From Syntrophomonas sp. DTU019 (lineage in GTDB: Bacteria; Bacillota; Syntrophomonadia; Syntrophomonadales; Syntrophomonadaceae): a stretch of 64,000 bases of DNA. Both the position numbers and the translations under genes were made by a program. Each line of letters begins with the position of its first letter. Positions within the stretch are counted from its first letter, which is position 1. Under the pieces are notes generated by a model that saw only the letters and a list, made by a program, of their open reading frames with translations, was not told the origin of the DNA and did no database searches. This document shows positions 1 through 64,000 of this stretch, in pieces. The stretch lies in assembly GCA_001512785.1 (NCBI GenBank), contig LFSQ01000057.1, positions 1 through 64,000 on the forward strand, given 5' to 3'.

Positions 1-37
1 GCTTTTTATTTTTTATTCGGACTTTTTCAGTGGTCTC

Positions 38-89
38 GGACGCGTTCCTCGTGTCATTTTTATTTAAAAATGACACGAGGAACGCGTCC
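38..89. repeat. Long perfect palindrome (REP-like)
   Basis: Two 25-bp arms (38-62 and 65-89) are exact reverse complements with only two bases between them. The arms carry the words GGACGCG and CGTGTCATT. The element lies just beyond the 3' end of coaD, so its hairpin could also end coaD transcription, but there is no clean U-run as in an ordinary terminator. Dispersed palindromes built from words such as GGGGACG and TGTCATT occur next to REP-associated (IS200-like Y1) transposases in other bacteria; that link is inference, and no transposase is visible here. Confidence 0.8.
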
Positions 90-121
90 CCTTGTGTCAT
101 TCGGCGTCCCCTTGTGTCATT
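84..121. repeat. Two 18-bp direct repeats, 20-bp period
   Basis: The 18-mer beginning GCGTCCCC and ending GTGTCATT occurs at 84-101 and again, identically, at 104-121, separated by CG. The first copy overlaps the right arm of the neighbouring palindrome, and the repeat word is a variant of the palindrome's own arm (CCCCTTGTGTCATT against TTCCTCGTGTCATT). The repeats and the palindrome therefore look like one composite element. Function is unknown. Confidence 0.75.
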
Positions 122-130
122 GCACGCATG

Positions 131-613
131 TTAAAGCTGTGCGATTTTGGCATCCAGGGCTTGCTTTACCACCCCGGGAACCAGTGAACTCACATCACCG
201 CCTAAAAGGGCTGCTTCCTTGACCGCACTGGAACTGACAAAAATATAGTCGGTGTTGGACATGATAAAAATGGTATCGATCTCGGGAATGAGCATTTTAT
301 TTATCATACCCATATGCATTTCATACTCGAAGTCGGTAACCGTGCGCAATCCCCTGATAATGGCGCAGGCCTGCTTTTTCCGCAGGTAGTCGGCCAGCAG
401 GCCATAAAAACAATCCACTTCAACATTTTTGATATGCTTGGCGCTCTCTCTGATTAAGTGCACCCTTTCATCAAGACTGAACAAAGCGCTTTTGGTGACG
501 TTATGAATGACTGCAACTACTATTTTGTCAAACAACTTGCTGCTACGTTCCAGGAGATCAATATGCCCGTTGGTTACCGGATCAAAACTCCCTGGATATA
601 CTGCCAGACGCAA
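131..613 (-). CDS. coaD: Phosphopantetheine adenylyltransferase
   Basis: CoaD transfers AMP from ATP to 4'-phosphopantetheine, the penultimate step of coenzyme A synthesis, in the cytoplasm. The N-terminus has the nucleotidyltransferase motif YPGSFDPVTNGH with the T/HxGH signature, and the later IIRGLR and SSSAVKE motifs are also typical. The reading frame is open further upstream, but a TTG at 611-613 is preceded by a strong GAGGGGG ribosome-binding site and gives 160 residues, the usual family length. In many Firmicutes coaD directly follows rsmD; here rsmD is about 8 kb away and on the other strand, so the pair has been split. A palindromic repeat lies immediately downstream. Confidence 0.95.
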   Translation of the reverse strand: MRLAVYPGSFDPVTNGHIDLLERSSKLFDKIVVAVIHNVTKSALFSLDERVHLIRESAKHIKNVEVDCFYGLLADYLRKKQACAIIRGLRTVTDFEYEMHMGMINKMLIPEIDTIFIMSNTDYIFVSSSAVKEAALLGGDVSSLVPGVVKQALDAKIAQL

Positions 614-977
614 CTTGTCTACCCCCTCAGCTATTCTATACTGAATCGAATTAATATGTGTTCGCTTTTGTAAGGCCAATTCCCTTCCCCCAGGCGGTAG
701 TTTTCTCAGTTTTTGGATCTATTTTGCCCTGTTTGGCCAAAAAGAGCCATATTGAGCAGGACAATTATTTATCGAATTGACCTTTTGCTCCTCATAAGAA
801 CGGGTTGAACGAACTGCACCGGCATTAACCGCCTGTTTTATCCGCCAAAACTGAAGATGCAGGATAGTGTTTGACGATAATAAAAACAATACCTAAGGAA
901 TGTTATGATAGATGCGATTGGTTTTTTAAGCTGTTTTAATCGGGTATAATGCAATTAAATCAAGAAAGGAAATTGGC
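614..977. other. Divergent intergenic region coaD / hslO
   Basis: This 364-bp non-coding stretch separates coaD (leftward) from hslO (rightward) and must hold both promoters. The only clear signal is a TATAAT hexamer near its right end. I see no RNA gene, riboswitch or significant repeat in the remainder. Confidence 0.6.
945..950 (+). promoter_or_regulatory. Probable -10 box for hslO
   Basis: A perfect TATAAT lies 27 bp upstream of the hslO start codon. No convincing -35 hexamer sits at 16-18 bp: the position is occupied by a run of T. Either the promoter is weak and needs an activator, or the hexamer is a chance match in an AT-rich stretch. Confidence 0.4.
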
Positions 978-1865
978 ATGATTACCACAGACTATATGCT
1001 GAAAGCCCTGGATGCCAGCGGCGGGGTCAAAATAGTCCTGGCAGCTTCAACCCGCCTGGTGGAATATGCCCGGCAGCGCCATAATACCTCAGCAACAGCC
1101 TCGGCTGCCCTGGGCCGGGTGTTGACCGCTGCTTTGCTGATGACCCATGATTTCAAAGCTTCTTCCGATGTAGTGAGTATTCGCTTTACCGGGGATGGTC
1201 CGGCCGGGGTCATCATAGCTACGGCTACTGGAGCCGGTACCGTTAGAGGCTATGTTTCCAATCCGCAGGCCGACCTGCCGGCCACCCCCTCGGGCAAGCT
1301 GGATGTAGGCGGTCTGGTAGGACGTGAGGGCTATGTTGAAGTGGTTAAGGATATCGGCTTAAAACAACCCTTCAGCGGCAGGGTGCCTTTAGTATCAGGA
1401 GAGATAGCTGAAGATCTGGTGAATTATTACATGTATTCCGAGCAGATTCCAACCCTCCTGGCCCTGGGTGTTTTGGTTGATGTGGACTTGAGCGTGAAAT
1501 CAGCCGGCGGCCTTATGGTACAGGCCCTACCCGGGGCTGATGAAGAGGTGATAGCACAGATAGAGAGCCAGGTGCTGGCCGGCGGCAATATAAGTTCCAG
1601 CTTATTAGAGGTCGACAGCCTGGAGACTTTGCTGCAACGCATCATGGGAGAACTGGATTATCAAATTATAGGCAAACAGGACCTGGAATTCTGCTGCACC
1701 TGTAACCGGGAACGCCTGCAGGTAATCCTCTCCAGCTACAGCCGGGAAGAAATCGAGGGTTTATGTGATGATAATGGCATTGTGGAAGTAACCTGCAACT
1801 TCTGCAATGAGCAGTACCATTATACCCCGGAACAGATAATAAAAGCCAAAAAGCCTCAGCCATAA
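978..1865 (+). CDS. hslO: Hsp33 redox-regulated chaperonin
   Basis: Hsp33 is a cytoplasmic holdase chaperone switched on by oxidation of a C-terminal zinc centre. The 295-residue length is normal for the family. The C-terminal redox switch is visible as CTC in 'EFCCTCNRE' followed about 33 residues later by CNFC in 'EVTCNFCNEQY', i.e. the CxC...CxxC zinc ligands. The N-terminal body contains the family words ALGRVLTAALLM and GDGP. An AAAGGA ribosome-binding site precedes the ATG. The gene stands alone between two transcription signals, with a terminator overlapping its stop codon. In an anaerobe it would guard against occasional oxygen or bleach-type stress. Confidence 0.95.
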   Translation: MITTDYMLKALDASGGVKIVLAASTRLVEYARQRHNTSATASAALGRVLTAALLMTHDFKASSDVVSIRFTGDGPAGVIIATATGAGTVRGYVSNPQADLPATPSGKLDVGGLVGREGYVEVVKDIGLKQPFSGRVPLVSGEIAEDLVNYYMYSEQIPTLLALGVLVDVDLSVKSAGGLMVQALPGADEEVIAQIESQVLAGGNISSSLLEVDSLETLLQRIMGELDYQIIGKQDLEFCCTCNRERLQVILSSYSREEIEGLCDDNGIVEVTCNFCNEQYHYTPEQIIKAKKPQP

Positions 1866-1881
1866 GACTGGGGCTCTTTTT
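1852..1881 (+). terminator. Intrinsic terminator of hslO
   Basis: AGCCTCAG (1852-1859) pairs with CTGGGGCT (1868-1875), with one T-G wobble, and is followed by a CTTTTT tract. The stem includes the last codons and stop of hslO. On the other strand it could also help end rpmB transcription. Confidence 0.7.
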
Positions 1882-1897
1882 CAAGGCCTGAAGGTAT

Positions 1898-2089
1898 TTA
1901 TAAAGCCCGCTGTACTTTTCCCGAACGCAGGCAACGGGTACAAACGCTGATCTTTTTGGGTGTATTGTCTACAATCGCTTTAACCCGCTGAATATTTGGC
2001 TTCCATTGCCGATTGGTTCTTATGTGGGAGTGGCTGTAGGTTTTTCCGAATGAAATGCCTTTCCCGCAAACATAACACTTGGCCACCAT
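1898..2089 (-). CDS. rpmB: 50S ribosomal protein L28
   Basis: A 63-residue basic protein of the L28 family, a component of the large ribosomal subunit. It begins [11 protein letters not shown] and contains the conserved [10 protein letters not shown] segment. Two CxxC pairs (CYVC near the N-terminus and CTRC near residue 52) make it the zinc-binding (C+) form. It is transcribed away from yloU-fakA, the usual Firmicutes arrangement, where rpmB is divergent from the Asp23/DAK pair. Confidence 0.97.
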
Positions 2090-2208
2090 TCTTGCCCCCT
2101 CTCTTCATGAATGCACTTAAACATTTTACCAAATGGGCAGATAAAGGGCAAGAAGCAGGAATAGATATTGTGTTGTAGAATTAACTAAGTCAGACAGGAG
2201 GGACTGGA

Positions 2209-2571
2209 ATGCATAAGATCAAGAATACTGAGAACGGCGTTATTCAGGTATCCAAAGAGGTTATTCAGACCATCGCCGGGCTGGCCGCAGTTGATTGCTA
2301 TGGCCTGGTAGGTATGGTGTCACAGGATCTGCAAACCGGGATCAGCGGCATTTTGGGCCGGGAAAACGTGCGCAAAGGGGTCGATGTGCATTATACTGAG
2401 CAGGGATTTGTGATCGACCTCTATGTTATGATGGGATACGGAGTCAAAATGAAAGAAGTGGCCAGCAGTGTGATTCAGAAAGTGACCTATGTTTTAACGC
2501 ATATAGCTGGCATACCGGTAGCGGCAGTAAACGTCAATGTTAAAGGGGTAAAAGTTCCCGCGAACAGGTAG
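2209..2571 (+). CDS. yloU: Asp23/YloU family envelope-stress protein
   Basis: A 120-residue Asp23 (DUF322) family protein. Family hallmarks are VIQTIAGLAAVDCYGLVGM near the N-terminus and the terminal VNVNVKGVKV strand. Family members are small, mostly beta/alpha proteins linked to envelope homeostasis; the exact biochemical role is not settled. It is preceded by an AGGAGGGA ribosome-binding site and followed 14 bp later by fakA, an arrangement conserved across Firmicutes that suggests co-transcription and a shared role at the membrane or in lipid metabolism. Confidence 0.92.
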   Translation: MHKIKNTENGVIQVSKEVIQTIAGLAAVDCYGLVGMVSQDLQTGISGILGRENVRKGVDVHYTEQGFVIDLYVMMGYGVKMKEVASSVIQKVTYVLTHIAGIPVAAVNVNVKGVKVPANR

Positions 2572-2585
2572 GGGAGGACATAAGG

Positions 2586-4232
2586 TTGAGTTTGTTGTTT
2601 ATTGATGGAAGTGATTTTGTAAGGGCTATCAAAGGGGGGACTATTAAGCTGGAAAGCCAGCGCGACAAGGTTGACCAGCTCAATGTATTCCCGGTTCCAG
2701 ATGGAGATACTGGAACCAATATGTTTCTCACCCTGCAGTCTGCGGTCAGAGAAGGGGAAAAGGTGCAGGATCAGTCCCTGGGCAAAGTGGCCAAGGCGGT
2801 TTCAGTCGGCTCTCTGATGGGGGCCAGGGGCAATTCGGGAGTAATTCTATCGCAGATCTTCAGAGGTTTGGCCATTTACCTGGAAACCAAGGAAAAGGTC
2901 AATGCCAGGGAATTGGCCGCAGCCTTCACGGCCGGGGCCCGCACTGCCTATGAAGCGGTCATGAAGCCGGTAGAAGGCACCATACTCACGATCATAAGGG
3001 AAATCGCCCGCGGCTGTGAAGAAGAAGCCAGAAAAAGCGATGATATAGTCAAAGTAGTGCTGGCCGGGATACGTACCGGATTCAATACATTGGAAAAAAC
3101 CCCCTTGATGCTGCCGGTGCTTCGTGAAGCCGGGGTGGTAGATGCCGGAGGGCAGGGGCTGTTGTACTTCATGGAGGGTTTTGCTGAGGCTCTGGCTTAC
3201 GATAATGAGCTCAGTCTGGAATGGTTGCGCCTGGGCGGCAAAGAGGCTGATGAAGTAAGGCCAGCAGCGGAGCCTGTTCCTCAGCTCAGTTTTCGCTACT
3301 GCACTGAATTGCTGTTAAAGGGCCAAAGACTGGATCTTCAGCAGATTAAAGACAACCTCATCAGCCTGGGGGATTCCCTTTTGGTGGTGGGGGACGAAAA
3401 ACTGGTCAAAGTACATGTACACACCAACCATCCCGGCAGGGTCTTGGAGTTTTGCGTCCAATTAGGCAGCCTCAACGATATAAAGATCAATAATATGCAG
3501 GAAGAAGTGCATCAACACCGGAATAACTGGCCGGAACAGGACGACCAGGCACAGCCGCTACCGGCTAGCGGCCCTAAGGTTGGCCTGGTAGCAGTTGGCA
3601 GCGGCTCCGGGGTCATAGAGATTCTCAAGAGCCTGGGGGTGAACCAGGTGGTGGAAGGCGGCCAGACCATGAATCCCAGTACCGAGGAATTGCTCAAGGC
3701 CTGTGAGGAGATCAATGCGCCGGCGGTAATCATCCTGCCCAACAACAGCAATGTTATCCTGGCGGCTCAACAAGCCGCATCACTGGCGAAAGAGCAGGTG
3801 GTCAAAGTGGTTCCTACCCGCTCGGTTATGCAGTGTATTTCTGCTTTGATCGCTTTTCAGCCTGATGGAGAAATAGATGAAATGGTGGCTGCCATGGAAG
3901 AAGAGATCAGACGGGTCAAATATGCGGAAATTACCCAGGCGGTCAGGGATTCGGCAGTGAACGGATTGAATATAAAAGATGGCGATGTCATTGGCATCAT
4001 CGGGGACGCTATTGAGGTCAAGGCTGAAGATAATCAGCAGGCGGTAGCCCGGGTTTTGGAGCAGATGGTAGATGAGGATAGCGAGTTGATCACCCTGTTT
4101 TATGGGGCCGACGTCACTGAAGAGGAGTCTCATGAGCTCATGACCGCCCTGCAGGGTATTTACGCAGACTATGAGATACAGATGCATTACGGCGGGCAGC
4201 CGCATTACCGCTACTACATCTCGGTGGAGTAA
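2586..4232 (+). CDS. fakA: Fatty acid kinase catalytic subunit (DAK/YloV)
   Basis: FakA phosphorylates fatty acids that are presented by a separate FakB (DegV-type) carrier, feeding PlsX/PlsY phospholipid synthesis. The 548-residue protein starts with a DhaL-type ATP-binding domain (about 1-200) containing NVFPVPDGDTGTNM, whose Asp residues hold Mg-ATP, and the MGARGNSGVILSQ loop. A middle domain and a C-terminal DegV-like domain follow (from about residue 330). The TTG start at 2586 is supported by GGGGAGGA upstream. No fakB lies next to it. Its placement near recG, with plsX further along, follows the Bacillus order with the serine dehydratase genes missing. Confidence 0.92.
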   Translation: MSLLFIDGSDFVRAIKGGTIKLESQRDKVDQLNVFPVPDGDTGTNMFLTLQSAVREGEKVQDQSLGKVAKAVSVGSLMGARGNSGVILSQIFRGLAIYLETKEKVNARELAAAFTAGARTAYEAVMKPVEGTILTIIREIARGCEEEARKSDDIVKVVLAGIRTGFNTLEKTPLMLPVLREAGVVDAGGQGLLYFMEGFAEALAYDNELSLEWLRLGGKEADEVRPAAEPVPQLSFRYCTELLLKGQRLDLQQIKDNLISLGDSLLVVGDEKLVKVHVHTNHPGRVLEFCVQLGSLNDIKINNMQEEVHQHRNNWPEQDDQAQPLPASGPKVGLVAVGSGSGVIEILKSLGVNQVVEGGQTMNPSTEELLKACEEINAPAVIILPNNSNVILAAQQAASLAKEQVVKVVPTRSVMQCISALIAFQPDGEIDEMVAAMEEEIRRVKYAEITQAVRDSAVNGLNIKDGDVIGIIGDAIEVKAEDNQQAVARVLEQMVDEDSELITLFYGADVTEEESHELMTALQGIYADYEIQMHYGGQPHYRYYISVE

Positions 4233-4293
4233 TAGGCAGTCTTCATTTAATCAGCGGTTCTATGCATCATTTTGAATGTTGGCGATATTGTTT

Positions 4294-4318
4294 ATAAGCG
4301 GGCTGGTAACCCGCTTAT
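4294..4318. other. Perfect 9-bp hairpin ahead of recG
   Basis: ATAAGCGGG (4294-4302) pairs exactly with CCCGCTTAT (4310-4318) across a 7-base loop. It lies between the fakA stop and the preferred recG ATG, with no U-run after it. It may be an mRNA structure or a processing site; a factor-independent terminator is unlikely without the U-tract. Confidence 0.5.
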
Positions 4319-4340
4319 CGCTTTAATAGGGGACTCAGGT

Positions 4341-6371
4341 ATGGATGTTTTGCGCAGAGAGGTTCAATTTCTAAAAGGGGTCGGCCCAAGGCGCAGCGCG
4401 TTCTTGAAGCGGGTCGGGGTGAGCACCGTTTTCGATCTGCTGTGGTACATACCCCGCAGCTACTACAGCCGCAATCAGGTGCAAAACATTGCTGAATTGG
4501 AAGACGGGCAGAATTGCCAGGTCAAAGGCACAGTGACTGCGGCTAGTCTGAAACGTAGCCGCCGCGGCATGAGCATTCTTCAAGTGCTGTTGCGGGACAG
4601 CACCGGGGTAGCGACCGCAGTCTGGTTCAATCAACCCTTTTTGCTCGACCACATGAAAAAAGGCCAAGAGATCTGGATAAAGGGCAAGGTTAAAGCCGCA
4701 TACAGCTGGGTGGAGATCCATGTGCAGGAATATGACCTGATGGACCAGGATAGCATTAACCGCCCGGTGATTCCGGTTTACGCCCTTACTGAGGGACTGA
4801 CCCAAAAGGCCTTGCGGCGGTTGATGGAAACGGTCTTGAGCGAATACCTGCCCCATTATCCTGAATTGTTAGGAGAGGAGATGGCGCGCCGCTTCGAACT
4901 GGTAGACATTCATCAGGCCTTCTTAAATATTCATTTTCCGGCTGACCGTACAGCCTACCAGAAAGCCCGGCGGCGCCTGGCATGCGAAGAATTGCTGTTG
5001 TTTAATCTGGGCCTCAAGCAATTCAAAGCCAGCCACCAAACACAGCGGGGATATATTCATCGGGAGCAAGACCAATTGGTGGAACAGGTAAAGCAGCAGC
5101 TGCCTTTTCAGCTTACTGCTGCTCAACAAAGGGTGTGCCGGGAGATCTTTGCTGATATGGAGGCCGCCCGTCCGATGAACCGTTTGCTGCAGGGGGATGT
5201 TGGTGCAGGCAAAACAGCGGTAGCGGCCCTGGCTGTAGCCAAAGCGATTTCCAGCGGCTTTCAGGCTGCTATGATGGCCCCCACCGAAATCCTGGCCCAG
5301 CAGCATTTCAACAGCATGACCCGCTTTTTTCATGGTCTTAACCGCAGTCTGGCCTTATTAACCGGCTCCACCGGTAAGGCCCAGCGCCAGGAGATCCTGA
5401 CTGCAGCCAGCAACGGGGAAATCGACCTTTTGGTAGGCACTCATGCTCTCATTCAGGAACAGGTTCGCTTTGCTGCCCTGGGCCTGGTTGTCGTGGATGA
5501 ACAACACCGCTTTGGGGTCAGACAGCGAGCCCTGCTGGGAGATAAGGGAATCAGCCCGGATATCCTGGTAATGAGCGCCACTCCCATACCCCGCACCCTG
5601 GCCTTGACCGTATATGGAGACCTGGATTTGTCTATAATTGACGCTCTGCCCCCGGGCCGCAAGCCAGTGCAGACCGTTTTCTTAAAAAGGGAACAGCGCT
5701 TCAAGGCCTATAATTTCATGGCTAAGCAGCTGGCTACAGGAGCACAATGCTATGTGGTTTGTCCGCTTATTGAAGAGTCAGAAAAACAGGATCTGCTGGC
5801 AGCTGCCACCCTTTATGAAGAATTACGTGACAGGCTGGCACCCGGGTTCAAGGTGGGCTTATTGCACGGCAAGATGAAAGCTGCGGAAAAAGCGGCCATA
5901 ATGGATAGCTTTAAAGGCGGCAGTATTCAAGTACTGGTTTCCACCACGGTGATCGAAGTGGGTGTGGATGTGCCCAATGCCTCGATTATGATCATTGAAC
6001 AGGCCGAGCGCTTCGGCCTGTCGCAGTTACACCAGCTGCGCGGCCGGGTAGGCAGGGGAGAGCGAGCATCAATCTGCTTTCTGATAGGCGATCCCAAAAG
6101 CCCTGAAGCCCTGCGGAGAATGTACCTGATGACCCGCATACACGATGGTTATCGCCTGGCTCAGGCAGATTTGTCCCTCAGAGGTGCCGGGGACTTCTGG
6201 GGGGTCAGGCAGCACGGTCTGCATCAACTAAGGGTTGCCGATCTGGCCCGGGATAGTGACATAGTGGAATTGAGCCAAAAACTGGCACAAGGCTTTGCCG
6301 GTTTGAACCCCTGGCAGCAGGATTATTTTAATATGAAATTTAAAAAATCCCCCCATATAGCCGCTAATTAA
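4341..6371 (+). CDS. recG: ATP-dependent DNA helicase RecG
   Basis: RecG is a superfamily 2 helicase that remodels stalled forks and Holliday junctions. The N-terminal wedge/OB region (GVGPRRSAFLKRVGV, then QVKGTVTAA) is followed by helicase motif I LLQGDVGAGKTAVA, motif II DEQH (VVDEQHRFGVRQR), motif III MSATPIPRTLA, and motif VI QLRGRVGRG. The frame is open back to a TTG at 4272, but the ATG at 4341 has AGGGGACTCAGGT in front and gives 676 residues, close to the family norm. The extra N-terminal stretch would run through a hairpin, which argues for the later start. Confidence 0.95.
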   Translation: MDVLRREVQFLKGVGPRRSAFLKRVGVSTVFDLLWYIPRSYYSRNQVQNIAELEDGQNCQVKGTVTAASLKRSRRGMSILQVLLRDSTGVATAVWFNQPFLLDHMKKGQEIWIKGKVKAAYSWVEIHVQEYDLMDQDSINRPVIPVYALTEGLTQKALRRLMETVLSEYLPHYPELLGEEMARRFELVDIHQAFLNIHFPADRTAYQKARRRLACEELLLFNLGLKQFKASHQTQRGYIHREQDQLVEQVKQQLPFQLTAAQQRVCREIFADMEAARPMNRLLQGDVGAGKTAVAALAVAKAISSGFQAAMMAPTEILAQQHFNSMTRFFHGLNRSLALLTGSTGKAQRQEILTAASNGEIDLLVGTHALIQEQVRFAALGLVVVDEQHRFGVRQRALLGDKGISPDILVMSATPIPRTLALTVYGDLDLSIIDALPPGRKPVQTVFLKREQRFKAYNFMAKQLATGAQCYVVCPLIEESEKQDLLAAATLYEELRDRLAPGFKVGLLHGKMKAAEKAAIMDSFKGGSIQVLVSTTVIEVGVDVPNASIMIIEQAERFGLSQLHQLRGRVGRGERASICFLIGDPKSPEALRRMYLMTRIHDGYRLAQADLSLRGAGDFWGVRQHGLHQLRVADLARDSDIVELSQKLAQGFAGLNPWQQDYFNMKFKKSPHIAAN

Positions 6372-6484
6372 CTGCATTAATTATTTGTGCCTTATTAATT
6401 TGATAATAAAATACTCATGCTATTAGTGATATTTATTGGTGCAGTGGTTATTGGGCTGCATACAAGCTAGTGGAGGTGCTGTAG

Positions 6485-6607
6485 TTGAGCCAGAGAGATA
6501 AAGAACTCAAAAAATTTGAGCATTTGAAATTCGAAGTCGCCCAGGAGATGGGCATTAAAGGCGGTGATAAATCACCCCCACCCCAGAAAGAAATTAAAAA
6601 GTCATGA
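6485..6607 (+). CDS. Short SASP-like protein (40 aa)
   Basis: This small frame, which starts at TTG, is preceded by GTGGAGGTGC and encodes 40 residues. Its centre reads LKFEVAQEMGIKGGDKS, close to the conserved N-terminal half of alpha/beta-type small acid-soluble spore proteins (consensus like KYEIAxELG), including the Glu-x-Ala context that the germination protease recognises. The C-terminal DNA-binding half of a normal SASP is missing and is replaced by a short Lys/Pro-rich tail. It lies 70 bp before a full-length SASP gene and close to gpr, which supports a spore role. It may be a minor SASP or a shortened relic that is still translated. Confidence 0.65.
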   Translation: MSQRDKELKKFEHLKFEVAQEMGIKGGDKSPPPQKEIKKS

Positions 6608-6677
6608 AAATACTTCTAGCATATAAGTAAAGCCTGGGGACAGAATATGACTACAACACAAAGGAGGTGAGAATAAA

Positions 6678-6950
6678 ATGGCAAGAAGCAACAGAAGCAA
6701 CCGGATCTTGGTTCCCCAGGCGCAAGCCGCTATGAACCAATTCAAGATGGAGGCTGCCCAGGAGGTTGGCGTGAATCTGAAAGATGGCTACAATGGCGAT
6801 TTGACCTCCCGCCAGGCCGGCAGCATCGGCGGCCAGATGGTTAAGAAAATGATTTACGATTACGAACAACGCCAAGCAGGTGGGGCAGGCCAGGGCCTTA
6901 ACATGACTCAGGATCTGAACAAGATTAAACAGCAGAACCAGCTCAGCTAG
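6678..6950 (+). CDS. Alpha/beta-type small acid-soluble spore protein
   Basis: A 90-residue SASP that would coat and protect spore DNA and be degraded by GPR on germination. The segment FKMEAAQEVGVNL matches the conserved first helix and protease site, and SRQAGSIGGQMVKKMIYDYEQ matches the second DNA-binding helix with its conserved SxGGxM(V)K. The C-terminus has a Gln/Asn-rich extension (GQGLNMTQDLNKIKQQNQLS) longer than in most SASPs. A near-perfect AAGGAGGTGA ribosome-binding site precedes the ATG. A strong terminator follows. Expression is expected in the forespore under sigma-G or sigma-F, but I could not pin down a convincing promoter. Confidence 0.92.
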   Translation: MARSNRSNRILVPQAQAAMNQFKMEAAQEVGVNLKDGYNGDLTSRQAGSIGGQMVKKMIYDYEQRQAGGAGQGLNMTQDLNKIKQQNQLS

Positions 6951-6983
6951 CCTCATATAAGCACAACGTAATCATTCTAGGTT

Positions 6984-7017
6984 AAACAAGCGGAAGATTA
7001 ATTTCTCCGCTTGTTTT
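6984..7017. terminator. Bidirectional terminator between SASP and gpr
   Basis: AAACAAGCGGA (6984-6994) pairs with TCCGCTTGTTT (7006-7016), with T residues on the 3' side in both directions. It can end both the rightward SASP transcript and the leftward gpr transcript. Confidence 0.85.
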
Positions 7018-7051
7018 CATGATCAGGCCATGAGGCATAATAAGGCCATCA

Positions 7052-8011
7052 TCAGGTGGCGTACAATTCCAGCTGTTCCTGCGCTATGCCGGGAAACAAT
7101 GATTTGCCAACCCCCATCGCCAGGATGCGCGAGGTATTTTCCACAATATCGTCGATCTCCTGCGGGGTTACCCCCAGATTTCCCCCGAACCGGGACAATA
7201 CGGCTTTGGTGGCTTCCACAGCCTGAATATCGTTGAACATGGCCCCGCTGTTCAAACAGAACTTGCGTATGGCTTCATGGGCAATAATGCTGGCATTTAC
7301 AATAGTCGGGCATCCTATGGCAATCACCGGAATACCGAGGGCTTCTTCGGTTAAGGCCACGCGGGCATTGCCAACTCCAGCCCCGGGCTGAATGCCGGTA
7401 TTGGCCATTTGAATGGTTGTGCCGATGCGGTCCACATTGGTGGCCGCCAGGGCGTCTACCACAACCATAGCAGCCGGTTTGACGTTTTCCACTACCCCTT
7501 TGATCACTTCAAAGGTTTCCAGGCCGGTAATGCCCAACACCCCCGGGGCGATGCCGCACACCGGGCGCATGCCCTCCACCAGGGCTTGGGGCGCGTGTTG
7601 ATGGTAATGGCGGGTAATAGGGCTGTATTCTATGAATTTTGGACCCAAAGAATCGGGTGTAGCCCGCCAATTGCCCAGGCCCACCAGTAGAACCGTGTCC
7701 CCGGGCTTAAGCCGATTGCCCAGCAGGCTGTGCATGCTTTTCTCCATGACCTCGATGATTTCGCTTTTGACATAAGGATCATTGATTTTTAAAGGGGGCG
7801 ATTCGATGGTAACGTAGGTTCCGACTGGTTTTCCCATCCTTTTAGCGCCATTCTCATCCTTGATGATTATGGTGTTTACCTTAACATATTCACCTTGCCT
7901 GACCTGTTCGATTACCCCCGGGACCTCTTCATCCGCCGCTCCCCGCAGCAGCTCGTGGGCTTCTACCGCCAGGTCTATGTTCAACCCGAAAGCAGCCAAA
8001 ATATCTTTCAT
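7052..8011 (-). CDS. gpr: Germination protease GPR
   Basis: GPR is the spore-specific aspartic-like endoprotease (family A25) that degrades alpha/beta SASPs at the start of germination. The 319-residue protein begins with a propeptide region ending near DLAVEAHELLRG and contains the family blocks VLLVGLGNWRATPDSLGP and GIAPGVLGITGLET, plus VVVDALAATN, whose aspartate is part of the conserved core. GAGGTGATATT is the ribosome-binding site. It faces the SASP genes across a shared terminator, so protease and substrate genes are linked but transcribed convergently. The zymogen is normally made in the forespore and autoprocessed late. Confidence 0.96.
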   Translation of the reverse strand: MKDILAAFGLNIDLAVEAHELLRGAADEEVPGVIEQVRQGEYVKVNTIIIKDENGAKRMGKPVGTYVTIESPPLKINDPYVKSEIIEVMEKSMHSLLGNRLKPGDTVLLVGLGNWRATPDSLGPKFIEYSPITRHYHQHAPQALVEGMRPVCGIAPGVLGITGLETFEVIKGVVENVKPAAMVVVDALAATNVDRIGTTIQMANTGIQPGAGVGNARVALTEEALGIPVIAIGCPTIVNASIIAHEAIRKFCLNSGAMFNDIQAVEATKAVLSRFGGNLGVTPQEIDDIVENTSRILAMGVGKSLFPGIAQEQLELYAT

Positions 8012-8064
8012 AATATCACCTCGCTAGTTAGTCTGCGCCCCTTATGGAAATATATACGAAGATT

Positions 8065-8090
8065 AAAATGGCGACTCGCGTCGCCATTTT
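8065..8090. other. Perfect 11-bp hairpin in the gpr/rsmD divergent region
   Basis: AAAATGGCGAC (8065-8075) pairs exactly with GTCGCCATTTT (8080-8090) around a TCGC tetraloop. It looks like a bidirectional terminator, yet it sits between two genes that are transcribed away from each other, about 54 bp in front of gpr and 178 bp in front of rsmD. It could be an operator, an attenuator in the gpr leader, or the terminator of a small unseen transcript. Confidence 0.6.
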
Positions 8091-8267
8091 GGGGAGAGGA
8101 GAATTTTGTAAAGTTGTTGGGGAGGGTTTGTTACCAGAATTCATCTGGCTATTGATAGCTTTGCCCCTAAATTAGGATTATATACAATATTTTTAAAAAT
8201 TTTTTTTGTGCTAAAATAGATGCAATGATATGGTCGAACGGCATTTGGCCGGGAAGGGAAGGGAACA

Positions 8268-8825
8268 GTGCGGGTTATCGCCGGCTCTGCTAAAGGAAAA
8301 CGGCTGAAGGCGCCATCTGGCAGGGAAACCAGGCCTATAACCGATATGGTTAAAGAGGCTTTATTCAATGTACTGGGGCCCGGTATCAAAGATGCCCGTT
8401 TTCTGGACCTTTTTGCCGGCAGCGGCAGTGTAGGCATTGAGGCATTAAGCCGCGGAGCGGCCATAGCGGTCTTCGTTGACAACAATCCTAAAGCAGTGCG
8501 AATCATCTATGAAAACCTGGATAACTGCGGTTTTGGCGATAATTATGAAGTATACTGCAACGATGTTTTACGGGCGCTGACCATATTGGATAAGCGCAAG
8601 GCGAAATTCGATTATATTTATGTAGATCCTCCCTTCAATGTTGAAGGGATTTTTATGGATGTGATGAAAAAGCTGGATCAGGTTGAGATTATGGCACCAC
8701 AAGGTATTATAATCATCCGCACCCGTCGGCACAAAGAACTCCCCGCTAGCTTCAATTGTCTAAAGCGCTACAGATTGAATTATTATGGGGAGTCCGCTTT
8801 GCACTATTATTCGTTGATGGCATAG
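8268..8825 (+). CDS. rsmD: 16S rRNA (guanine966-N2)-methyltransferase
   Basis: RsmD methylates G966 of 16S rRNA using S-adenosylmethionine. The 185-residue protein starts MRVIAGSAKGKRLKAP and RPITDMVKEALFN, then shows the SAM-binding LDLFAGSGSVGIEALSRGA, and the catalytic YVDPPF (a D/N-PPY/F motif). GTG is the start codon, with GGGAAGGGA upstream. The usual partner coaD is not next to it; a coiled-coil gene follows after 14 bp, probably in the same transcript. Confidence 0.95.
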   Translation: MRVIAGSAKGKRLKAPSGRETRPITDMVKEALFNVLGPGIKDARFLDLFAGSGSVGIEALSRGAAIAVFVDNNPKAVRIIYENLDNCGFGDNYEVYCNDVLRALTILDKRKAKFDYIYVDPPFNVEGIFMDVMKKLDQVEIMAPQGIIIIRTRRHKELPASFNCLKRYRLNYYGESALHYYSLMA

Positions 8826-8839
8826 AGGAGGCATAGGCA

Positions 8840-9304
8840 ATGATGGAGGTTTTTAAAATCCTGGATGAATTGGAATCATTGGTAAGGAAATCCAAGAAAA
8901 TGCCTTTTTCCAACACCAAGGTGGTGGTTGAAAGTGACTTGCTTTTAGATAGGGTAGATCGTTTGCGTGCTGTGTTGCCTGAAGAACTGGAAACGGCTCG
9001 TTTAATCATAGCCGAGAAACAGCGTATCATCAAAGAAGCCTGTGGTCAGGCTGACGAGTATTTGGAGCAGTCCAGGGAAAGAGTATCCCGCATGATAGAC
9101 GAAAACGAGATTACCAGGAACGCCATGAAGATGTCGGAGGAGATTCTGGCCAAAGCCGAAGAGGTTGCCAAAGAGATCAGGGCTGAGGCCAATGAGTACG
9201 CTGAAAACCTGTTGAATCATATGGAAAGGGTCCTCAAAAAAGGCCTTGAAAATATCAGTCAGGGAAAAGAAGAGCTTCGTATGGAAATGCAGCGTGAGCC
9301 TTAA
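8840..9304 (+). CDS. Coiled-coil hypothetical protein
   Basis: A 154-residue soluble, highly charged protein with no recognised enzyme motif. From about residue 45 it is almost entirely predicted helix, with repeated Ala/Glu/Lys heptad-like patterns (ILAKAEEVAKEIRAEANEYAE), resembling the peripheral stalk of ATP synthase subunit b or V-type subunit E. Conserved short proteins of this sort follow rsmD or coaD in several Clostridia. It has no membrane segment, so it is not subunit b itself. It is preceded by GAGGAGGC, and its stop codon overlaps the convergent ylbJ stop by two bases. The function is unknown. Confidence 0.8.
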   Translation: MMEVFKILDELESLVRKSKKMPFSNTKVVVESDLLLDRVDRLRAVLPEELETARLIIAEKQRIIKEACGQADEYLEQSRERVSRMIDENEITRNAMKMSEEILAKAEEVAKEIRAEANEYAENLLNHMERVLKKGLENISQGKEELRMEMQREP

Positions 9305-10485
9305 TCATTCTTCAGCCAGGCGATACATAACAAGACACCGACCAGGAGCGCGAATAAAGCCATACAGTAAAGTGACCAGTGCCAGGCAGGTATGGTGTAA
9401 AAGGGACTGGGCAGAAGTACAGGGTTGGATACCGGGGATGATGCGGCAACCCAGTATTTATATCCTATCATGGTTATGGCTACCGAGATTGCGCACTGCA
9501 GCAGGCGGGCTTTAAGATAAAAGCCCAGTCGCACCGGTGTGCCCACCATCACCCCCATGACCTGGGTGATGATGCACAACCCGCTGAAAGACAATACCGC
9601 ACTCACTGCCAGCAGTTGGTGCAACAGGGTTGCGTCACTGGCCTGGGCTATGAAATTGGAGCCCAGGGTGATTTCGAACAGTCCCATCCCCAGGCCATAG
9701 GCAACCTGATAGGACAGATCGAAAAAGCCCAATAAAGACCTGATCGATCGCGCCAGGATCTCCATGAAGCCCCAATCCGACAGCATGGAGGTAATTACCG
9801 AGAAAGTGATGATATAACCGCCAATGGCCAGGATATTGGTAATGCCCGTGCTGATGGCTGTGGCCAGGCGTTTGGATAATCCTTCCTGATTCATGGCCAG
9901 AAGCAATTCCATTACCGCATTGCGCCACCGTTCTCGTCGGCCCAGCTTAACTGCTCCAGGCACTGCGCGGGCTTTGAAGCGGTACAGCAATCCCACCGTT
10001 AAATTGGCCAAATAATGAGAAATAGCCAGGAGCCAGCCCAGCTTGGGCGAGCCGAACATACCCATGCCAACCGCGCCGAGAATGAAAAGCGGGCTGGAGT
10101 TATTGGTAAAGGACACCAGGCGTTCTGCTTGCTCCGCGCTCAGCATAGCCTGATCATATAAACGCCTGGTCAACAGAGCACCAACCGGAAACCCCGAGGT
10201 AAAACCCATGGCAATGACCAGCGAACTGCATCCCGGCAGGCGAAAAATCGGCTGCATAACCGGTTCGAGCAATACTCCCAAAAACCTGACCAAACCCATG
10301 CTCACCAGCAGTTCCGCCACGATAAAGAACGGCAGCAGGGCCGGAACGACAACCGTAGCCCAGAGCTTTAGGCCGTAGGCTGCGGAGGTCACTGCTGAAC
10401 TGGGCTCAGCCACCATGAAAACAGCCAGGCCGACCAAACCCAACAGGATCCAAAACTGAGTGTTTTTCAGCATAGTGCCGTGCAA
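9301..10485 (-). CDS. ylbJ: Sporulation integral membrane protein YlbJ
   Basis: A 394-residue polytopic membrane protein with about eight to ten hydrophobic segments, of the nucleoside-recognition (Gate) domain family; the words VVPALLPFFIVAELLVSMG, GFTSGFPVGALLTRRLYD and SFTNNSSPLFILGAVGMGMFG are typical of YlbJ. In Bacillus it is made in the mother cell under sigma-E and is needed for spore cortex formation; the transported substrate is not established. GGGGAGG lies ahead of the TTG at 10483-10485; a downstream ATG (MLKNTQF) is an alternative start. The 3' end overlaps the convergent coiled-coil gene, with no terminator between them. Confidence 0.92.
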   Translation of the reverse strand: MHGTMLKNTQFWILLGLVGLAVFMVAEPSSAVTSAAYGLKLWATVVVPALLPFFIVAELLVSMGLVRFLGVLLEPVMQPIFRLPGCSSLVIAMGFTSGFPVGALLTRRLYDQAMLSAEQAERLVSFTNNSSPLFILGAVGMGMFGSPKLGWLLAISHYLANLTVGLLYRFKARAVPGAVKLGRRERWRNAVMELLLAMNQEGLSKRLATAISTGITNILAIGGYIITFSVITSMLSDWGFMEILARSIRSLLGFFDLSYQVAYGLGMGLFEITLGSNFIAQASDATLLHQLLAVSAVLSFSGLCIITQVMGVMVGTPVRLGFYLKARLLQCAISVAITMIGYKYWVAASSPVSNPVLLPSPFYTIPAWHWSLYCMALFALLVGVLLCIAWLKND

Positions 10486-10606
10486 ATCGCTTGCCTCCCC
10501 TTAACTTGACAAGGTTTCCAGTTCAATATATGTTGTTATGGATGGGGTTTAGAAGCTTAAACCAGGCCATTGATGCGGTAATACAGCATTTTAAGGAGGT
10601 GACCGG

Positions 10607-11395
10607 GTGTCTCAGTCACCCAAAATCGCTCTGGTGCTTGGAGCAGGCAGCGCGCGGGGTTTGGCTCACATTGGGGTTCTGCAAGTCTTGGTGGAAAACC
10701 GGATTCCGTTCGATTGCATCGTGGGATGCAGCATGGGCGCTATGGTAGGCGGCTTGTATGCCTGCGGCACTGATATGGTCATGTTGGGGAGAATGATCGA
10801 CAGCATGGACCTGAGGGTGTTCTTCGATGTGCGCCTGCCTCGTTTCGGCTTCATCGCCGGTAAAAAGCTGGACAGCCTTTTAGCATTGCTCACCAAAAGA
10901 ATGGACTTTGAGGAAACCCTTTTACCGGTGCATATGGTAGCTACCGATCTGATAAGCGGCCAACGGGTTATTCTGGAATCCGGGCCGGTTGCAGAGGCCA
11001 TACGGGCCAGTGTTTCCATTCCCGGCGTATTTACCCCGGTAAAAAAGGAGAATATGATCCTGGTTGACGGCGCGGTATGCGACGTTTTGCCTGTAGATGT
11101 AGCCCGCAGCCGTGGAGCGGACCTGGTTATAGCGGTTGATGTGATGTTCGGGGACAGCCTGGAAACCAATATCAAGAACACCCTGGATGTGATCATCACC
11201 TCCCTGGACCTCATGCAAAAAGTCCGCTTTGATCAGGTTAAAGACCACACCGATATTATGATACAGCCGAAGGTAGGCTGCTTTTCACCGCGGGCTTTTG
11301 ACAAAGCGAGGGACATTATTGAACTGGGCCGTCAGGCCGCAGAGGAAAACCTTGAACAAATCACTTCAAAAATCTCCGCTCTGGGCAGGATTTAA
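10607..11395 (+). CDS. Patatin-like phospholipase (RssA family)
   Basis: A 262-residue patatin-fold lipid acyl hydrolase. It has the oxyanion-hole segment GAGSARGLAHIGVL, the nucleophile elbow GCSMG (Ser of GxSxG) and the catalytic aspartate in VDGAV (DGA/G). There is no signal peptide, so it is cytoplasmic. The GTG start is preceded by AAGGAGGTGA, close to a perfect ribosome-binding site. Genes of this class sit beside ylbJ and tmcAL in Bacillus (YlbK), and the same neighbours occur here. The physiological substrate is unknown. Its last 30 bp overlap the end of tmcAL on the opposite strand. Confidence 0.9.
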   Translation: MSQSPKIALVLGAGSARGLAHIGVLQVLVENRIPFDCIVGCSMGAMVGGLYACGTDMVMLGRMIDSMDLRVFFDVRLPRFGFIAGKKLDSLLALLTKRMDFEETLLPVHMVATDLISGQRVILESGPVAEAIRASVSIPGVFTPVKKENMILVDGAVCDVLPVDVARSRGADLVIAVDVMFGDSLETNIKNTLDVIITSLDLMQKVRFDQVKDHTDIMIQPKVGCFSPRAFDKARDIIELGRQAAEENLEQITSKISALGRI

Positions 11396-12631
11396 TTCTA
11401 TCACCTGGCGCAGGAAATCCTGACCGGCCTGACGCTGACCGGGGTCGGGGATCAACAGGCTGAACACATCTGAGGATTTAATATCTAAAGCCAGCATATG
11501 TGAAGCGATGTGCCGGGGATGGTTTTTTATCAATTTGGCGATATGGCTGCCGGTGCTTAAAAGCGGCAAAATTGAATTATTTTTGACTTGTTGCAGGAAT
11601 TTGCGACCCTGTGACGAAAATCCTAACAGGCGTAAGTACTGAGGCCCGGCCTGATCGAAAAGGGCTATTTGGTTCTTTGATACAGAGAATAGCGAGTACA
11701 GGAGCATACGGTTAACTCTGGTCAGGTTATAGCGTTTGCTTTTTATTGAGTTGCGCAGTTCAGGAAGAGTACCACTTTGCCGGGCAGCCGTGAGCAGGCG
11801 ATTCTCCAGGCCTTCGTTTATTTCATAGACCTCCTGCAGCCGTTCTTTGGTGGCCAGTCGCAGCTGGATGAGTATAGCCAGTTCCAGGCCATCAACCGGT
11901 ATCGGCGCACGTCCCGCTTGGACCTCTTCCTGCAGGATATTGAGGCTGGCTTCGGGCAGGGCCGGGGTTATTTGGTTGAGGAGGCCTTGATATATGGCGT
12001 GGCGTATGGCCGTAGCACTGGCTAGCTCTGATACCTCGAGATCATGGTAGGTAGCCCCTCGCCTGGCATAGGTTACAGGTATCAGCTTTAAACCGAATTC
12101 CTTAATAACACGCAGGTATTCGATAGCCAGTATATTGTTAGGGCCGGATAAAAGACTGCTCATTTCAGGGCTGTCATCATGCAGGATGTGTTTTACAGCA
12201 CAGGCCCTGGCAGCAGGATAGCTTAAGCCCCGCGATAGTGCCGATTTAAGCTGCTGCTGGTAGGCGGTGGTTTCATCGACCAGCAGGCTGGCTACTCTGT
12301 TCAGGGCAGTTAAATTGCCGCTTTCACTGCCGAACACCACATGGGTGGCTCCAGCCGCTTGCAGTATCCGCAAAGCCCCAGAGGCGAAATAATAAGCACT
12401 GCGGGCTGCAAAACAAAACGGCAGCTCTATAACCAGATCTGCACCTCCGGCTAAAGCCATGCGGGTACGGGCCCACTTGTCACAAATAGCGGGTTCGCCC
12501 CGCTGCACAAAGGAACCGCTCATTACACAAATGATCGCTTCAGGTTGCAGTTTTGAACGGGCTTCCTCCAACAGCCAACGGTGTCCATTGTGAAAAGGGT
12601 TGAATTCGGCAACGATGCCAACAACAGCCAT
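11366..12631 (-). CDS. tmcAL: tRNA(Met) cytidine acetate ligase
   Basis: TmcAL (YlbM) activates acetate with ATP and makes N4-acetylcytidine at the wobble base of elongator tRNA-Met. The 421-residue protein opens with the nucleotidyltransferase motif VGIVAEFNPFHNGHRWLLEEA (HxGH-like) and has the MSGSFVQRGEPAICDKWART block that identifies the family. The frame is open to 12649, but the ATG at 12629-12631 has AAGGAGTAGG in front. It lies just upstream of, and divergent from, pta-ackA; use of acetate by this enzyme next to acetate metabolism genes may be coincidence. The 3' end overlaps the patatin gene tail to tail. Confidence 0.93.
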   Translation of the reverse strand: MAVVGIVAEFNPFHNGHRWLLEEARSKLQPEAIICVMSGSFVQRGEPAICDKWARTRMALAGGADLVIELPFCFAARSAYYFASGALRILQAAGATHVVFGSESGNLTALNRVASLLVDETTAYQQQLKSALSRGLSYPAARACAVKHILHDDSPEMSSLLSGPNNILAIEYLRVIKEFGLKLIPVTYARRGATYHDLEVSELASATAIRHAIYQGLLNQITPALPEASLNILQEEVQAGRAPIPVDGLELAILIQLRLATKERLQEVYEINEGLENRLLTAARQSGTLPELRNSIKSKRYNLTRVNRMLLYSLFSVSKNQIALFDQAGPQYLRLLGFSSQGRKFLQQVKNNSILPLLSTGSHIAKLIKNHPRHIASHMLALDIKSSDVFSLLIPDPGQRQAGQDFLRQVIELNPAQSGDF

Positions 12632-12762
12632 GTTTCCTACTCCTTGCATGTATCAATGGTGCCAATAATTATACACTCTGCAGCACGTTTATGCTAGAAT
12701 TAGAACAGAATGTGAACATTGCAACAATCTAAGAACAAGGTGAATTATTGGGAGGGAAAAGA

Positions 12763-13755
12763 ATGAGTTTACTAGCGCAAATTAGAGAAAAGGCAGCAAC
12801 CAAAGGGAAAACCATAGTGCTTCCGGAGGGAACCGAAGAGAGAACCCTTAAAGCTGTCAGGGCAATCGTAGACAACAAGATTGCCAATCCAATTCTTTTG
12901 GGTGATGAAAGCGCGATCAGGGGGTTAGCAAGCAGCATTGGAGCCGACATATCTGGTGCCGAGATAATCAATCCGGCTACCTCATCGCTGTTGGATGACT
13001 ATGTGCAGGTCTTTTATGAAATGCGCAAGGACAAGGGCGTCACTTTGGACAAAGCCAAAGCCACCATGCTGGATCCGCTATTTTTCGCTTCTATGATGGT
13101 AAAGATGGGCAAGGCCGATGGTGAGGTGGCGGGAGCCGAGAATACCACCGGCAACGTTCTGCGTCCGGCTCTGCAGATCATAAAGACCGCACCGGGTATC
13201 TCAGCCGTATCGGGTGCGTTTATTATGATATGCCCCAACAAGGATTACGGAGAAGACGGGCTGTTTGTATTTGCTGACTGTGCGGTAACCATCGAACCCA
13301 CTGCCCAACAAATGGCAGAATTTGCTAAAGCCTCAGTGGAAACAGCGGTCAGTGTATGCGGATTCAAAGATCCCAAAGTCGGCATGCTGTCTTTTTCCAC
13401 CAAAGGAAGCGCCAGCCATGCCTTTGTTGACAAAGTTGTTGAGGCTGTACAGATCGCTAAAGAAAAATTCCCCGAAATCAAAGTGGATGGCGAATTCCAG
13501 GCTGATGCAGCCATCGTTCCTAGCGTAGGGGCGTCCAAAGCACCCGGCAGCGAGATTGCAGGTTCGTGTAACATACTCATATTCCCTGACATCAATGCCG
13601 GTAATATTGGCTACAAGTTGGTACAGAGACTGGCTAAGGCCGAAGCCATTGGGCCTATTCTTCAAGGTATGGACAAACCGGTTAACGACCTTTCCAGGGG
13701 TTGTAGCGTAGAAGACATAGTAAATGTAGTAGCCATGACTGCCTTGAAGGCCTAA
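12763..13755 (+). CDS. pta: Phosphate acetyltransferase
   Basis: Pta interconverts acetyl-CoA and acetyl phosphate. The 330-residue protein is the short Firmicutes form with only the catalytic PTA_PTB domain; words such as GKTIVLPEGTEERTLKA, GEVAGAENTTGNVLRPALQ, DGEFQADAAIVP and LIFPDINAGNIGYKLVQRL are diagnostic. A TTG further up (12748) is possible, but the ATG at 12763 follows GGGAGGGAAAAG at ideal spacing. ackA follows after 79 bp, so acetyl-CoA is turned to acetate with one ATP made. This is a main energy-conserving route in acetate-forming anaerobes. Confidence 0.97.
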   Translation: MSLLAQIREKAATKGKTIVLPEGTEERTLKAVRAIVDNKIANPILLGDESAIRGLASSIGADISGAEIINPATSSLLDDYVQVFYEMRKDKGVTLDKAKATMLDPLFFASMMVKMGKADGEVAGAENTTGNVLRPALQIIKTAPGISAVSGAFIMICPNKDYGEDGLFVFADCAVTIEPTAQQMAEFAKASVETAVSVCGFKDPKVGMLSFSTKGSASHAFVDKVVEAVQIAKEKFPEIKVDGEFQADAAIVPSVGASKAPGSEIAGSCNILIFPDINAGNIGYKLVQRLAKAEAIGPILQGMDKPVNDLSRGCSVEDIVNVVAMTALKA

Positions 13756-13834
13756 TCCTGGATTCTTTTTTGCATCCCAGCCGGGATCAAAGATAATTGA
13801 GGGAAATTGAAGAAATTGAGGAGGTAGGAATTTA

Positions 13835-15028
13835 ATGAAGGTTTTGGTGGTTAATGCCGGTAGTTCTTCGATAAAGTATCAAATTGTAGACATGACTGAT
13901 GAAACCGTTCTGGCGGTGGGGTTAGTAGACCGTGTAGGCATACCGGGAAGTACTCTGGAACATAAACCCCTGGGCAAAGAAGCGGTTTTAATCAAAAAGG
14001 ATCTTCCTGACCACACTGCAGGTATGGAACTGGTTCTGGAAGTTTTGGTCAATCCCGAATACGGTGTTGTGAAAAACATGGACGAGATCGGGGCTGTCGG
14101 GCATCGTGTAGTACACGGCGGCGAGAGCTTTGCCGAATCAGTAGTCATCGATGATAATGTCCGCAAGGTTATCAGGGATTGTTTCGACATTGCGCCGTTA
14201 CATAATCCGCCCAATCTGATGGGAATTGAAGCCTGTCAGAAGCTTATGCCCAATGTCAAACATGTGGCGGTATTTGATACTGCGTTCCACCAGACTATGG
14301 AACCTGCCAATTACATGTACGCACTGCCTTATGAAGCCTACGAAAAATATCGTATCAGAAGGTACGGCTTCCATGGCACCTCACATTACTATGTTTCCCA
14401 TCGGGCAGCAGAGATGTTGGGCAAACCGTACGAAGACTGCAAGATTATCACCTTACATCTGGGTAATGGTGCCAGCATGGCAGCCATAAAGAACGGAAGA
14501 GTAGTCGAAACCAGTATGGGATTCACTCCCTTAGAAGGACTGGTAATGGGCACCCGCTCCGGTGACATCGACCCCGCTATCGTGTTCTTCCTGATGGAGA
14601 AACTGGGTATGGATTCTGCAGAAGCCAACAATTATTTCAACAAGAAATCAGGTATGCTGGGGCTTTCAGGGGTATCCAACGACTTGCGCGATGTTGAGGA
14701 AGCTGCTAGGGCCGGAAATACCAGAGCACAAATAGCCCTGGATGTATACTACAATGCTGTAAAGGGTTATATCGGCAACTACTTTGCCAAGCTGAATGGC
14801 TGTGACTGCTTGGTATTCACTGCCGGTGTAGGAGAAAACGGCATTGATATCCGTCGTCATATATGCGAGGATCTTGATGCACTGGGAATTAAGATGGATC
14901 CCGAGAAGAACAAAGTACGCGGCAAAGCGGTTGATGTGGCTGCTGACGACTCCAAGGTACGCATCTTCATTATTCCCACCAATGAGGAACTGGTTATCGC
15001 CAGGGATACCTACAGACTGGCACAATAG
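13835..15028 (+). CDS. ackA: Acetate kinase
   Basis: AckA makes ATP and acetate from acetyl phosphate. The 397-residue protein has the ASKHA-fold signatures MKVLVVNAGSSSIKYQ at the N-terminus, HRVVHGG, FDTAFHQTM, RRYGFHGTSH (with the catalytic His and Arg region) and FTAGVGENG near the C-terminus. GAGGAGGT precedes the ATG. It is the second gene of the pta-ackA pair and is followed 16 bp later by a strong terminator. Confidence 0.98.
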   Translation: MKVLVVNAGSSSIKYQIVDMTDETVLAVGLVDRVGIPGSTLEHKPLGKEAVLIKKDLPDHTAGMELVLEVLVNPEYGVVKNMDEIGAVGHRVVHGGESFAESVVIDDNVRKVIRDCFDIAPLHNPPNLMGIEACQKLMPNVKHVAVFDTAFHQTMEPANYMYALPYEAYEKYRIRRYGFHGTSHYYVSHRAAEMLGKPYEDCKIITLHLGNGASMAAIKNGRVVETSMGFTPLEGLVMGTRSGDIDPAIVFFLMEKLGMDSAEANNYFNKKSGMLGLSGVSNDLRDVEEAARAGNTRAQIALDVYYNAVKGYIGNYFAKLNGCDCLVFTAGVGENGIDIRRHICEDLDALGIKMDPEKNKVRGKAVDVAADDSKVRIFIIPTNEELVIARDTYRLAQ

Positions 15029-15044
15029 TATATCGATATCCACT

Positions 15045-15076
15045 GGAGGCGGGCGGCGCCCGCCTCTTTGGTTTTT
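15045..15076 (+). terminator. Intrinsic terminator of pta-ackA
   Basis: GAGGCGGGC and GCCCGCCTC form a G+C-rich 9-bp stem with a very short loop (about 15046-15066), followed by a T-rich tract TTTGGTTTTT. It separates acetate metabolism from the next operon. Confidence 0.85.
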
Positions 15077-15129
15077 GCTATAAAACCTGGCAATGCTAAC
15101 CTAGAAAACCGATATAATTACTGCCTTTG

Positions 15130-15159
15130 TTGACAATACTAACCGGTGAAGAATATAAT
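15130..15159 (+). promoter_or_regulatory. Near-consensus sigma-A promoter for yceD-rpmF-plsX operon
   Basis: TTGACA at 15130-15135 and TATAAT at 15154-15159 are both perfect hexamers with an 18-bp spacer. The start of transcription should lie near 15166, about 20 bp before the yceD start codon. No other gene lies between it and yceD, so it probably drives the whole lipid/ribosome/SMC operon. Confidence 0.85.
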
Positions 15160-15187
15160 TAATCTGGTGTTTTTTAGGGGTGCGATC

Positions 15188-15721
15188 ATGATAATTGACC
15201 TTAAACAACTCAGGCTTCAGCCACAACAAGGCGAACAATTTTCCTTTGTGGAGTTTTACCCCGACGAACTGGTCCAAGGGTTGGGAGCCCGGTTTGCTGA
15301 TCCGGTTAGGGTCGACATAGAGGTGGTATTCACTGGACAGATATATGTCGGCACTGGAAGAGTGATAACCAAACTAATAGTGCCCTGTTCTCGTTGTCTG
15401 GAACCTTCTCTAATTGAGGTTTCGGAAGAATTGAGTATCACTATTATAGATGCCGGCAGCCGAAAACCGGAAGAGTTCAAGGATGATGTATTAGTGGCTG
15501 AGCAGGGTGAGGTTGATATTGAACCGGCGGTAATAGAAGCCATATTTTCCGCTATCCCTTTAAGTCCGCTCTGCAATTCGGAGTGCCAGGGTCTGTGCCC
15601 GGGTTGCGGTGTAAACAAAAATATGGAGGCTTGCCGCTGCAGTGAGGAAAATATTGATCCGCGCTGGGAAGCCTTAAAAAAATTAACCCGGGAAGGAGGG
15701 GAACACATTGGGAGTTCCTAA
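15188..15721 (+). CDS. yceD: YceD/DUF177 family protein (large-subunit rRNA accumulation)
   Basis: A 177-residue member of DUF177 (YceD), a family that usually precedes rpmF and has been connected with 23S rRNA accumulation in bacteria and plastids. The segment CSRCLEP is conserved, and a C-terminal zinc-knuckle-like cluster is visible (LCNSECQGLCPGCG, plus CRC). The ATG at 15188 follows AGGGGTG at good spacing; an upstream GTG in frame lies within or close to the promoter -10 box and can be excluded. The gene overlaps rpmF by 14 bp, so the two are translationally coupled. Confidence 0.88.
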   Translation: MIIDLKQLRLQPQQGEQFSFVEFYPDELVQGLGARFADPVRVDIEVVFTGQIYVGTGRVITKLIVPCSRCLEPSLIEVSEELSITIIDAGSRKPEEFKDDVLVAEQGEVDIEPAVIEAIFSAIPLSPLCNSECQGLCPGCGVNKNMEACRCSEENIDPRWEALKKLTREGGEHIGSS

Positions 15722-15878
15722 GAGGAGACAATCGCATTCAAGAAAGAATATGAGGCGTGCCGAATGGCGCAAGCTGGACAAGCCGGGATTGGTTGAATGT
15801 CCTCAATGCAAGGAGCTTAAATTAGCACATCGGGCCTGCTTGAATTGCGGATTTTATAAAGGTAAAAACGTAATGTAA
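15708..15878 (+). CDS. rpmF: 50S ribosomal protein L32
   Basis: A 56-residue protein that starts MGVPKRRQSHSRKNMRRA, the invariant L32 N-terminus, and ends with CPQCKELKLAHRACLNCGFY, a four-cysteine zinc ribbon (CxxC...CxxC). The start is TTG, preceded by GGAAGGAGGGG, and lies inside the end of yceD in another frame. L32 belongs to the large subunit. The gene's place between yceD and plsX is the commonest arrangement in bacteria. Confidence 0.95.
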   Translation: MGVPKRRQSHSRKNMRRAEWRKLDKPGLVECPQCKELKLAHRACLNCGFYKGKNVM

Positions 15879-15970
15879 GCTGTACAGGTTGGACAAAAGG
15901 TAAGGTATAGGCGCACTTTTAGGCCCATAGCTTACTTTTTGTATTTCTTGCTGAAACGAGGGGGAACAGG

Positions 15971-16930
15971 ATGAGGATTGCAGTTGACGTAATGGGCGGA
16001 GATTTCGGGCCAGGCGAGGTTATTGCAGGTGCTTTGAGCTGGCTGGAGAAAGAAACTGAGGCCTCTGTTATTCTGGTAGGTGCGGCGGAGCAAATTGAGC
16101 CGATATTAAAAGAACTAAATTATGACCCCTCAAGGCTCAGCGTAGTCAATGCCACACAGGTAATCGGCATGGAAGAGTCGCCCGCCATAGCCATGCGCCG
16201 CAAGAAGGATGCCTCCATCGTAGTTGCTACCGGCCTGGTTAAATCCGGCCAGGCTGATGCGATATTGTCGTGCGGAAGCACCGGGGCCCAGATGGCAGCG
16301 GCTTTGTTTATTCTGGGAAGAATGGAAGGTATAGAACGTCCCCCAATCGTCGGCGAATTGCCCAATATCTCCGGTTCAAGCTCGCTGCTCATCGATGTTG
16401 GGGCCAATGTGGACTGCCGCCCATCGCAACTGGTCCAGTTCGCTGCCCTGGGGAGCGCCTATGCGGCTGCCATTCTGGCTGTACCCAGTCCCCGTGTCGG
16501 CCTGCTTAACAACGGCCTGGAGGAGACTAAAGGCAATGCCGCGGCAGTAGAGGCCTTCGCTCTGCTGCGCCAGCAGCCCAGGCTCAATTTTATTGGCAAC
16601 GTGGAGGGGCGCGACATTTTAGCCGGCAACTGCGATGTTATCGTATGCGATGGCTTTACCGGCAACATACTGCTGAAATCCATGGAAGGCTTAGTGCTCT
16701 TTTTGGCCCAGCACACCTTAAAAGAGCTGGGCAAACTCCCCGCTATTTATCAAAAGGTGGATTATCGCCAGGTAGGCGGCGCACCTTTGCTGGGGGTCAA
16801 AGGGATAAGCGTAGTATGTCATGGCAGTTCAAAAAGACAGGCCGTACACAGCGGCATGAACATCGCCGCTCAATGCATCAAGAGCCGTATTGTGGAGCAA
16901 CAGGAAACAGCCCTGGCAGCATTGATTTAG
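15971..16930 (+). CDS. plsX: Phosphate acyltransferase
   Basis: PlsX makes acyl phosphate from acyl-ACP, the acyl donor for PlsY in phosphatidic acid synthesis; it works at the inner face of the membrane. The 319-residue protein begins MRIAVDVMGGDFGPGEV and contains ESPAIAMRRKKDASIV, SCGSTGAQMAAALFILGR and CDGFTGNILLKS, all PlsX signatures. No fapR lies in front of it and no fapR-type operator was recognised. It can also act downstream of FakA, encoded at 2.6 kb. The fabD and fabG genes normally between plsX and acpP are absent here. Confidence 0.96.
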   Translation: MRIAVDVMGGDFGPGEVIAGALSWLEKETEASVILVGAAEQIEPILKELNYDPSRLSVVNATQVIGMEESPAIAMRRKKDASIVVATGLVKSGQADAILSCGSTGAQMAAALFILGRMEGIERPPIVGELPNISGSSSLLIDVGANVDCRPSQLVQFAALGSAYAAAILAVPSPRVGLLNNGLEETKGNAAAVEAFALLRQQPRLNFIGNVEGRDILAGNCDVIVCDGFTGNILLKSMEGLVLFLAQHTLKELGKLPAIYQKVDYRQVGGAPLLGVKGISVVCHGSSKRQAVHSGMNIAAQCIKSRIVEQQETALAALI

Positions 16931-16982
16931 GGCCCAATGCAACAGGCCATCGTGATGAGCTTATTTTTAAGGGGGGATTGCA

Positions 16983-17231
16983 GTGGAACAGTTCGTAGAT
17001 TTGGCCAGAAGGATACTGGCAGAACAGCTGGACCTGGATCCGCAGGAAATCAACATGGACACCAAGCTGGAGGATCTGGATGCTGACTCCATCGATGTGG
17101 TGGAGATGATCATGGCCCTGGAGGATGCCTACGATGTGGAATTTCCCGAAGAAGGGCTGGAAAGCCTGGTGACCTTCGGCGAGCTGGTGACCGCTCTGTA
17201 CGAGCATTTGGAAAAGGTAAAAAATGGCTAG
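16983..17231 (+). CDS. acpP: Acyl carrier protein
   Basis: An 82-residue acidic four-helix protein that carries growing fatty acids on a 4'-phosphopantetheine arm. The attachment serine is in LDADSIDVVEMIMALED (DSI instead of the commoner DSL). The GTG start has AGGGGGGATT upstream. It overlaps rnc by 8 bp. The second half (YDVEFPEEGLESLVTFGELV) is typical for the family. Confidence 0.96.
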   Translation: MEQFVDLARRILAEQLDLDPQEINMDTKLEDLDADSIDVVEMIMALEDAYDVEFPEEGLESLVTFGELVTALYEHLEKVKNG

Positions 17232-17952
17232 ACTGCGGGATACGGTGGCACGCTTTATGCGTGACAATGGGCTTGATTTCCATAACCCGGGGCTTATCGA
17301 CATGGCTTTGACCCATCCTTCCTTCAGTCAGGAAAAGAACTGCAGCCGCAATAATCAACGCCTGGAGTTTTTGGGTGATGCGGTTTTGAATATGATTGTT
17401 GCGGAGTACCTGTATAACAATTTTCAGGAAAAGCCGGAAGGTGAGCTGACCAAGATCCGCGCCAAGGTGGTATGCGAAAAAGCCCTGCTCAATGTAGCCC
17501 ATCAGATGAAATTGGGCGATTATCTTATGTTGGGGCGGGGGGAGGAGATGTCCGGAGGGCGTAAACGCCGCTCCATACTGGCTGATGCCGTTGAAGCGGT
17601 AATCGGCGCCATTTACCTCGACCAGGGTTACGAAGCTGCCACCCGCTTTGTGCTGGACCATCTGCAGTCTTACATTGATGATACCGCGCAGGGGGATTAT
17701 CACGACTATAAATCCCGCCTGCAGGAATTGGTGCAGGGCAAGAACAAACAAAATGTTTGCTACAGGATTATTAAGGAAAGCGGTCCGGCTCATGCCAAGG
17801 TTTTTGAAGCCGGGGTATATTACAAGGACAGGCTGCTGGCAGCCGGGCAGGGGCGCAGTAAAAAGGAAGCCGAGCAAAATGCCGCGGAAAAAGTCTTGAA
17901 AAACCGGCAACTGCTCTGCAGCCTGGGGTTAAAGTCCCCTCATGAGACATGA
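17224..17952 (+). CDS. rnc: Ribonuclease III
   Basis: RNase III cuts double-stranded RNA in rRNA maturation and mRNA decay. The 242-residue protein has the catalytic signature NQRLEFLGDAVLNMIVAEYLY (about residues 41-61), the second acidic site in ADAVEAVIGAIYLD, and a C-terminal double-stranded RNA-binding domain beginning DYKSRLQELVQ and ending SKKEAEQNAAEKVL. It begins inside the end of acpP and its stop overlaps the next ATG (ATGA), so acpP, rnc and the radical-SAM gene are tightly coupled. Confidence 0.97.
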   Translation: MARLRDTVARFMRDNGLDFHNPGLIDMALTHPSFSQEKNCSRNNQRLEFLGDAVLNMIVAEYLYNNFQEKPEGELTKIRAKVVCEKALLNVAHQMKLGDYLMLGRGEEMSGGRKRRSILADAVEAVIGAIYLDQGYEAATRFVLDHLQSYIDDTAQGDYHDYKSRLQELVQGKNKQNVCYRIIKESGPAHAKVFEAGVYYKDRLLAAGQGRSKKEAEQNAAEKVLKNRQLLCSLGLKSPHET

Positions 17953-19046
17953 AACACGTCAATATTCCGATTTTTGTCCCCCATGTGGGGTGCCCGTTTA
18001 CATGCATATTCTGCAATCAGCGGCACATAGCCTCACAGCAAGAACCCCTTTCACCTTCTGCCATCCCCGAACTGGTTGAGCAGTACCTGGCTACCATCCC
18101 ACCCGGAAGTGAGATCGAGATAGCTTTCTTTGGGGGCAGTTTTACCATGATGGATATTTCCCTGCAGGAAGCCTACCTCAGTCAGGTTTATCCCTATTTG
18201 CAAAAAGATGTGGTTAAAGGCCTGCGCCTTTCCACCCGCCCGGATGGGATTGATCCGGGAATTCTGGAATTACTTAAAAAATGGGGAGTAAAAACCATCG
18301 AGCTGGGAGTGCAGTCGTGTAATGATGAGGTTTTGGCCTTATCCGGGCGGGGAATAAGGCTTGAGCAGATAATCTCCGCCAGCCGGCTGATAAAAGAATA
18401 TGGATTTAAGCTGGGCATACAATTGATGGTGGGCCTGCCCGGTGACAACCGGCATAAAGACCTGGCTACGGCCAGGATCACTATCGGGATGCAGCCGGAT
18501 ATGGTCAGAATCTATCCCACCCTGGTGATTGCCGGCACAGAACTGGCCAGGCAATGGCAGCAGGGCAGTTATCAAGAGCTGGGCCTGGCTGAGGCAATTT
18601 CGATATGTGGGCAAATGCTGCTCCTGTTCCAATACCACTGCATACCGGTAATCCGCCTGGGTTTACAGCCCAGCCAGGATTTGCAGCCCGGACAAACCCT
18701 GCTGGCCGGGCCGTATCACCCGGCCTTCGGGGAGTTGGTCCAGCAGCATATATTTTATCAGCAGGCCCATGAGCTGCTGCAGGATGCCGGTGTACTGTCA
18801 CGGCAGGACCGACCGGTCCGTCTCCTCGTCAACCCCCGTGACCTTTCGCGGCTGATCGGCCATCGCCGGCGAAATCTGGCCCGTCTGCAAGAGCAGTTGG
18901 GTAAAGGTATGTTAAGAGTAATCCCTTCTGAGGACCTGGCACCCGATAGCATCAGCCTAAACTACAATGGTGACAGCGAAGGCATAACTTTAACCAGGCC
19001 TGACTTTATACGCCGCTTAATAGAGCGGGGCATATTGCCCCAATAA
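17949..19046 (+). CDS. Radical SAM protein between rnc and smc
   Basis: A 365-residue radical-SAM enzyme with the cluster motif CPFTCIFC (CxxxCxxC) near residue 15, binding a [4Fe-4S] cluster and S-adenosylmethionine. The Elp3/HemN-like middle part includes EIAFFGGSFTMM and GVQSCNDEVLALSGRG, and VRIYPTLVIAGTEL further on. A C-terminal domain of about 100 residues (QDRPVRLLVNPRDLSRL) is present in the Clostridial family, where the gene often sits between rnc and smc. The substrate is unknown; tRNA modification is plausible from its likeness to Elp3 but is not shown. The ATG overlaps the rnc stop. Confidence 0.85.
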   Translation: MKHVNIPIFVPHVGCPFTCIFCNQRHIASQQEPLSPSAIPELVEQYLATIPPGSEIEIAFFGGSFTMMDISLQEAYLSQVYPYLQKDVVKGLRLSTRPDGIDPGILELLKKWGVKTIELGVQSCNDEVLALSGRGIRLEQIISASRLIKEYGFKLGIQLMVGLPGDNRHKDLATARITIGMQPDMVRIYPTLVIAGTELARQWQQGSYQELGLAEAISICGQMLLLFQYHCIPVIRLGLQPSQDLQPGQTLLAGPYHPAFGELVQQHIFYQQAHELLQDAGVLSRQDRPVRLLVNPRDLSRLIGHRRRNLARLQEQLGKGMLRVIPSEDLAPDSISLNYNGDSEGITLTRPDFIRRLIERGILPQ

Positions 19047-19215
19047 GTGGCAGCGCAGCGTACCGGCGTATTACCCGCTGAAGCCTGGAGCCAGTGGCTT
19101 GGCGGGGCAGGCAGAGAGCAGGCCTTGGATAAACCGGTTTGACCGTATGGCAGAAGATTTCCTGCTTTAGGCTTGATTTGGGGAAGGTTTTTTGACCATG
19201 CTTGGCAAACTAGTA

Positions 19216-19247
19216 AATACCAGCATCGGCCAAAATGTGCTGGTATT
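19216..19247. other. 10-bp inverted repeat ahead of smc
   Basis: AATACCAGCA (19216-19225) is the exact reverse complement of TGCTGGTATT (19238-19247), with a 12-base spacer. It sits in the 259-bp gap between the radical-SAM gene and smc, about 58 bp before the smc start codon. It has no U-run. It may be a protein-binding site or an mRNA structure; nothing else was recognised in the gap. Confidence 0.45.
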
Positions 19248-19305
19248 ACGACCGCTGGCTCAGATGGAGCTTTTGGCATTACTCCCAGTGATATGGAGGG
19301 ACAGG

Positions 19306-22300
19306 GTGTATTTAAAGCGTCTGGACATCAAAGGCTTTAAGTCTTTTGCTGAATACACTACAATTCACTTCGAACCGGGCATAAACATAGTAGTGGGGCC
19401 GAACGGCTGTGGCAAAAGCAATATTGTGGACGCGGTTCGCTGGGTACTGGGCGAGAACAACGTCCGCAATCTGCGCGGCAGCAAAGGAGAAGACATTATT
19501 TTCTGCGGCACTGACAGCAAACGGGCTCACGGCATGGCTGCGGTGGAGATGTTGATCGATAATGCTGATGGCTTTATTCCCCTGGAGTACAGGGAAATCA
19601 ATCTGGCCCGCAAGCTGTTTCGCTCGGGGGAAAGCGAGTTCACCATCAATCGCACCCGGGTGCGCATGAAGGATATACACGACTTATTTGCCGGAACCGG
19701 TTTGGGCAAGAAGGGTTATGCCATAATCAGTCAGGGTGAACTGGAGCAGCTCTTAAACGCGCAGGCCCTGGATAGGCGCCTTATCCTGGAAGAAGCCGCA
19801 GGGATCATAAAATACCGGCAGCAGCGCGAGGAAGTTAATCGCCGCCTGCTGGATACCGCTCAGGATCTGACCCGCCTGTCCGATTTGCTGGCGGAAATGC
19901 GGGAACGCAGCCAGGAACTGCAGCACAAGGCAGAAAAGGCCAGGCAGTTTATAAGCTATAAGCAAGAAGCGGATGATATGGAAAAGACCCTTACGGCCTA
20001 TGAGATCAACCGCCTGCAAAGGGATCAGGCTAACTGCCAGGCCGATCTTGAAGAGCGCAGGGGCAAGCTCAGGGCTGTGCAGCAACAGCAATCCGAACAG
20101 CTCAGGCAATTACAGGAAAAAGAGCGGCAACTGGAGGATTGGCGTTTAAAACAGCAAAAGGCCCAGCAGGAATTATATGATGCTAAAGCGGAGATGGCTG
20201 AACTGCGCTCCGCCCTGCAGCTGAGCCAGGAGCGCATGGTCAACTATCAGGAAAGGCTCAAAGCGGCAAAGGCTGATGCTGCCAAATATGCGGCGCAGTT
20301 AAAAAAAATCGGCCATGATTTGCTCATCAACCGGAAGGATTACGAGCAGCAGCGGCTATTGAGCGAGGATTTGGAGCAGCAGTGCATTCGCCTGGAAAAG
20401 GAAACTGCCGAGCTGGAGCAATCATTGGCCGCCAAAACCAGGCTGTTTGAAGAGCATAAAGCCTTGCTCTTCGCTCATGCCCGGGAGGAAAGCGAGGTCA
20501 AAAACAGGCTTAAGGAGCAGCAGGAGCGTTTGCTAAAAAACCGCGAACGCAGGTTCAGGCTTAAAACACAGTATGAACAGCTTAACCGGCAATTAAAAGC
20601 GACCCAGCAACAACATGCGCAGTATCAGGAGGAAAAAGTACAGGTTGAACAGCAATTGAGCCAGCTCATGGGTTCACTCCAGGCGGTGAAGAACGCCGGG
20701 GCTGAGGCGGCTCGCAAACTGGTCCAGGCAGAAGGGCAGATTCAAGGGCTGCAAAAGCAGATCAACCAGCACAGCAGCCGTTTGGAGAGTTTAAGGAACA
20801 TGCGCCAGAGCCTGAGCGGTTACGCACCCGGGGTAAAAGCTGTGATGAAATGGGCTGATAATGGCGAATTAGACGGGGTATTAGGCATAGTAGGAGAGAT
20901 CCTGGAGGTGCCCCCGGGATTGGAGACCGCCATCGAGGTTGCTGCGGGCAGAAGCCTGGGCAACATCGTGGTGGAGAGCAGCCACAGCGCGCATCAGGTT
21001 ATTGAGCGTCTCAAAAGCCAGAGAGCCGGACGGGTCACTTGCCTGCCCCTGGACAGCCTGAGAACACGTGAGGTACCTGAAGAGGTGCTTAAGAGGTCTC
21101 TGTCGCTCAAAGGGGTGATGGGCAGAGCCGACCGCCTGGTCAATTGTCGGCCCAGGTTCCGCGTGGTGGTGGAGTATCTGTTGGGGCGTGTACTGGTAGT
21201 GGATAGCCTCAATAGCGGGATACAGATCTTTAAAAAGATCGATTATCCCTGGACACTGGTCTCCCTGGAAGGCGACATAATCACCCCCGGTGGGGCTATG
21301 ACTGGCGGTACTGCTGCGGAACGGGGCTCAAGCCACCTGCAGCGCCGGGCAGAGGAAAACAGGCTGGAAAAAGAACTGCTGGCCCAACAGGCGAAAATGG
21401 ATCAGCTCAAGCAGGCTTTGGCCGAGGCCCGCTCTGCATTGGAGGCCATCGAGCAGCAGGCTTCGGAATTGAAAAAGCGGCAGATGGAGTGCAGCCTCAA
21501 AAAGGATTGGCTTGAAAGCCAGATAAAAAGCGGGGCTGAGCAAATCGTCCAATTGCAGCGGGATTGCCAGGAGGCCCATGCAGGCATAGTCAGGCTTAAA
21601 GAGGAAGCCCAGCAGATAGAACATGACCTGGCCGCTTACCAGGAACAGTGGCAGGCCCTGCAGCTCAAACAGCAGGTTGATTCCAGCCAGCTTGAAGAAT
21701 ACAAGGAAACCCTGGTGAAGATGCGGCAGGACCTCGAGGTATGGCGCGAACGTTCCGCTTCGTATCGTGAACAGCTGCACATGAAAAAGAGGGAGTTGGA
21801 CAACCAGCACAAGAACCTGCTGCAGTTTGAGGCGGTGCAGGGCTCTTACCGCCAGTCCTGTCAGGAAGCCCATGATTTGCTGGCCAAACTGCAGCATGAT
21901 ATAGAGACCGAAAACCGCAAAAGCGAGAGCATAAAACAAAGGATAGCCGAGCTGGTGTTGAGCGAAAAGAATAAACGCGATAGTCTGGAAACCATCAAAG
22001 AGCAGGAAATGCAGTGCAGAAACGCGGTCAATCAGCTCAAGGCCGACCTGGAGCCGGTATCAGCGGAGATGGGACGATTGGAGCAGGTCATCCGCCAGCA
22101 GGAAATCAGTCTGGTACGGCTGGACGCCGAACTTTCCGGCTTGTATGCGCAATGGAGGGAAAAGCTCGGTGAAACCCCGGTCATGGAAATAGATTTAAAA
22201 AGGTTCAGGCCTGCCGAGCTGCGCAGCATAAGACAAGAGCTGGCAGTGCTCAAAGAAAAACTCGAAGCCCTGGGCATGGTGGATATCTCGGCAATCGAGG

Positions 22301-22884
22301 AATCCGAGGCTTTGGAGAGCAGGCTGGTTTTTTTGGAAAAGCAGTATCTTGATCTCGGGCAGGCCCGCGACTCATTGTTGAATCTGCTGGCGGAAACCGA
22401 GCGACTCATGGCCCATGATTTCAAGCGCTTTATGGAGCAGGCCAACCAGAGCTTCGCCCGTACTTTTGCGGAAATGTTCAACGGCGGCGAGGGCCGCTTG
22501 CTGGTACAAAACGAGGCCAGCAGCCTGGAGGCCGGGGTGGACATCGAGGTTAAGATCCCCGGTAAACGGGTGCAGTCGCTGCACCTGTTGTCGGGAGGAG
22601 AGCGGGCTTTAACATGTATCGCCTTCTTATTCGCCTTGATTCGCCTCAAACCCATCCCCTTCTGCATACTGGACGAAATCGATGCCGCCCTGGATGAAGC
22701 CAATCTGACGCGCTTCACCGGCTTTTTGCGGGGCATGTGCGGGGAGACCCAGTTTATTGTGGTCACTCACCGGCAGAGCACTATTGAATGCGGCCATACT
22801 ATATATGGAATCACTATGGCGGAAAAGGGGATCAGCCAGGTATATACCCTGTCATTGGAGGATATGCCCAGTAAGGCGGGATAA
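19306..22884 (+). CDS. smc: Chromosome partition protein SMC
   Basis: SMC is the ATPase of the condensin-like complex that organises and segregates the chromosome. The 1192-residue protein has Walker A GPNGCGKSNIVDAVRW near the N-terminus, two long coiled coils (about 170-500 and 680-1010, rich in Gln/Glu/Leu) around a hinge domain (about 515-680, starting GYAPGVKAVM), then the ABC signature LLSGGERALTCIA and Walker B FCILDEIDAALDE near the C-terminus. The frame is open upstream, but GTG at 19306 with GGAGGGACAGG gives the canonical M-YLKRLDIKGFKSF start. ftsY follows after 33 bp. ScpA and ScpB are not in this window. Confidence 0.97.
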   Translation: MYLKRLDIKGFKSFAEYTTIHFEPGINIVVGPNGCGKSNIVDAVRWVLGENNVRNLRGSKGEDIIFCGTDSKRAHGMAAVEMLIDNADGFIPLEYREINLARKLFRSGESEFTINRTRVRMKDIHDLFAGTGLGKKGYAIISQGELEQLLNAQALDRRLILEEAAGIIKYRQQREEVNRRLLDTAQDLTRLSDLLAEMRERSQELQHKAEKARQFISYKQEADDMEKTLTAYEINRLQRDQANCQADLEERRGKLRAVQQQQSEQLRQLQEKERQLEDWRLKQQKAQQELYDAKAEMAELRSALQLSQERMVNYQERLKAAKADAAKYAAQLKKIGHDLLINRKDYEQQRLLSEDLEQQCIRLEKETAELEQSLAAKTRLFEEHKALLFAHAREESEVKNRLKEQQERLLKNRERRFRLKTQYEQLNRQLKATQQQHAQYQEEKVQVEQQLSQLMGSLQAVKNAGAEAARKLVQAEGQIQGLQKQINQHSSRLESLRNMRQSLSGYAPGVKAVMKWADNGELDGVLGIVGEILEVPPGLETAIEVAAGRSLGNIVVESSHSAHQVIERLKSQRAGRVTCLPLDSLRTREVPEEVLKRSLSLKGVMGRADRLVNCRPRFRVVVEYLLGRVLVVDSLNSGIQIFKKIDYPWTLVSLEGDIITPGGAMTGGTAAERGSSHLQRRAEENRLEKELLAQQAKMDQLKQALAEARSALEAIEQQASELKKRQMECSLKKDWLESQIKSGAEQIVQLQRDCQEAHAGIVRLKEEAQQIEHDLAAYQEQWQALQLKQQVDSSQLEEYKETLVKMRQDLEVWRERSASYREQLHMKKRELDNQHKNLLQFEAVQGSYRQSCQEAHDLLAKLQHDIETENRKSESIKQRIAELVLSEKNKRDSLETIKEQEMQCRNAVNQLKADLEPVSAEMGRLEQVIRQQEISLVRLDAELSGLYAQWREKLGETPVMEIDLKRFRPAELRSIRQELAVLKEKLEALGMVDISAIEESEALESRLVFLEKQYLDLGQARDSLLNLLAETERLMAHDFKRFMEQANQSFARTFAEMFNGGEGRLLVQNEASSLEAGVDIEVKIPGKRVQSLHLLSGGERALTCIAFLFALIRLKPIPFCILDEIDAALDEANLTRFTGFLRGMCGETQFIVVTHRQSTIECGHTIYGITMAEKGISQVYTLSLEDMPSKAG

Positions 22885-22917
22885 AATCGATTATGCTGTA
22901 ACTGAAAGGATGAGACC

Positions 22918-24183
22918 ATGTCGCTTTTCAATCGCAGGAAAAAAACCCCGTCAGGTGAAACCGAAGGTTCCGGGTCAGGGACAGAAAAGCTGCCGGAATC
23001 CTCAGGGCCTGAGAAAAACGGCTTATTTAACCGCATCAATCCCTTTGCGAAAAAGGATAAAGCACTGCAGGATACCGCCACCAGCCCCGGGGATGATGAG
23101 CAGACAGGCCTGGCAGGGGATTTGCCAGACCAGCTCCAACCTTGCTCAGAACAGGATGATGTGACACCCGGAAAGCAAAGCTCTGCCAAAGGCGAGCAAC
23201 CTGAAGATGGACAAAGCCCTGCCAAGGAGAGCAGCAAGCCGCGCTTTGGCTTTTTGCAGAGGTTTAAACAGGGTTTGAGCAAGACCCGGGAAAACCTGGC
23301 CGGCAAAATCCAGGAACTGGTGAAGAATACCCGTAAACTGGATGAAGATTTCTGGGAAGAGCTGGAAGAGATTCTGATACAGGCTGATGTGGGTATGAAC
23401 ACCTCAGTGGAATTGGTGGAAAAGATCAGACAGGCCGCCAAAAAGCAGCACATCAATGATGCCAATGAGGTCCTGCACCTGATCCAGCAAGAGATAGCGC
23501 TTTTGCTGCAGAACACCCAACCGCTGAACCTGGGGGGGCCGAAACCGGCCATTATCATGGTGGTAGGGGTCAATGGAGCCGGAAAGACCACCTCGATAGC
23601 CAAACTGGCTTATCGCTTCAAACAGGAAGGCTTGAATGTGCTCCTGGCAGCTGCGGACACCTTCCGCGCAGCCGCTATCGATCAACTGCAGATCTGGGCT
23701 GATCGGGTGGGAGTGGAGCTTATCAAGCATCGTGAGGGCTCCGACCCCGGAGCGGTGGTTTTTGATGCTATCAGCGCGGCCCGGGCTCGCTCGGCGGATA
23801 TTCTCATCATAGATACTGCCGGGCGCCTGCAGAATAAAACCAATTTGATGAGGGAACTGTCCAAAGTAAGAAAGATCATCGAGAGGGAGATCGGGCAGGA
23901 CCCGCAGGAGGTCTTGCTGGTGTTAGATGCTACCACCGGTCAGAATGCGATCAGTCAGGCCCGCATATTCCAAGAGGCTACCGGGGTTACCGGCATTGTT
24001 TTGACCAAGCTGGACGGCACTGCCAAAGGCGGTATAGTGCTGGCCATCGCCAGGGAGCTGGACATACCGGTCAAGCTGATTGGGATCGGTGAGACCCTGG
24101 ATGATTTGCGGGACTTTGACCCCAATCTGTTTGCTCAGGCCTTGTTCGATAATGATAATAACAATAACCATAACCATAACTGA
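22918..24183 (+). CDS. ftsY: Signal recognition particle receptor FtsY
   Basis: FtsY is the membrane-associated SRP receptor GTPase. The first 120 residues are a charged, low-complexity A domain (Lys/Glu/Ser/Pro-rich), then the N domain, then the G domain with GVNGAGKTTSIAKLA, DTFRAAA, DTAGR and TKLDGTAKGG. The family C-terminus (FDPNLFAQALF) is followed by an 11-residue tail made only of Asp, Asn and His (24148-24180), encoded by near-repeats of AAT, AAC and CAT codons. That tail is not a family feature and looks like simple-repeat expansion. The length, 421 residues, includes both extensions. Confidence 0.96.
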   Translation: MSLFNRRKKTPSGETEGSGSGTEKLPESSGPEKNGLFNRINPFAKKDKALQDTATSPGDDEQTGLAGDLPDQLQPCSEQDDVTPGKQSSAKGEQPEDGQSPAKESSKPRFGFLQRFKQGLSKTRENLAGKIQELVKNTRKLDEDFWEELEEILIQADVGMNTSVELVEKIRQAAKKQHINDANEVLHLIQQEIALLLQNTQPLNLGGPKPAIIMVVGVNGAGKTTSIAKLAYRFKQEGLNVLLAAADTFRAAAIDQLQIWADRVGVELIKHREGSDPGAVVFDAISAARARSADILIIDTAGRLQNKTNLMRELSKVRKIIEREIGQDPQEVLLVLDATTGQNAISQARIFQEATGVTGIVLTKLDGTAKGGIVLAIARELDIPVKLIGIGETLDDLRDFDPNLFAQALFDNDNNNNHNHN

Positions 24184-24209
24184 TGTTTTAATGATAAGGA
24201 GGAATCTAT

Positions 24210-25004
24210 TTGATTACAGCAGCCATAATTGGGGGCACCGGCATATACCACCCCGATGCCCTGCAGAGTCGCCGCGAGGTGATGCAGCAAACCAAATACG
24301 GGGCGGTTGCGGTCACGGTGGGGACTTATAAAGGGGTGGAATTGGCTTTCATTCCCCGGCATGGGGCCAACCACAGCGTACCCCCGCACCTGATCAACTA
24401 CCGTGCCAATATATTGGCCTTGTACAAACTGGGGGTAAGAAACATTCTGGCGACAGCAGCCGTAGGGTCGCTCAACTATGATTTTAAGCCAGGTCATTTT
24501 GTTCTGGTGGACCAGTTCCTGGACTTTACCAAATCACGTTGCAGCACTTTTTATGAAGGCGGCGAAGCAGGGGTGGTGCACTGCGATATGACCGTGCCCT
24601 ATTGCCCCCGCCTGAGAGCGGCCATAGTGGAGGCCTCCCAAAACCTGCAGTATGAGGTCAGCAACGGCGGGGTATATGTATGCACCGAAGGCCCGCGTTT
24701 TGAGACCGCAGCGGAGATTTCGGTGTATAAGCTGTTAGGCGGCGATGTGGTGGGCATGACCAGTGTCCCCGAGGTCTGCCTGGCCAGGGAATTGGGCATG
24801 TGCTATGCCACTGTGGCCACTATAACCAATTTTGCAGCCGGCATTTCACCGAGCATATTGACCCATAGCGAGGTATATGAGGTAATGAAAAACAATACCG
24901 CCAAAGTACGCAGGCTCTTGCTGGAGAGCACCCTGTTGATTGAAAAACAGCAAGTGCAGTGTGACTGCAGGCGTATTCTGGATGAAATTGAGGTCAAGCT
25001 ATGA
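24210..25004 (+). CDS. Methylthioadenosine/methylthioinosine phosphorylase
   Basis: A 264-residue MTAP/PNP-type nucleoside phosphorylase. It has the phosphate-binding start AAIIGGTGIYHPD, the RHG(A)NH block and the CTEGPRFETAAEI plus VGMTSVPEV ribose/base site. In adenine-specific MTA phosphorylases the base is read by Asp residues (human: TDYDCW); here the aligned segment is ITNFAAG, with Asn at residue 207, as in 6-oxopurine enzymes and in the known 5'-methylthioinosine phosphorylases. With a deaminase gene in the same cluster, the likely substrate is methylthioinosine or 5'-deoxyinosine. The TTG start is preceded by AAGGAGGAATC. The gene overlaps mtnA by 4 bp. Automatic annotation would probably call it mtnP. 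Confidence 0.85.
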   Translation: MITAAIIGGTGIYHPDALQSRREVMQQTKYGAVAVTVGTYKGVELAFIPRHGANHSVPPHLINYRANILALYKLGVRNILATAAVGSLNYDFKPGHFVLVDQFLDFTKSRCSTFYEGGEAGVVHCDMTVPYCPRLRAAIVEASQNLQYEVSNGGVYVCTEGPRFETAAEISVYKLLGGDVVGMTSVPEVCLARELGMCYATVATITNFAAGISPSILTHSEVYEVMKNNTAKVRRLLLESTLLIEKQQVQCDCRRILDEIEVKL

Positions 25005-26038
25005 TAGAAACAGTCTGTTTTGACAATGAAGCTGTGGTGATACTGGATCAAAGCAAGCTGCCGGATGAGGTGGCATTCAGGCCCTGTCATACCCCAGAGG
25101 AGGTAGCGGAGGCCATATGCTCCATGAAGGTGCGCGGAGCACCGCTTATCGGTGTGGTAGCGGCTTTTGGCCTGGCTCTGGGCATGCGCCGCTTTAACGG
25201 CTCAGCCGCAGAGCTCTATGATTATTTCTACAGCATCAAGGAAATGCTGGCCTCTACCCGGCCTACTGCGGTCAATCTCTTTTGGGCTTTGCAGCGCATG
25301 GAAAAGCTCTATTTACAGCACCGGCAGGAGCCTGCGCATGTACTCGGCGATTTGCTGCTCAATGAAGCCGAGAAGATGCGCCAGGAGGATATAGCCATAA
25401 ACCAGGCTATGGGTGAAAACGGTCAGGCCCTGCTTTCGCCGGGAGCCAGGGTAATGACCATTTGCAATGCTGGCACTTTAGCCACCTGTGGCTACGGAAC
25501 CGCCCTGGGGGTGGTCCGTTCAGCCGCCAGACGCAACAAAATCGATATGGTGTGGGTTTGCGAGACGCGCCCGGTTTTGCAGGGAGCCCGGCTAACGGTT
25601 TGGGAATTGATGCAGGATAACATACCGGTAACCCTGATTACTGACAGCATGGCAGGCTACACCATGCAGTTGGGCAGAGTTGATGCCATAATTGTGGGCG
25701 CTGACCGCATCGCGGCCAATGGCGATACCGCCAACAAAATCGGGACATTTCCCCTGGCGGTTTTGGCCCACTACCATCAAATCCCGTTTTATGTAGCTGC
25801 GCCTTTATCTACCGTTGATCTCAGCCTGCCTGACGGAAAGGCTATTGTCATTGAAGAACGCCACCAGGATGAGGTCAGGCGCTGCAGTCATGGCTATGTT
25901 ACCGTGCCTGAGGTAGAGGTGTTCAATCCCGCTTTTGATGTCACCCCCCAACACCTGATCAGCGCTATTATAACTGAGGGCGGGATCATTACAGCCCCGT
26001 TTGCGGAGGGCTTAAAGAGGCTTAAGGAAGGGCGGTGA
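25001..26038 (+). CDS. mtnA: 5-Methylthioribose-1-phosphate isomerase
   Basis: MtnA converts 5-methylthioribose 1-phosphate to methylthioribulose 1-phosphate (and the 5-deoxy analogues). The 345-residue protein has the family words MKVRGAPLIGVVAAFGL, NAGTLATCGYGTALGV (with the catalytic Cys of the TCN/GTL region), VWVCETRPVLQGARLT and VGADRIAANGDTANKIGT, which contains the catalytic Asp. It starts in the ATGA overlap with the phosphorylase and is followed 4 bp later by an aldolase. It is homologous to eIF2B, but these motifs and the operon identify it as the metabolic enzyme. Confidence 0.96.
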   Translation: MIETVCFDNEAVVILDQSKLPDEVAFRPCHTPEEVAEAICSMKVRGAPLIGVVAAFGLALGMRRFNGSAAELYDYFYSIKEMLASTRPTAVNLFWALQRMEKLYLQHRQEPAHVLGDLLLNEAEKMRQEDIAINQAMGENGQALLSPGARVMTICNAGTLATCGYGTALGVVRSAARRNKIDMVWVCETRPVLQGARLTVWELMQDNIPVTLITDSMAGYTMQLGRVDAIIVGADRIAANGDTANKIGTFPLAVLAHYHQIPFYVAAPLSTVDLSLPDGKAIVIEERHQDEVRRCSHGYVTVPEVEVFNPAFDVTPQHLISAIITEGGIITAPFAEGLKRLKEGR

Positions 26039-26042
26039 TAGC

Positions 26043-26699
26043 ATGTTGAGTTCGTTGGAAGTGAGACGCCAGGTTTTGGAGGCCGCCCGGGAGATTTATA
26101 ACAGCGGCATGGTTATCGGTACCTGGGGCAATGTGAGCGCTCGCGCCACCGACCTTAAGGGCTTCGTCATAACCCCCAGCGGTATGGACTATGAATCCCT
26201 GAACCCGGAGGACATGGTAATAGTAGGCTATGATAAGCAAGTAATAGAAGGACGCTATCGCCCTTCCAGCGAAAGCCCGCTGCATTTGGCCATATACCTG
26301 GCCAGACCGGATGTAGGTGCCATAGTACACGTTCACAGCCCGTTTGCGACTGCCTTTGCCGTGGCCGGCGTACCCATTCCGGTTATTCTGGAAGAAACCG
26401 CGCAGGTTATCGGCCACGAAATCCCGGTCGTACCTTATGCCCTGACCGGCAGCCGCAAGCTGGCTGAATATGCGGTTAAAACCCTGGGTGAGACCGGTCG
26501 AGCCGCTTTGTTGTCCCATCACGGTTTAATAGGTGTCGGTGCCAGTGTAGCCCAGGCCTTGAGGGTATGCTATGTCACCGAACAGACTGCGCAGATAGGG
26601 ATTTACGCCCGCATGCTGGGCCCACTAAAGGGGCTGGCAGAAGATCAGGTTAAATTGCTGCATGAAGGATTTAAGAAGTATGGTCAGAAAAAGCAGTAG
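26043..26699 (+). CDS. Class II aldolase, probable methylthioribulose/5-deoxyribulose-1-P aldolase
   Basis: A 218-residue member of the FucA/AraD class II aldolase family. The zinc ligands are visible as VHVHSPFATAF (HxH) and SHHGLIGVG, and the catalytic Glu lies in SSESPLHLAIY; the N-terminal TWGNVSAR binds phosphate. By itself the sequence could be a fuculose-1-P aldolase, but it follows mtnA by 4 bp. Such gene pairs define the DHAP shunt, in which methylthioribulose-1-P or 5-deoxyribulose-1-P is cleaved to dihydroxyacetone phosphate and an aldehyde. No mtnB, mtnC or mtnD genes of the classical methionine salvage pathway are present. Confidence 0.88.
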   Translation: MLSSLEVRRQVLEAAREIYNSGMVIGTWGNVSARATDLKGFVITPSGMDYESLNPEDMVIVGYDKQVIEGRYRPSSESPLHLAIYLARPDVGAIVHVHSPFATAFAVAGVPIPVILEETAQVIGHEIPVVPYALTGSRKLAEYAVKTLGETGRAALLSHHGLIGVGASVAQALRVCYVTEQTAQIGIYARMLGPLKGLAEDQVKLLHEGFKKYGQKKQ

Positions 26700-26745
26700 T
26701 TGATCGTATCGTATCCGTATTTGGGTATAAAAAGGAGGCGAGGAC

Positions 26746-28038
26746 ATGTCGATATTGATTGAGAATGCCGCTATTCTGCCAATGACGGGAGAAAACAGTC
26801 TAATCCAAAAGGGCTACCTGATTATCAACAACGATATTATCGAGCACATCGGGGCTGGTGCAGCACCTCCGGGAAGCTATAGGCGGGTTATCGACGGCAG
26901 CGGGCAGGCAGTTTTGCCGGGCCTGATCAACACCCACACTCATGCCGCTATGACCCTGCTCAGGGGCTATGCCGATGACCTGCCCTTGATGGAGTGGCTC
27001 TCCACCAAGATCTGGCCGCTGGAAGCCAAACTCAATGGTGAGGATATTTATTGGGGCACCATGCTGGCCATAGCGGAAATGATCAAATCAGGTACAACCA
27101 CCTTCAATGATATGTACTTCTTCATGGATCAAGCTGCCCGTGCAGTGGAAGAATCAGGAATGCGCGCGCTTTTGAGCCGGGGCATGATCGGGGTTTCTCC
27201 GGAAAGCCAAATCGCCCTGGATGACAGCCGCAAGCTGGTGGAACAATGGCATGGGGCAGCCAGAGGTCGTATTCGCTTCGCGCTTGGACCCCATGCCCCC
27301 TATACTTGCCCCCCGGAATACCTGCAAAAAGTAGCCGCCCTGGCAGACGAGCTCGAGGTGGGCATACATATACATATCGCTGAAACCCGTCAAGAGGTGG
27401 AAGACATAGTAAAGCAATACGGCATGTCACCGGTCAGATTAATGCTGGCAAACGGTGTGTTCAAGCACCCCACCCTGGCGGCCCATTGTGTGCACCTTAA
27501 TGAGGATGACATCGCCATCCTGAAAGATTATCAGGTAGGGGTGGCCCACAACCCGGAAAGTAACATGAAGCTGGCCAGCGGCATCGCACCGGTGCCGGCT
27601 ATGCTTAAGGCCGGGATTGCAGTGGGATTGGGCACCGACGGGGCTTCCAGCAACAACAATCTGGATATGATACAGGAGATGCGCAGCTGTGCATTGCTGC
27701 ACAAGGTCAACAGCATGGATCCCACGGTTTTGCCTGCTTATCAGGCCCTGGAGATGGCCACCGCCCTGGGTGCCAAAGCCCTGGGGTGGGATGATGAGAT
27801 AGGGATGTTAAAACCCGGTTATAAAGCCGACCTGATTTTAATAGATCTCAATGCCGCTCATATGATTCCGCATTACGATATTGTGGCCAATATCGTCTAT
27901 TCGGCTCAGGCCGCAGATGTTGATACGGTGATAATCGACGGCCAGATCGTCATGGAAAACCGCCGGGTAACACAGTTTGATGAGCAAGAGGTCTTGGCTA
28001 AATGCCAGGCCCTGGCCCGCGATTTAATCGCCCGTTAG
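26746..28038 (+). CDS. mtaD: MTA/SAH/5'-deoxyadenosine deaminase
   Basis: A 430-residue amidohydrolase that removes the 6-amino group of adenosine analogues such as 5'-methylthioadenosine, S-adenosylhomocysteine or 5'-deoxyadenosine. Metal-site motifs are present in order: GLINTHTHAAMTLLRGYADD (HxH), HIHIAETRQEV, AAHCVHL and GTDGASSNNNLDM, which ends the active site. It is preceded by AAAAGGAGGCGAGG and lies 46 bp after the aldolase, so it is probably the fourth gene of the salvage operon. Its product, an inosine analogue, matches the 6-oxopurine-type residue seen in the phosphorylase encoded at the head of the operon. Confidence 0.92.
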   Translation: MSILIENAAILPMTGENSLIQKGYLIINNDIIEHIGAGAAPPGSYRRVIDGSGQAVLPGLINTHTHAAMTLLRGYADDLPLMEWLSTKIWPLEAKLNGEDIYWGTMLAIAEMIKSGTTTFNDMYFFMDQAARAVEESGMRALLSRGMIGVSPESQIALDDSRKLVEQWHGAARGRIRFALGPHAPYTCPPEYLQKVAALADELEVGIHIHIAETRQEVEDIVKQYGMSPVRLMLANGVFKHPTLAAHCVHLNEDDIAILKDYQVGVAHNPESNMKLASGIAPVPAMLKAGIAVGLGTDGASSNNNLDMIQEMRSCALLHKVNSMDPTVLPAYQALEMATALGAKALGWDDEIGMLKPGYKADLILIDLNAAHMIPHYDIVANIVYSAQAADVDTVIIDGQIVMENRRVTQFDEQEVLAKCQALARDLIAR

Positions 28039-28080
28039 CTTGGTATTAGAAGGGCTGACGGTTAAGAAAGGGGTAGCTGA

Positions 28081-28566
28081 TTGGTTCCAGTAGTATCATT
28101 TGTAGGTCATCACAATAGCGGTAAAACCACGGTTTTGGTAAAGGTAATCCACCATCTCACCCTTTGGAATATCCGTACCGCAGTAATAAAACATTCTCAG
28201 CACGGTTTTGATTTGCCGGTGGAAAAGGACTCCGAGCGTCTGTTCCACGCCGGTGCCGGTTTGGTATATGCTTCATCGCCCCATATGTCTTTGCGCTATC
28301 GACGGGAGGACAGCGAAAGGGATCTAAAGGATATATACGATGAGGTCAAGGCCTATGCCGACCTGGTGATCACTGAAGGTTATAAAACCGGACCATATCC
28401 CAAAATCGAGGTAGTACGCCAGGCTACCGGGGATCTCATAGCAGATCTTCCCAATCTTATCGCCCGTGTATCCGACTATAAGATCGATGGGCCGTATCCC
28501 TGCTTCGGTTTTGATGAGGATGTGGCCATAGCCAGTTTTATTGCGCGGAGATTTCGGCTTCTGTAA
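28081..28566 (+). CDS. mobB: Molybdopterin-guanine dinucleotide biosynthesis protein MobB
   Basis: A 161-residue P-loop GTPase that assists MobA in making the guanine dinucleotide form of the molybdenum/tungsten cofactor, the form used by formate dehydrogenases. It begins MVPVVSFVGHHNSGKTTVLVKVI (Walker A), and has AVIKHSQHGFDLPVEKDSERLFHAGA and VITEGYK, characteristic of MobB. The start is TTG after AAAGGGGTAGC. It follows mtaD by 42 bp and could be read from the same transcript, but by function it belongs with the formate dehydrogenase genes that converge on it. Confidence 0.94.
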   Translation: MVPVVSFVGHHNSGKTTVLVKVIHHLTLWNIRTAVIKHSQHGFDLPVEKDSERLFHAGAGLVYASSPHMSLRYRREDSERDLKDIYDEVKAYADLVITEGYKTGPYPKIEVVRQATGDLIADLPNLIARVSDYKIDGPYPCFGFDEDVAIASFIARRFRLL

Positions 28567-28584
28567 ATAGCCTAACAACAGATA

Positions 28585-28624
28585 AAGGTACAGGTGACGG
28601 TTTAAACCGTTATACCTGTACCTT
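28585..28624. terminator. Bidirectional terminator mobB / fdhE
   Basis: AAGGTACAGGT at the left pairs with ACCTGTACCTT at the right, and inside them ACGGT pairs with ACCGT, giving a long, slightly interrupted hairpin between two convergent genes. Weak T-rich sequence follows on the plus strand. Confidence 0.75.
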
Positions 28625-28638
28625 CTGCTTTTAGGGTT

Positions 28639-29487
28639 TTATTGAGCGATCCAGTCGTCGTTGTGATTGCTGTATCCTTTTTCTTCAGCGAGTAAATCCA
28701 GATAAATAGTCTGAATATTAGCCAGGAAAAGGTCAGTAGGCATGCCGGAAGGGCGCTCATCATAGGTTTTCAAATAGCCCCGGCATTTCTCACAGATATA
28801 TAACTGATTGGAAGCGTCATTTTCCACCGAGATATAATTTATTTTTCCTGGTTCATCATTCCCGCAATGCACACACTCAAGATAGCGGGTTTCCCACTCG
28901 GTAAAACAACGATCACAAAACATAAAACGCCTGCCGTCTTCAGCGCGCAGACGGCTGAAATGCGATTTACTGCCGCATATCGGGCATATGGTGGGTAAAT
29001 CCCAGTTTTGATAAGTATATTCGAAAATATCGGCCTGATACTGAGCAGCATAGATGCGCAAGAACGGTCTTATGGCATGATCCAGGACGAATATGAAAAG
29101 CTGGGGAGATATTTTCAATGACCGAGCTAATTCCTGTAAGTACTTCATATCCTGCTCTATCAGGCGGGTAATCAGCAGAGCATAGTCAAAACTGGAAAGC
29201 TGCTGCTGTATAGCCTCTAGACTGGCTGCGATATCGGGACGCTGTTCAATAAGAAATACCAGCAAATCAGCCAGCAGTTGCCGGTAACGCTCAGGGTCAA
29301 TTTCCAATCCGGTGATGGTGATCAAAGGACGACGATGTTTGGCAATTTTCCGCAAGGGTTCCTCCACCACTTGTGCCAGTTGCATGTTGGCCTGCAATTT
29401 GATTTGCTGCTCATTCTGCCAGGATTCCAGGCTGGAGAAAAACTCCAGGTAACCGTTAGGCAGCTGTACAGGTATATTACTCGGCAT
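28639..29487 (-). CDS. fdhE: Formate dehydrogenase accessory protein FdhE
   Basis: FdhE is a cytoplasmic protein needed for assembly of Tat-exported, respiratory-type formate dehydrogenases. The 282-residue protein has a helical N-terminal half and a C-terminal rubredoxin-like metal region with four CxxC motifs: CPIC, CDRC, CVHC and CEKC (in CPICGSKSHFSR to CEKCRGYLKTYDE). This matches the family well. It lies 96 bp after fdnI, and a strong terminator in the gap suggests it is made at a lower level or from read-through. Confidence 0.93.
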   Translation of the reverse strand: MPSNIPVQLPNGYLEFFSSLESWQNEQQIKLQANMQLAQVVEEPLRKIAKHRRPLITITGLEIDPERYRQLLADLLVFLIEQRPDIAASLEAIQQQLSSFDYALLITRLIEQDMKYLQELARSLKISPQLFIFVLDHAIRPFLRIYAAQYQADIFEYTYQNWDLPTICPICGSKSHFSRLRAEDGRRFMFCDRCFTEWETRYLECVHCGNDEPGKINYISVENDASNQLYICEKCRGYLKTYDERPSGMPTDLFLANIQTIYLDLLAEEKGYSNHNDDWIAQ

Positions 29488-29538
29488 CTTGATTCACTCC
29501 TCTAATAAAAACCTGATAATTATCCTTATCATTAAGAG

Positions 29539-29564
29539 AAAAGGGGGAGTAAGCTCCCCCTTTT
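29539..29564. terminator. Perfect 11-bp terminator between fdnI and fdhE
   Basis: AAAAGGGGGAG (29539-29549) pairs exactly with CTCCCCCTTTT (29554-29564) around a 4-base loop, with T-runs on the exit side in both directions. Reading leftward it ends the fdnG-fdnH-fdnI message before fdhE. Confidence 0.9.
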
Positions 29565-29583
29565 AGCTGACGACCGGTAGTGC

Positions 29584-30330
29584 TTACTCCGCCTCCTTGG
29601 GCTTGCTATCATATTGTTCGAAAACCGGCAACCCCAGGACGGTTTTAGGCTTTTCTCCTGCCAGTTTGCCGTAAGTCTCTTCATACCAGATGGCATGGTG
29701 GTGCTTGGCCCAGTCTTCCCTGACGGTGCCTTTCCACATCCCCCAGAAGGATTCGCCTGAACCGGGGTGGAAAGAGCCCAGGTAAGCATGCATACAAACC
29801 ATTACGGTGGCAAAGATCATTGCCAGGTCATGGGTGGGATAGGCTATTCTCACCAAGCCAGCCGGGAAATAGGACGGGAACCACATGATATACCCGGATA
29901 TCATCAGAAGAAACACCATGAGCGGGGTTATCATGGAGTTGCCTTTTTCACCGCCATTGAAGCGGGTCTGCGGCGGAATGTTGACCTTGAAGCCAAAGAA
30001 CTCCAATGGGAACAAAACCAGGAATTTTAGGTCATTAAAGCCAAAGCGCAGCAGGTCCACGATCCAGAGCAGAACTCCCCGGAAACCAAAAATAAATCCA
30101 AAACCGATTACCGCTGTCATGGCCAGACCTGAAATCCTGTGCACCCAGCCAGCTCCATAATAGCCGCCAAATATGAATGCCAACCAGTCAACGCTGTCCA
30201 GGAATAGGATTAGTCCAGTGAACAAACAGAGCAGAAAGGTCACGGTATGTCCCCAGTGGGTAAACCGGGCCAACCAGGTGAATCTTTCTACACGCGGTAC
30301 ATCATCCCGGTATTCTGGAAGTAATTGCAT
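29584..30330 (-). CDS. fdnI: Formate dehydrogenase cytochrome b subunit (gamma)
   Basis: A 248-residue membrane protein of the FdnI type that carries two haems b and passes electrons from formate to the quinone side of the membrane. Four hydrophobic helices are visible (about 28-50, 66-92, 127-150 and 160-180). Candidate haem ligands are the His residues in RFTHWGHT, WVHRISG and VMVCMHAYLG. The start ATG overlaps the stop of fdnH (TAATG). The C-terminal 60 residues are hydrophilic. With a quinone or another partner it would make this a membrane-anchored, outward-facing formate dehydrogenase. Confidence 0.93.
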   Translation of the reverse strand: MQLLPEYRDDVPRVERFTWLARFTHWGHTVTFLLCLFTGLILFLDSVDWLAFIFGGYYGAGWVHRISGLAMTAVIGFGFIFGFRGVLLWIVDLLRFGFNDLKFLVLFPLEFFGFKVNIPPQTRFNGGEKGNSMITPLMVFLLMISGYIMWFPSYFPAGLVRIAYPTHDLAMIFATVMVCMHAYLGSFHPGSGESFWGMWKGTVREDWAKHHHAIWYEETYGKLAGEKPKTVLGLPVFEQYDSKPKEAE

Positions 30331-31133
30331 TACTCATGACCTCCTTCCACAGGGTGTTCTTGGTGTTTGTTGGCCATCAACCGTGTAGTTACAAAACTGA
30401 GTGCAGAAGCTCCCAGGGCTACGGGGATTAACCAGCCAAAATATGGCTGTACCCAGTCCTGCCAGAAGTTGATGGTCCCATAGGTCTTGGGATTGACCGG
30501 CAGGCCGAATTTGTCAGGCGTATCGGTCAAGATATACAGTTTATTCAGGCCACCCAATTCATTGATGCCATAGATGGTGGCATTGGGATAGCCGTTGGCT
30601 TGCAGGTATTTAACCCGTTCACGGGCATACTCGATAAGCTCATCCCTATCCCCAAACTTAAGGGCACCCGGAGCACAGGTAGTAGCGCAAGCCGGTGCCA
30701 GGCCTTCAGTGACCCGGTCAGCGCACAGGGTGCACTTGGTGATCTTGTCTTCGCGCTTGCGGTGCTTGGGAACACCAAAGGGACAAGCATAGGTGCAATA
30801 CTGGCAGCCGATGCACTTGTCAGGATCATGAATGGTGGCGCCCCACTCAGTCTTGGTATAAGCCCCTCTGGGGCAGGCTTTCATGCAGGCAGCGTCAAAA
30901 CAGTGCATGCACTGGAACTTGGCAAAGTTCCAATCCACACCGTGAGCGGCATTGTCGACCTCATTCATCAAGACAATGGTGAAGGTGTCGCCGTCAGTAT
31001 CCTCATGGGTCTGATAATTGCCCTTAAACGGCTTGATGGAAGCCGGAAGCTGATTCCAGTTCTTACAGGCTACCTGGCAAGCACGACAGGCGGTGCATAT
31101 GCTGCTATCATACAGATTTGTCATATTTGCCAT
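30330..31133 (-). CDS. fdnH: Formate dehydrogenase iron-sulfur subunit (beta)
   Basis: A 267-residue electron-transfer subunit with four ferredoxin-like [4Fe-4S] binding sites: CTACRACQVAC, CMHCFDAACMKACP, CIGCQYCTYACP and CTLCADRV...CATTCAPG. A single C-terminal membrane anchor (YFGWLIPVALGASALSFVTT) holds it to the membrane, as in FdnH. The frame extends back to 31157, but the ATG at 31131-31133 follows AAGGAGGG at ideal spacing; the ribosome-binding site lies inside the end of fdnG. There is no signal peptide, so it should be exported together with the Tat-bearing alpha subunit. Confidence 0.95.
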   Translation of the reverse strand: MANMTNLYDSSICTACRACQVACKNWNQLPASIKPFKGNYQTHEDTDGDTFTIVLMNEVDNAAHGVDWNFAKFQCMHCFDAACMKACPRGAYTKTEWGATIHDPDKCIGCQYCTYACPFGVPKHRKREDKITKCTLCADRVTEGLAPACATTCAPGALKFGDRDELIEYARERVKYLQANGYPNATIYGINELGGLNKLYILTDTPDKFGLPVNPKTYGTINFWQDWVQPYFGWLIPVALGASALSFVTTRLMANKHQEHPVEGGHE

Positions 31134-31135
31134 TG

Positions 31136-34100
31136 TTACGCCCTCCTTATGTCGCATAGAAATGCTTTATATTCCGGACACATGGTATTGGCGTCGCCGA
31201 TATGGGGAGTCAAGCGGTTGGCAATATCCCCGGTGGCATAGCCTTTGAAACCGAACTGCCACAGCATCCCGATCTGGTGAATTTCTTTACCGCCCACCTT
31301 AAAGGGCTTAAAGCGTTTGGTCACACAAGCCAGGGCTTCGATATCACCACGAGTGGTGGATACGATGACCTTGGAGCCGTTCTTTATCCCTTTCTCACGG
31401 GCCAGTTCTTCACTGAGCTCCACAAACATATTGGGCATCAACTCAGCCAACCAGGGCAAGTTGCGGGTTAAAGCGCCAGTCTGCCAGTGTTCAGTTACCC
31501 GGTAGGTGGTGGCGATAATCGGATACTGGTCAGATTTACCCTGTTTTTCTGGCTCCCACACCTTGGCAGCAGGATTCATAGGCTGTTTGTTGAGGATAGG
31601 CGGAACCGGAGATTCCCAGGGTTCGTAGTGCTCGGGGAACGGCCCATCCTTGAAGGAGTTCTTGGTACCAAAGATACAGCCTTTGCCTTCTGGACGCATG
31701 ATAAATGGATCTTTGAAGGCTGGTTTGTCCGGACCAGTAGTCTTAATGAAGTCAGGAACATCCCATCCTGTCCAGGCGCCTCCTCCCTCAGCAGCGGGAT
31801 CCCACCACACCAGACGGTCGGTATCGCCCGGCCAGGGGGTAACTCCATCCGGCTGTACCGAGCAGCGGTTGTAAACGATGCGGCGGTTCATCGGCCAGGC
31901 CCAGCCCCAGTTGGGGAACAGTCCCAGGCCGCTGGGGTCTTCTTTCTTGCGCAGCTGAGGTTTATAAACCATCTTGTCATCTTGCCAGGTGGTTGCCCCG
32001 CAATATACCCAGTTACCACAAGCGGTGGAGCCATCATCCTTCAGTTGAGCAAAGCCTTCGACTGGCCTGCCGGTGGCTACATTAAAGCCGCACATCTCGT
32101 TGGCCACTTTGAGGATATCGGGCTCTTCTTCACCGGGATGCCCGTCGTAATCCCAGGTCATATTGATAATGGGTTCATCTTCAGGGCGTGTGCTGCCAGC
32201 ATACAAGGCCTTTATGCGTTTGCCCAATTCATTGTATATCCAAAGATCTGCCTTGGCCTCGCCCACCGGATCGGCACCTTTCCAGCGGAACTGTACCCAG
32301 CGGCCGGTTTGGGAGGCGGTGCCTTCCTTTTCATATACTGCCGCTGCAGGCAGGAAGAATACCTCGGTAGCTATATCCTTGGGGGTTAAGCGCTGTACTT
32401 TGTCATTGTCTACAGCCCTTTCCCAGGCGGGATAGCTCCAGAACTCGGCGCTCTCATTGAGCCACAGATCGATGGAGACCAGCCATTTAAGCTTCGTCAA
32501 TGCGGTCTGTTCTTTATTTGCACTGGGGCCGCCGACAACCGGATTGGAGCCGTTGATAAACAGACCGTCGATTTCACCTTTATGCATGGCCTCGAACATG
32601 GCGATGTGTGAATAGTTCTTGTTTGGGTCGCGTTTGGGTATATAGTGATACGCAAAGTCATTGTCTTCGGTAGCGGCATCTCCATACCAGGCTTTCAACA
32701 GGCTGACAATCCATTTGGAGGTGTGAACTCGCCAACCCGAATACTTGATCCCGGAGGCAACCAAAGCCCTGAACTCGGCCAAATTGGTAAAGGGCAGTTT
32801 AGCCGCACCCGGGGTGGTAGTGCGGATATAGGAAATCAGATCTTTGTAGGCACTGCTTGCAGTAGGAGAATCAATGTATCCAGGCAAAATGTGGAACAAC
32901 AAGGCCATATCAGTTGCCCCTTGCACATTGTTCTCACCGCGCAGAGCGTTTATACCGCCACCGGCCCGGCCGACATTGCCCAGCAGCAGCTGTACTATCG
33001 CAAAAGACTTAACATTCTGGCTGCCCACGGTATGCTGGGTGATACCCATGGCATAGTTGATACAGCCGGTTTTGTCCGGAGCTCCGGTAGAGCAATATAA
33101 TTTCAGGACTTCCTCATATTTTTTCCTGGGACTGCCCGTGATGGAGCAAACCGTGTCGATATCGTAGCGGGAATAATGCTTCTTCAACAGCTGAAATACA
33201 CAGCGCGGATCCTGCAGGGTCGGATCCTGCATGATGTTTCCGTTTTCATCATACTTATAGTCCCAGGTGGTTGTATCGTATGCACCCTTGGCGGGGTCGT
33301 AACCGCTGAAGAGGCCATCCTGAAAATCAAAATCATCCCTGATTATGAAAGACGCATTGGTGTAATTCACCACATAGTCCTTATGATAGAGCTCATTGTC
33401 GATGATATATTTTATCATGCCCCCGATAAACGCAATGTCCGTGCCCGAACGTATAGGGCAATAAATATCTGCAATCGCAGAAGTTCTGGTAAAGCGGGGA
33501 TCCACATGAATGATTTTGGTCTGGCGCTTGGGATCAAACCTGCCTTTCAAAAGCCATTTCATGCCGATAGGATGATTCTCCGCCATGTTGCTGCCCATAA
33601 TCAGGGCCACATTAGTGTTCTTGAGGTCAATCATGTGATTGGTCATGACGCCCCGTCCAAATGCTGGTGACAAACCTGCCACCGTAGAGCTGTGTCAGAT
33701 ACGGGCCTGGGTTTCCAGATATACCACACCCAGGGAACGCATCATTTTAGACAGCAGATAACATTCCTCATTATCCAAGCCGGATCCGCCGACTGAGGCG
33801 ATCTTTTCAGTGCGGTTGACGATGATTTCGGAACCATCGTCTATTTTTTCCTTATGAATGAAACTTGCGTCACGGGTCTCCTTGATCCGCTTGGCAATCT
33901 CGTCCAACATCCAGTCCCATTCTTTTTCTTCCCACTTCTCACTACCAGGTGCGCGGTACAATGGTTTCTGAACCCTCTTAGGGTTGACCACCTGATGCCC
34001 GGTCTCAGGCTCATAGATTTCTCTGAGATTGAACATAGCTGCACCCTTTGGACAAGCGCAACCTTCATTGATTGGATTGTCAGGGTCGCCTACTACGCTC

Positions 34101-34324
34101 AGCAGTCTGACGAATTTACCTTCGGCATCCTTTTCAGAATACACGACCAGACCGCATCCAGAAGCACAATAGGGGCATACTGTCGGTACTGGGGTTACGT
34201 TTTTTATCCTTAGTTCCTTTATAGCCGCAGCAGTAGCCTGCATATCGAAACCGAGATCCAATACCGCAAAGCTGGCTGCGGTGCCACCGGCTATTTTCAG
34301 GAACTGACGACGCGTAACCTTCAT
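31136..34324 (-). CDS. fdnG: Selenocysteine formate dehydrogenase, catalytic subunit (Tat-exported)
   Basis: The catalytic subunit oxidises formate to CO2 at a bis-molybdopterin guanine dinucleotide (Mo or W) centre. One frame of 1063 codons, including the stop, is interrupted only by a TGA at 33695-33697 (residue 210), in the context ARI-Sec-HSSTVAGLS where formate dehydrogenases have their active-site Sec/Cys. The N-terminus is a Tat signal (TRRQFLKIAGG, RR at residues 5-6). A [4Fe-4S] site follows: C50, C53, C57 and probably C91 (CPYCASGC...CPKGAAMF). The molybdopterin domains have ENNVQGATDM and, C-terminally, the aspartate-decarboxylase-like fold. A gene caller would split it at 33682-33695 into two false proteins. 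It starts a fdnG-fdnH-fdnI operon; moeA lies upstream on the same strand. Confidence 0.96.
33666..33697 (-). promoter_or_regulatory. Sec UGA codon and bacterial SECIS hairpin
   Basis: Reading leftward, the UGA (33697-33695) is followed after exactly 11 bases by a 7-bp stem GGTGGCA / TGTCACC (one G-T wobble) closed by a GGTT loop (33683-33666). The stem length, GG(U) loop and 11-base distance match the fdhF SECIS of E. coli as I recall it (stem GGUUGCA, loop GGUC). SelB would bind this loop and deliver Sec-tRNA. The selA-selD genes are not in this window. Confidence 0.92.
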
Positions 34325-34626
34325 TCCATCCCCACTCTCCTTTCCCGTATTATTTTTGTACAGATTCTATTAAAGAATTATAGCTTCCTGCCGGGACTAT
34401 CGACATCCACCGTCTTACCGGGGTTGTTTATCTTTATATACCGGGTAAAACCATGGCCGTTACTGGTCGATACGCAGGATAAAGACTTTTCCCTCCCTTC
34501 AACGGCTTGTCGCTGCATTAAAAATAGTCCTAATACACCTTCTAATTATTTCGACAGAGAATTTTAAAATCCTTGCCGGGCTTTAACGGGTATTGCAATA
34601 TAACAATAATTTATACTAAATAAAGT
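34325..34626. other. Leader region of fdnG (302 bp)
   Basis: This gap lies between the end of moeA-PBP and fdnG, both leftward. It is non-coding and A+T-rich at its right end. GGAAAGGAGAG occurs a short way before the fdnG ATG. A CCCGGTA word occurs twice on the minus strand. I looked for a molybdenum-cofactor riboswitch and could not recognise one by eye. Its length suggests that fdnG has its own promoter. Confidence 0.5.
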
Positions 34627-36546
34627 CTAAAGTAAACTAGCAGCTATAATTTGTCCGGACAGCTCCAGATTGTAGCCCCCCATTTTTCGAAGATTTTCGC
34701 GAAATTCAGCACTTGACAGAGCATCCATTAACCTATCCACCCAGTCAACCGGCATTAAATCGGTTAAAATACACAGGTCATACTGTTCCTCCGCTAAGGG
34801 AATAAAGTCCAGATCCATGACCCGGGCACTGGCCATAATGCCCAATCCACAGTCACAGGCATCGTTTTTCACCGCCGCGGCTACTGCCAAATGGGTATAT
34901 TCCTCCCGGTTGTAACCATTAATTGCAGTGGGATCCAGGCCTGCCTGTTTAAGCAGGTAATCCAGCAGTATGCGGGTTCCGGCTCCTTTTTGACGATTGA
35001 TAAAACGTATCTCCGGGTTTAACAGATCTTCTAAACTGGTAATGTTTAGGGGGTTGCCTTTTTTCACTATCAAGCCCTGCTGCCTTCGGACGGCATTGAT
35101 CAGGCGCCAATTTTTTCCCTGGAGATAACGCTGAACATAACCTACATTATAACTGCCTCGCTCAGTATCCAGCAAGTGAATGCCGGCCATATGGGTTTCA
35201 CCTCGCATCAAGGCCATCAGGCCGCCCATGCTGCCTACGTTGGTAGATAATAGCCGTATCCGGTGGCGGCGGCGTAAATAATCAATCAACAGATCGATGC
35301 ACAGATCATGACTGCCCATGCAAACCAGGGAGAGCTCAATCTCGTGCCTGGGACGCATCAAAGCGACCTGGCTGTAATCCCCGGCATTAACACCTTCCTG
35401 ACCGCTGGAAATTGTGATCACCCCATCAGCTCTGACCAGATTGGAGGATACCCCTGCGCCCCTGCTCAAAGGATAAGCCAGGTAGCGATCCTGTATTTTA
35501 GCCACGTTAACATAGACAAATTCGTCGACTCCCATAGGTGAGGCTATTTTCCTCGTAAGCTGGCAGGGCAGTTTCTCATCATCTGGAACTACCAGGCCTT
35601 GTTTTCTGTATAATAAAGGTTTGGCAAAAAGGGTAAAAACCAATTGTGCTGATACCGGGTATCCGGGAACCCCGATCACCGGTTTTCCCCCGATTAGTCC
35701 TAAGATCGCAGGTTTGCCGGGTTTTATTGCCAAACCATGATTGAGAACCGTACCCAGGTGGTCAATAACAGCGGAGGTATAGTCTTCTCGGCCTGCTGAG
35801 GAGCCGGAGCAGATGACCAGCAGATCGCATTGCGGCTCGACTTCTCGAACTGCTTGCAGCAGCTTGTCCCAATCATCTTCAACAATGGAGTGACGTATGG
35901 CCCTGGCTCCCCACTCCCGGCACAATGCTTCCAGCATATAGCTGTTTGATTCCACAATCTTGCCCGGTTCCATATCAGGCGAGGCGGAGGCTACTAATTC
36001 AGTGCCGGTAGGGATAATCCCCACTACCGGCTGCCGAAAAACCGCTACTCTTTCTACCGCCGCACTGATCAAGGCAGCGATCTCATAACTGCCCAGGCGA
36101 TATGAGCTGGGTACGATCATATCCTGAGCTACCAGATCTTCCCCTACGGAGCGGATATGCTGCCAGGGAACCGCGGCCTTGACTATTTCGGCCTCATTGC
36201 CGAAAAAGTTGACATCCTCAATCATGATAACCGCATCAAACGGCGGCGGCACATAATCACCGGTATCTACCATTAAATACTGGTTTTCCGCCAGCCTTAC
36301 CGGAGTAGTTTCACTGGCAGCGAAGGTGTCTTTGGCCCGTACCGCAATGCCATCCATAGCAGAAGCCTGGTAATGAGGCGAAGAACGCCTGGACAACACC
36401 GGCCGGGAGGTAACCCGCCCCAGACATTGGCTTACCTCGATCCATTCTTCTGCGGGGCAAAAATAGCCAATTTCATCCAAGGCCTGGTTAAAGTTTATAA
36501 TGGCTTCCTTTAAAGGAGTATTCTTGATATATATGTTCCTTTTCAT
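34627..36546 (-). CDS. MoeA fused to a PBP-like (LysR-type substrate) domain
   Basis: A 639-residue two-domain protein. Residues 1 to about 400 are MoeA, the molybdopterin molybdenumtransferase that inserts the metal into the adenylylated cofactor; GSSAGREDYT and VIGVPGYPVSAQLVF are its key loops. From about 410 a type-2 periplasmic-binding-protein fold follows without a signal peptide (LVCMGSHDLCIDLL, VGSMGGLMALMRGE, RFINRQKGAGTRILLDY), like the domain fused to ModE- and LysR-type molybdate regulators (PBP_like). Inference: this domain may bind the oxyanion, or select between molybdate and tungstate. The gene reads toward fdnG, 302 bp upstream of it. A stand-alone moeA is divergent from it. 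Confidence 0.9.
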   Translation of the reverse strand: MKRNIYIKNTPLKEAIINFNQALDEIGYFCPAEEWIEVSQCLGRVTSRPVLSRRSSPHYQASAMDGIAVRAKDTFAASETTPVRLAENQYLMVDTGDYVPPPFDAVIMIEDVNFFGNEAEIVKAAVPWQHIRSVGEDLVAQDMIVPSSYRLGSYEIAALISAAVERVAVFRQPVVGIIPTGTELVASASPDMEPGKIVESNSYMLEALCREWGARAIRHSIVEDDWDKLLQAVREVEPQCDLLVICSGSSAGREDYTSAVIDHLGTVLNHGLAIKPGKPAILGLIGGKPVIGVPGYPVSAQLVFTLFAKPLLYRKQGLVVPDDEKLPCQLTRKIASPMGVDEFVYVNVAKIQDRYLAYPLSRGAGVSSNLVRADGVITISSGQEGVNAGDYSQVALMRPRHEIELSLVCMGSHDLCIDLLIDYLRRRHRIRLLSTNVGSMGGLMALMRGETHMAGIHLLDTERGSYNVGYVQRYLQGKNWRLINAVRRQQGLIVKKGNPLNITSLEDLLNPEIRFINRQKGAGTRILLDYLLKQAGLDPTAINGYNREEYTHLAVAAAVKNDACDCGLGIMASARVMDLDFIPLAEEQYDLCILTDLMPVDWVDRLMDALSSAEFRENLRKMGGYNLELSGQIIAASLL

Positions 36547-36760
36547 AGTGCGACAGCTCCTGGATCTTTTAAATTATTTTAACGCACCACAATCAAAAAC
36601 AAAACCAAACCAAAGCAGTTCAAAGCAAAATGTATTAAGGAAAGGTTTTGCTGAACAAAAGGACGCCTCGTTTTATCTCCACAGGTGTTTAAGTATAATA
36701 GTAATAACTGTTAGGGCGGGGAATCCTCCACCCCATCAATGTGTCGGAAAGGATGTAAAC

Positions 36761-37969
36761 ATGGGCGAATTTTTACAAGTGGTAAGCTATCAGGAAGCTA
36801 TTGCGAGGTTAAAGGGCAAACTCAAGCCGCCCGGGGAAGAACAGTGCCCGCTGATCCAGTGCCGGGGCCGCGTTTTGTCCCGGGCGATTGTAAGCCCCGA
36901 AGATATGCCCGGGTTTAATCGCTCATCGGTAGATGGTTATGCAGTAAACGCCAATGATAGTTTTGGGGCCAGTGAATCGCTGCCGGCTTTTTTCCAGTGT
37001 ATCGGGGAGGTGGCTATGGGTGAAGTTCCCGCCTTTTCGCTCAATACCGGTGCCTGCGCCTGGATCCCTACCGGGGGCATGCTCCCCGCTGGCAGTGATG
37101 CCGCTGTTATGGTAGAGTACACCGAGAAGCTGGGGGAAGACACCATACTGGTCTACCGCCCGGTCAGTCCGGGGGAAAATGTAATGCGCCGGGGTGAGGA
37201 TATATCCAGCGGTGAGGAGCTGTTCGCTGCCGGGCATATGCTTCGTCCTCAGGACATCGGGCTTTTGGCATCGCTGGGGATAAGCTGGGTTCCGGTTTAC
37301 CAGGCCTATTCGATCGGCATCATCAGCAGCGGGGACGAAATCATTCCTATTGAGGTTGCGCCCAGGCCCGGCCAGGTCAGGGACGTAAATTCATACAGCC
37401 TGGCCGCGGCGGTTGAGGAAAAGGGGCATAAAGCCCGCATCTATCCGCTGGTGAGGGACAATGCCGCTGAACTCAAAGCGATGGTAGAAACCTCACTGGC
37501 ACAAAACGATATAACCTTGATGTCCGGAGGCAGTTCGGTGGGAATTGCCGATCTGACCCTGGATGTCTTGTTATCATTTGCAGGTGCAGAGCTGCTTTTT
37601 CATGGTCTGGCTGTTAAGCCAGGAAAACCGACCCTGGGAGTGAGCATTGAGGACAAACTGGTAATAGGTTTGCCCGGCCATCCAGTATCAGCCTTGATGA
37701 TGTTCAATGTGATCAGCCATCAGCTCTTTCCCCGGCGGAAAGACTTCTATATCAATGCCCGGCTGACCCAAAACATTGCCTCACAGCCGGGGAGAGATGA
37801 CTTCGTGCCGGTTTGCCTCAGCGAAGCCGCAGGCCAATGGGAGGCCTGCCCCCTTTTGGGGAAATCAGGATTAATGAGCATATTGTCCCGAGCTGATGGT
37901 TATGTTCACATCAATGCTGTAGAGCAGGGCTTAAAAGGCGGTGAAATATGCCGGGTTTATCCGTTTTAA
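36761..37969 (+). CDS. moeA: Molybdopterin molybdenumtransferase MoeA
   Basis: A 402-residue stand-alone MoeA, which ligates molybdate (or tungstate) to molybdopterin. Motifs: EDMPGFNRSSVDGYAV near the N-terminus, IPTGGMLPAGSDAAVMVE, IISSGDEI, LMSGGSSVGIADLT and VIGLPGHPVSALMMF. The frame is open back to 36500, across the divergent moeA-PBP start, but the ATG at 36761 gives the family length and is preceded by GGAAAGGA. The 214-bp region shared with the divergent moeA-PBP gene must hold both promoters. Having two MoeA proteins recalls organisms that load Mo and W separately; that role is inference. Confidence 0.94.
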   Translation: MGEFLQVVSYQEAIARLKGKLKPPGEEQCPLIQCRGRVLSRAIVSPEDMPGFNRSSVDGYAVNANDSFGASESLPAFFQCIGEVAMGEVPAFSLNTGACAWIPTGGMLPAGSDAAVMVEYTEKLGEDTILVYRPVSPGENVMRRGEDISSGEELFAAGHMLRPQDIGLLASLGISWVPVYQAYSIGIISSGDEIIPIEVAPRPGQVRDVNSYSLAAAVEEKGHKARIYPLVRDNAAELKAMVETSLAQNDITLMSGGSSVGIADLTLDVLLSFAGAELLFHGLAVKPGKPTLGVSIEDKLVIGLPGHPVSALMMFNVISHQLFPRRKDFYINARLTQNIASQPGRDDFVPVCLSEAAGQWEACPLLGKSGLMSILSRADGYVHINAVEQGLKGGEICRVYPF

Positions 37970-37972
37970 TCT

Positions 37973-39073
37973 TCAAAGTCCCAATTGCTCCTGCCAGGCG
38001 GCTACTATCTGCTGCCGCCGGGTATCAACAGCGGCAAAATCCATAGCCGGCACATAATAAGCCTCCAGTTCGTCATGCCATTTTTTTGCGGTCTGCAGGA
38101 TCTGCACCGCTTCAGAGATACCCTGGTGATAGCGATGGGTGGCTGCAAAGACCAGCTTGGACCGATTGGCCACCCCTTCATGGTCCAGTAGCTGATCGAA
38201 ATCCAGCTGACGCTTGAGCTTCCGACCTTTTATTATTTCTTTATAAGGAAGCAAAGCGGGCTCAATATGGATTAACAGCGAGTTGCTGGACGGAACCAAT
38301 ATATAGTCAAGATCATCGGGGTCTACAGGATTATGAAAGATTTCACCATATATGCCGCCTTGTTCCATCAGGTTTTTGGTGTGGGAGAAAAGATCCTGCA
38401 CCCCTGATCCCGGGCTGCCCTTCACTGCGAAGATAGCGGTTTCCTGGTCGATCAGGGTTTCCAGCCTGGTTATCAATCCCCCCGGGGTTAGAGCCCCGGC
38501 AAACAGGTGCCTTAAAGCACGGTAGTCCGAAACCGAACCAGCCAGGAAATCAGCCGTCAAAGCCTGCAGGTTGCGCTTGAGAGACCTGCTGATACGGTTT
38601 TCGGCGTAATAGTGCTTGAGTTCGTCGTAAGCCATACAGCACTCCCTGAGCCGGCCATAAGCCCGCAGGAAACATTTCGCGATCTCCTGGGTCAGGTGCA
38701 TGATCTCTTTACGATGGGCTTTGAGCATGGCCTGATCCCAATAGTCGCCCAGGTTAAGGATTTCATCTACTGCACCGGGGTAGACGGGGTCGACTACGTG
38801 CGGACTGGTGCCGTCTAAAAGGCAGAATTGCTGCTTACCGATGACTACAGCGTCTAATGAAGCGGGGTCAGAGGAACAACCGTGTTCCTCGATGTCCACA
38901 CCCAGCCCGGCGAAATGATCCGCGATTTTTTGCATGAAACTCGATTTGCCCACCCCGGGGCCGCCCTTGAGGATGATTTTCTGGGTCACATCCGGCCCTA
39001 CCACCTGATCATAGAAAGAGAAAAAGCCAAAACGGGTGTTGCCGCCCGGGTAAACATGCCTACGGATTGCCAT
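37973..39073 (-). CDS. Tandem P-loop ATPase of unknown function
   Basis: A 366-residue soluble protein found in many spore-forming Firmicutes (resembling the PRK06851 group). Residues 35-50 carry a perfect Walker A, LKGGPGVGKSSFMQKIA. A second half starting near residue 215 repeats the pattern as VKGSPGSGVQDLFSHT, where the P-loop lysine is lost, so the protein looks like a duplicated NTPase with a dead second copy. Other conserved words are HGCSSDPASLDAVVIG and LLDGTSPHVVDP. GGGGG lies ahead of the ATG. It converges on moeA (3 bp between the stops) and is divergent from recJ; neither neighbour suggests a function. Confidence 0.85.
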   Translation of the reverse strand: MAIRRHVYPGGNTRFGFFSFYDQVVGPDVTQKIILKGGPGVGKSSFMQKIADHFAGLGVDIEEHGCSSDPASLDAVVIGKQQFCLLDGTSPHVVDPVYPGAVDEILNLGDYWDQAMLKAHRKEIMHLTQEIAKCFLRAYGRLRECCMAYDELKHYYAENRISRSLKRNLQALTADFLAGSVSDYRALRHLFAGALTPGGLITRLETLIDQETAIFAVKGSPGSGVQDLFSHTKNLMEQGGIYGEIFHNPVDPDDLDYILVPSSNSLLIHIEPALLPYKEIIKGRKLKRQLDFDQLLDHEGVANRSKLVFAATHRYHQGISEAVQILQTAKKWHDELEAYYVPAMDFAAVDTRRQQIVAAWQEQLGL

Positions 39074-39310
39074 ATTCTAAACCCCCATTTCCACATTAAC
39101 CGCCTTGTTGTTATTAAATCTATATGGCCTAAAGCCTAAAATATGTGGCCATACTCTATGGATACAGCATACCCGGTTTTGCCCGCCTGCCTTCAAGAAA
39201 TATACTGCGGTTAAGGCGGCATTCAATTATAATTGTATAATTGATAGGAAATCGAGCCCGGGCAGCAGGGCTTTATGGCCGCTTATCGGGCCCGGATGGG
39301 AGAGGAATAC

Positions 39311-42106
39311 ATGGATCAGTCTTTGTGGGCCTATCGCCATTATGATATACAGTCAGCCCGGGACATGGCCAATAAACTGGGTATAAGCACTGCAGCTGCA
39401 ATCCTCCTGCAGCAGCGTGGCTGTACGAGTGAAGAACAGTGTCGTCGTTTTCTGGCACCCCGTTTGGAAGATCTAACCCCACCGCTGTGCATGGGGGGGA
39501 TGGCAGCAGCGGTGGATATTATCCGCCGGGCTGTAGCCAGCCAAAAGCCTATCATAATCTTTGGGGATTATGATGTTGACGGGGTGTGCAGTGTGGTAAT
39601 CCTGCGCGAATGCCTGGAAAGCCTGGGGGCAGAGGTTGACTGCTATATACCCGACCGGTTTGAGGAAGGCTACGGCCTTAACCAGGAGGCTATAGAGCAA
39701 CTGGCCGAGCGCGGCTTTGGATTATTGATAACCGTGGATTGCGGTATCAGGTCAGTAGAAGAAGTGGCCAGAGCGAAAAGTATGGGACTTGAGGTGGTGG
39801 TAACCGATCACCATCAACCGGGAGACATACTGCCTGAGGCCGATGCGGTTGTAAACCCCCATTTGGATCGGATCGAGGCCTGTCAGGGGCTGTGCGGGGC
39901 CGGGGTGGCTTATCAGCTGTCCCGGGCACTGGGGTCAGGATGTGATCATACTTCCTGGCTGGATCTGGTGGCTCTGGCCACTGTCGCTGATATAGTCGAT
40001 TTGACACATGACAACCGCATTCTGGTCAAGCATGGCCTGGAGCGCATCGCCCAGACCAAACGGCCGGGTTTGAGGTGTTTGATGGAATTGGGGGGGATAC
40101 AGGCTGACAAACCCCTTAACACCTGGCAGATCGGCTTCATACTGGGACCCCGGCTCAACGCAGCGGGCAGGCTCAGTGATGCCCGGCTCAGCGCGGAACT
40201 GCTTTATACTCGTGATGAGCAGCAAGCCCGTTATCTGGCCGAGGTCTTAAACCGGCTAAACGATGAGCGCAAGCAAACTGAGGAGATCATCATGGGCGAA
40301 GCCTCTTTAAAGATAGCTCATCAGCCTGAGGTGCTGGAAAAACATGTCCTGGTCTTGGATGGGAAACAGTGGCACCATGGGGTTTTGGGCATAGTAGCTT
40401 CCAGGCTCAGTGAAATGTATAAAAAGCCGGTTATCCTCATCAATTGGGAGGATGACAGCGGGCGCGGTTCATGCCGCAGCGTTGAAGGCTTTGACATATA
40501 TAAGGCCTTAGAAGCCTGTCAGCAACACCTGCTGCAGTTTGGGGGACATCCTATGGCCGCCGGCCTTACCATCGCCAAAGATCAGTTGAGCCCTTTTATC
40601 GCAGCCCTGCAGCGCTGGTGTACAGAATCAGGTTCGGCCGGTCAGGGGAAACAGGAGTACCTCATTGATCTGGAGCTTGATCCCAGGCAGATCAATGAAG
40701 AGCTGTGGCAGGACATTCAGGCCCTGGAGCCTTTTGGGCCCGGCAATCCGGTGCCGGTTCTGACAGTCCGCGGGGTTGAATTACAGCAAGCAGCCATGGT
40801 CGGTTCAGAAGGCCGGCACTTCAGAGCTCGCCTGCAGGGCTCAGGCTTAAACGCGATTGCCTTTGACCGCCCTCAATATGCCGGTTTTAGGGCGGAGCAA
40901 TATCGGGCTGACCTCATTTTCCAGCTGGATCGCAATGAATTCCGGGGACGCAACTATTTGCAGCTCAAAATCCTGCAGATGAGGCCTTCTTACCTCTGGG
41001 ATCTGAGCCTGGAAAGCCTTTTACAGCCCTGGCTGCAGGAGGTTTTAAAGCTCCTTGAGGAGCACCCTGCGGTTATGCTCATAGCGCCAACATATCGCGT
41101 TTTGAATAAACTGCAACAGAGGCTGGGATTGTGGCTGCGCGATACCGCCTTGTACAGCCTGCACGGCCATCTGCCCGCAGCGCAGCGCCAGGCCCGGGAA
41201 CAGGCCTTGTTATCCGGCAAGCCGGGGGTTTACCTGTTAAGCAGTGCTTACCGTTACTATCTGCAGAAAAAGACTGATCAGCACATAGATAGCATCTGCA
41301 CCAGGGAGATATTGAGGAGCCAGGCCCATGCAGCGGCCGGTTATGATGAGGACAGTTGGGGAATGGCCTTGGGAGCCATCAATCCGGATATCGACGCATA
41401 CATCACAGAATCCGCACAAATACCGGGCAAGGGTAAATTCGCAGTTTACGTCAATCGCCACCGGACCATACAGAACTGGAAAGCCCTGGCTGAGCCGCTG
41501 TTTCTGGAAGCAGGTCTTAAGGATGTGCAATTGCGCCGCATGATCCGGGGCCAGTTCTCCCGGGCTAAAGAGGGCTTTCTGCTTACCGATGGCAATGCCT
41601 GCGGTATGCCCATAGATGAGCTTGACGGGATATGGATGGCTGATCTGCCTTTTAGCGTGGCGGAGGTCAATCTGATCTTGAGCGGCATGGGAGCAGGGGT
41701 ATCTTCCCCCCTGGTCCTGCGCTACAATCAAAGCCAGGTCGATGCCAACCGGCAGTACCTGAACCAGGCTTATCCCGATATGGAATACATCAGGTCTATC
41801 TGGTCAGCCCTGCGCTATTTGGGACAGAGCCAGCTTTATGGAGAGCTGTCCCAGTTTTGCCGGAGGCTCTCCCCCATTGCCCGGCAAGAGGTGACCACTG
41901 CAGGTCTTGAGGCCGCATTGCACATACTTGCCGATCTGGGCTTGTGCCAGTTCAAGAAAAAGGGTAGTATAATGGCAATACAGCTTATGTTTGATGCCAA
42001 TAACAGCAGAAATATCTCGAACTCCCCCTATTATCTGGAGGGCCTGGCGGAAAAAAAAGCGTTTCAGGATTTGGTCAATAGAATTCAATTAATGCCGCTG
42101 TGGTGA
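39311..42106 (+). CDS. recJ: Single-stranded-DNA-specific exonuclease RecJ
   Basis: RecJ degrades single-stranded DNA 5' to 3' in recombination and repair. DHH-family motifs are clear: FGDYDVDGVCSVV, TVDCGI, VVTDHHQPG (DHH), and the DHHA1 GGHPMAAGLTI; the OB-fold follows. At 931 residues it is longer than E. coli RecJ, owing to a C-terminal extension of roughly 350 residues typical of Firmicutes. Part of that extension (APTYRVLNKLQ and later LHGHLPAAQRQAREQALLSG) recalls the C-terminal half of an SF2 helicase but lacks its catalytic motifs. The frame opens at 39275, but the ATG at 39311 has AGAGGA and is preferred. It overlaps rel by one base. Confidence 0.95.
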   Translation: MDQSLWAYRHYDIQSARDMANKLGISTAAAILLQQRGCTSEEQCRRFLAPRLEDLTPPLCMGGMAAAVDIIRRAVASQKPIIIFGDYDVDGVCSVVILRECLESLGAEVDCYIPDRFEEGYGLNQEAIEQLAERGFGLLITVDCGIRSVEEVARAKSMGLEVVVTDHHQPGDILPEADAVVNPHLDRIEACQGLCGAGVAYQLSRALGSGCDHTSWLDLVALATVADIVDLTHDNRILVKHGLERIAQTKRPGLRCLMELGGIQADKPLNTWQIGFILGPRLNAAGRLSDARLSAELLYTRDEQQARYLAEVLNRLNDERKQTEEIIMGEASLKIAHQPEVLEKHVLVLDGKQWHHGVLGIVASRLSEMYKKPVILINWEDDSGRGSCRSVEGFDIYKALEACQQHLLQFGGHPMAAGLTIAKDQLSPFIAALQRWCTESGSAGQGKQEYLIDLELDPRQINEELWQDIQALEPFGPGNPVPVLTVRGVELQQAAMVGSEGRHFRARLQGSGLNAIAFDRPQYAGFRAEQYRADLIFQLDRNEFRGRNYLQLKILQMRPSYLWDLSLESLLQPWLQEVLKLLEEHPAVMLIAPTYRVLNKLQQRLGLWLRDTALYSLHGHLPAAQRQAREQALLSGKPGVYLLSSAYRYYLQKKTDQHIDSICTREILRSQAHAAAGYDEDSWGMALGAINPDIDAYITESAQIPGKGKFAVYVNRHRTIQNWKALAEPLFLEAGLKDVQLRRMIRGQFSRAKEGFLLTDGNACGMPIDELDGIWMADLPFSVAEVNLILSGMGAGVSSPLVLRYNQSQVDANRQYLNQAYPDMEYIRSIWSALRYLGQSQLYGELSQFCRRLSPIARQEVTTAGLEAALHILADLGLCQFKKKGSIMAIQLMFDANNSRNISNSPYYLEGLAEKKAFQDLVNRIQLMPLW

Positions 42107-44295
42107 TGTTTATGGATCCACAATTACAGCAGATACTGGATAAGGTAAGCTCTTATGATCCGGATGCCAATCTGGCTCTCATAACCAAGGCATATCAATA
42201 CGCCAGTAAAGCGCATGAGAACCAAAAGCGAATATCGGGAGATCCCTACATCAGCCATCCGGTTGAAGTAGCCCTGATTCTGGCAGACATCGAAATGGAT
42301 GCTGCCTCCATCTGTGCTGCCCTGCTGCATGATGTGGTGGAAGACACCATTGTCACTTATCAGGATGTGGTCAGGGAGTTCGGTGAAGAGATTGCTTTGC
42401 TGGTAGATGGGGTCACCAAGCTTTCGCGCATTAATTTCAAGACCAAAGAAGATGCTCAGGCAGAAAACCTGCGCAAGATGTTTATCGCCATGGCCAAGGA
42501 TATTCGGGTGATACTGATAAAACTGGCTGATCGCCTGCATAACATGCGCACCCTCAATTATCAGAGCGAGAGCAAGCAGAAGGAAATAGCCACCGAAACC
42601 CAGGAAATATTCGCGCCTTTGGCGCACCGCCTGGGGATTTTCAAATTCAAATGGGAACTTGAGGATTTGGCTTTTTCTTATCTGGATAATGAGACCTACC
42701 GGGAAGTAGCCGCCCGCCTAAAGCTCAAGCGCAAACAGCGTGAGGAATATGTCAATGAGCTGATCGAACAGATCCGCACCGGTCTGGATCAAATCGGCAT
42801 AAAAGCCGAGATCAAAGGGCGTCCCAAAAACATCTACAGCATTTACAAGAAGATGATCAAACAGGGCAAGGACATCGACGAGATTTACGATAAAATCGCC
42901 ATCCGGGTGATAGTTGACGACATTCGCCAGTGCTATGGGGTATTGGGGATTATCCATACCATGTGGAAGCCCTTGCCGGGGCGCTTCAAAGACTATATTG
43001 CCACCCCCAAGCCCAATATGTACCAGTCCTTGCACACCACCTTGATAGGCAAAGGCGGGGAGCCTTTTGAGGTGCAAATCCGCACCTGGGAAATGCACCG
43101 CACCTCCGAATACGGCATTGCGGCCCACTGGCGCTATAAAGAGGGCGACAGCACCCGGGAGCGCAAACTGGATGAGAAACTGTCCTGGCTGCGCCAGATA
43201 CTGGAATGGCAGCAGGATATCAAAGATACCGCTGAGTTTATGGAATCGCTGAAAATAGACCTGTTTGATGACACCGTGTTTGTGTTCACCCCCAAAGGAG
43301 CAGTCATCGAATTGCCCAAGGGTTCCTGCCCGGTTGATTTTGCCTATCGCGTGCATACCGAGGTAGGCCATCAATGCACCGGAGCGCGGGTCAACGGGCG
43401 CATCGTGCCCCTGGATTACACTCTCAACAACGGCGAAATAGTGGAAATAATCACCTCCAAAAGCTCTCCCGGGCCATCCAAGGATTGGCTTAATTTTGTC
43501 AAAACCTCTTCTGCCAAGAGCCGCATCAGAGCCTGGTTTAAGCGGGAAAAGCGGCAGGTCAACATCATGCGCGGCCACGAAATGCTGGAAAAGGCTCTGA
43601 AGAAGAAACACCTCGATCCCCGCGAACTGCTCAAAGAGGAAAAACTGACCGATATAGCCAAACGCCTGGGCTACACTAGCGCTGACGATCTTTTGGCGGC
43701 TCTGGGGGATGGTGCCATAACTGTCAATCAGGTTATCAATAAACAAAAAGAGCTGTATTTTCAGGATGCCAGCGTAGAGGACATTTTTAAACCCAATCTC
43801 AGCCGCCCTGCATCGCAGCTGCACAAAGAAATCAAGGCTTTGCGCATCAAAGGTGTGGATGATGTGGCCATACGCCTGGCGCGTTGTTGCAACCCCTTGC
43901 CTGGTGACCAGGTTTTGGGTTATATTACTCGAGGACGGGGAGTGTCCGTACATCGTCAGGACTGTCCCAATATGCAGAATTATATGCATAATGAACCGGA
44001 TCGCATCATTGAAGTGGAGTGGGCTGATGACCGGGGCATATATGGGGTGGAACTGGAGGTTAGGGCTATAGACCGTCCGCGCCTTACTACCGATGTCATG
44101 ATCGTCATCGCCGATACCAAAACCCACATCAACTCGGTTTATTCGCGAATTACCAAGAATAATCGAGTGGTTATGAACTTTAAGCTGGAGATTAAAGATA
44201 TGGGCCATTTACAGGCGGTTATCCAGAGAATTCAAAAGGTTAAAGACGTGATGGATGTGAAACGGGTATTGCCAGGCGAGTACAGGAGAGATTAG
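42106..44295 (+). CDS. relA: Bifunctional (p)ppGpp synthetase/hydrolase Rel
   Basis: Rel makes and degrades the stringent-response alarmone (p)ppGpp. The N-terminal HD hydrolase domain is intact (SHPVEVALILADIEMD, then LLHDVVEDT with HD and ED). The synthetase domain has GRFKDYIATPKPNMYQSLHTT with the RxKD motif of bifunctional enzymes. A TGS domain (VFVFTPKGAVIELPKGSCPVDFAYRVHTE), a zinc-finger region (RCCNPLPGDQVLGY) and a C-terminal ACT domain follow. The length is 729 residues. ATG at 42106 overlaps the recJ stop as TGATG, suggesting coupling; ATG at 42112 and upstream GTG codons are alternatives. dtd starts directly after its stop, as in many Firmicutes. Confidence 0.97.
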   Translation: MFMDPQLQQILDKVSSYDPDANLALITKAYQYASKAHENQKRISGDPYISHPVEVALILADIEMDAASICAALLHDVVEDTIVTYQDVVREFGEEIALLVDGVTKLSRINFKTKEDAQAENLRKMFIAMAKDIRVILIKLADRLHNMRTLNYQSESKQKEIATETQEIFAPLAHRLGIFKFKWELEDLAFSYLDNETYREVAARLKLKRKQREEYVNELIEQIRTGLDQIGIKAEIKGRPKNIYSIYKKMIKQGKDIDEIYDKIAIRVIVDDIRQCYGVLGIIHTMWKPLPGRFKDYIATPKPNMYQSLHTTLIGKGGEPFEVQIRTWEMHRTSEYGIAAHWRYKEGDSTRERKLDEKLSWLRQILEWQQDIKDTAEFMESLKIDLFDDTVFVFTPKGAVIELPKGSCPVDFAYRVHTEVGHQCTGARVNGRIVPLDYTLNNGEIVEIITSKSSPGPSKDWLNFVKTSSAKSRIRAWFKREKRQVNIMRGHEMLEKALKKKHLDPRELLKEEKLTDIAKRLGYTSADDLLAALGDGAITVNQVINKQKELYFQDASVEDIFKPNLSRPASQLHKEIKALRIKGVDDVAIRLARCCNPLPGDQVLGYITRGRGVSVHRQDCPNMQNYMHNEPDRIIEVEWADDRGIYGVELEVRAIDRPRLTTDVMIVIADTKTHINSVYSRITKNNRVVMNFKLEIKDMGHLQAVIQRIQKVKDVMDVKRVLPGEYRRD

Positions 44296-44745
44296 ATGAG
44301 AGCGGTGGTACAGCGCACCCTATCCAGCCGGGTAACGGTTGATGGCCGGGTTATAAGCAGTATTGGACTGGGTCTGACCGTTTTGCTGGGCATAGGTAAA
44401 GGGGATACGGCAGCGGATGCTGACTATTTGATGGATAAAATCGCCAATCTGCGCATTTTCCCCGATCAAGAAGGCAAGATGAACCTCTCCGTACAGGATG
44501 TGGCAGGAGAGATACTGTTGATAAGCCAGTTCACCCTGTACGGGGATGCCCGTAAAGGGCGCCGGCCAAGCTTTACTGAAGCGGCTCTGCCTGATCAAGC
44601 CCGGCCCATGTTCGATTACTGTGTGGAAAACCTGCGCCGGAAGGGATTGAAGATCCAAACCGGAGAATTCGGGGCCGAAATGCAGGTAGATATATGTAAT
44701 AATGGGCCCTGTACCATTTTGCTGGATAGCTTTAGAGCATTTTGA
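44296..44745 (+). CDS. dtd: D-aminoacyl-tRNA deacylase
   Basis: DTD removes D-amino acids (and glycine) mischarged on tRNA. The 149-residue protein has the two family active-site motifs: SQFTLYGDARKGRRPSF and NNGPCTILLDS, the latter with the Gly-Pro dipeptide (here in NGP). It starts MRAVVQRT, which is standard. The ATG immediately abuts the rel stop codon, and AGTACAGGAGAG supplies the ribosome-binding site. The rel-dtd-MBL order is widespread in Firmicutes. Confidence 0.97.
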   Translation: MRAVVQRTLSSRVTVDGRVISSIGLGLTVLLGIGKGDTAADADYLMDKIANLRIFPDQEGKMNLSVQDVAGEILLISQFTLYGDARKGRRPSFTEAALPDQARPMFDYCVENLRRKGLKIQTGEFGAEMQVDICNNGPCTILLDSFRAF

Positions 44746-44760
44746 TAAGGAGGAAGAACA

Positions 44761-45387
44761 TTGATTCTCAAGCGCGTCGAAGTTAGTTCTATGGCAGTTA
44801 ACTGCTATATCGTGGGCTGTGAAGAAACCAATGAGGTGGCGGTTATCGATCCTGGCGGCAATGCCCGCGGTATTTTACGAGTACTGGAGAGCAACGGGTT
44901 GAAAGCCGTATACATCATCAATACCCACGGTCATATCGATCATATTGGAGCCAACCGGGCCATAAAAGATGCCACCGGAGCCAAGGTCTTGATTCATAAG
45001 AATGACGCTAAAATGCTGACCAATGCGGTGTCCAATTTTTCCTTTATGATGGGCCGGCAAGTCACCAGCCCTCCGGCAGAGCAATTCATAGATGAAGGCG
45101 ATATCATCAAAATCGGCAATACGGTGGAATTAAAAGTCATTCACACCCCGGGGCACAGTCCGGGGGGAATCTGCCTGATGACTGACAATATTATTTTTTC
45201 CGGCGATACCCTTTTCTACGGCTCAATCGGCCGCACCGATTTTCCGGGCGGCTCATACCGGGATTTAATATCCAACATCAAGAATAAACTGCTCTGCTAT
45301 GATGATGATGTGGTGGTTTATCCCGGACATGGCCCGGCTACCACCATCGGCTTTGAGCGCAAGCGCAATCCGTTTTTGCGAGATTAG
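44761..45387 (+). CDS. Metallo-beta-lactamase-fold hydrolase (glyoxalase II-like)
   Basis: A 208-residue MBL-fold metallohydrolase. The metal motif is NTHGHIDHIGA (THxHxDH), with later ligands in HTPGHSPGG and FSGDTLF, and in YPGHGPATTIG, as in YqgX/GloB-type enzymes. The TTG start has AAGGAGGAAGA at ideal spacing. It follows dtd by 15 bp in the same operon. The usual annotation is hydroxyacylglutathione hydrolase, but glutathione is unlikely in such an anaerobe and the true substrate is unknown. Confidence 0.9.
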   Translation: MILKRVEVSSMAVNCYIVGCEETNEVAVIDPGGNARGILRVLESNGLKAVYIINTHGHIDHIGANRAIKDATGAKVLIHKNDAKMLTNAVSNFSFMMGRQVTSPPAEQFIDEGDIIKIGNTVELKVIHTPGHSPGGICLMTDNIIFSGDTLFYGSIGRTDFPGGSYRDLISNIKNKLLCYDDDVVVYPGHGPATTIGFERKRNPFLRD

Positions 45388-45411
45388 TCAAAAATTTGGG
45401 GTTTGTCAATC

Positions 45412-45440
45412 TTTACAGGTGTTCTGCAGTATGGTATCAT
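45412..45440 (+). promoter_or_regulatory. Promoter for the T-box leader
   Basis: TTTACA (45412-45417) and TATCAT (45435-45440) are separated by 17 bp, a good sigma-A match. Transcription would start near 45447, shortly before the first T-box stem. Confidence 0.6.
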
Positions 45441-45469
45441 TCATCTATCATCAATAATGATAATGCGAT

Positions 45470-45850
45470 GAACAAGTAAAGTAGGTTTGTGAAATCATGC
45501 AGAGAGGGGCTGCCAGCGGCTGTAAGCAGCCCTATGAGGAAGCAAATTGAAGTTCACTTGGGAGCACCCGGCTGAAACGCTTGCAAGTAGGTCGAGGCGG
45601 AACCCTTACCGTTAAAAGAGGGGGGATATCGGATTAAACCTGTATCCTTATCATAAGGCCCCTAAACCGTTGGGTGGTTAATGCGTGTAAGCCCAGGCTT
45701 CGCGTCCCAAAAGGATGTGAAGCCTTTGTTTTTCAGGCCTTAAGGTTAGATCCCGTATCCTGATAACAGAGCGGCCTTATGGCAAATAGGGTGGTACCGC
45801 GGGAAGTTCGCCTCTCGTCCCTGGTGGAGAGAGGCCTGTTTCGTTTTCTG
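45470..45850 (+). promoter_or_regulatory. T-box riboswitch with terminator; specifier reads TTC (Phe)
   Basis: A T-box leader that senses an uncharged tRNA. Stem I: CAAGT pairs with ACTTG (45556-45560) and GGTTTG with CAAATT, leaving AGTA on one side and GAAGTTC on the other, so the specifier is TTC at 45553-45555 followed by A. The apical GCGGCTGTAAGC lies at about 45516-45528. The T-box word GGGTGGTACCGCGG lies at about 45789-45802; the variable base after TGG is T (45795). The terminator stem CCTCTC / GAGAGG with a T-rich tail is at about 45811-45845. T pairs with A73, as in tRNA-Phe, and not with C73 of tRNA-His or G73 of tRNA-Asp. Downstream genes are hemZ, hisS and aspS. Confidence 0.9.
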
Positions 45851-46044
45851 GGATGATGTCTAAGGGCGAATCAGGATAGGTCAGGTAAGTTCGCTTACCC
45901 GGGAAGGTTCGCTCTGTACAAATCAGGGCTTGTATAGCAACCGATTTGAAAAAGAGATGCCCACATGCTTGATAATGCATTAAAAGAAACTGCATCAGAC
46001 ACAATTATAATCGCTCGGAGAGAAACATAATGGGAGGATCAATA

Positions 46045-47532
46045 GTGCGGATAGTTCTGAATTTACAACCCAACAGCCTGTATGACAGCATTCATGAGCT
46101 GATGCGCATGGCATATCCCGGCTGTGAGATAGCCTGCACAGAAGGCCCGGGGGATATCAACTTCGACTTGAGCCTGGCCATTGAGGAGCAGGCGGTCTCG
46201 ATAACGGCGCAAGTTGACACCCCGCAGGGCCGGCTCCGCAGGCAGGAGAAATGTGCCATACCGCAGGACGTCGGAAGAGGGCTTTCAAACTGGGCCAAGC
46301 AGCAGGTCAGAGCCTTTACCTATGATCTGCTCTGTGAGCTGACCGGGAGCAATATCAACCGCTACGGCATTCTAACCGGGATGAGGCCGGTCAAACTGGT
46401 GCACCGCCTTTTTGATCAAGGCCTGACCCCTGCGCAGATAGAACAACGCCTGCTTAGCGAATACCGCCTGGAGGCGGAAAAGGCCCGCTTGCTGGTGGAG
46501 ATTGCCAGTGCCAACCGGCCCTATCTGCACTCAGCGGATGAGGCCGGCCAATGGGTCAGTGTTTACCTGGGCATTCCTTATTGCCCTTCGCGCTGTTATT
46601 ACTGCTCTTTTCCCGGGGCGGTGGTGAAAGACTATGAAGCCGATATAGTTCCTTTTCTTGAAGCCTTATTCCAGGAGATCAGGGCCATATCAGCCTGTCT
46701 TCGGGAACAGGGCTTAAAAGTGCAGACTGTATACCTGGGCGGGGGCACCCCTACAGTGCTCTCCACTTATCATCTGGAGCAGCTTTTTGCCGAGCTCAGA
46801 GCCGGCGGTTATATTAGCCAGCACACCGTGGAGATCACTGTAGAGGCGGGCAGGCCGGATACCCTGGATATCCCAAAGCTTAAAGTCTTGAAGGATAACG
46901 GGGTAAACCGCATCTGCATCAACCCTCAAACCATGAATGATGCTACCCTGGCCGTCATCGGCAGGCATCATGATAAGGAAGGAGTGATCAAATGCTTTAA
47001 TTGGGTAAGGGAAGTTGGAATCGAAAAAATCAATATGGACGTAATCATAGGCCTTCCTGGGGAAGGCCTGAGCGAAAACACGAACACAGCACAACAGGTT
47101 CTCAGTTTGAACCCGGATAACATCACTGTTCATACCCTGGCTTTAAAAAGGGGTTCTCTCATGGCTGAAAAGGAAAATGGGATTACCCCGCAGCAGAGAA
47201 TCAGGCAGGTGGAAGCCGGGGTGACCTTATTCAGCCAATTGCTGCGCCAGGCCGGCTATGTGCCCTATTATCTGTACCGGCAGAAATACATGAAAGCCAG
47301 CATGGAAAACCTGGGTTATGCCAGGCCGGGCGCCTTTTGCCTGTACAATATTCAGATGATAGAGGAAAGGCAGACCATCATCGGGCTGGGTGGAGGCGCC
47401 GGCAGCAAGTTCATCGATCTTGAAGCAGGCCGACTGGACTCATTTTATAATCCAAAAAATCCCGCGGCTTACTGCCAGAGCGTAGATAGGCTGATATCTA
47501 GCAAAGTTGACAAGCTTAGGGCATTAAATTAG
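46045..47532 (+). CDS. hemZ: Radical SAM coproporphyrinogen III dehydrogenase-like HemZ
   Basis: A 495-residue HemN/HemZ-family radical-SAM protein. An N-terminal domain of about 150 residues is specific to HemZ. The cluster motif is YCPSRCYYCSFPG (CxxxCxxC), followed by VYLGGGTPTVLS and VEAGRPDTLD (typical of HemZ) and MDVIIGLPGEG. The family is annotated as oxygen-independent coproporphyrinogen oxidase, but many HemZ-like proteins lack proof. ATG at 46030 is possible; GTG at 46045 is better placed behind GGGAGGATC. It is the first gene after the T-box and is followed 57 bp later by hisS. Confidence 0.9.
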   Translation: MRIVLNLQPNSLYDSIHELMRMAYPGCEIACTEGPGDINFDLSLAIEEQAVSITAQVDTPQGRLRRQEKCAIPQDVGRGLSNWAKQQVRAFTYDLLCELTGSNINRYGILTGMRPVKLVHRLFDQGLTPAQIEQRLLSEYRLEAEKARLLVEIASANRPYLHSADEAGQWVSVYLGIPYCPSRCYYCSFPGAVVKDYEADIVPFLEALFQEIRAISACLREQGLKVQTVYLGGGTPTVLSTYHLEQLFAELRAGGYISQHTVEITVEAGRPDTLDIPKLKVLKDNGVNRICINPQTMNDATLAVIGRHHDKEGVIKCFNWVREVGIEKINMDVIIGLPGEGLSENTNTAQQVLSLNPDNITVHTLALKRGSLMAEKENGITPQQRIRQVEAGVTLFSQLLRQAGYVPYYLYRQKYMKASMENLGYARPGAFCLYNIQMIEERQTIIGLGGGAGSKFIDLEAGRLDSFYNPKNPAAYCQSVDRLISSKVDKLRALN

Positions 47533-47589
47533 AATTATCCATGATAATGACCGCTATTCTACCCGATTTTGAAAATTCTGGAGGAAATT

Positions 47590-48873
47590 ATGCCTATCAA
47601 AGCCCCCCGGGGCACATACGATATCATGCCTCCCGTTTCCCGGAGCTGGCAGGTTTTAGAAGAGCGTCTTAAAGAAGTAGCCCGGCTGTACGGCTACCAG
47701 GAAATCCGCACCCCGCTGTTCGAATACACCGAGCTTTTTGAGCGGGGGGTGGGGGAAGGTACCGATATCGTCAGCAAGGAAATGTACACTTTTTATGATA
47801 AATCCGGACGCAGCCTAACACTTAGGCCGGAAATGACCGCAAGTTGCGCCCGGGCCTTGATAGAACACAGCGCCCATACAGGATTGCTGCCCATAAAGTG
47901 GTTCTATTACGGGCCGATGTTTCGCTACGACCGCCCCCAAAGCGGACGCTACCGGCAGTTCCACCAGTTCGGGGTCGAGGTTTTTGGCAGTGCCAGCCCG
48001 ATGGTGGATGCCGAAGTATTGATGATGATGGTGCAGATGCTTAAGGCCATCGGGCTTAAAGAATACCGGCTGCACCTCAATTCAGTAGGCTGTCCATCCT
48101 GTCGCGACAGCTATCGCCAGGCCCTGTTAGACCATATTAAGCCGTTTTGTAAAGAGCTTTGCCCCGATTGCCAGCAGCGCTACCAGCAGAACCCCTTGCG
48201 GGTTCTGGACTGCAAGAACCCGGGCTGTCACCAGGCTATAACCGGATATCCGCGTTTGTTGGATCATCTCTGTGCAGATTGTGCCCGGCACTACCAGCGG
48301 GTGCAAGAGACCTTAAAAGGCCACGGCATATCTTTCCTGCATGATGATCAGCTGGTAAGAGGCCTGGATTATTACACCAACACCGCCTTTGAGATCCATA
48401 TCCCCGGGATTGGGGCCCAGAGCGCGGTGGGCGGCGGAGGTCGCTACAACGGCTTGGTGAAGGCCATCGATGGTCCTGATCTGCCGGGAATCGGCTTTGC
48501 CTTAGGACTGGAGCGGCTGTTGCTGGCGATGCAGCAAAACCATACGCTTAATCAGCACAGGAATGGTATTGAGGTTTTTGTAGCCGTAATGGAAGCACAG
48601 TATGAGGACATCGCTATTTCAATCCTGCAGGAACTGAGAGCTGCCGGCATAGCTGCCGACAAGGACTACATGGACCGCAAAGCCAGGGCACAGATGAAAT
48701 ACGCTGATAAGCTCGGGGCTCCACTGGTCTTATTGGTGGGCGACGAGGAGGTCAAAGCGGGTTTTGTCACCGTTCGCAATATGACCAGCAAGAGACAGGT
48801 AGCCATTTCCAGGGCTGACTTGATTCCAGGCATAAAAAATCTTTTGCAACAGAATGAGGAGGAGCAGGCCTAA
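47590..48873 (+). CDS. hisS: Histidyl-tRNA synthetase
   Basis: A 427-residue class II synthetase that charges tRNA-His. It begins [14 protein letters not shown], has motif 1, motif 2 in [27 protein letters not shown], the histidine-specific [15 protein letters not shown], and motif 3 in [15 protein letters not shown], then the anticodon-binding domain. The frame opens at a TTG at 47569, but the ATG at 47590 follows TGGAGGAAATT. Its stop overlaps the aspS start (TAATG), giving the widespread hisS-aspS pair. It lies downstream of the T-box, though that T-box does not appear to read tRNA-His. Confidence 0.97.
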
Positions 48874-50630
48874 TGAAACGAACCCATTATGCAACACAGA
48901 TCGGGATTGACCAGGTAGGCTGTGAGGTGGTGCTCAATGGTTGGGTCAATACCCGCCGCGACCATGGAGGTTTGATCTTCATTGACCTGCGTGACCGTTC
49001 CGGCATTATTCAGGCCGTGTGCAGCCCGGAGGTGGATGCAGCCGCTTTTGCGGTAGCCGAACAGGTCAGGGGAGAGCATGTGGTGGCGATTCGCGGCACT
49101 GTGATGAGAAGGCCTAAAGACACCGAAAACCCCAACCTGAAAACGGGACTGGTTGAGATTTGGGTAGCCGAATTGCAGGTATTCAACCGGGCCAAAACCC
49201 CGCCATTTTATATTGAGAACGATATAGAAGTGGATGAGAACCTGCGTCTTAAATACCGCTATCTGGATCTGCGCCGCCCTGAGATGATGGATAATCTCAT
49301 GCTGAGGCACCGTATCGTTAAAACCATTCGCGATTTCCTGGACAACAGGGGTTTTATCGAGGTAGAGACCCCGATTTTGACCTCCAGTACACCTGAAGGT
49401 GCCCGCGACTATCTGGTCCCCAGCCGGGTGCATCCGGGGCGCTTTTACGGCCTGCCCCAATCGCCGCAGATATTCAAGCAGATGTTGATGGTGGCGGGAG
49501 TGGATAAGTATTTTCAAATCGCCCGCTGTTTTCGCGACGAGGATCTGCGCGCAGACCGTCAGCCCGAATTCACCCAGCTTGATATGGAGATGTCCTTTAT
49601 CGATGAAGAGGATGTTTTCAGCCTGGTGGAAGAACTGATGACAGTGCTCTTCAGCCAGATAGGCCGGACCATTAAGACCCCGTTTCCGCGTATCCGCTAT
49701 GATGAGGCCATGGCCAGATATGGCAGCGATGCCCCGGACCTGCGCTTTGGGCTGGAAATAGTGGATCTGACCGATATACTGCGCAATACCCAGTTCAAGG
49801 TATTTTCCCAGGCCATACAGAACGGGGGCGTGGTGCGGGCTATCAATGCTGCTGGCTGTGCTTCCTGGACCCGGCGCGAGATCGATGAAATGGGGAAACT
49901 GGCGGTGGACAGCGGGGCCAAAGGCATGGCCTGGATCGCCTGCAGCGAAAACGAACTGAAATCGCCCATAACCAAGTTCCTCAGTCAGGATGAAATAGAC
50001 GGCATTATGACTGCACTGAATGCCAAGCCCGGAGACTTGCTGTTGTTCGGAGCCGATACTGCAGCGGTGGTCAACCGGGTAATGGGCTTTTTGCGCCTGG
50101 AACTGGCGCGGCGCCTCAAGCTGGCTGACCCGCAGGAATTCAATTTCACCTGGGTATACGATTTCCCCTTATTGGAATACGATGATGAGGAAGAGCGCTA
50201 TGTAGCGGTGCATCATATGTTCACCTCACCGCGCCCGGAAGATATCGAGCTCCTGAACAGCGAGCCTTTGCGGGTCAAAGCCAGGGCCTATGACCTGGTG
50301 TTAAACGGCACTGAAGTCGGGGGCGGCAGCATCCGCATTCACCGCCGCGACTGGCAGGAAATGATGTTTGACCGGGTAGGAATGAGCCCGGCAGAAGCCC
50401 AGGAGAAATTCGGATACATGCTGGAGGCTTTTGAATACGGCCCCCCCCCGCATGGCGGGATTGCTTTCGGCATTGACCGCCTCTTGATGATAATGACCGG
50501 CCGCAAGAGCATCCGTGATGTGATCGCATTTCCCAAGACGCAAAGCGCGGTCTGCCCCTTGACTGGGGCCCCATCCCGGGTAAGTCCCCGGCAGCTCAGG
50601 GAATTGTCCCTTAAAATCAAGGAAAAATAA
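48873..50630 (+). CDS. aspS: Aspartyl-tRNA synthetase
   Basis: A 585-residue bacterial-type class IIb synthetase. It has an N-terminal OB anticodon-binding domain ([23 protein letters not shown]), motif 2 in [28 protein letters not shown], a bacterial GAD insertion domain (about 290-420), and motif 3 in [13 protein letters not shown]. The sequence alone does not say whether it also charges tRNA-Asn. A run of nine C at 50441-50449 encodes the YGPPPHGG segment and keeps the frame intact. The gene overlaps hisS by one base and is followed by the 6S RNA gene. Confidence 0.97.
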
Positions 50631-50673
50631 ACCTCTTGGTAAATTTTGGTGGGATTATGCCGGGGCGATTCCT

Positions 50674-50703
50674 TGAAAGCCGGGCCCCGGATATGTTATA
50701 GTT
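50674..50703 (+). promoter_or_regulatory. Promoter of the 6S RNA gene
   Basis: TTGAAA (50674-50679) and TATAGT (50698-50703) with an 18-bp spacer form a good sigma-A promoter. Transcription would begin about 50710, just ahead of the 6S RNA body. Confidence 0.65.
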
Positions 50704-50709
50704 TTGCTA

Positions 50710-50905
50710 AAGATATAGGAATTATCTATCCCTGCTGTGTTCGTGAGAACAGCCGTTCAGTTTTTGCCAACACCAACAACTAGGGAGCTTGGTCTCCACA
50801 TGTGGCTGTATGCCCGGATATACCGGGAAACATTATACATGTGGGAGGGCACCCACCTGCGAAGCAGGTTTAAACGACGGTTGCCACGGCTCGGTGGGGT
50901 TTTTA
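50710..50905 (+). ncRNA. ssrS: 6S RNA
   Basis: A non-coding segment of about 195 bases between aspS and tcdA, the same place where Bacillus carries its 6S-1 RNA gene (bsrA). It can fold into one long, interrupted hairpin: the 5' part CTGCTGTGTTCGTGAGAACAGCCG carries a small internal stem, and the 3' part has GCCACGGCTCGGTGGGG followed by TTTTT, pairing back toward the 5' half. A CCTGCgaaGCAGG stem precedes the end. 6S RNA imitates an open promoter and traps sigma-70-type RNA polymerase in stationary phase. The ends are approximate. Confidence 0.8.
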
Positions 50906-50927
50906 TATTGAGGTCAGGCTGGGTGTT

Positions 50928-51632
50928 ATGGCAGATATTTGGCAGCGTACCCGAATCCTTTTGGGGGATCGGGCCATGGAGAAACTGCAGCATTCGCATA
51001 TTCTGGTAGTTGGCCTGGGGGGCGTAGGCTCCTATGCCGCTGAAGCCATCACTCGTTTAGGCGTTGGTCACATTACCATAGTGGACAGCGACAGAATTGA
51101 GACCAGCAATTTGAACCGCCAACTGCCTGCCATGCACAGTACCCTGGGAGAATTCAAGACCAGGGCTATGGCCGCCCGAATGCTGGATATCAATCCTGCC
51201 TTAGACCTGACCCAGTTTACCCTTCGCTATCACCCCGAAACCAGTCAACAGGTCTTTGCCCATCGAAGCTATGATTATGTCCTGGATGCGATCGATTCCC
51301 TTCCTGATAAGCTTCATTTGATTAAAACCTGTATAAAACAGGGGATACCGTTGATAAGCTGTATGGGGGCGGCCAACCGCATTGACCCCCGCTTACTGGC
51401 CGTAGCCGACATCAGCCAAACCAGTGTCTGTCCCATGGCCCGCAGGGTGCGCAGAGAACTGCGCAAAGACGGTATCGTGAAAGGCCTGGAAGTGGTTTAC
51501 TCGCGCGAGCAGCCGCGGCGGCCCGCTGCGGAAACCAATCCGGCCGCATTGGGCAGCATGGTCACGGTTACCGCCAGCGCCGGTCTGCTGATGGCTCAAC
51601 AGGCCGTCAACCGCTTGCTGGACCTGGCTTAA
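50928..51632 (+). CDS. tcdA: tRNA threonylcarbamoyladenosine dehydratase
   Basis: TcdA (CsdL/YgdL) is an E1-like enzyme that uses ATP to cyclise t6A37 to ct6A in tRNAs reading ANN codons. The 234-residue protein has the nucleotide-binding VVGLGGVGSYAAEAITRLGVG and the adenylation motif IETSNLNRQ, DAIDSLPDKLHLI, and SCMGAANRIDP typical of this subfamily. In Bacillus the same gene (yrvM) follows 6S RNA and aspS, as here. There is no sign of a partner sulfur carrier. Confidence 0.95.
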   Translation: MADIWQRTRILLGDRAMEKLQHSHILVVGLGGVGSYAAEAITRLGVGHITIVDSDRIETSNLNRQLPAMHSTLGEFKTRAMAARMLDINPALDLTQFTLRYHPETSQQVFAHRSYDYVLDAIDSLPDKLHLIKTCIKQGIPLISCMGAANRIDPRLLAVADISQTSVCPMARRVRRELRKDGIVKGLEVVYSREQPRRPAAETNPAALGSMVTVTASAGLLMAQQAVNRLLDLA

Positions 51633-51678
51633 CCCCGATTTTAGAGCCAAGAACTATATTCGGGAAGGATTGTATGCA

Positions 51679-52377
51679 GTGACAGAAACGCACCTGCTCT
51701 CCTTGATGACTATATATGACCTTCTTTATAAAGCCTTTGGCCCCCGTTACTGGTGGCCTGCTGAAAGCAGGCTGGAGGTAATCGTCGGTGCTGTACTGAC
51801 TCAGGGGGTTGCATGGAGAAATGTGGAGAAGGCCATCAACAACCTGAAAAACACGGGCAACATGGACTTTAAGGCCCTTTTGCACCTGGATGAGGATACT
51901 TTATCCAACTTAATCCATTCTACCGGCTACCATCGTCAAAAGGCCCGTAAGCTGAAAACGCTGTTAACCTGGATTAACAGCCGCTTTGAGGGAGACCTTG
52001 ACCGTATGTTCAATAATCCTACCGCAGCATTGCGCAAGGAGCTGCTGAATCTGTGGGGTATCGGGCCGGAAACAGCCGATTCCATATTGCTCTATGCCGG
52101 CGGACATCCGGTTTTTGTAGTAGATGCCTACACACGGCGGATACTTTCACGTCTGGGAATGGTTCATGAGGAGATAGAGTACCAGGAACTGCAAAGCTAT
52201 TTTCACCGTCACCTGCCCCCACAACCCGAACTGTACAATGAATACCATGCCCTTTTGGTCAAGTTGGGCGCAGAGCACTGTAAGAAACAGCGTCCAGGCT
52301 GCGGGGAGTGCCCGCTTAAAGCCGGATGCAGGTATGGCTATGTAGAGGAAAACCTTAATAGGAGGGAGAATAGATGA
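51679..52377 (+). CDS. Endonuclease III-like DNA glycosylase (HhH-GPD, FeS)
   Basis: A 232-residue helix-hairpin-helix DNA glycosylase. The HhH-GPD core is [33 protein letters not shown], with the catalytic Asp in VVDAYT. At the usual Lys of bifunctional endonuclease III (in TQxxD/xxxVxK) the sequence has [15 protein letters not shown]. The C-terminal [4Fe-4S] site is [17 protein letters not shown] (C-x6-C-x2-C-x5-C). It resembles the MagIII/3-methyladenine branch ([18 protein letters not shown]) more than true Nth. GTG at 51679 is better spaced from GGAAGG than the TTG at 51670. Its stop overlaps paaK (ATGA). Confidence 0.88.
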
Positions 52378-53666
52378 TTTGGAATCAAGCAATGGAGTGT
52401 ATGCCCCGGGAAGAGTTGGATCAACTGCAGTTGAGCAGGTTGAAAGAAACCGTCAGCCGGGTTTACAGCTCTGTTCCAGCTTATAGAGCCAAGATGGATG
52501 AGGCCGGGATTAAGCCTCAGGATATCAATACCCTGGCAGACCTCAAGTATCTGCCTTTTCTAACCAAGCAGGATTTCCGCGATAATTACCCGTTCGGCTT
52601 GCTGGCTGTTCCCATGCGCGATGTGGTGCGCATCCAATCCTCATCCGGAACCACCGGTAAGCCGACTGTAGCCGCTTATACCAGGAACGACATCGAAAAC
52701 TGGGCCGAGGTTATGGCCCGGGCCCTGACCGGTGCCGGAGCTACCCCTGACTCGGTCATACAGGTTACCTGGGGCTACGGACTGTTCACCGGGGGATTGG
52801 GAGCCCATTATGGGGCGGAAAAGATAGGGGCAGCAGTATTGCCCGCTTCCGGGGGCAATACCCGGCGACAGATCATGCTGATGCACGATTATGGCACCAC
52901 CCTGTTGGGCTGTACCCCATCCTATGCCCTGGTGATGTATGAGGAGTTCCTGCGGTCAGGTTTGAATCGCTCCGAGTTCAGGTTCAAATCCGGATTATTC
53001 GGCGCTGAGCCCTGGTCGGAGAATATGCGCAAAGAAATTGAAAGCAAATGGGAGATCGACGCTTATGATGTATATGGCATGACCGAGCTTATCGGGCCCG
53101 GGGTAGCTTCGGAATGCGCCTGTAAAAATGGCCTGCATCTGGCGGAGGACCATTTCTTAGCGGAAATAATCGATCCGGACAGCGGGGAGGTTCTGCCCTA
53201 TGGTGAGCGGGGAGAGCTGGTTATCACTTCATTGACCAAAGAGGCCTTACCCCTGGTGCGCTACCGCACCCGCGATCTCACCAGGATATTGCGCGAGCCC
53301 TGTGCGTGCGGCCGCACCCATGCCCGCATTGAGAAAATACTGGGCCGCTCTGATGATATGTTGATCATCCGCGGGGTCAATGTATTTCCCTCCATGGTGG
53401 AGAGTATTTTGTTGCAGATACCCGGTATCGAGCCTCAGTACCAGCTGGTGGTGGATCGGGTCAACAATCTGGACCGGCTCGAGGTTCAGGTAGAGGTCTC
53501 GGAAAAAACCTTCAGTGACGAGGTCAGAAGGCTGGAAGAGCTTGAGGCCAGAATCACCCGCGAATTGGACAGCGGATTGGGTGTGTCAGTTAAAGTGAGG
53601 CTGGTAGAGCCCAGATCCATTGCCAGAAGCGAAGGCAAGGCGAAGAGGATTATCGATAACAGATAA
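52374..53666 (+). CDS. paaK: Phenylacetate-CoA ligase family protein
   Basis: A 430-residue adenylate-forming ligase that activates phenylacetate, or another aryl acid, with ATP and CoA. The phosphate-binding loop is [14 protein letters not shown], followed by [26 protein letters not shown], and the C-terminal [20 protein letters not shown], all characteristic of PaaK. The starting words [33 protein letters not shown] are standard. It is followed 18 bp later by a two-ACT protein; this pair is common in Clostridia and archaea that ferment aromatic amino acids to aryl acids. The exact substrate is not fixed by sequence. Confidence 0.92.
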
Positions 53667-53684
53667 TTATAGGAGGGAGTAATT

Positions 53685-54113
53685 ATGGCCAAACAGATTT
53701 CTGTTTTTCTCGAAAACAAGGCAGGCAGGTTAGCCCATGTAACCCGGGTTTTGGGCGATGCCCAGGTGAATATCCGCGCTCTGTCAATTGCTGATACCTC
53801 TGATTTCGGCATCCTGCGCCTGATCGTAAATGATCCCGACAAAGCCTATCGCATTTTGAAGGAACAGGGCTTTACCGTAAGCCAGACCGAGGTTATCGCC
53901 GTTTTACTTCCCGACCGGCCGGGCAGTCTGGCCTCAGTATTGGAACGTATGGCTGAGGAAAACATCAACATAGAGTACCTTTATGCCTTTTTGGGAACCA
54001 AAGACGGCGACGCCTTGATCATATTCAAGGTGGAGGACATGGAACGTGCCAAGGAGGCCTTCGATAAGCAGGGCATACGCTTCATAGACGAGAAAAGCCT
54101 GTACGAACTATAG
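53685..54113 (+). CDS. Tandem ACT-domain regulatory protein
   Basis: A 142-residue protein made of two ACT domains: the first starts ISVFLENKAGRLAHVTRVLGDAQVNIRALSIAD, the second AVLLPDRPGSLASVLERMAEENINIEYLYAF. There is no catalytic domain, so it should be a small ligand-sensing, perhaps amino-acid-binding, regulator. AGGAGGGAG precedes the ATG. It is encoded directly after paaK, a pairing seen in many anaerobes, so it probably modulates aryl-acid activation or its transport. The operon ends in a strong terminator 42 bp later. The ligand is unknown. Confidence 0.88.
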   Translation: MAKQISVFLENKAGRLAHVTRVLGDAQVNIRALSIADTSDFGILRLIVNDPDKAYRILKEQGFTVSQTEVIAVLLPDRPGSLASVLERMAEENINIEYLYAFLGTKDGDALIIFKVEDMERAKEAFDKQGIRFIDEKSLYEL

Positions 54114-54154
54114 AAATGATAGGGCTTTGAGACACATTGCCGGTTAATAAGATA

Positions 54155-54191
54155 AATAACCGGGCTGAGAGTATCCCTCAGCCCGGTTATT
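54155..54191 (+). terminator. Strong terminator after paaK-ACT
   Basis: AATAACCGGGCTGAG (54155-54169) pairs perfectly over 15 bp with CTCAGCCCGGTTATT (54177-54191) around a 7-base loop, followed by TGTTTGG. Its symmetry makes it work in both directions. Confidence 0.9.
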
Positions 54192-54693
54192 GTTTGGGAA
54201 GCGTCAGACTGAAAAGTTTTTTGACCCAAGCGGGAAAAGCAATGAGGAAAAAATTACCGTAAACGCCAAATCGCCGCTCATTTCCCCCAGAAGTGGGGAA
54301 GCTGAAATCTCAAGGAATTCGCCGGCAATGGTGGTAGACCTTTGATTACAGCCTCTTCTCAGCGAATGAAGGGTGTCGAATCCCGGCTGTGGTTTACAAT
54401 TTAGGCTACAAGCCGGGCGTAAAAAGTTTCTATCGCCGAAATATCCCATATTTCATATACATGACTGGGACAATAGATGGGAAATATACCTTTATCTATC
54501 AGGAAAATAGTCCTAATATTATCAGGTCTTTAGCACGAATTTTGTAAAAAAAAGGGATTGGCTGACAGACTGAAAGCAACAAAAAGCCCGGTATATCGGG
54601 ATTTTGCCCTCTATAGTAACTCAAGCCGACAGGAACCTACCTTTGTTCCAATGTTCACAAAGAAGGGGAACCATTTCCCAACATAGAATAAAA
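54192..54693. other. Unassigned 0.5 kb region before the dcw cluster
   Basis: No gene was accepted here. The left half (about 54270-54430) is relatively G+C-rich, with a small hairpin (TTCCCC at 54282-54287 with GGGGAA at 54295-54300), and has an 81-codon minus-strand frame without a convincing ribosome-binding site. The right half is A+T-rich and must hold the mraZ promoter, which I could not place. A short CCCG/CGGG hairpin flanked by A- and T-runs lies at about 54582-54605. It could contain a decayed repeat or an unknown structured RNA. Confidence 0.5.
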
Positions 54694-54723
54694 AAGTGGT
54701 ATGAAGTGGTTTAAAGTGGTTTG
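54694..54723 (+). promoter_or_regulatory. MraZ operator: three AAGTGG repeats, 10-bp period
   Basis: The word AAGTGGT occurs three times at exact 10-bp steps (GTGG at 54697, 54707 and 54717), putting each on the same face of the helix. MraZ is known to bind three or four tandem repeats with 10-bp spacing (TGGG-type in E. coli, AAAGTG-type in mycoplasmas) just before its own gene. The array is 37 bp upstream of the mraZ ATG, so autoregulation of the whole dcw cluster is expected. Confidence 0.85.
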
Positions 54724-54759
54724 TTATCCCACACGATAATAATTCCAGGGGCGAACAGG

Positions 54760-55182
54760 ATGTTTTTGGGCCAATACCAGCATTCATTGGACAGCAAAGG
54801 CAGGATCACCATACCGTCCAAGTTCAGAGAAGAACTGGGTGATACCTTTGTATGCACACAGGGATTGGACAATTGCATCTTTGTATACTCTTTGAGCGAA
54901 TGGCAGCGTTTAGCTGACAAACTGCGGGAACTCCCCTTTACCAGCGGGGATGTGCGCTCCTTTGAACGATTTTTCTTTTCTGGGGCAGCCGAACTGGAAA
55001 CGGATAAAAATGGCCGGGCTGTCCTGCCGGCACACCTGCGGGAGTATGCCGGAATAGACAAAGAGCTCTTGATCGTAGGGGTAGGCCGTAGGGTTGAGAT
55101 ATGGTCGCCGCAAAACTGGGCACGCTATAATCAAGCCACTGCCAGCACAGTGGCAAGAATCGCTGACGGGCTGGGCATTTAG
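54760..55182 (+). CDS. mraZ: Transcriptional regulator MraZ
   Basis: MraZ is a DNA-binding protein with two AbrB-like (SpoVT-AbrB) repeats that controls the division/cell-wall cluster. The 140-residue protein starts MFLGQYQHSLDSKGRITIPSKFRE and has the second repeat ELETDKNGRAVLPAHLREYAGI, each with the DxxGR signature. The frame opens at a TTG at 54721, but this would begin inside the operator; the ATG at 54760 follows AGGGGCGAACAGG. rsmH follows 8 bp later. Confidence 0.97.
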   Translation: MFLGQYQHSLDSKGRITIPSKFREELGDTFVCTQGLDNCIFVYSLSEWQRLADKLRELPFTSGDVRSFERFFFSGAAELETDKNGRAVLPAHLREYAGIDKELLIVGVGRRVEIWSPQNWARYNQATASTVARIADGLGI

Positions 55183-55190
55183 GAGTGAAA

Positions 55191-56120
55191 ATGGTGCATA
55201 TACCGGTTTTGCGGGACGAGGTCATCAAATACTGGCTGGGTGACCCCCACGGTTTTTATATTGATTGTACCCTGGGTGGAGGTGGCCACCTGCGGGAATT
55301 GCTCCCCCACCTCAAGGCCGATGCCAGGGTTTTAGGCATCGACAAAGACGGTGAGGTACTGCGGGAAACCGCCCGTACCCTGGCTCATCCAGGACTGCGC
55401 CTGGTGCACGGTGATTTTAAGGATCTGGATCAATTCCTGGATGAGGATGAAAACGGACAGGCTGAGGGGATTTTGATGGACCTGGGGGTGTCTTCCTTTC
55501 AGTTGGATGAAGGGGAGCGCGGGTTCAGTTACCATGCCGAGGCTGAGCTGGACATGAGAATGGACCGCGAGCAGCCCATTAGGGCTGCGGACCTGGTAAA
55601 TCAGCTGCCCCAGGAAGAACTCAGCCGCATCATATTTGCTTACGGCGAGGAGCGATTTGCCCGGCAGATCGCCCGGGCTATCGCAAAAAAACGCCAGGAG
55701 GGTTTGATTTCCACCACTGCGGAGTTAGCTGCCATCATCAAGGAGGCCATACCGGCCCGCTACCGGCGCGACAAGCACCCTGCGCGCCGGACCTTTCAGG
55801 CCTTGAGGATTGCGGTCAACAATGAATTGGATTCCCTTGAGGCAGGCCTGCCCAAAGCGGTGGAAGCGTTAAAACCCGGAGGCCGATTGTTGATCATCAC
55901 CTTTCATTCTCTGGAAGATCGAATAGTTAAAAGGTTTTATGCGGAGCAGGCCAGGACCTGTGTTTGTCCGCCCCGGCAGCCGGTTTGCAACTGTAATTGC
56001 CGGCCCAGCCTGGAGATAGTGACAAAGAAGGCCATTGTGCCCGGAAAGGCCGAGTTAGCTGTCAACCCTCGGGCTCGCAGCGCTAAGCTGCGGGTAGCCA
56101 GGAAGATAGCAGTTCTATGA
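55191..56120 (+). CDS. rsmH: 16S rRNA (cytosine1402-N4)-methyltransferase
   Basis: RsmH (MraW) methylates C1402 of 16S rRNA. The 309-residue protein begins MVHIPVLRDEVIKYW and shows YIDCTLGGGGHLRELL (SAM site), GILMDLGVSSFQLDEGERGFSY and DKHPARRTFQALRIAVNNEL, then LITFHSLEDRIVKRF, all diagnostic. A GTG two codons upstream is also in frame, but the ATG at 55191 is better spaced from AGGAG. The stop overlaps the ftsL start (ATGA). Confidence 0.97.
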   Translation: MVHIPVLRDEVIKYWLGDPHGFYIDCTLGGGGHLRELLPHLKADARVLGIDKDGEVLRETARTLAHPGLRLVHGDFKDLDQFLDEDENGQAEGILMDLGVSSFQLDEGERGFSYHAEAELDMRMDREQPIRAADLVNQLPQEELSRIIFAYGEERFARQIARAIAKKRQEGLISTTAELAAIIKEAIPARYRRDKHPARRTFQALRIAVNNELDSLEAGLPKAVEALKPGGRLLIITFHSLEDRIVKRFYAEQARTCVCPPRQPVCNCNCRPSLEIVTKKAIVPGKAELAVNPRARSAKLRVARKIAVL

Positions 56121-56620
56121 AACAGGGGGAAAGAATAAGCATGGTACAGGTGGGCTATCAATATGCCAAGCAATGGGAAATGGCAGAACCTCAACCAGTC
56201 TCCCGGACCCGGCGGGTAAAAAAGGTTTACCGTAAGGTATCGGTGGGAAAAGTATTGGTAAAGCTTGGTTTATGCGCATTTGTGTATGGATTGGTTCTGG
56301 TGTTTTTGTGCTTGCAGGCTGCCACTCTTGGGTACCAGATTGTACAGCTGGAAGAAGATATCCGTCAACTGGAGGCATCCAATCAGCGTCTGCAATATGA
56401 GATAGAAAAACAGGTATCTTTGGACTATGTGGAAAATTATGCATTGACCCATTTGGGCATGTATAAACCGGAAGAACACATCAAGGTGGCCAGTGTCAGT
56501 GCGGAGAAGTCCGGCACTGCTGCTGAAGCTCCTGCTCCAGTCGTCGTAAGCAGCAACGAGGAAAAAACCCTGCATAAAATATATGCCAGTCTGGTACAGC
56601 TCGCAGAGCACAATCATTAA
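56117..56620 (+). CDS. ftsL: Cell division protein FtsL
   Basis: A 167-residue bitopic membrane protein: a basic cytoplasmic N-terminus of about 50 residues, one transmembrane helix (LVKLGLCAFVYGLVLVFLCL), then an extracytoplasmic leucine-zipper coiled coil (LGYQIVQLEEDIRQLEASNQRLQYEIEKQ). That layout and its place between rsmH and the PBP gene identify FtsL, which recruits and activates the septal FtsW-PBP synthase with DivIC. The sequence itself is poorly conserved, as is usual. The C-terminal 50 residues are Ala/Ser/Pro-rich and longer than in most FtsL proteins. Confidence 0.9.
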   Translation: MKQGERISMVQVGYQYAKQWEMAEPQPVSRTRRVKKVYRKVSVGKVLVKLGLCAFVYGLVLVFLCLQAATLGYQIVQLEEDIRQLEASNQRLQYEIEKQVSLDYVENYALTHLGMYKPEEHIKVASVSAEKSGTAAEAPAPVVVSSNEEKTLHKIYASLVQLAEHNH

Positions 56621-56648
56621 ATAATCATAAAAAACGAGGTAGGCCAAA

Positions 56649-58769
56649 ATGCAAAGTACCAGTCGTCTGCTGGTCAGAAAGCGTATTGCCACGCTTTTTT
56701 TGCTATTTACCCTGGGCTTTTTTATCCTGGGGGGCAGGATGTTTTGGGTACAGTTCGTTCGCGGGGCCGAGCTGTCCGAGAAGGCAGCTCAGAATCGAAC
56801 CCGTGATGTCCCGGTGGAATCCAAACGGGGCATTATCTATGACCGTAATGGCCATGATTTGGCTATATCGGTCAGTGCAGACTCAGTTTATGCCATTCCC
56901 GCCGAGGTATTGGCCAGCAAGAAAGAACAGGAAATAGCGCAAAAGCTGGCTGCAGTCCTGGGTATGGATGAAAGCAGGGTCTATGACCGCATAACCAGGC
57001 AAAGTTCATTCGAGTGGATCAAGCGTCAGATTGAACCCGAGCTTTCCCAGCAGATCAGGGAACTGGATCTGCCCGGGATCGGGCTCACCGAAGAAAGCCG
57101 CCGCTACTACCCCAAAGGCTCACTGGCAGCGCACGTTTTGGGAATATCCGGAGTAGACAATACCGGCCTGGAAGGTATCGATTATTACTACAACGATTTG
57201 GTCGGGGGACAAAAGGGGCGTATAGTAATTGAGCATGACGCTGCCAACCGCCCTATTCCTGAAGCCACTCACCACTATGTCCCGCCGGTGGATGGTGCCA
57301 ATCTGATCCTGACCATTGATGAAACCATTCAATATATTGCCGAGCGGGAACTTGACAAAGTGTTTAAAGAAAGGCAGGCCAAGGCTGCTACGGTTATCGT
57401 CATGGATCCCCATACCGGGGAAATACTGGCCATGGCCAATCGCCCCACTTTTGATCCCAATAATTACGGCGACTACCCGGACAGCAACCGCCGCAACTGG
57501 GCCATCAGCAATGCTTATGAACCCGGCTCAACGATGAAAATCACCACCGCTGCCATGGCATTGCAGGAAGGCATAGTGAATGAAAACACCCCGTTTATAT
57601 GTTCGGGATCTATCAAAGTGGGCAAAGAAACCATTGGGTGTACCAACCGCAGAGCCCATGGCCAGCAAACCTTTGCCCAAATCGTTGAAAACTCCTGCAA
57701 CGTTTCTTTCGTGCAGGTAGGGTTAACCTTGGGTATGGAAAAGTACTATCAATATTTAAATGCTTTTGGTTTTGGTCAGCCCACCGGCATTGACCTGCCG
57801 GGGGAAGCAGCGGGAATACTGGTTCCGCAGGGGCGTGCCAAACAGATCGACCTGGCCACCATGTCCATGGGGCAGGCCAATGCCGTCACCCCGCTGCAGC
57901 TCTGTAATGCGGTTGCCGCCGTAGCTAACGGGGGAAAATTGATGAAGCCCTATCTGGTCAAAAAGGTAGTCGACCAGAGCGGTAATGTACTGCAGGAAAA
58001 CCAGCCCACCATAGTGCGCCAGGTTATATCTGAAGAAACCGCCTACCGTTTATCCATGATCCTGGAAGGGGAGGTTATTAACGGTACCGGGAAAAATGCC
58101 TATATTGAAGGCTATCGGGTCGGCGGCAAAACCGGCACCGCGCAAAAAATAGCGCCAGGGGGCGGATATCTCCCCAATGAGTATATAGCCTCATTTATCG
58201 GCTATGCCCCGGTGCATAAACCGCGCCTGCTGTGTATTGTAGCCGTTGATGCCCCCCAGGGTTATCCTTATTACGGGGGCTGGGTGGCAGCGCCGGTGTT
58301 TAAGAATATCATGCAGGATGCCCTGCGCTATCTGGAAGAGCCTTTGTATAAAGATGACAGTGCGGAGCAAACCCTACCAGCAGAGGAAATGGTAGTGGTT
58401 CCAGATGTAGTCAACCTGCCTCTGGAAGAGGCTGCTGCCCTGGTCAGATCCCGCGGCCTGCAGGTTAAGGTGAATGGCAGCGGCAATGTGGTGTGGCAGC
58501 AGACCCCCAAGGCCAACACCAGGCTTAAACCGGGTCAGCAGGTGATAATCGACCTTTCGCAGGTGGATAAGACCAGTCACGGGGGGCCGGTCACAGTACC
58601 GGACCTGCAGGGCAAGTCTATGCGAGAAGTGGCTAAAATCCTGGCAGATCTGGGTTTACATCTGATGCCGGAAGGCTATGGCCTGGCCTATCAGCAAAGC
58701 CCTGAGCCTGGCAAGGTCATTACCGGGGGCTCTACGGTCACAGTCAAATTCCAGCCCATAGGCGAATGA
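56649..58769 (+). CDS. Class B penicillin-binding protein with two PASTA domains (FtsI/SpoVD type)
   Basis: A peptidoglycan transpeptidase of 706 residues. It has an N-terminal membrane anchor (ATLFLLFTLGFFILGGRMFWVQFV), a PBP dimerisation domain (about 50-220), then the transpeptidase with SxxK in EPGSTMKI (Ser nucleophile), SCN, and KTG in GGKTGTAQK. Two PASTA domains end the protein (VVVPDVVNLPLEEAA and VTVPDLQGKSMREVA). Bacillus has two consecutive genes here (pbpB and spoVD); this organism has one, so it may serve both vegetative septation and spore cortex formation. PASTA-bearing architecture alone does not decide between FtsI and SpoVD. Confidence 0.93.
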   Translation: MQSTSRLLVRKRIATLFLLFTLGFFILGGRMFWVQFVRGAELSEKAAQNRTRDVPVESKRGIIYDRNGHDLAISVSADSVYAIPAEVLASKKEQEIAQKLAAVLGMDESRVYDRITRQSSFEWIKRQIEPELSQQIRELDLPGIGLTEESRRYYPKGSLAAHVLGISGVDNTGLEGIDYYYNDLVGGQKGRIVIEHDAANRPIPEATHHYVPPVDGANLILTIDETIQYIAERELDKVFKERQAKAATVIVMDPHTGEILAMANRPTFDPNNYGDYPDSNRRNWAISNAYEPGSTMKITTAAMALQEGIVNENTPFICSGSIKVGKETIGCTNRRAHGQQTFAQIVENSCNVSFVQVGLTLGMEKYYQYLNAFGFGQPTGIDLPGEAAGILVPQGRAKQIDLATMSMGQANAVTPLQLCNAVAAVANGGKLMKPYLVKKVVDQSGNVLQENQPTIVRQVISEETAYRLSMILEGEVINGTGKNAYIEGYRVGGKTGTAQKIAPGGGYLPNEYIASFIGYAPVHKPRLLCIVAVDAPQGYPYYGGWVAAPVFKNIMQDALRYLEEPLYKDDSAEQTLPAEEMVVVPDVVNLPLEEAAALVRSRGLQVKVNGSGNVVWQQTPKANTRLKPGQQVIIDLSQVDKTSHGGPVTVPDLQGKSMREVAKILADLGLHLMPEGYGLAYQQSPEPGKVITGGSTVTVKFQPIGE

Positions 58770-58827
58770 TGTGGCAGGTCATATGAAGCGGCATTATAAT
58801 TATGCCTGACATTGTGAGGTAACGCTG

Positions 58828-60303
58828 ATGAAACTGTCCGATCTTCTCGAGGGAAGCGACGTTCAATCCCAATCCATGCAAAGCAATCCGGAGATTACAC
58901 AAATTGCCTATGATTCCAGAAAGGTTCTACCCGGAGCCTTGTTCGTCGCTATTAAGGGTATTAATACCGATGGGCATTTGTATATTGCATCTGCTATTCA
59001 AGCCGGTGCGGTGGCGGTCGTAGCCGAAAGAGCCGTGCCGGGGGTGCCGGCAGCTTTCCCCTATATAGTGGTGAATGACAGCCGGGCTATGCTGGCCGTT
59101 CTGGCGGCGCGTTTTTATCACTACCCCAGCCATGATATAAAAGTGATCGGTGTTACCGGAACCAATGGCAAGACTACAACCACCCATTTGATCCAGGCCA
59201 TTCATCAAGAAGCAGGCTGGCCAACTGCGATTATGGGGACCTTATATGCCCGCCTGGGAGATCTGCAGGTAGATTCAGGCCATACCACCCCTGAAGCGGT
59301 GGAAATAGAGTCTTTCATGGATAAGTGCCGCCAACAAGGGGCCGAATATTTGGTAATGGAGGTTTCCTCACATGCCCTGGCTTTAAACCGCGTGGATCAA
59401 ATCCGTTTTGTAGCCGCTGTGTTCACCAATCTGAGCCAGGATCACCTGGATTTTCATGAGAATATGCAAAACTACCTGCAAAGCAAGTTAAAACTGTTCC
59501 ACAACATCCCGGAAGAAGAGCATAGCTTTTGTTGCGTAAATTATGATGACCCCTTTGCGGACCAGTTTATCAAAGCTGCCAAAAGCAGGCTTTATACTTA
59601 CGGGCTTCAGCCCGGGGCCGGGGTGCGGGCTGAAAATGTGGATATCAGTTTATCCGGCACCTGCTTTACGGTGGTTTTTGATAAGCTGCGCTTTGAGGTC
59701 GAAATGCGGCTCATCGGCATGTTCAGCGTGTATAATGCCCTGGCTGCCATAACCGTAGCCCTGGCTGAAGGTATCGACCCCGAAATCATAAAGCAGGCCT
59801 TGCTCAAGGTGGAAGGCATACCAGGCCGATTTGAGGAGGTATTCTCTTCTCATGATTTTACGGTAGTGGTAGACTATGCCCATACCCCTGATGGTTTGGA
59901 GAATATTTTGCGCACTGCGCGAGAACTGGCAGGAAGCCGGCTGATAACTGTTTTTGGGTGCGGCGGGGATCGCGACCGCAGCAAAAGGCCTTTGATGGGG
60001 GAAATCGCAGCGCGGTATAGCGATTTCTGCGTAGTTACCTCGGATAACCCGCGCAGCGAGGAACCGGAGGCCATCATCGCTGATATTATACCGGGAATGG
60101 AAAAAGTTACTCATTCCAGGTATGCTATTATAGTGGACCGTGCAGAAGCCATCAAACATGCTTTAAATCTGGCTCGCCCTGGCGATCTGGTAATAATTGC
60201 CGGCAAAGGACATGAGACCTACCAGTTGGTTAAAGGCCGGAAGCTGGATTTTGATGACCGCAAGGTAGCCAAAAAGATACTTGACGAACTGAACCGAGCA
60301 TAA
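58828..60303 (+). CDS. murE: UDP-MurNAc-tripeptide synthetase
   Basis: MurE adds the third amino acid to UDP-MurNAc-L-Ala-D-Glu. The 491-residue Mur ligase has the P-loop VIGVTGTNGKTTTTHLIQ, the central HTTPEAVEIESFM and the C-terminal DNPRSEEPEAII; the DNPR motif indicates meso-diaminopimelate as substrate, as usual in Gram-positive spore formers. The start ATG is at 58828. mraY follows after 19 bp, with no murF between them, which is unusual: murF commonly follows murE. Confidence 0.97.
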   Translation: MKLSDLLEGSDVQSQSMQSNPEITQIAYDSRKVLPGALFVAIKGINTDGHLYIASAIQAGAVAVVAERAVPGVPAAFPYIVVNDSRAMLAVLAARFYHYPSHDIKVIGVTGTNGKTTTTHLIQAIHQEAGWPTAIMGTLYARLGDLQVDSGHTTPEAVEIESFMDKCRQQGAEYLVMEVSSHALALNRVDQIRFVAAVFTNLSQDHLDFHENMQNYLQSKLKLFHNIPEEEHSFCCVNYDDPFADQFIKAAKSRLYTYGLQPGAGVRAENVDISLSGTCFTVVFDKLRFEVEMRLIGMFSVYNALAAITVALAEGIDPEIIKQALLKVEGIPGRFEEVFSSHDFTVVVDYAHTPDGLENILRTARELAGSRLITVFGCGGDRDRSKRPLMGEIAARYSDFCVVTSDNPRSEEPEAIIADIIPGMEKVTHSRYAIIVDRAEAIKHALNLARPGDLVIIAGKGHETYQLVKGRKLDFDDRKVAKKILDELNRA

Positions 60304-60322
60304 TATCGATGCAGGAGACGTG

Positions 60323-61300
60323 ATGATGGAAGCTATTTGGTACAGTATTCTGGCGGCGGCCATAGCATTCATAGTTACCGCACTTATGGGGCCATTGATA
60401 ATACCGCTGCTAACCCGCCTGAAATTTGGCCAGAATATTCGCGATGACGGGCCCAAGCGGCATATGGCCAAGGCTGGCACCCCTACCATGGGCGGTGTAA
60501 TGATAATCACCGGGGTGATGGTGGCTACCTTCATTACCGCCGGTTCAGGAATTGAAGCCCTCACTGCAGTTTTGGTGATGATAGCTTTAGCGGCTATCGG
60601 CTTCTGGGATGACTATATCAAGGTAGTGCTCAAACGCTCCCTGGGTTTGCGCGCCCGGGAGAAACTGGGCCTGCAGCTTCTGATTGGGCTTTTATATGGG
60701 CTGTTTCTGATCTGCTATTTTAATCGCGGCACCGATATTCTGATACCTTTTACCGATAATTATGTGGATTTAGGTGCAGCTTATGTGTTATTTTTGATTG
60801 TGGTCCTGGTAGGCTCCTCCAATGCGGTCAACCTCACTGACGGCCTGGATGGCCTGGCAGCCGGGGTGACGGTCTTCGTGGCCATAGCTTACATAATAGT
60901 GGCCAGGCTGACCGGCCACCATGAGATTATGACTTTTTCCGCTGCTCTGGCCGGGGCCTGTCTGGGCTTCTTGATCTACAATCATCATCCTGCCCGGGTA
61001 TTTATGGGCGACACCGGCTCAATGGCCCTGGGCGGAGCGGTAGCCGCCATGGCGGCTTTGACCAAAACCGAATTGGTCTTGATCCTGATAGGTGGGGTCT
61101 ATGTGTTAGAGACCATGAGTGTGGCTTTGCAGGTAATCTCCTATCAGACTACCCGCAAGCGCCTGTTTCTAATGGCCCCACTGCACCACCATTTTGAATT
61201 GAAGGGCTGGCCTGAACCAAAGGTGGTCAGGTTTTTCTGGCTGTTGGCCTTTTGTGGTGCACTAATCGGTGTGATCAGTTTGTGGCCGTCAAGCTTGTAA
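60323..61300 (+). CDS. mraY: Phospho-N-acetylmuramoyl-pentapeptide-transferase
   Basis: MraY transfers phospho-MurNAc-pentapeptide to undecaprenyl phosphate, making lipid I in the membrane. The 325-residue protein has about ten hydrophobic helices and the signatures KRHMAKAGTPTMGGVM, WDDYIKV, NLTDGLDGLA (catalytic Asp), FMGDTGSMALGG and LMAPLHHHFELKGW. GGAGACGTG precedes ATG-ATG; the first ATG is taken as the start, with GTG at 60320 and ATG at 60326 as close alternatives. Confidence 0.97.
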   Translation: MMEAIWYSILAAAIAFIVTALMGPLIIPLLTRLKFGQNIRDDGPKRHMAKAGTPTMGGVMIITGVMVATFITAGSGIEALTAVLVMIALAAIGFWDDYIKVVLKRSLGLRAREKLGLQLLIGLLYGLFLICYFNRGTDILIPFTDNYVDLGAAYVLFLIVVLVGSSNAVNLTDGLDGLAAGVTVFVAIAYIIVARLTGHHEIMTFSAALAGACLGFLIYNHHPARVFMGDTGSMALGGAVAAMAALTKTELVLILIGGVYVLETMSVALQVISYQTTRKRLFLMAPLHHHFELKGWPEPKVVRFFWLLAFCGALIGVISLWPSSL

Positions 61301-61323
61301 TCATGAATGGAGTGTGAAATAGA

Positions 61324-62679
61324 TTGGAGCTGGCAGATAAGCGGGTTCTGGTGGTGGGATTGGGCAAAAGCGGGCAGGCCGCTGCCCTGGCCCTGACCCG
61401 GCATGGTGCCTCAGTCGAGATATGTGACATTAAACCCCTGGACAGTTTAGATTATGCTTTGGTTGATGAGCTGTTAAAACAAGGGGTGAAAATACATGCC
61501 GGAGGATACCCGCAGATAGAGCCGGTGCGCTATGATATGCTGGTAGCCAGTCCGGGCATATCACTGGAGATTGAGCCCTTTCGCCAGGCATTTATGCACA
61601 GCATACCGGTTATCGGTGAGGTTGAGCTGGCCTATCAGATAAAAAGTCCCCTGGTTAGTGTGCTGGCAGTTACCGGCACCAACGGTAAAACCACCACCAC
61701 GGCCTTGCTGGAATACATACTTCAGGCAGACGGGCGGCCGGCTGCCGCTGGTGGCAATATCGGCACCCCTTTGACCCGGCTGGTTGAAGATATGCCTGCA
61801 GGGGTTATCGTGGTGGAAATGTCCAGCTTTCAGCTGGAGACCATCCGTGAGTTCCATCCCCTGGTGAGCGGCATGCTCAATATTACTCCCGACCATCTGG
61901 ACAGGCATAAGAGCATGCCGGCCTACATGGCCGCTAAAGCCCGTATATTCGAAAACCAGGATTCCACTGATTATGCCCTTATTAATTATGATGATGAGCT
62001 GGTGCGGCAATTGGCTGCCAACTGCCCGGCTAAGGTATGGTTTTTTTCGCAAAAACAGCCGCTCCAGCAGGGGGTTTTTCTGGCTGACGGCGAGATCGTC
62101 ATCGCTCATCAGGGCAGGATTCACCCCATATGTAAACAGAATGAGGTATTGTTGCGCGGCAGACATAATATGGAAAATGCCCTGTGCGCAGCAGGTATGG
62201 CCTTTTGCTATGGGGTTAGGCCTGAAGTGATCGGCTCTGCCCTCAAGACCTTTCCCGGGGTAAGGCACCGTATGGAAGAAGCGGCCAATATCGATGGTGT
62301 CCTGTACATAAACGATTCCAAAGCCACCAACCCGGATTCGGTGATCAAAGCCCTGGAAGCCTTTGATCAGCCTATCATACTCATCGCCGGGGGGCGCAAC
62401 AAAGGCAGCCGCTTTGAACAGCTGGCCTCAGTGATCAAAAAGAAGGTGAAAGCCTTGATCCTGCTGGGAGAAGCCCGCCAGGAGATCCGGCAGGCAGTCA
62501 TGGATGTTGATTTCCAGAATATATATGAGGTAGACACTTTGGTGGCAGCAGTCAAGCAGGCCCGGCAAATGGCCCGGAGCGGGGATGTAGTCTTGCTCTC
62601 TCCGGCCTGTGCCAGCTGGGATATGTTCCAGAACTATGAACAGCGGGGAGATATCTTCTGCAGCCTGGTGAAACACTAA
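61324..62679 (+). CDS. murD: UDP-MurNAc-L-Ala-D-Glu ligase
   Basis: MurD adds D-glutamate to UDP-MurNAc-L-alanine. The 451-residue Mur ligase starts with a Rossmann domain (KRVLVVGLGKSGQAAALALTRHGA), then has the P-loop AVTGTNGKTTTTALLEYIL, NITPDHLDRHKSMPAYMAAK and the C-terminal NDSKATNPDSVIKAL. The TTG start at 61324 is preceded by TGGAGTG. It follows mraY by 23 bp in the operon. Confidence 0.97.
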   Translation: MELADKRVLVVGLGKSGQAAALALTRHGASVEICDIKPLDSLDYALVDELLKQGVKIHAGGYPQIEPVRYDMLVASPGISLEIEPFRQAFMHSIPVIGEVELAYQIKSPLVSVLAVTGTNGKTTTTALLEYILQADGRPAAAGGNIGTPLTRLVEDMPAGVIVVEMSSFQLETIREFHPLVSGMLNITPDHLDRHKSMPAYMAAKARIFENQDSTDYALINYDDELVRQLAANCPAKVWFFSQKQPLQQGVFLADGEIVIAHQGRIHPICKQNEVLLRGRHNMENALCAAGMAFCYGVRPEVIGSALKTFPGVRHRMEEAANIDGVLYINDSKATNPDSVIKALEAFDQPIILIAGGRNKGSRFEQLASVIKKKVKALILLGEARQEIRQAVMDVDFQNIYEVDTLVAAVKQARQMARSGDVVLLSPACASWDMFQNYEQRGDIFCSLVKH

Positions 62680-62716
62680 TGGCTGGATTTTAAGTGCATT
62701 TGCGGGAGGCAGACCT

Positions 62717-63820
62717 TTGCGATTAAAAAAAGGACCACCTGATTTGATACTGTTTTTAACCGCACTTACCCTGTTAGGCATTGGACTGATAATGGTGTTC
62801 AGCTCCAGTGCAGTTACTGCCAGTGTCCGCTACGGTGATGCTTATTATTTTTTTAAACGCCAGGTTCTCTGGTCCATAATCGGCATTGGCGCGCTTTTGA
62901 TCACCATGAAAATCAATTATCAGAAGTTGAAAAGCCTGGCTTTGCCCGCCATGATCATCGCTTTAGTGTGTTTGATTTTAGTGGTCACGCCGCTGGGGAT
63001 AGAAGTCAATAGCTCTAACCGCTGGTTGGGCATTGGCAGCGCCAGGCTGTTTGCCCCTTCGGAACTGGCCAAACTGGCTGTGGTTATGTTTCTGGCCCGC
63101 ACCATGGAAGTCAATATAGACAGGATGAAAGACTTTGTCAAAGGCGTTTTGCCTTATCTGACCATAATAGCAGTGGTTTGTGGGCTGATCATGTTGCAGC
63201 CCGACCTGGGCACCGCATTTGTGGTAGCCGCAACCATATTTTTCATGATGATGGCGGCTGGTGCACGCGCCAGCCATCTGATCGCTATAGCAGCGGCCGG
63301 TGCGGCTGCGGTTGTTGCAGCCATCGTAGTCGCTCCTTATCGCATGGCGCGCCTTACCGCGTTCCTTAATCCCTGGAAGTATGCTAACGAGGAAGGCTTT
63401 CAGACCATACAATCCCTTTATGCCCTGGGCTCAGGAGGCTTATTCGGCTTGGGCCTGGGCCGCAGCCGGCAGAAGTTCTTTTACTTGCCGGAGCAGCACA
63501 CCGACTTCATTTTTGCCATACTGGGCGAAGAACTGGGCTTTTTGGGAGCTATAGTGGTTATCGCCCTGTTTTTGTTGTTCGCCTGGCGCGGTTTTAAGAT
63601 AGCCATAAATGCCCCCGACAATTTTGGCAGCCTGTTAGCGGCCGGGATCACCGTTTTAATAACCTTTCAAGCCGCAATCAACATAGGGGTAGTGTGCGGA
63701 GTATTGCCGGTTACAGGCATTACCCTGCCGTTTATCAGCCACGGGGGGTCGTCTTTGTTGTTTACCCTGATCGGGGTAGGTTTGTTGCTGAATATATCCC
63801 GCTACAGCATGAATCGCTGA
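62717..63820 (+). CDS. ftsW: SEDS peptidoglycan polymerase FtsW/SpoVE
   Basis: A 367-residue SEDS-family lipid II polymerase with ten predicted membrane helices. Family words are [20 protein letters not shown] near the start, [49 protein letters not shown] and [10 protein letters not shown] near the C-terminus. Together with the class B PBP encoded upstream it forms the septal or cortex synthase. SpoVE is the sporulation name for the copy in this position in Bacillus; sequence alone does not separate the two. TTG is the start, with GGGAGGCAGA ahead of it. Confidence 0.94.
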
Positions 63821-63873
63821 GGTATTCAGGTTTATTCACATGTCCAGCAAGTACAGAAGTGAGGCGGCCAAAC

Positions 63874-64000
63874 ATGAAGATGATAATTAGTGGTGGAGGC
63901 ACCGGGGGGCATATTTACCCGGCTTTAGCTATTGCTGAGGGGGTGCGGGCCCGTCGTCCCGAGGCTCACATATTATATGTCGGCTCCCGGCAGGGGATGG
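63874..64000 (+). CDS. murG: UDP-GlcNAc transferase MurG (5' part)
   Basis: The window ends 42 codons into this gene. The N-terminus [19 protein letters not shown] carries the GGTGGHI glycine loop that identifies MurG, which adds N-acetylglucosamine to lipid I to make lipid II. It follows ftsW by 53 bp, in the standard order of the cluster. Confidence 0.95.

Follow-up and report, generated by a model that had tools for sequence, protein, structure and literature searches.

Why a leader that appears to read phenylalanine tRNA should stand in front of hemZ, hisS and aspS is the question raised by a stretch of 64,000 nucleotides (here the window, all features being on its forward strand) from Syntrophomonas sp. 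DTU019. The locus order is recJ-like, relA/spoT-like, dtd, a metallo-beta-lactamase-fold gene, the leader, hemZ, hisS, aspS and 6S RNA, which we take to be the right gene names on the basis of the translations and of established knowledge of their families. The coproporphyrinogen dehydrogenase-like gene hemZ (46045-47532) probably starts at GTG 46045, since the GGAGG at 46033-46037 is a conserved ribosome site, and this fits the end point of 46044 given for the leader region by the first-pass annotation. It is followed after about 36 nt by hisS (47569-48873) and immediately 3′ of that by aspS (48873-50630). The 6S RNA (50726-50904) adjoins the 3′ end of aspS, an arrangement shared by same-genus loci and by several outgroup ones. 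The window genome is a metagenome assembly of 155 contigs (92.8% complete), and among named assemblies the nearest to it are those of Syntrophomonas, with HemZ identities of 79%, 72% and 68%.

The first-pass annotation called the leader a T-box and a covariance-model search (cmscan) of the window agrees, with a match to the full RF00230 model of Rfam at 45459-45825 that scores 100.6 bits (E 5.5e-21) against a gathering score, the curated cut-off, of 93. The match has Stem I, a specifier loop in the conserved register and a second module in which UGGUACC competes with terminator 2 (T2), the first module being degenerate. The window genome contains 12 T-boxes. The RNA at 45459-45825 is not a new kind of molecule but one of an already known class. 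The two helices proposed to fix its specifier loop were evaluated in a gap-free alignment of 25 distinct Stem I sequences of the same length from the family, with the structure as given by folding of the window leader. Specifically, the lower helix, in which CAAGU at 45473-45477 pairs with ACUUG at 45556-45560, is paired in 97.6% of cells with two-sided change at two of its five pairs, the outer pair occurring as G-C, C-G, U-A, A-U and G-U and the second pair changing from A-U to G-C; the helix above the specifier loop, GGUUUG at 45484-45489 with CAAAUU at 45543-45548, is paired in 98.0% of cells and five of its six pairs show two-sided change. Over the whole of Stem I, 97% of cells are paired, two-sided change is seen at 15 of 23 pairs and the covariation score was reached by no shuffle, while sliding the structure by 1-3 columns lowers the pairing from 97% to 35-50%.

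Because these helices covary, the specifier loop ends at 45555 or 45556, and the specifier is therefore UUC (Phe) at 45553-45555, followed by A, as had been read from the window alone. Each of the 27 distinct leaders extracted carries this triplet without exception, and the CAC or GAC of a leader for hisS-aspS does not occur in its place. The UUC reading depends on the covarying helices and on the conserved register, and it is the specifier that carries the argument. It matches the tRNA-Phe of the window genome (anticodon GAA), whose A73 is able to pair with UGGU, and the same genome's pheS T-box (L007) provides an internal control, with GAA-UUC-A in the same register and UGGU. A Phe-specific T-box usually heads a gene for phenylalanine charging, synthesis or transport, although this is a usual association and not a structural criterion; in the window the next gene is hemZ, whereas the leaders of relatives do have such genes, aroF-pheA, downstream.

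One step of the first-pass annotation does not hold. It had correctly given A73 for tRNA-Phe and G73 for tRNA-Asp, both of which are found in the window genome, and had used the variable U of the antiterminator bulge to exclude tRNA-Asp. However, a U at this position does not exclude tRNA-Asp, because the GAC leaders of outgroups carry UGGU; of the GAC T-boxes between hemZ and hisS, L070, L103 and L115 have UGGU and L066 has UGGC. TBDB also permits a G-U wobble at the discriminator and, for His, leaves this base out of account (PMC7778990). No tRNA-His gene was found in the 92.8% complete window genome. It is very improbable that the leader is a normal synthetase leader which reads tRNA-His, alone or together with tRNA-Phe, through CAC at 45555-45557. 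This triplet overlaps the specifier, and outgroup hisS leaders show GACAC or AACAC, but we rejected it as a His specifier as its A and C lie inside the covarying lower helix, the very position noted for them earlier. The overlap itself is real and uninformative, since an NNC specifier followed by the conserved AC gives an offset CAC in most T-boxes, including those of other specificity such as the pheS (UUC), ileS (AUC), GCC and UCC leaders of the window genome, and throughout the family UUCAC also stands before aroF-pheA.

Within 45380-46100 there is a single promoter-like site, 5′ of the leader at 45412-45440. It reads TTTACA-17-TATCAT, the second hexamer being preceded by TG, and has 10 of 12 matches, for which about one site is expected by chance in the region scanned. 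The element TATGnTATnAT is found again 5′ of the same-genus leaders and of several others in the family. After Stem II there are two successive terminator/antiterminator modules, an addition to the first-pass annotation, in which this pair of modules was not named, with UGGU bulges at 45675 and 45792. In the first antiterminator the UGGU (45675-45678) belongs to a degenerate bulge, UGGUUAAU in place of UGGUACC, and terminator 1 (T1; 45695-45733, stem 45695-45725) has a 13-pair stem and a U run (-21.5 kcal/mol, z -6.2). The second antiterminator carries the bulge that had been recognised before, UGGU-ACC at 45792-45798, of which U45795 can pair with A73 of tRNA-Phe, and terminator 2 (45810-45849) has its stem at 45810-45835 (-15.9 kcal/mol, z -2.8) and a U run broken by CG. 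Two modules about 110 nt apart follow one Stem I in nearly all family leaders, and outside the window genus UGGUACC is intact in both. In the window genus, as seen in 45668-45735 and in L153-L155, ACC has been lost from the first bulge (UGGUAUU or UGGUAUA in the other same-genus leaders) and the terminator is strong. T-boxes with duplicated terminator-antiterminator parts are reportedly a known class, credited to Vitreschak et al. in 2008.

The origin of the arrangement emerges from related genomes, a comparison that the first-pass annotation had recommended along with the suggestion that the loss of an aromatic-pathway gene had left the leader stranded. An orthologous leader followed by aroF-pheA and then by hemZ-hisS-aspS is found in three same-genus genomes and most family relatives, with aroF and pheA lying between leader and hemZ in the same-genus loci (L043-L045) and in Thermosyntropha lipolytica (L055). 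A DAHP synthase of aroF type is present in most of 54 family genomes. Since pheA lies close to hemZ, adjoins it or overlaps it in many relatives, hemZ-hisS-aspS was already in the Phe operon before the loss. PDT, the pheA product, has no match anywhere in the window genome, although it occupies its usual position in each of the three same-genus genomes. What is left of aroF is a scar at 45965-46030, MLDNALKETASDTIIIARRET with its stop, in which the N-terminus of the lost DAHP synthase is fused to the region immediately 5′ of hemZ, which the scar abuts; in orthologous position, 7 of 11 residues are identical to the aroF N-termini of L043 and L044 (MLNAALKKTSS and MINTALKKTAS). Read at the level of sequence, these comparisons show a deletion that removed pheA and all of aroF except its first codons, leaving the leader directly at the head of hemZ-hisS-aspS, and the position of a UUC leader before hisS-aspS is on this reading caused by gene loss. 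Both the earlier observation and its interpretation are in this way upheld.

A move of pheA and aroF to another place in the genome was considered and rejected, as there is no PDT match and the sole remaining DAHP synthase (C140) is 58% identical to the operon copy. PDH/TyrA was not found in the window genome and chorismate synthase is present, which suggests that the organism is a probable auxotroph for phenylalanine and tyrosine; the absence of tyrA could reflect genome incompleteness, whereas pheA is missing in place. Two further features of the same-genus loci L043-L045 may be recorded here. A conserved AGAGGGTGGATT element between terminator 2 and aroF is eroded in the window, and the pheA of these loci is without the C-terminal ACT (feedback) domain, the matches to the T. 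lipolytica protein stopping at about residue 176-185 of 286.

The same outcome is found in two other genomes, G012 (L027) and G032 (L021/L048), each at about 99% completeness, in which the UUC leader is kept directly before hemZ and from which PDT is also absent. In L027 the scar is the C-terminal end of pheA in broken form, matched at 46% over 70 residues (E 1e-16, small search). In L048 the remnant is weak and covers pheA 158-188 (E 0.01). In the HemZ tree the three genomes take separate positions, the window grouping with G006 (0.97) and G012 with G013 (1.0), both of which partners have the operon, and G032 lying beside the g6 clade (0.81). Tree and scars together show two further, independent losses of aroF-pheA, in L027 and L048, each with its own scar and with the leader retained. 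Retention is not universal, as in the more distant G024, G030, G040 and G053 both the leader and aroF-pheA are missing from the hemZ locus. That the deletion in the window is an artefact of metagenome assembly is hardly credible: the assembly is fragmented into its 155 contigs and incomplete, but the locus lies inside a contig of 97.9 kb, the seam carries diverged sequence and is not a clean join of relatives, PDT is missing from the rest of the genome too, and two other genomes arrived at the same outcome with different scars.

It could be asked whether the leader is still maintained. When the window is compared branch by branch with L043, L044 and L045, the changes unique to the window number 20 at 385 leader sites against 23 at 110 sites of the following spacer (p 2.5e-6), and the branch of the sister L043 has 4 in the leader and 3 in the spacer. 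The leader excess on the window branch (20 vs 4, p 0.0015) is not matched at four-fold sites (33 in the window vs 47 in L043, four genes summed), and therefore it is the leader itself that is accelerated; its constraint may be partly relaxed. This excess, the degenerate first bulge beside a strong T1 and the interrupted U run of T2 are what could be expected of a decaying relic, of which promoter and attenuation remain and the response to tRNA-Phe is gone. We regard this as unlikely, because there is no damage to the specifier, to the conserved loops of Stem I, to the UGGU-ACC of module 2 or to either terminator stem, and the degenerate first module is common to relatives that retain aroF-pheA. 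Moreover, only 2 of the 20 changes hit the 181 positions that are invariant in 20 other leaders, where 9.3 are expected (P 4e-4), and 6 of the 20 form three compensatory pairs, 45473/45560, 45507/45532 (A-U to G-C in the window lineage) and 45510/45529 (A-U to C-G), the last two inside the apical hairpin of Stem I (45506-45533). From this pattern of substitution the leader looks like a maintained and slightly retuned RNA, not a vestigial one.

A different objection is that another promoter or regulator 3′ of the leader mainly drives hemZ-hisS-aspS, making the T-box irrelevant to these genes. There is a spacer of 200 nt that could hold it, and more distant relatives have hemZ-hisS-aspS without such a leader, but this too is improbable given that the one promoter-like site precedes the leader, that the spacer is diverging fast and that the contact of pheA with hemZ in many relatives indicates a single operon.

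We consider it probable that the leader is the Phe-sensing T-box of an ancestral aroF-pheA-hemZ-hisS-aspS operon, which a deletion left heading hemZ-hisS-aspS. It would be a transcriptional T-box with one Stem I (UUC) and two successive terminator/antiterminator modules, the deletion in this lineage having taken pheA and nearly all of aroF. RNA polymerase would start near 45447, and uncharged tRNA-Phe, by pairing with UUC and UGGU, would allow transcription to pass the terminators, such that a shortage of phenylalanine would raise the transcription of hemZ, hisS and aspS alongside that of pheST. The genes hisS and aspS are essential and so basal read-through must suffice; the leader may have been kept since its promoter, with this read-through, would be the main source of an essential transcript. 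Most likely the leader still couples the charging of tRNA-Phe to hemZ-hisS-aspS, and such control is a likely consequence of these genes having been at the end of a Phe operon before the loss. More tentatively, it is possible, if somewhat doubtful, that repeated loss of the phenylalanine pathway has turned a biosynthetic Phe T-box into a starvation sensor which induces the non-cognate His and Asp synthetases and a haem enzyme, and that this was selected in at least three lineages as a rewiring of a regulon by deletion of its cognate genes.

A separate observation concerns the leuS T-box of the window genome (L009:1501-1783; G000:C12:23290-23572; specifier CUC), in which an entire tRNA-Ala(GGC) gene sits within Stem III, flanked by the arms of that stem. 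Among its relatives (L213-L262), ARAGORN found the tRNA-Ala in 19 of 19 family members checked, and T-box matches were above the cut-off in 12 of 13. A sequence pattern that places the 3′ end of a tRNA immediately 5′ of a T-box gave hits in 51 of the 399 phylum genomes, from about 17 families (3 in the reversed control), and the cases inspected were nearly all tRNA-Ala(GGC), most with leuS directly downstream. Processing of the internal tRNA-Ala would cut the leuS leader. A tRNA-Ala gene inside a leuS T-box was not found in the literature searched, and these elements may matter more than the orphan Phe T-box and may merit a study of their own.

It is common practice to infer the function of unknown genes 3′ of T-boxes from the specifier. 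At this locus the specifier is correct, yet the genes downstream are unrelated to it because the cognate ones were deleted, which calls for caution in annotation. The locus is also a natural experiment on the fate of a riboswitch after the loss of its target, repeated in two other lineages, and it is this repeated orphaning of a Phe T-box onto the His and Asp synthetases that we find notable. If phenylalanine control persists, it would show that a deletion can rewire the regulation of essential synthetases.

In the literature searched no paper joining T-box, specifier and Syntrophomonas was found, and the leader is best placed beside three known systems. The hisS-aspS T-boxes of other Clostridia (L066, L070, L103, L115) share the hemZ-hisS neighbourhood, but they have the specifier GAC (AAC in L068, L071 and L073) against UUC in the window and sit between hemZ and hisS, where the window has no T-box, its leader lying before hemZ. 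T-boxes with duplicated modules are alike in having one Stem I and two modules, as seen in nearly all leaders of the family, and the difference is the ACC lost from the first bulge in the window genus. Alike in register are the Phe (UUC) T-boxes of pheST and aromatic biosynthesis operons, among them the genome's own leader before pheS, with which it shares the position of UUC, the UGGU for A73 and a transcriptional terminator/antiterminator; unlike these, the window leader has no phenylalanine gene downstream and heads hemZ-hisS-aspS instead.
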